The notes under the pieces are model-generated. The model was not told the origin of the DNA. It worked only from the letters and a program-made list of their open reading frames with translations, and made no database searches. From Endomicrobium sp. (GTDB lineage: Bacteria; Elusimicrobiota; Endomicrobiia; Endomicrobiales; Endomicrobiaceae), in assembly GCA_031278115.1 (NCBI GenBank), contig JAITKZ010000016.1, positions 1-16,521 on the forward strand: a DNA stretch of 16,521 nucleotides. Reading direction: 5' to 3'. Made by a program: the position numbers and the translations under genes. How positions within the stretch are numbered: position 1 is the first letter of the stretch; each line of letters begins with the position of its first letter. This document shows positions 1-16,521 of the stretch, in pieces.

Positions 1-1740
1 ATTTCTTTAAACGATGAAGGTCGCGTTGTAAAATATTGCGGATCTGCGGAAACAGATTTAAGACCGGGAATACATTTCCCAAAGTTGGGATTAAAATACG
101 ATCGCGCAATTATAGATACGTCAAAAATTGAGCGTTTAGAAGACAAGGAATCTTTATCAGGAGTATTTCTTTACGATGTTCCAGTTAAACTAATCATATT
201 TCCTACTAGCATATCTGCAGATGTAAAAACTTCAAAGTCTTATTTTAAAGTTTATCCGAATATCCCTATAGGAGAGTCAAAACAGTTTCTAGGTATGGAT
301 AAAATAAGAGAATATCTGGATATTTCTAACTATCACACTTTAGAGCAGTCAAATATGCTTGCTTTGAAGGCTCCTTTCAAATTTACTAAAGGAATTACTT
401 TTTCTCCGGGGTATAGCATAAATATTGTAAGAGAGAAAAATAAAGATTTTCCTGAAGAAATTGAATACGGCAAATCTTTAAATCAGGGCGTGGGCGCAAG
501 TCTTGTTTTAGGCATTGCCGATTGGTTTAGTCCTGCATTTACCTACAGTATCAATACTAAAGAAAATTACAATGTTCGTTCAAGCACTAATACTGAATCG
601 TTTATTATACCCGGTCAAAAGAAATATATAGAAAGAAACGGCATTGGAGAAATTTCTTGGAATTTGAACGCTTATGACGTTACTTCTTCCAGACTTTTAA
701 AAAGCTTGTCGTTTTCGTCGTATTATAAACTCCAAGACTCAGACTCTTATGATAATGTGGATAAAGATTTTCAATCAATTGGTTGGTCTAGAGAGAAACT
801 CTGGATAAGAGATAACCCATTGATGGATATACAGCCTTTCTATTCATCAAACACATATACAGTTAAGACAATTTTAAACAGAAACGACGTTCGTTTTACA
901 GGTAAATATATGCCTTTTGAAGCTTTTTCTTTCAAAGGGTTTTTTAGCCCGATAAATTCTATAAGCGCCAACTGCACTTATACGCAAGGTAATGAAAAAT
1001 CGTATAAAACGGGTACTTGCAATAAAATATGTACAATAATATGGCCTGATATTTTGATTGGAATGTCGGGTGTTGAAAAGTTTTTTGATCTGGCACATCT
1101 TTTTAATGATACTCAACTTAATTTAAAGTATAACAATAAAAGTGTAGTGTCTTACAGCGTTTCGTGTATTGACAGCATTATGCGAGGATTGGACTACAGA
1201 TTTAAGTTTTTAAAACTTTTTGATTTGTATTTTGCTTTAGAAAACACAAAGTCTGGAGAGATGTCTTATGATAATTTAAAAACCTTATTTGATTCTTCAG
1301 CAAATAAATATGTATGTCAGGGGGCCGTTGGATTGGGACGTTGGCGTTTTAGTTTGAGATACGAAAACGAAGAGCGTTGGCAAAAAAATGCTTCAGGAAA
1401 GTATTCTTCAAATATTCGTAAAAATTCATATATTGGACAGATAAACGCTGATTTAATACTTCCCACAGGTCTAAAAATTCCCTTAATAAAAAAAGCGATT
1501 CCTTTGAAAAACAGAATGGTGTTTGTTTCAAATATAAAATATATAGATCAGAAATCCGATGTCAACGTTGAAAAAGACAACAATATGAATTACGGAATAG
1601 CTACTAATGCTGATTATGAAATATCGAAGTACTTTAGATTTATTGCTGGAATAAGCTATGACAGATTTGAGTTTAGATATAACCGCGATTTAAATTATTA
1701 TGATCTTGCCGTTATAGGCAAATTGACTATACAATTCTAG
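1..1740 (+). CDS. Outer-membrane beta-barrel protein, 5'-partial (possible SprA/Sov-like C-terminus)
   Basis: The frame is open from base 1 to the TAG at 1738-1740, so the gene starts upstream of the window. A TTG at position 85 lies inside this open frame and is unlikely to be the start. The visible 579 residues are rich in alternating polar and hydrophobic stretches, with many Tyr, Phe and Asn. The chain ends in Gly-Lys-Leu-Thr-Ile-Gln-Phe, a terminal strand with C-terminal Phe of the kind recognised by the BAM machinery, so an outer-membrane barrel is well supported. A segment near 1045-1100 (WPDILIGMSGVEKF) reminds me of the 'W-x-V-x-x-x-GLEK' region of SprA/Sov-type giant translocon proteins, but this is a memory-based resemblance only. 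It could equally be an unrelated lineage-specific surface protein. The following comF start overlaps its stop codon by one base, which suggests co-transcription. Confidence 0.7.
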   Translation: MSLNDEGRVVKYCGSAETDLRPGIHFPKLGLKYDRAIIDTSKIERLEDKESLSGVFLYDVPVKLIIFPTSISADVKTSKSYFKVYPNIPIGESKQFLGMDKIREYLDISNYHTLEQSNMLALKAPFKFTKGITFSPGYSINIVREKNKDFPEEIEYGKSLNQGVGASLVLGIADWFSPAFTYSINTKENYNVRSSTNTESFIIPGQKKYIERNGIGEISWNLNAYDVTSSRLLKSLSFSSYYKLQDSDSYDNVDKDFQSIGWSREKLWIRDNPLMDIQPFYSSNTYTVKTILNRNDVRFTGKYMPFEAFSFKGFFSPINSISANCTYTQGNEKSYKTGTCNKICTIIWPDILIGMSGVEKFFDLAHLFNDTQLNLKYNNKSVVSYSVSCIDSIMRGLDYRFKFLKLFDLYFALENTKSGEMSYDNLKTLFDSSANKYVCQGAVGLGRWRFSLRYENEERWQKNASGKYSSNIRKNSYIGQINADLILPTGLKIPLIKKAIPLKNRMVFVSNIKYIDQKSDVNVEKDNNMNYGIATNADYEISKYFRFIAGISYDRFEFRYNRDLNYYDLAVIGKLTIQF

Positions 1741-2465
1741 TGGAATTTATGAAAAAAGTTTTTTTGAAAATTATAAATTTATTTTATCCTATTACATGCT
1801 CATCTTGCGGTAAAGATTTAATTTCTACATCTCAAACTAGGATATGCGGTAGGTGCAAATCGTCATTTAGTTTTATAAACGGGCATATTTGCCAAATATG
1901 TGGCAAATTATTATCTTCAGGAGGAGAACTTTGTTATGTATGTAAGAAAAATCCTAAAGGTCGTAAGTTTGATAAAATGCGTTCTGTTTATGAGTATAAG
2001 GATTCTGTAAGGAAATTAATTTTAAAGTTTAAATATTCTAATAGAACTTTTTTAGCTAAAGATTTTGCCGCAGATATGTATGAAACAATGAAAAATAACG
2101 ATTTCTATCAAACATCTGAGTTTATCATATCCGTTCCTTTAAACATTATAAGAAAAATAAAAAGAGGTTATAATCAATCTGAACTGCTTGCAGACGAATT
2201 ATCTATTAAAGCAAATATTCCCGTGTTAAAAAATGTTTTATTTAGAAAGAAAATAACAAAACCTCAGTTTAAGTTGTCAAGAGCTGAACGTTTTGAAAAT
2301 ATAAAAAATTCTTTTTTTGTAAAAAGTAAGGAAGTTATAGCAGGTAAAAATATATTGTTAATAGACGATATAATCACAACCTCATCAACACTTTCTGCAT
2401 GTTCGTCCGTTTTAAAATCCTGCGGAGTAGATAAAATTTTTGTATTAACATTAGCAAGAGATTAA
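1740..2465 (+). CDS. comF: ComF family protein (zinc ribbon plus phosphoribosyltransferase-like domain)
   Basis: The 241-residue product has the full ComF layout. An N-terminal double zinc ribbon carries Cys pairs at residues 20/23, 36/39, 51/54 and 65/68. A type I phosphoribosyltransferase-like domain follows, with the family's RGYNQ motif at 142-146 and the PRPP-loop sequence ILLIDDIITTSST at 205-217. In naturally transformable bacteria ComF acts in the cytoplasm during uptake of single-stranded DNA, but homologues are widespread and often of unknown role. The GTG at 1740 overlaps the TAG of the barrel gene. An ATG at 1749, with a weak AGTGGA-like sequence just upstream, is a credible alternative start that would shorten the protein by three residues. 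No other competence gene is visible, so a DNA-uptake role is inferred from the family only. Confidence 0.9.
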   Translation: MEFMKKVFLKIINLFYPITCSSCGKDLISTSQTRICGRCKSSFSFINGHICQICGKLLSSGGELCYVCKKNPKGRKFDKMRSVYEYKDSVRKLILKFKYSNRTFLAKDFAADMYETMKNNDFYQTSEFIISVPLNIIRKIKRGYNQSELLADELSIKANIPVLKNVLFRKKITKPQFKLSRAERFENIKNSFFVKSKEVIAGKNILLIDDIITTSSTLSACSSVLKSCGVDKIFVLTLARD

Positions 2466-2494
2466 GAAAGTGTTAATTAATGAGGTTGTTGAGC

Positions 2495-2625
2495 TTAGAT
2501 CCCCTCTGAGACTTTTACGAAAAGGTCAACGAGTGGATGCTGGAACTGGGAAGTACGTTCCAGTGCAGGATGACAAGCGTGGCAGAATGAGAGATAAGGC
2601 TTGGGTGGCACTCAAGGCGTAGAAC
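2495..2625. repeat. GC-rich intergenic palindromic element (candidate dispersed repeat or structured RNA)
   Basis: This stretch is about 50% GC in a much more AT-rich neighbourhood and contains three separate hairpins. GACTTTT/AAAGGTC-type arms at 2510-2527 close an ACGA loop with 7 pairs. CTGGAAC (2540-2546) pairs perfectly with GTTCCAG (2557-2563). CTTGGGT (2600-2606) pairs with ACTCAAG (2610-2616) around a GGC loop, with one G-U pair. The layout 'TGGAT...arm...arm...CAGGATGACA' followed by 'GCAGAATGA' resembles the common class of dispersed palindromic intergenic repeats. No second copy is seen in this window, so the repeat call is inference. No U-run follows the last hairpin, so it is not an ordinary terminator. 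A cis-acting leader or a small RNA upstream of the pilus operon is the main alternative. Confidence 0.5.
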
Positions 2626-2727
2626 GTCGTATATGTATATAACCAATACAAAAAATGGACAAATGTGTAATATTTTTGTAGAATTCGGCATTCTTTTACT
2701 TAAATAGAGAGAAAAGTCAGAAAAATA

Positions 2728-3270
2728 ATGCTTTGTTTAAAATTTGTTAAACAATCAAGTGGGCAAGCCCTTGTTGAAGCAGCTTTAATTGCTCTGCTGA
2801 TTATACTTTTTCTTTTAGTGATTTTATGGTTTGCCCGTATAATGCTTACCTGGCAGCAAATTTCTACAGCAGCTCGTTATGGAGCGGATCTTTTATCATA
2901 CACTCCTTTCAGTGTAAAGTACATAGAGAGCGACATAAAAGATTATCTTTGTGCTGCAAATACAATAGGAAGAACTATTGAGCCAAGAAAACTTAACATA
3001 AAAATTGAAGAAAACGATTACAAACCTATTAAATATGATTTTGATATTACAAATTTTTCAAGTTTTGCAGTTTTAAATCCTTATAGTTTTCTGAACATGT
3101 TAAAGGATTTTATTGCGTGTTTTAACAAGAAGTCTTCTGTTGAAATAACTTATACTTACAATATTCCAAAGATATTGAGGATAATTGGAAATGATAGTAT
3201 AAAAATAACAGCGCGTGCGTCAGTCTTGTCAGGTACAGGAAGTATTGGGACTTTGCAACGGCAAAAATAA
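2728..3270 (+). CDS. tadE: TadE-like minor pseudopilin
   Basis: The 180-residue product begins with a class III prepilin signal: a short basic leader, Gly12, then QALVEAALI with Glu at mature position +5. A hydrophobic helix runs to about residue 38. This is the TadE signature; TadE-like pseudopilins are processed by the prepilin peptidase and needed for Flp pilus biogenesis. The remainder is probably periplasmic and shows nothing catalytic. It is the first gene of the pilus cluster and precedes flp by 22 bases. The ATG at 2728 is the only start that leaves the signal intact. The nearest purine-rich sequence (AGAGAGAAAAG, 2706-2716) is rather far upstream, so initiation looks weak. It could be called TadF or TadG-like, but its size and the signal followed by one helix fit TadE best. 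Confidence 0.8.
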   Translation: MLCLKFVKQSSGQALVEAALIALLIILFLLVILWFARIMLTWQQISTAARYGADLLSYTPFSVKYIESDIKDYLCAANTIGRTIEPRKLNIKIEENDYKPIKYDFDITNFSSFAVLNPYSFLNMLKDFIACFNKKSSVEITYTYNIPKILRIIGNDSIKITARASVLSGTGSIGTLQRQK

Positions 3271-3276
3271 ATTTCA

Positions 3277-3285
3277 GGGGAGGGG
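3277..3285 (+). promoter_or_regulatory. Strong ribosome binding site of flp
   Basis: GGGGAGGGG lies seven bases before the ATG at 3293. It is by far the most G-rich ribosome binding site in the pilus cluster and decides the flp start, because the longer in-frame extension upstream lacks any pilin signal. It fits the need to make much more major pilin than machine components, which is an inference. Confidence 0.7.
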
Positions 3286-3292
3286 CGACATT

Positions 3293-3463
3293 ATGAATTT
3301 TGCTTGGATTAAAAGAAATAAAGGACAGGGGATGGTTGAATATATTCTTATTGTGGCTGTTATTGTAGGAATAGTTTTTATCGCATATAAAGCTTTTGGA
3401 AAGAAAATAAAAGGTCAGTTTGAAAAAGCCACGAAAACCATTCAGTCGGCGGATAAAGCATAA
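3293..3463 (+). CDS. flp: Flp-type major pilin
   Basis: This small 56-residue protein has the Flp/Fap pilin build. A basic leader ends at Gly11, followed by QGMVEYILI with the Glu-Tyr pair at mature positions +5/+6. A single hydrophobic helix follows to about residue 36, then a short Lys-rich tail. Cleavage after Gly11 would give a mature pilin of about 45 residues. Flp pilins polymerise from the inner membrane into the thin Tad pilus used for surface adhesion. The ATG at 3293 is chosen over a longer in-frame reading from 3215 because of the strong ribosome binding site at 3277-3285 and because the leader then has normal length. The gene sits between the TadE-like pseudopilin and cpaB, four bases from the latter. 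The prepilin peptidase that must cut it is not in the window. Confidence 0.9.
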   Translation: MNFAWIKRNKGQGMVEYILIVAVIVGIVFIAYKAFGKKIKGQFEKATKTIQSADKA

Positions 3464-3467
3464 CATC

Positions 3468-4301
3468 ATGAGAAAATCTATAATAGCTGCTCTTATTTGC
3501 GCGGCGGTTTCCGCCGGATTAGCCTATTTATTTTTGTCTGATTTAGAAATTAAGTACAAAACTATGGCGGAACCTGTGAAAGTTATTGTTGCATGCCAAA
3601 GGATACCACAAGGTGTTCTAATACAGTCTGACATGCTTGTTGAAAAAATGGTTCCTAAGGAATATATACAACCAAAAGTATTTCAAGATTTAAGAGAATT
3701 GTTTACAAAAGATGGCTCTGCAAGTTATATATCTTTGAATACAATTGAGGAAAACGAACAAATACTTTCTACTAAAGTTTTAAAAGCTAATCAAGATACA
3801 GGAGTAAGCAATTTAATCCCCGATGGTAAAAAAGCTCTATCTCTATCATTTAACTGTGAATCATTGGGGATTCTTACTCCAGGCAGCAGAATAGATATTT
3901 TTGCAATAGTTGAATACATTGATAAGGGAAAAGAAATACAAGACGCTGTGTTTTCTGTTGCACAAAATGTTTTAGTTTTGGCTGTTGGCGGAAACTGTAT
4001 AGGCAGTGGTAAAAAATCAGAGCAAGACGACGATTCAAATAATTTAAATTACATAACAATTGCAGTAACTATTGAAGAAACTCAAAAGATTCTCATAGCC
4101 TGTGAAAAAGGAAGTTTAAAGTATGTAATAAGACCTGTCGGTGACTTAGACATCTCTGATATAAAGCCCTTGAAACTTTCATCTATAGTAAAAGATGTTT
4201 CAAAAATATATCCAAATTGCGAAAAAGATTTGAAAACGACAAGCCAAAGAGAAGTTTTGGAAATAATAAACAGATACACGAACATTAATAAACAAAAATA
4301 A
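3468..4301 (+). CDS. cpaB: Flp pilus assembly protein CpaB/RcpC
   Basis: The 277-residue product has an N-terminal membrane anchor (about residues 4-23) and then a SAF-like beta-clip segment (VKVIVACQRIPQGVLIQSDM, 37-56). The family's conserved middle block follows, with IPDGKKALSL at 118-127 and the PGSRIDIFAIVE stretch at 138-149, matching the 'PGdrVDV' region of CpaB/RcpC. These proteins are anchored in the inner membrane, lie in the periplasm and are thought to stabilise or gate the Tad secretin. The ATG at 3468 is preferred over an upstream TTG because it starts directly at the membrane anchor and lies four bases after the flp stop. There is no clear Shine-Dalgarno sequence, so translation is probably coupled to flp. 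The secretin gene (rcpA/cpaC) that usually follows is missing here; the ATPase gene follows instead. Confidence 0.87.
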   Translation: MRKSIIAALICAAVSAGLAYLFLSDLEIKYKTMAEPVKVIVACQRIPQGVLIQSDMLVEKMVPKEYIQPKVFQDLRELFTKDGSASYISLNTIEENEQILSTKVLKANQDTGVSNLIPDGKKALSLSFNCESLGILTPGSRIDIFAIVEYIDKGKEIQDAVFSVAQNVLVLAVGGNCIGSGKKSEQDDDSNNLNYITIAVTIEETQKILIACEKGSLKYVIRPVGDLDISDIKPLKLSSIVKDVSKIYPNCEKDLKTTSQREVLEIINRYTNINKQK

Positions 4302-4307
4302 GAGGTT

Positions 4308-6305
4308 ATGATGTTTGCCATAGCATCAAGCTGTAGTTTATTCCAAAGACATTTGTTGGCTTATGGATTATCTTGCATATCGTCAAATAAAAAAGAATCT
4401 TGCGTTGTTCTTGATTTTTCTATACCTGATCCTGATTCTTTTTGGTCTTTATACGGGAATAGAGTTAAGTATATTGAGGATATCTTACAGGTTTTATCAG
4501 GAATAACTCCTAAAATTTTAAGAGGATATTTATCGCCTATAGGATTGAACCCTGTGCTCGCTTTTAGAGATACAAAACTAAAACATGCTGATATTGACAG
4601 AATTTTATACTTAGCAACAGCTCTTAAAGAAAGTTTTAAATATGTTTTTGTTATTCTACCCGATGAAATAGATGAAAATCTTTTTAAACTTGTACAAGAA
4701 TCCGAATGTGTTTTGTTTCCTTATACGAGTGACGCAATATCCGTAAAAAACGCAATTTTTATTTTAAAAGAGTATTGTTGCGATATTTATGAAACAAGTT
4801 TTGCAGCTTTAAAGCTTAACTTTGGATATGATTTTAATTCTGATAATATTTTACGCGAGTCAAAAATCTTAAGATATAATATTGAGGCAGACTTTAATTA
4901 CCGTGTTCAAGAACAGATTCTATATCCCCACTTTTCTTACAAAGATAGATCAAATAATTATGTTTTGTCTTTACACAAGGTATTAGAGATTTTTGATAAA
5001 TTGCAACAAGTAAAAGTTAAGAGTTTTTCTTTAGACAATTATTTCCAAAATGAAAATACTTATGGACAATTGCGAGATGATATTCATAAATCTCTTGTTG
5101 AAGAGATGAAAAAATATATTGATGAAAATGACAATAGTAAGCTAAAAAAATTAACAAAAAACAAAATAAGTGAAATTTTATCTAAAAGAAATCTTATTTT
5201 GCCAAGAGATATTTTGTCCCGGCTTTATAAAGAACTTTGTAATGATGTCGCGGGACTTGGAGTATTGGAAGATTTAATAGAAGATTCTTCTGTTACTGAG
5301 ATAATGGTTAACGGACATAATAATATATATGTTGAAAGAAATGGAAAGATAACTAGAACTAAAATTTCTTTTCCAGATGAAAAACGCTTGAAAACTGTTA
5401 TAGACAGAATAGTTTCTAATGTAGGCAGGCATATTGACGAATCTTCGCCTATTGTTGACGCAAGGCTTAAAGACGGTTCACGCGTTAATGTTGTTGTAAA
5501 ACCCATATCATTAGATGGCTCTATAGTTACAATAAGAAAATTTTTAAAAAATAAACTTTCAATGGAGTCTTTAGTTTCTGCAGGTAGCCTAAACGAAGCC
5601 ATGCTTGAATTTTTAAAAACTGCAGTTTTGTTAAAAAAGAATATTATTATTTCTGGCGGTACAGGTACTGGAAAAACTACTCTTTTAAATGCCATATCAT
5701 CTTTTATACCTAAAGAAGAAAGACTTGTTACTATTGAAGATTCTGCTGAACTTCAGCTTCAGCAGGAACATGTTGTAAGGCTTGAGAGTAGACCAAAATC
5801 AACTGAAGGTACAGGTGAGATTAGTATAAGACGATTAGTAGTAAATGCTTTAAGAATGCGTCCTGACAGAATAATTGTTGGAGAGTGTCGTTCCGGCGAA
5901 GCTCTTGATATGATTCAAGCAATGTCCACAGGACATGAGGGCAGTCTTACTACATTACATGCCAATTCTTCTTATGACGCTGTTTCAAGACTTACAACTA
6001 TGGCGTTAATGTCAGGTATGGATTTGCCGGAGAAATCTATTGTTTCTCAGATAGCGTCTGCAATAAACGTTATAGTACAGCTATCCCGTTATACCGACGG
6101 CTCAAGAAAAATATCTTCAATATCAGTAATAGATAAAACTAACGATGAACGATTATATGAGATTAAGCCTGTTTTCCAATTTGATTTGAAGAGTTTTGAC
6201 GACGGCGTTCAAAAGGGAGAATTTAGTTTTACAGGTTATGTGCCGGATTTTATACAAAATGCATTTCAAAAAGGTATAAAGTTAAATACTGGAATATTTA
6301 AATGA
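4308..6305 (+). CDS. tadA: TadZ-like/TadA fusion: Tad pilus motor ATPase with degenerate MinD-fold N-terminus
   Basis: This is one continuous 665-residue frame. From about residue 270 it is a typical TadA/CpaF secretion ATPase: Walker A GGTGTGKT at 450-457, Walker B RIIVGECR at 521-528 with Glu526, and the His box TGHEGSLTTLHAN at 541-553. It hydrolyses ATP at the inner membrane to drive Flp pilus assembly. Residues 1 to about 235 are extra. They have the strand and helix order of TadZ/CpaE MinD-like proteins: 'CVVLDFSIPDPDSFW' (32-46) as the 'vDlD' strand, 'YVFVILPDE' (112-120), 'CVLFPYTSDAISVKNA' (134-149) and a closing helix near 220-235. The P-loop position reads SSCSLFQRHL, with no Lys-Gly motif. 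TadZ normally places the machine in the cell; a fused, non-ATP-binding version is inferred. AGAGG at 4301-4305 fits the second ATG (4311) better than the first. The stop overlaps tadB. Confidence 0.9.
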   Translation: MMFAIASSCSLFQRHLLAYGLSCISSNKKESCVVLDFSIPDPDSFWSLYGNRVKYIEDILQVLSGITPKILRGYLSPIGLNPVLAFRDTKLKHADIDRILYLATALKESFKYVFVILPDEIDENLFKLVQESECVLFPYTSDAISVKNAIFILKEYCCDIYETSFAALKLNFGYDFNSDNILRESKILRYNIEADFNYRVQEQILYPHFSYKDRSNNYVLSLHKVLEIFDKLQQVKVKSFSLDNYFQNENTYGQLRDDIHKSLVEEMKKYIDENDNSKLKKLTKNKISEILSKRNLILPRDILSRLYKELCNDVAGLGVLEDLIEDSSVTEIMVNGHNNIYVERNGKITRTKISFPDEKRLKTVIDRIVSNVGRHIDESSPIVDARLKDGSRVNVVVKPISLDGSIVTIRKFLKNKLSMESLVSAGSLNEAMLEFLKTAVLLKKNIIISGGTGTGKTTLLNAISSFIPKEERLVTIEDSAELQLQQEHVVRLESRPKSTEGTGEISIRRLVVNALRMRPDRIIVGECRSGEALDMIQAMSTGHEGSLTTLHANSSYDAVSRLTTMALMSGMDLPEKSIVSQIASAINVIVQLSRYTDGSRKISSISVIDKTNDERLYEIKPVFQFDLKSFDDGVQKGEFSFTGYVPDFIQNAFQKGIKLNTGIFK

Positions 6306-7108
6306 TGAAAATAATCTTTCTTTTTTCTTTTGCTTTTTTTACATTTTGCTTTACATATTTTTTTATAAACAAGTTAAAAGTTAAAATAAATAAGAAAAAG
6401 CCTTTTGACTTAAAAAATCTACCGAAAAATAAAAAAAGAGTTTTGGTTTCTTTTATTGTTTTTCTTGGTTTAAGTTTACTTTTGCAAAATATTATTTTTG
6501 CGTTAATTTCTTGCATTTTATACTGCTATTTTGATTGGTATATACAGGACAAAAAAAGGCGCAAAAAAGAAGCTTTAATAGACAAACAGGTTATTGAAGC
6601 CTTAAATATTATAAAAAGTGCAGTTAGGGCAGGGCAATCATTGCAGAATGCTATTTTTACGACTAAGAATGAATTGAAATACCCTATAAAAGGCGAATTT
6701 GAAAAAATATCGGAAAGGTTAGCTTTTGGAATGAATTTTGACAAAGTTTTAGAAGAATCTTCTAAAAATGCTATAAGCAAAGAATTTAAACTTATGATAG
6801 ATGTTATCAGAGTGTCAAAAGATGCGGGCTCAAGTTTAAGTGATATTTTTGACAGAATATCTGAGTCTACAATTCAAAGAATTAATGTCCAATCAAAAAT
6901 GACAGCTTTAACTGCTCAAGGAAGAATATCCGGTAATATAGTGAGCTTTATTCCTTTTGTAGTTATGTTAATAATGTATATGATTGAACCTGAAATGATG
7001 GAATGTTTGTTTATTACTTTGATTGGAAATATTTTACTTCTTATAGTTATTGTTATGGTTATTACAGGGTCCGTTGTAATAAGAAAAATGACGGAGATTG
7101 ATTTCTAA
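6302..7108 (+). CDS. tadB: TadB inner-membrane platform protein
   Basis: The 268-residue product has the TadB/type II secretion F arrangement. There is one N-terminal helix (about 3-22), a pair of hydrophobic segments at 47-60 and 63-80, a cytoplasmic helical domain from about 85 to 205, and two C-terminal membrane helices near 212-228 and 238-260. The family features 'VIEALNIIKSAVRAGQSLQNAI' (split here at 97-118) and 'LMIDVIRVSKDAGSSLSDIFDRIS' (164-187) are clear. With TadC it forms the membrane platform on which the TadA motor acts. The ATG overlaps the tadA stop in an ATGA arrangement, and a second ATG follows directly at 6305, so coupled translation is likely. TadB and TadC are paralogous; this one is assigned TadB from its gene order and two-plus-two helix layout. 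Confidence 0.85.
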   Translation: MMKIIFLFSFAFFTFCFTYFFINKLKVKINKKKPFDLKNLPKNKKRVLVSFIVFLGLSLLLQNIIFALISCILYCYFDWYIQDKKRRKKEALIDKQVIEALNIIKSAVRAGQSLQNAIFTTKNELKYPIKGEFEKISERLAFGMNFDKVLEESSKNAISKEFKLMIDVIRVSKDAGSSLSDIFDRISESTIQRINVQSKMTALTAQGRISGNIVSFIPFVVMLIMYMIEPEMMECLFITLIGNILLLIVIVMVITGSVVIRKMTEIDF

Positions 7109-7984
7109 TGATAACATTATTATGTTTTTTTGGTTTTTTGTTGTATTTTTTGCGGTTTGTTACATAGCTTCAAATGTAAAGAAAGTGAAATTTGAATTTA
7201 AGATTAAAAATACTATAGAAAAAATGAAAACAGGGAATTTTATAACAAATTACTTTTTTATCATTGTTGATAAAATAGCTTGTTTAGTAGAAAGGATTAA
7301 ATATAGGAAATTTGTTTATTTCGTTGAAAAAAACGATGCAACTTTAAAATTACTAGGCAAAAAATATGAAAATATAACTCCATATAAATTTTTTGCAATA
7401 CAAATACTTGCTATGTTTGCAGGTATGTCATTTATCGCGTTTTTTGTAAGTTTGCAGACAATAGTTATTCTTTCTACAGGACTATTCTTCTTCTACTTAC
7501 CTGTTTTAAAGATTAAGGAAGAATTGAAAAAGAGGAAAGAATCTATACTTAAGCAATTGCCGGAAATGGCTGACTTGCTTTCGGTTATGCTTGCTGCAGG
7601 GCTTGATTTTTATGGCGCATCCAGAAAGGTTGTTAGTATAATGTCAGGCTCTTTGATTGATGAGCTAAAAAATACTTTGGCAAAAATTTCTTTAGGTTAT
7701 GATAAAAAAACTGCTTTTAAAGAAATGGCAGACAACACAGGTGTTGAGCAAGCATATTCTTTTGTCACTGCGATAAATATGGCTTTAGAATCAGGTACAG
7801 AGATGTCTGATATTTTAAAGAGACTATCTAGCTCATTGCGAAATGAGAGTTTTTCGTATTCGGAAAAAAAGCTCAAGAAGCACCTGTAAAGATGCTTATT
7901 CCATTAGTGTTGTTAATATTTCCAACAATTTTTATAGTTATATTTGGACCAATTGCTATAAGTTTTATTAAGAATGGATTTTAG
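7098..7984 (+). CDS. tadC: TadC inner-membrane platform protein, reading frame broken by a shift near 7865-7871
   Basis: The zero frame runs from TTG 7098 (overlapping tadB by 11 bases) or ATG 7122 to TAA 7887-7889. It has an N-terminal helix, two membrane helices near 7380-7500, and the type II secretion F domain 'QLPEMADLLSVMLAAGLDFYGA'-like block and 'ALESGTEMSDILKRLS'. It then ends abruptly in a Lys-rich tail without the last helix. In the -1 frame, from 7871, the canonical TadC ending appears (AQEAPVKMLIPLVLLIFPTI, then FIVIFGPIAI) and stops at TAG 7982-7984. The join falls at seven A's (7864-7870), read as GAA AAA AAG. The restored protein is about 287-295 residues, normal for TadC. Because the tail is intact and well kept, the gene may be functional through frameshifting or slippage. 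A pseudogene or a one-base sequence error are the alternatives. No Shine-Dalgarno sequence clearly decides between the two starts. Confidence 0.82.
7865..7897 (+). promoter_or_regulatory. Candidate -1 frameshift site in tadC
   Basis: Bases 7865-7871 read A AAA AAG in the zero frame, the same heptamer used by E. coli dnaX and several IS elements. The -1 frame has a TGA at 7844-7846 and the zero frame stops at 7887-7889, so any shift must occur in the 40 bases between them; this is the only slippery heptamer there. Six bases after the heptamer, AAGCA (7878-7882) can pair with TGCTT (7893-7897), a weak five-pair hairpin. No convincing upstream anti-Shine-Dalgarno stimulator is seen. Programmed use is a hypothesis. 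Confidence 0.45.
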
Positions 7985-8016
7985 TGTTTTTGGTAAACAG
8001 GATTTAAATGAAAAAA

Positions 8017-9033
8017 TTAATTTTCAGTTATTTTAACTATGGTCCCGACAACTTTGTTGTCTTTATTTATAGAAACTGCAGAAATTTTATAACTTCCTGA
8101 TGACCCAATAACTTTGTTTCCGGGTCTTTCGTTTGCTTTTATTATAACCTTAACTATATTGGGATCTTTTACAGCTTCGAGTAGATGCTGTTTGTTTTTC
8201 GTAAGATTGGTTTTAATTATTTTTCCTGTAGAATCATGAGAATATACAACATCATTTGACGAGTTTAATAGTATAAACGCCAGATTGTCATTAATTGACG
8301 CTGCATGATAATGTTCAATAATTTTAATTAGGCTTTCGTTATCTCCTTCAAGTTTTTCTATTTTCTTTGAGATTTTATCTCTTTCTGTTGTAAAAATATC
8401 TGTTATTTCATTGTATTTTTCGTTTATTGCATTTCCTGATTTATTTTCAAGGATCTTTTTTATTCTATTGAAAGGAAAAAGTATTAGGAGTTTTGAAAAA
8501 AAGTAAAAAATGATAATAATTAACATCGCTACGGCTGAAGCTATAGAGTAATACTTTATTTGCCAATATTTGGCAATTTCTTTGCTTTTTTGAACGGAAA
8601 CTATGCACATCAGAGTATAATCATTTGATACGGGTTCTGATAACAGAAAAAAATTATCATCAGGCATTTCTTGAATAAGTTCTTTTCTATGTATAACGGC
8701 TTCATTATAAATATTGGTGTGTTTTTCAGTGTTCCATTCATTTATGTTATTGTGTATAATCACCTTGCTATTTTTATCAAGTATAAAACAAGATGTTATA
8801 TTTGGGGCGGTTGCTAGTAATTCAATGTTTGAAAGAAGGCTGATGTCATCGGAGTTTTGAATTGCCTTGTTTAAATATGGAATTGTTGTTATTAATGCAG
8901 TTTGAGCTTTTTCCAATGTAAGATTTTGTAAATTTTTTGCTTTATCTTTTGAAAGCAAATTTACTATCGGATAAAAAATTCCGCAGATAAAAACAAAGCC
9001 ACAGAAAGATAAGAATATTATATTCTTCTTCAT
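8017..9033 (-). CDS. Membrane sensor-like protein (extracytoplasmic sensor domain, coiled coil, no recognised output domain)
   Basis: I do not recognise a named family. From the ATG at 9033 the 338-residue product has an N-terminal membrane helix (about 4-27) and an extracytoplasmic domain of about 140 residues. The segment ITSCFILDKNSKVIIHNN resembles the central strand of Cache/CHASE-type sensors. A second membrane helix follows (about 183-207), then a charged, probably coiled-coil linker and a C-terminal PAS-like or small alpha/beta domain of about 100 residues. There is no histidine kinase, GGDEF or methyl-accepting domain. In-frame ATG 9051 and TTG 9099 are alternative starts. TATAAT (9040-9045, minus strand) just before the ATG at 9033 would give a leaderless mRNA. 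The gene is convergent with tadC, 32 bases apart, and divergent from the DUF192 gene, so it has its own transcription. A regulatory link to the pilus is possible but unproven. Confidence 0.75.
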   Translation of the reverse strand: MKKNIIFLSFCGFVFICGIFYPIVNLLSKDKAKNLQNLTLEKAQTALITTIPYLNKAIQNSDDISLLSNIELLATAPNITSCFILDKNSKVIIHNNINEWNTEKHTNIYNEAVIHRKELIQEMPDDNFFLLSEPVSNDYTLMCIVSVQKSKEIAKYWQIKYYSIASAVAMLIIIIFYFFSKLLILFPFNRIKKILENKSGNAINEKYNEITDIFTTERDKISKKIEKLEGDNESLIKIIEHYHAASINDNLAFILLNSSNDVVYSHDSTGKIIKTNLTKNKQHLLEAVKDPNIVKVIIKANERPGNKVIGSSGSYKISAVSINKDNKVVGTIVKITEN

Positions 9034-9039
9034 ACTAAA

Positions 9040-9045
9040 ATTATA
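9040..9045 (-). promoter_or_regulatory. Possible -10 box for the membrane sensor gene
   Basis: A perfect TATAAT on the minus strand lies seven bases before the ATG at 9033. The expected -35 position (AAGCTC at a 17-base spacing) is poor. If used, transcription would start at or next to the ATG. The evidence is weak because TATAAT occurs often by chance in AT-rich DNA. Confidence 0.3.
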
Positions 9046-9169
9046 CAACATTTTTTTGTGAAGAGCTTGCCTTTTGAGTTTATATTTCTTACGTTTCAAC
9101 TCACGTACCTATTTTTTGAATGAAATCTAGTGCTGTATAAGCATGTTTAGAATTTTGATGGAGTAACTT

Positions 9170-9487
9170 ATGGAAATACTAAAGTTGAATATTAAGGTAG
9201 TCAATGCAGAAACTTTTTATCAAAGATTTGTCGGTTTTATGTTTAAGAAAGAGTCTGATTATGCATTGTTATTCAAAAATTGTAAATCAATACATACATT
9301 TTTTATGCGTTTTGATTTAGATATTATTTATTTGGATAAAGAAAATAAAGTTATACAGATTATAAAGCAATTAAAACCTTTCAACATAATTTTGCCTATA
9401 AATAATGCATGTTCAATCCTTGAAATTCCTTCAAACATTATAGAAAATATAGGTTCTTTAATAGGGAAGAAATTGATTGATTTTTAA
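9170..9487 (+). CDS. DUF192 family protein
   Basis: The 105-residue product fits the DUF192 family throughout its short length. It has the 'FYQRFVGFMFK' opening (residues 16-26), then 'ALLFKNCKSIHTFFMRFDLDIIYLD' (split, 32-56), in which the HTFFM element is the family's hallmark, and a closing 'ILEIPSNII' block. DUF192 proteins are small beta-rich proteins of unknown biochemical function; some carry a signal peptide, but this one does not, so a cytoplasmic location is inferred. The ATG at 9170 is supported by GGAG at 9160-9163 with six bases between. A loose promoter (TTTTTG 9113-9118, TATAAG 9136-9141, spacer 17) lies upstream. The next gene, lysS, has its own promoter, so this gene looks monocistronic. 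No hairpin terminator is seen after it. Confidence 0.85.
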   Translation: MEILKLNIKVVNAETFYQRFVGFMFKKESDYALLFKNCKSIHTFFMRFDLDIIYLDKENKVIQIIKQLKPFNIILPINNACSILEIPSNIIENIGSLIGKKLIDF

Positions 9488-9509
9488 ATAAAAAGTTGAA
9501 AAAATTATT

Positions 9510-9538
9510 TTGACTGTATTATTAAAAAATGATACAAT
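9510..9538 (+). promoter_or_regulatory. Sigma-70-type promoter for the lysS-lol cluster
   Basis: TTGACT (9510-9515) and TACAAT (9533-9538) are separated by exactly 17 bases, five of six matches to each consensus box. Transcription would start near 9545, about 53 bases before the lysS ATG. This is the best promoter match in the window. The untranslated leader shows AGAGGA at 9581-9586, eleven bases from the ATG, and no obvious attenuator or T-box structure. Confidence 0.7.
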
Positions 9539-9597
9539 TCCTAAGACAAAAGTTATTAAAACTTAAAATAAATATAGAGTAGAGGAAAATACGACAA

Positions 9598-11067
9598 ATG
9601 GAAAAAAAAGGACAAGAGCAAGTGGCAACTCCTATAGAGCAAATAATTCAACAAAGAAAACAAAAAGCAAAAGACTTTACAGCAGTGGGAATAAATCCTT
9701 ATCCCGCTAAATATTTTTTGGATAAAAATATTGCTGATATACAAAAAGAGTTTGCATCTCTTGAAAAAGAACAAGTCTCAGGTGTAAAAGTTAAAGCTGC
9801 AGGAAGAGTAATGACTTATAGGAACATGGGTAAAGCTGCTTTTCTTGATATAAGAGACGGATACTCCAAGATTCAGATATATGTCAGAGCTGATAAAGTT
9901 GGAGCAGAAGGATATAAACTTTTCAAAAATATGGTTGATACATCCGACTTTATTGCCGTTGAAGGTATTCCTTTTAGAACAAAAACAAACGAACTGAGCA
10001 TAATGGTAGAAAAATGGACAATGCTTACTAAGGCGGTTAGACCTCTCCCAGAGAAATGGCATGGTCTTAAAGATACAGAGACAAGATACAGACAAAGATA
10101 TTTAGATTTGATAGCCAATACTGAAGTTAAAAATGTTTTTGTGAAAAGAAGTATGGTTATTTCCGCTATAAGACATAAACTTGAAGAATTAGGTTTTATG
10201 GAAGTTGAAACTCCAATGTTGCAGTCTTTGGCAGGTGGAGCTAATGCAAGACCTTTTGTAACACACCACAATGCTTTGGATATAGATTTATTTTTAAGAA
10301 TCGCTCCAGAACTCTTCTTGAAGCGTTTAGTTGTCGGTGGAATGGATAGAGTTTTTGAAATAGGTAGAAACTTTAGAAACGAAGGCATTGATAAAAATCA
10401 CAATTCAGAGTTTACAATGTTGGAGCTTTATCAAGCGTATGCTGATTACAATGATATGATGGATTTGACTGAAACATTGATTAAAGCTGCTGCAGAGAAA
10501 GTAAATCCTGGACTTAAACTTGAGTTTAAAAGAGCAAAAATGTTTGATTTGATAAAAGAATATACTGGGCTTGATTTATTGCCTTATGTTGAAAGTGGAA
10601 AAATGTTTGAGCAGGTAAAACATTTTAATTTAGATTTGACTAAAAACGCTACAGACAAGAAGATTTTAGATCAGGTTTTTGATGAGAAAGTTATACCAAA
10701 TTTAAAAAGTCCAACTTTCATTATAGACTATCCCGCTATTTATTCTCCCCTTTCAAAGGTCAAATTTGATCAACCAGAAATAGCCGAACGGCTTGAGCTT
10801 TACATAAATGGAATGGAAATAGGAAACGCATATTCCGAGCTTAATGATCCTTACTTGCAAAGAACAAGGTTTGCTCAACAGATGGAAGCCAAAAAGAAAG
10901 GTGATGATGAAGTTATGCCTTATGATGAAGATTTCATTTTTGCTTTAGAGCAGGGGCTTCCTCCAACGGGAGGTTTGGGTATAGGCATAGACAGGCTTGT
11001 TATGGTGTTGACTGGTGTGGAATCTATAAGAGAAGTCATAACTTTTCCAGCTATGAGACCAGAGTAA
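9598..11067 (+). CDS. lysS: Lysyl-tRNA synthetase, class II
   Basis: The 489-residue product is full length for bacterial class II LysRS, which charges tRNA-Lys with lysine in the cytoplasm. An N-terminal OB-fold anticodon-binding domain covers about residues 60-145. The catalytic core begins near 165 with '[10 protein letters not shown]'. Motif 1 includes '[11 protein letters not shown]' (199-209). Motif 2 is the region '[19 protein letters not shown]' (251-269). Motif 3, '[15 protein letters not shown]' (459-473), is followed by the typical 'FPAMRPE' C-terminus. It stands first behind the promoter at 9510-9538 and is six bases from lolC, so it probably leads a lysS-lolC-lolD transcript. Nothing is missing or unusual in the active site. 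The ATG at 9598 is the only start giving a normal N-terminus. Confidence 0.97.
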
Positions 11068-11073
11068 AGTTTT

Positions 11074-12303
11074 ATGAGTGCAATGTCAGTTGAGTTTTTT
11101 ATAGCGGTAAGATATTTAAAAGCAAGAAGAAAAGCTTTTTTTTCTTTGCTTACTACTTTTATTGCCGTAGGAGGCACGGCTTTGGGGGTTGCTTCTCTTG
11201 TCATAACGCTTGCGGTTATGAGCGGTTTTCAAAGTGATATAAGAAATAAAATTTTAGGTATGCAACCACATATACTGGTAACAAGAAGCGATGGGGAATC
11301 TTTTGAGGATTATATTTCTGTAGAAGATAAAATAAAAACTAATAAAAACGTTGCAAGTGTGTTACCGTTTATATATAAGCAGGGTATTGTAAGAGGTATT
11401 GATTCTTCTTCAACAGCTGGCATAATAATAAAAGCTATAGATTATGCCAAAGAAGACAAAATTTTAAATCTTTCAAAACAGATTATTGTTTCAGATGTTA
11501 AATTTAACCGTGAAAATATTGGCAAGAAATCAATAATATTGGGGTGTGAGCTTGCAAAAAATATCTCTGCAGATGCGGGTAATGAAGTTGTTTTGATGTT
11601 TCCCACAAGTTTGGGAAGTATTCCTACAATGTATAAGTTTAAAGTTTCTGCAGTAATACAGTCTGGAATGTATGACTTTGATTCTTCTTTGGGATTTATA
11701 GATTTAAAAGAGGGGCAAAACTTATTTTCAATGCCTGATTCTGTTACTGGGCTTGATATACACACGACTAATTTTGAGAAGGCGTCAGTAACTGCAGCCG
11801 AACTTCAAAAAGATTTGTCTTATCCTTACAAAGCAAAAGCATGGTTTGATATGAATAAAAATCTTTTTTCGGCGTTAAAGCTTGAAAAAATAATGATGTT
11901 TCTTATTTTGGGGCTTATAATAATTGTTGCGGCTTTTAATGTTATTTCCAATCTTTTGCTTCTTAGCGTTGAGAAGTCAAAAGAAATAGGGATAATGTCT
12001 GCTATGGGGTTTTCAAATTATTCTATTTCAAAAATATTTTTTTACGAAGGTCTTATTATTGGTTCATTAGGAACAGTACTTGGGATAATTTCTGGGGTTT
12101 TTATAAGTTTTGCATTAAAATATCTTGATATATTTAAGCTTCCCAAAGGCGTTTATTATGTTGATAGACTTCCAGTTTCTATAATTCCTTTGGATATATT
12201 GACAGTGGCTTTAAGTGCTTTTGTTATATCTGTATTGGCAGGTCTTTATCCTGCGCGACAGGTTGCGAAACTAGATCCTCTTGAAGCTATAAGATATGGT
12301 TAG
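11074..12303 (+). CDS. lolC: Lipoprotein-releasing ABC transporter permease, LolC/LolE (LolF) type
   Basis: The 409-residue product has the LolC/E build. There is a first membrane helix (about 22-48) after the typical 'FFIAVRYLKARRKAFFSLLTT'-like N-terminus (split here, 8-28). A large periplasmic MacB-like domain follows (about 50-265), then three C-terminal membrane helices in the FtsX domain and the ending 'ARQVAKLDPLEAIRYG' (394-409). With LolD it extracts mature lipoproteins from the inner membrane for transfer to LolA. Only one permease gene is present beside lolD, whereas E. coli has lolC and lolE. This suggests either a homodimeric, LolF-like transporter or a second permease elsewhere. 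It lies six bases after lysS and 21 before lolD. No clear Shine-Dalgarno sequence is seen, so translation may depend on lysS. Confidence 0.92.
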   Translation: MSAMSVEFFIAVRYLKARRKAFFSLLTTFIAVGGTALGVASLVITLAVMSGFQSDIRNKILGMQPHILVTRSDGESFEDYISVEDKIKTNKNVASVLPFIYKQGIVRGIDSSSTAGIIIKAIDYAKEDKILNLSKQIIVSDVKFNRENIGKKSIILGCELAKNISADAGNEVVLMFPTSLGSIPTMYKFKVSAVIQSGMYDFDSSLGFIDLKEGQNLFSMPDSVTGLDIHTTNFEKASVTAAELQKDLSYPYKAKAWFDMNKNLFSALKLEKIMMFLILGLIIIVAAFNVISNLLLLSVEKSKEIGIMSAMGFSNYSISKIFFYEGLIIGSLGTVLGIISGVFISFALKYLDIFKLPKGVYYVDRLPVSIIPLDILTVALSAFVISVLAGLYPARQVAKLDPLEAIRYG

Positions 12304-12324
12304 CGATTTTTATCGGAATTAATT

Positions 12325-12984
12325 ATGAATATAAAAGCTGAAAATTTAAACAAACAGTATGCTAAAAGAAACTCTGCCGATATTAAAATATTAAAGAATA
12401 TAAATTTGGAAATAAAGTCTGGGCAAAAAGTCGCTTTAATCGGTCCATCAGGAGCTGGGAAAAGCACGTTGATACATATTTTAGGATTGATGGATAGGCC
12501 TACTTCAGGAAAGGTTTACATAGATGGAATTGATTGTTTTGACAAAGACGATAAATATTTGCGCGGCATTAGAAGAGATTCTATAGGTTTTCTTTTTCAG
12601 TTTCATTATCTTATGCCTGAGTTCACAGTTTTGGAGAATACTCTCATTCCTGTTTGGAAAGATAAAAAATCAAAATTAAAACAAGCACAAAATATTTTAA
12701 GCAAAGCTGGACTTTTGCATAGACAAGCTCATTATCCTTCAGAACTTTCTGGCGGTGAACAGCAAAGAGTGGCTGTTGTAAGAGCTTTAATAAATGGTCC
12801 TCGCGTAATTTTTGCAGATGAACCTACTGGTAATTTAGACAGACAGACAGGTCTTGAAATAGAAAACTTGCTGTTTGACGTAGTGGCGGATATAGGCGCT
12901 ACATTGGTTCTTGTAACACACAACGAAGATCTTGCCAAAAAAGCTGATAGAATAATTAGAATTGTTGATGGTTGCGTATTATAA
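12325..12984 (+). CDS. lolD: Lipoprotein-releasing ABC transporter ATPase LolD
   Basis: The 219-residue ATP-binding subunit is complete: Walker A GPSGAGKST (40-48), Q-loop Gln92 in 'FLFQFHYLMPEFTVLEN', signature LSGGEQQR (141-148), Walker B VIFADEP (161-167), D-loop NLD (170-172) and switch His199. The 'FQFHYLMPEFTVLEN' sequence is typical of the LolD branch of MacB/FtsE-like ATPases and separates it from general exporters. It energises lipoprotein release by the adjacent permease. The neighbour LolC/E and the absence of a MacA-like adaptor support Lol rather than MacB function. Start ATG 12325 has only a weak GGAA upstream. It is probably co-transcribed with lysS and lolC. Confidence 0.94.
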   Translation: MNIKAENLNKQYAKRNSADIKILKNINLEIKSGQKVALIGPSGAGKSTLIHILGLMDRPTSGKVYIDGIDCFDKDDKYLRGIRRDSIGFLFQFHYLMPEFTVLENTLIPVWKDKKSKLKQAQNILSKAGLLHRQAHYPSELSGGEQQRVAVVRALINGPRVIFADEPTGNLDRQTGLEIENLLFDVVADIGATLVLVTHNEDLAKKADRIIRIVDGCVL

Positions 12985-13006
12985 GCATAATTTGTATTTT
13001 GCAGAT

Positions 13007-13024
13007 AAGGAGAACATGTAGATG
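13007..13024 (+). promoter_or_regulatory. Ribosome binding site with an ATG-TAG start-stop just before the ilvE start
   Basis: AAGGAG (13007-13012) is followed by ATG TAG (13016-13021) and then directly by the ilvE ATG (13022), all in the same frame. The spacing to the first ATG is three bases, too short for normal use, and to the second nine bases, which is acceptable. The real start is therefore 13022. The intervening start-stop could be chance or a minimal upstream reading frame that moderates initiation. Confidence 0.5.
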
Positions 13025-13897
13025 AAAATTTTTCTTGATGGAAAATTAATTGAAAAAGAAGAAGCGAAAATTTCCGTGTTTGACCACGGTTTTCTTTACG
13101 GCGATGGCATTTTTGAAGGTATAAGAGTTTATAATGGAAGAGTGTTTAGATTAAAAGAGCATTTGGAAAGACTTTGGTCTTCGGCTAAAGCTATTAATTT
13201 AGAAATTCCTATGCATAAAAAAGAAATGGAAAAAGCTTTAATAAAAACCATTTTGGCAAATAAGCTCAATGATGCTTATATAAGGCTTATCATTACAAGA
13301 GGATGTGGCGATTTAGGTCTTGATCCCAGAAATTGTACAAAACCTCCTTCTGTAGTAATAATAGCGGATCAGATTAAACTTTATCCAGAAGAATTCTATG
13401 AAAAAGGTATGGAAATTGTAACAGTTTCTACTAGAAGAATAAGGCAAGATTCTCTAAGCCCAAATATCAAATCGCTTAACTATTTGAATAATATTCTTGC
13501 GAAAATGCAGGCTGTAAGAAGTGGTGCTGCTGAGGCTATTATGTTAAATGCTGAAGGGTATGTTGTGGAATGTACAGGTGACAACATATTTATAGTAAAA
13601 AACAGCGTTCTTTATACCCCAGCAGGTTCTGAAGGTGTATTGATAGGCATAACGAGAGACGCAGTTATAGAACTTGCAAAAAACAAGTCAGGAATCCCTG
13701 TAAAAGAAGTACGCTTAAGTTTGTATGAGGTTTATACTGCCGACGAGTGTTTTTTAACGGGAACAGCTGCTGAAATAATTCCTGTTGTTGCAGTTGATTC
13801 AAGAATTATTGGCGACGGCAAACCCGGCAAAATAACAGCTAAGCTTATAAAAGAGTTTAAAGCTTTAGCCCGGTCGTCAGGCACGCCAATTAAGTAG
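13022..13897 (+). CDS. ilvE: Branched-chain amino acid aminotransferase (class IV PLP enzyme)
   Basis: The 291-residue product is a fold-type IV aminotransferase. It has the N-terminal 'SVFDHGFLYGDGIFEGIR' block (18-35), Arg50 after 'RLKEHLE', the PLP-binding Lys150 in 'SPNIKSLNYLNN', Glu183 in 'GYVVECTGDNIF' and the 'LTGTAAEIIPV' loop near the C-terminus. IlvE transfers the amino group between glutamate and the branched-chain 2-oxo acids in the last step of Val, Leu and Ile synthesis. D-amino-acid aminotransferase and aminodeoxychorismate lyase share the fold; the length and the 'SLNYLNNILAK' and 'GTAAEI' elements favour IlvE. It starts 37 bases after lolD with its own good ribosome binding site and no clear promoter, so it may extend the lysS-lol transcript. 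No other branched-chain synthesis gene is nearby. Confidence 0.9.
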   Translation: MKIFLDGKLIEKEEAKISVFDHGFLYGDGIFEGIRVYNGRVFRLKEHLERLWSSAKAINLEIPMHKKEMEKALIKTILANKLNDAYIRLIITRGCGDLGLDPRNCTKPPSVVIIADQIKLYPEEFYEKGMEIVTVSTRRIRQDSLSPNIKSLNYLNNILAKMQAVRSGAAEAIMLNAEGYVVECTGDNIFIVKNSVLYTPAGSEGVLIGITRDAVIELAKNKSGIPVKEVRLSLYEVYTADECFLTGTAAEIIPVVAVDSRIIGDGKPGKITAKLIKEFKALARSSGTPIK

Positions 13898-13984
13898 TTT
13901 TGTTTATAACTAACTGGTAGAGATTTGGTTAATTAATATTAGCTTATTTATCTGCCGAAAAAACTTTATAGGTTTAAGGCGCGT

Positions 13985-16521
13985 ATGCGAAAGATTATAA
14001 TATTTTTTATTGTCTTAGTTTTGCCTATTTCCGTATATTGCGCAAGAGGGCGTATCTTAATTCCTTACTTGCAAAAATATGTAAGCGTCAAAACTGGACA
14101 TAACATATCTATAGGTAACTTTTCATTATCTCCGTTTAAATTATCTCTTAAAGACATTGATGCGGACGGTGTTATAAAAGTCCGAAAGATTACCTTTAAA
14201 TTAAATCTATTTAAATTTCTTTTTAATATTTTATCCCCTTTAGGAAGTATAAGACAAATTGAAGTATCTAATATTGAGATTGATTTAAAAGAAAATCAAG
14301 ATGTTCCAGCTCTAAAACCGAGCGAAAAGAAAGCTGTTTTAAAACTTCCGGAAATGGGTATTGATGTTTATATAAATGAAGTTTTAATTAAACAAGGAAC
14401 AGCGGTTTTTAATATAACCGATGCTTATGTGTATGTTGATACAAATACGATAAAGTTAGATTCAGTTTTACATGCAGCTGGACACTCAATTAAACTTGAA
14501 GCTTTATTGAAACAAAAAGAAGGCTATCTTTTTGATGGAACAGTTCTTTTTAAATCTAAAAATAAGGCTAATATGCTTATAAATTCTAATGGGGTTATTG
14601 ATTTATTATCCTTTAATTCTGATTGGAATATATCTATTGTAAAGTTAAATTACAAAGGTTTTGATTTTGGCGGAGCTTCGGGAACTTTATTAAAAAATGA
14701 AAAAGGCATTGATATTAAACTTGTTGGTAACTTTGGAAAATTTAAAGTAAGCGGTCTGCTTAGCAATACAATAAATGCAGAAACATTTATTGATCTTTCT
14801 CAAACAAGTAAACATGTATCTGGCAGACTTAGCATGAATTTTAAAAAACGAAAAGACTTAAAAGAATTAAATCTCAAGGCTTCAAAATTAAATGCTTTTA
14901 ATTTTAATATAGGAAGTTTTGAATTATTAAGCAGTAAAAATAATAATGGTACATACAAGGTTGTTTGCGACTATGGTTTGAGAAAACGTTTGGAAGCTGT
15001 TTATTTACAAGGTGGAGATTATGAAGGCGATTTAATTATAAGAGATAAAAAATTAGGGTATGTAAAAGGAAATGTCAAGACAGGAACAATTACTGTTGAT
15101 GTTAAAAATATAAATGTAACCGATATGCCTCTAATCCCTGTTGTAGTAGAAAGTGCTGATGGAAAGGTAAATATTTCTGGAAATATAAATGAAGATTCAG
15201 GCAAGATTGATTTCTCTTTTATATCTAATATGAACATGGTTGACGCCAAAGGGACCGTAATACGCGATAAAGATAAATATATTTTTGATTTTTATAAATG
15301 TGACGATTCAGTTTTATTAAAGCATATCGTTTCAAACGGCAATATAATATCTACAGATTTTAAATTTAAAAAAATCAATATTTTAAACGTTTTGCGCGTT
15401 ATAGGACATTCGGAAATAGATATTTCAGGAACGGCAGGCGGTAATATAAGCTATGAAAAAGATGCGGGTATAAAGCTTGATCTTAGAGCTTGTGATGGAG
15501 CATTTTATGGGAATGATTTTAAGGAATTTGAAGTAAGAGGAGAAGCGGATTTAAATAAAGTAGATATTGAGCGTTTTGTTATTAAAAATGCTTCAAATAC
15601 TGCTATAGCTAATATAAAAGGACTGATAGGTTTTACAAATGAAAATCCTGAATCTTTTATGTATATTGACTTAAAAGATATTATTGTACAAGGCGTTAAA
15701 GCTGATTGCCATAGCGAATTTCACGGTTATTTAAGCGATGGAAAAGTGGTAAAAGGCGTATTAAAGAGCATGGGAACAAAGATAGGTGGCATTTCTTTGG
15801 GAAGCATGGAAGCCGATGTAAATATTTCAACAAGAAAGCTTGAATTGTTAAAGTTAAAATCTGATAATGGATTGAACGCTACACTATCGGCAAATTTAGA
15901 AAGAAACGAGATAACTGGCATTATTGATTTCAAAAATACGAATATAGACGGAGTATATCCCGGAATTGTTGGATTTTTAGATGCTTCTGTAAAATTTTCA
16001 GGCAAATTAAATAATCCTTATATTGAAATTTCCTCTTTGTTAAAAAAAGGCGCGTATTTATCTCAACCATTTTCTTTATCGTCTGCAATTTTTCATAAAG
16101 ACGGAATCGTGAACATAGGTAAAACGAATATTATATCAGGCAAGGCAAAAGTCTCTCTCTCAGGAGCATATTCAAGCGCAGGACGTCTGCAGGTAAGCGT
16201 AAATAATTTAAACGAGAATATTATAAATATATTGACAGGATTTACATTGCCGTTTAAGGGTGAATTTTTTGGAAAAGGAGAAATTCGTTTTCGTGATAAA
16301 AAACCGGAACTTAAGATACTTCTGGATACTAAAAATGCTTATGTAAGCTCTTTAAAATTAAAAGATCTTAAAACTGAAATTGAAATTGTCAATAAAAACA
16401 TTGCAATAAAGTCCGCTTCTGCAAAAATTTCTAATAGTGAAATAAGGATTGATAAAGGTTTTTGTGATTTAAATAACAATAAATATTTTTTAGATTTATT
16501 TTTGCTAAATATTCATGCTGG
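13985..16521 (+). CDS. AsmA/TamB-like envelope protein, 3'-partial
   Basis: The frame is open from ATG 13985 to the end of the window, 845 codons without a stop, so the gene continues beyond it. The protein begins with an uncleaved-looking signal anchor (about residues 3-20), then 'VSVKTGHNISIGNFSLSPFKLSLKDI' (split here, 33-58), the typical AsmA/TamB opening in which a short helix leads into a repeated beta-taco. The rest is long runs of alternating beta-strands, with recurring 'GxxxxxGxI' glycines and 'ISGNINEDSG', 'KFSGKLNNPYIEI' (very TamB/AsmA-like) and 'LSGAYSSAGRLQVSV' elements. Such proteins span the periplasm and are linked to phospholipid transport and outer-membrane protein assembly. 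TAAGG at 13975-13979 supports the start. The gap after ilvE is 87 bases, with no convincing promoter. Whether it is TamB, YhdP or another AsmA-like branch cannot be decided without the C-terminus. Confidence 0.8.
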   Translation, partial: MRKIIIFFIVLVLPISVYCARGRILIPYLQKYVSVKTGHNISIGNFSLSPFKLSLKDIDADGVIKVRKITFKLNLFKFLFNILSPLGSIRQIEVSNIEIDLKENQDVPALKPSEKKAVLKLPEMGIDVYINEVLIKQGTAVFNITDAYVYVDTNTIKLDSVLHAAGHSIKLEALLKQKEGYLFDGTVLFKSKNKANMLINSNGVIDLLSFNSDWNISIVKLNYKGFDFGGASGTLLKNEKGIDIKLVGNFGKFKVSGLLSNTINAETFIDLSQTSKHVSGRLSMNFKKRKDLKELNLKASKLNAFNFNIGSFELLSSKNNNGTYKVVCDYGLRKRLEAVYLQGGDYEGDLIIRDKKLGYVKGNVKTGTITVDVKNINVTDMPLIPVVVESADGKVNISGNINEDSGKIDFSFISNMNMVDAKGTVIRDKDKYIFDFYKCDDSVLLKHIVSNGNIISTDFKFKKINILNVLRVIGHSEIDISGTAGGNISYEKDAGIKLDLRACDGAFYGNDFKEFEVRGEADLNKVDIERFVIKNASNTAIANIKGLIGFTNENPESFMYIDLKDIIVQGVKADCHSEFHGYLSDGKVVKGVLKSMGTKIGGISLGSMEADVNISTRKLELLKLKSDNGLNATLSANLERNEITGIIDFKNTNIDGVYPGIVGFLDASVKFSGKLNNPYIEISSLLKKGAYLSQPFSLSSAIFHKDGIVNIGKTNIISGKAKVSLSGAYSSAGRLQVSVNNLNENIINILTGFTLPFKGEFFGKGEIRFRDKKPELKILLDTKNAYVSSLKLKDLKTEIEIVNKNIAIKSASAKISNSEIRIDKGFCDLNNNKYFLDLFLLNIHA

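Follow-up and report, generated by a model that had tools for sequence, protein, structure and literature searches.

The tad locus and its intact genes

The stretch of DNA analysed here (the window) comprises 16,521 nucleotides of an Endomicrobium sp. contig (JAITKZ010000016.1) and matches the Endomicrobium MAG locus L001 in synteny; homologues of its proteins likewise carry the name Endomicrobium sp. Its tad genes follow one another in the order TadE-like, Flp-type pilin, CpaB, TadA, TadB and TadC, and among them tadC alone is broken. Family membership of the last gene is indicated by a T2SSF domain (PF00482, 35 bits) adjoining tadB and tadA. A syntenic relative, G012, is 90–93% identical to the window. 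The tad genes and the features of tadC are the following:

2728..4301, plus strand: TadE-like, Flp-type pilin and CpaB/RcpC genes, intact
4308..6305, plus strand: tadA (T2SSE ATPase), intact
6302..7108, plus strand: tadB, intact
7108..7167, plus strand: frame from the natural tadC start ATG, ending after 19 codons
7125..7131, plus strand: T7 run, first frame break (T8 in G012, G018 and G001)
7122..7889, plus strand: body of tadC in the zero frame, with the T2SSF domain (PF00482), matching relatives 3′ of the T7 run
7864..7870, plus strand: A7 run, second frame break (A8 in G012, A9 in G001, interrupted EKK/QKK codons in G018)
7865..7871, plus strand: A_AAA_AAG heptamer, in phase, a by-product of the shortened Lys-Lys codon run
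7871..7984, plus strand: −1 frame, conserved TadC C-terminal tail of 37 amino acids and TAG

A minus-strand frame (8017–9033), without a Pfam match, converges on tadC and is stop-free over 338 aligned codons in G012, G018 and G001. A scan of viral contigs found no relative.

The break at the A run before the last helix

An earlier, sequence-only reading of this DNA had described tadC as split at an in-phase A_AAA_AAG heptamer at 7865–7871, and its coordinates are confirmed on the sequence. The zero frame ends with the stop TAA 7887–7889, while the −1 frame is open after TGA 7844–7846 up to TAG 7982–7984. As that reading had also held, translation in the −1 frame from 7871 yields the canonical last helix of TadC, a hydrophobic stretch of 37 amino acids (AQEAPVKMLIPLVLLIFPTIFIVIFGPIAISFIKNGF). 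A hairpin had been proposed 3′ of the heptamer; with pseudoknot-free folding z-scores of −1.06 (60 nt) and −0.01 (90 nt) it is not notable, and folding with upstream sequence included gives z = −0.94 over 102 nt.

The heptamer itself is nothing special, reading as a Glu/Gln-Lys-Lys codon run minus one A. The site codes for Glu/Gln-Lys-Lys, with an unbroken A8 in G012, and the loss of one A from GAA AAA AAA G leaves A_AAA_AAG in phase automatically. In-phase heptamers of the form XXXYYYZ (Y = A or T) are not rare, numbering 81 in the window's 15 reading frames, in which A_AAA_AAG stands in phase three times (5633, 7865 and 8461). By hand count over L003–L032 and L034, with four Lys-Arg loci left out, an unbroken A run of at least 8 occupies the site in 16 of 27 intact EKK/QKK loci; the expectation from codon use in the window is ~0.46 for GAA AAA AAA (0.41 for CAA), and 16/27 gives p = 0.18.

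The break at the T run near the start

The sequence-only reading had placed the start of tadC at TTG 7098. This assignment is wrong, as the start of the relatives aligns with ATG 7108. This codon overlaps the tadB stop at 7106–7108 (TAATG) and is aligned with the starts in G012, G018, G001 and the proteins P0002–P0004. The frame from ATG 7108 stops after 19 codons because the T run at 7125–7131 is one base short. Consequently, the zero frame agrees with the relatives only 3′ of the T run, and tadC carries two one-base contractions. The contraction from T8 to T7 (7108–7131), by which the natural start frame is lost, was absent from the earlier account.

We note that three TadC relatives (P0008, P0009 and P0013) lack the usual N-terminus, their start lying inside the gene; in these, the T-rich start may be broken too, or a contig may end there.

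tadC in related genomes

Across 83 genomes of the order, a tadC match was found in 58 and none in 25, some of which are perhaps incomplete. The best match is uninterrupted in 52 of the 83 and has internal stops in six (G013, G019, G024, G034, G042 and G044). The site of the A run is crossed in a single frame in all 30 genomes with a returned locus (L003–L032 alone, of the 58 genomes with a match). The programmed shift suggested by the sequence-only reading therefore fails the comparison with relatives that the same reading had set as its refuting test, and in which tadC is continuous in 30/30 loci and the two-frame layout occurs in 0/30. Eighteen further loci were fetched by place; the tail pattern is present in four (L034, L038, L048 and L049), and the remaining 14 are decayed or too diverged to show it.

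Remnants of tadC with several stops lie at L038 (G024), L042 (G042) and L045 (G044), and the tail of the L038 remnant is still recognisable. These look like later stages of decay within the same order, and the distribution over the 83 genomes (52 uninterrupted, six with stops, 25 without a match) indicates that tadC has been lost or has decayed repeatedly.

Among 40 homologous proteins, 36 extend to the tail, and two, P0001 and P0002, terminate where the shifted frame does (LKKHL). P0001 is the closest protein (96% identical) and comes from a different contig of 4059 bases, for which a TadB search returned no separate entry. Its first residue is an internal V, encoded by GTG in the window, and it has 10 amino-acid differences from the window, some of them at otherwise conserved columns. 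Its start and end would fit both breaks being shared, of which the protein reveals the second alone. P0002 (84% identical, on a 155-kb contig) has Ser where Pro is nearly invariant. Its near-twin P0003, which differs at 5 aligned positions before the break, is whole, and the opposite states of the two could reflect either a second contraction or a reversion. The changes at conserved positions in P0001 and P0002 are weak hints of decay in shifted alleles.

P0005, which ends in QKKDH on a 1962-base contig, was considered as a third shifted allele and dropped, since the contig end explains its terminus equally well. P0023 ends earlier than the run and was left out of the shifted-at-run count. P0010 has an internal gap of ~50 residues and an intact tail.

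Comparison with the background of run changes

Between the window and G012 there are two frame-breaking coding indels, both in tadC; all other small indels either keep the frame or fall 5′ of where their gene naturally starts. Relative to G018 and G001 as well as G012, tadC lacks one base at each of the two sites. Six coding A/T runs of 8 are present in the syntenic part of G012, and two of them, both in tadC, are one base shorter in the window. The other four keep their length, three being interrupted by substitutions and one unbroken (in lolC, 11136–11143). With the count limited to ORFs of at least 100 amino acids, two of four runs of 8 are shortened. Between G012 and G018, runs of 8 keep their length in 22/22 and 24/24 cases with either side as reference, counts that cover largely the same places from both sides and include interrupted runs. 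Relative to this stability, Fisher's p is 0.034–0.040 for 2/6 and 0.016–0.018 for 2/4, which is modest evidence because the runs were treated as independent. To this modest degree, the shortened runs favour a cause specific to tadC over general miscounting.

The background of broken genes was taken from ~360 kb of G012 and ~350 kb of G018 (L057 was left out because it overlaps L051). Here, 4/83 and 3/81 orthologues were flagged, of which 3 and 1, respectively, were judged to be real shifts; the other three are single matches interrupted by one stop, or a tandem copy. A single one of the shifts falls at a run, where a run of 7 has gained a base, and runs of 7 changed in 1/87 cases from G012 to G018 and in 0/82 in the reverse direction. 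When ORFs of relatives were compared with the window, 7/32 were flagged: three correspond to tadC; the other four, in ilvE or DUF192, have stops within one match, and we read them as over-long start calls. A T run at 9051–9057 is one base short relative to G018; it lies 5′ of ATG 9033, where the minus-strand gene starts, and was left out of the coding count for this reason.

Substitution pattern

With changes polarised by G018 as outgroup, the window branch of tadC carries 16 synonymous and 22 non-synonymous changes; for the G012 branch the figures are 17 and 19 (Fisher p = 0.82). In the remaining 14 genes they are 271/216 on the window branch and 294/195 on the G012 branch (p = 0.13 against tadC on the window branch), and the other tad genes are alike on both (88/72 and 90/71). 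The aligned stretches of tadC are stop-free, and the 37-codon tail is unchanged on the window branch. No relaxed constraint on tadC was thus detected on this branch, where changes are few and where relaxation after a recent break would not be visible. Hence either the break is recent, or slippage partly bypasses it, or the runs are miscounted in the contig.

A probable early stage of decay

In sum, we consider it probable that tadC was recently broken by two one-base homopolymer contractions and is at an early stage of pseudogenisation. One contraction would have struck the T run near the start of the gene, and the other the A run that covers the conserved Lys-Lys codons preceding the last helix. 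The simplest route to both would be replication slippage at what are the two longest runs of tadC, in an Endomicrobium lineage that may no longer strictly need the gene. Contraction of runs by replication slippage is a usual first step of pseudogenes in AT-rich symbionts, and one-base run changes relative to intact close relatives, the mark of a homopolymer pseudogene, are found at both sites. Since close relatives carry tadC whole, the pattern speaks for early decay of an ordinary gene and not for a built-in frameshift switch. We infer that the contig is right at both runs, and loss of the last helix would probably inactivate the platform protein. Of the four options left by the sequence-only reading, a fresh indel is the best supported, with the second contraction found at the start of tadC.

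Loss of mismatch repair was considered as a cause and is unsupported: MutS and MutL are uninterrupted in 7/7 related genomes tested, and consequently no mutator state is indicated.

An alternative that we regard as unlikely is that RNA polymerase or the ribosome slips on T7 and A7, so that some full-length TadC is made and the allele is tolerated. The unrelaxed substitution pattern and the presence of this A-run break in P0001 and P0002 as well would agree with such buffering, as would the precedents described in excerpts on Blochmannia (PMC3017870) and on an E. coli 8A run minus one base (PMC3812077). However, the natural product would need two shifts (unless ATG 7122 is the start) at runs of only 7, the two-frame layout is not conserved, and the alterations of P0001 and P0002 at otherwise conserved positions hint weakly at decay. 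The fuller version, in which double slippage keeps tadC alive while the shifted A run persists in the lineages of the window and P0001 and re-arises in P0002, is more doubtful still. If true, slippage rescue would be the Endomicrobium counterpart of the slippage-buffered genes of insect symbionts, extending the known cases to a further symbiont group and to a pilus platform protein. A sequence or assembly error, in which both runs are miscounted and tadC is intact, carries about the same low probability as slippage buffering. Both lesions are one-base homopolymer losses, a classic type of error, and tadC is without other decay. Set against this, no frame is broken relative to G012 at two runs of 8 (A8 at 9602–9609 and T8 at 11136–11143) or at any of the window's 17 other runs of 7 (of the 17, two lie inside tadC and one, 9051–9057, lies 5′ of a gene). 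However, just two unbroken runs of 8 bear on correct counting, since the window has interruptions in most of the other long G012 runs. P0001, from its other contig and with its 10 amino-acid differences, ends in the same shifted way, which argues further against error.

Two regulatory explanations are very improbable. Programmed −1 ribosomal frameshifting at A_AAA_AAG, setting the amount of complete TadC, would draw on a canonical heptamer that is in phase and has the correct frame overlap. Yet the layout is shared by none of the 30 loci, P0001 and P0002 are shifted while P0003 is intact, no notable structure lies 3′ of the heptamer, and slippery heptamers abound in the window. Nor are unbroken runs of at least 8 A at the site significantly in excess of codon-use expectation, and a second break lies at the start of the gene. 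Phase variation, by which the Tad pilus would be switched reversibly on and off via both runs, could account for P0002 and P0003 being near-identical and in opposite states. It is opposed by the stable run lengths of G012 and G018 and by the uninterrupted MutS and MutL of the relatives; moreover, a contingency locus would be expected to have runs longer than 8.

Under the preferred reading of early decay, the window would capture an apparent first step in the loss of a Tad pilus gene in a termite-gut symbiont, with the neighbouring tad genes intact. It also holds a warning: in an AT-rich genome, an in-phase slippery heptamer is to be expected wherever a run of lysine codons loses one base.

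Relation to known systems

A_AAA_AAG of the dnaX type is known from programmed frameshifting. The tadC site shares the heptamer and its phase with this type and differs from it in having neither a conserved layout nor notable structure, and in the second break elsewhere in the gene. A full-text literature search found nothing on Endomicrobium with slippage, and nothing combining tadC, frameshift and homopolymer.

Excerpts of PMC3812077 describe an M.HaeIII gene in E. coli in which an 8A run minus one A is bypassed at basal expression. The kind of lesion and the run length are those of tadC; in contrast, the M.HaeIII case, as described there, concerns a laboratory gene with one break, and its bypass was measured. 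In Blochmannia, frameshifted genes with poly-A/T tracts are kept without rate increase, and erfK and ytfM show independent shifts and/or reversion, according to excerpts of PMC3017870. As far as these go, tadC is similar in combining an AT-rich symbiont, a short run indel, the rest of the gene in frame and no rate increase, and in independent events and/or reversion across related lineages. It differs in having two shortened runs, both of 7, whereas the excerpts stress tracts of at least 9, and in being known here from DNA.

A further parallel lies within the genus. Excerpts of PMC8809381 report a near-complete tad system in two Endomicrobium genomes and many pseudogenes in a similar tad region of Endomicrobium trichonymphae Rs-D17, so that, as far as these excerpts go, decay at this locus has been described before. 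The genus and the locus losing function are the same in both cases; unlike Rs-D17 as described there, the window has tadC alone broken among its tad genes. What we describe is thus most likely decay of a known kind, in a feature more damaged than the sequence-only reading had held.
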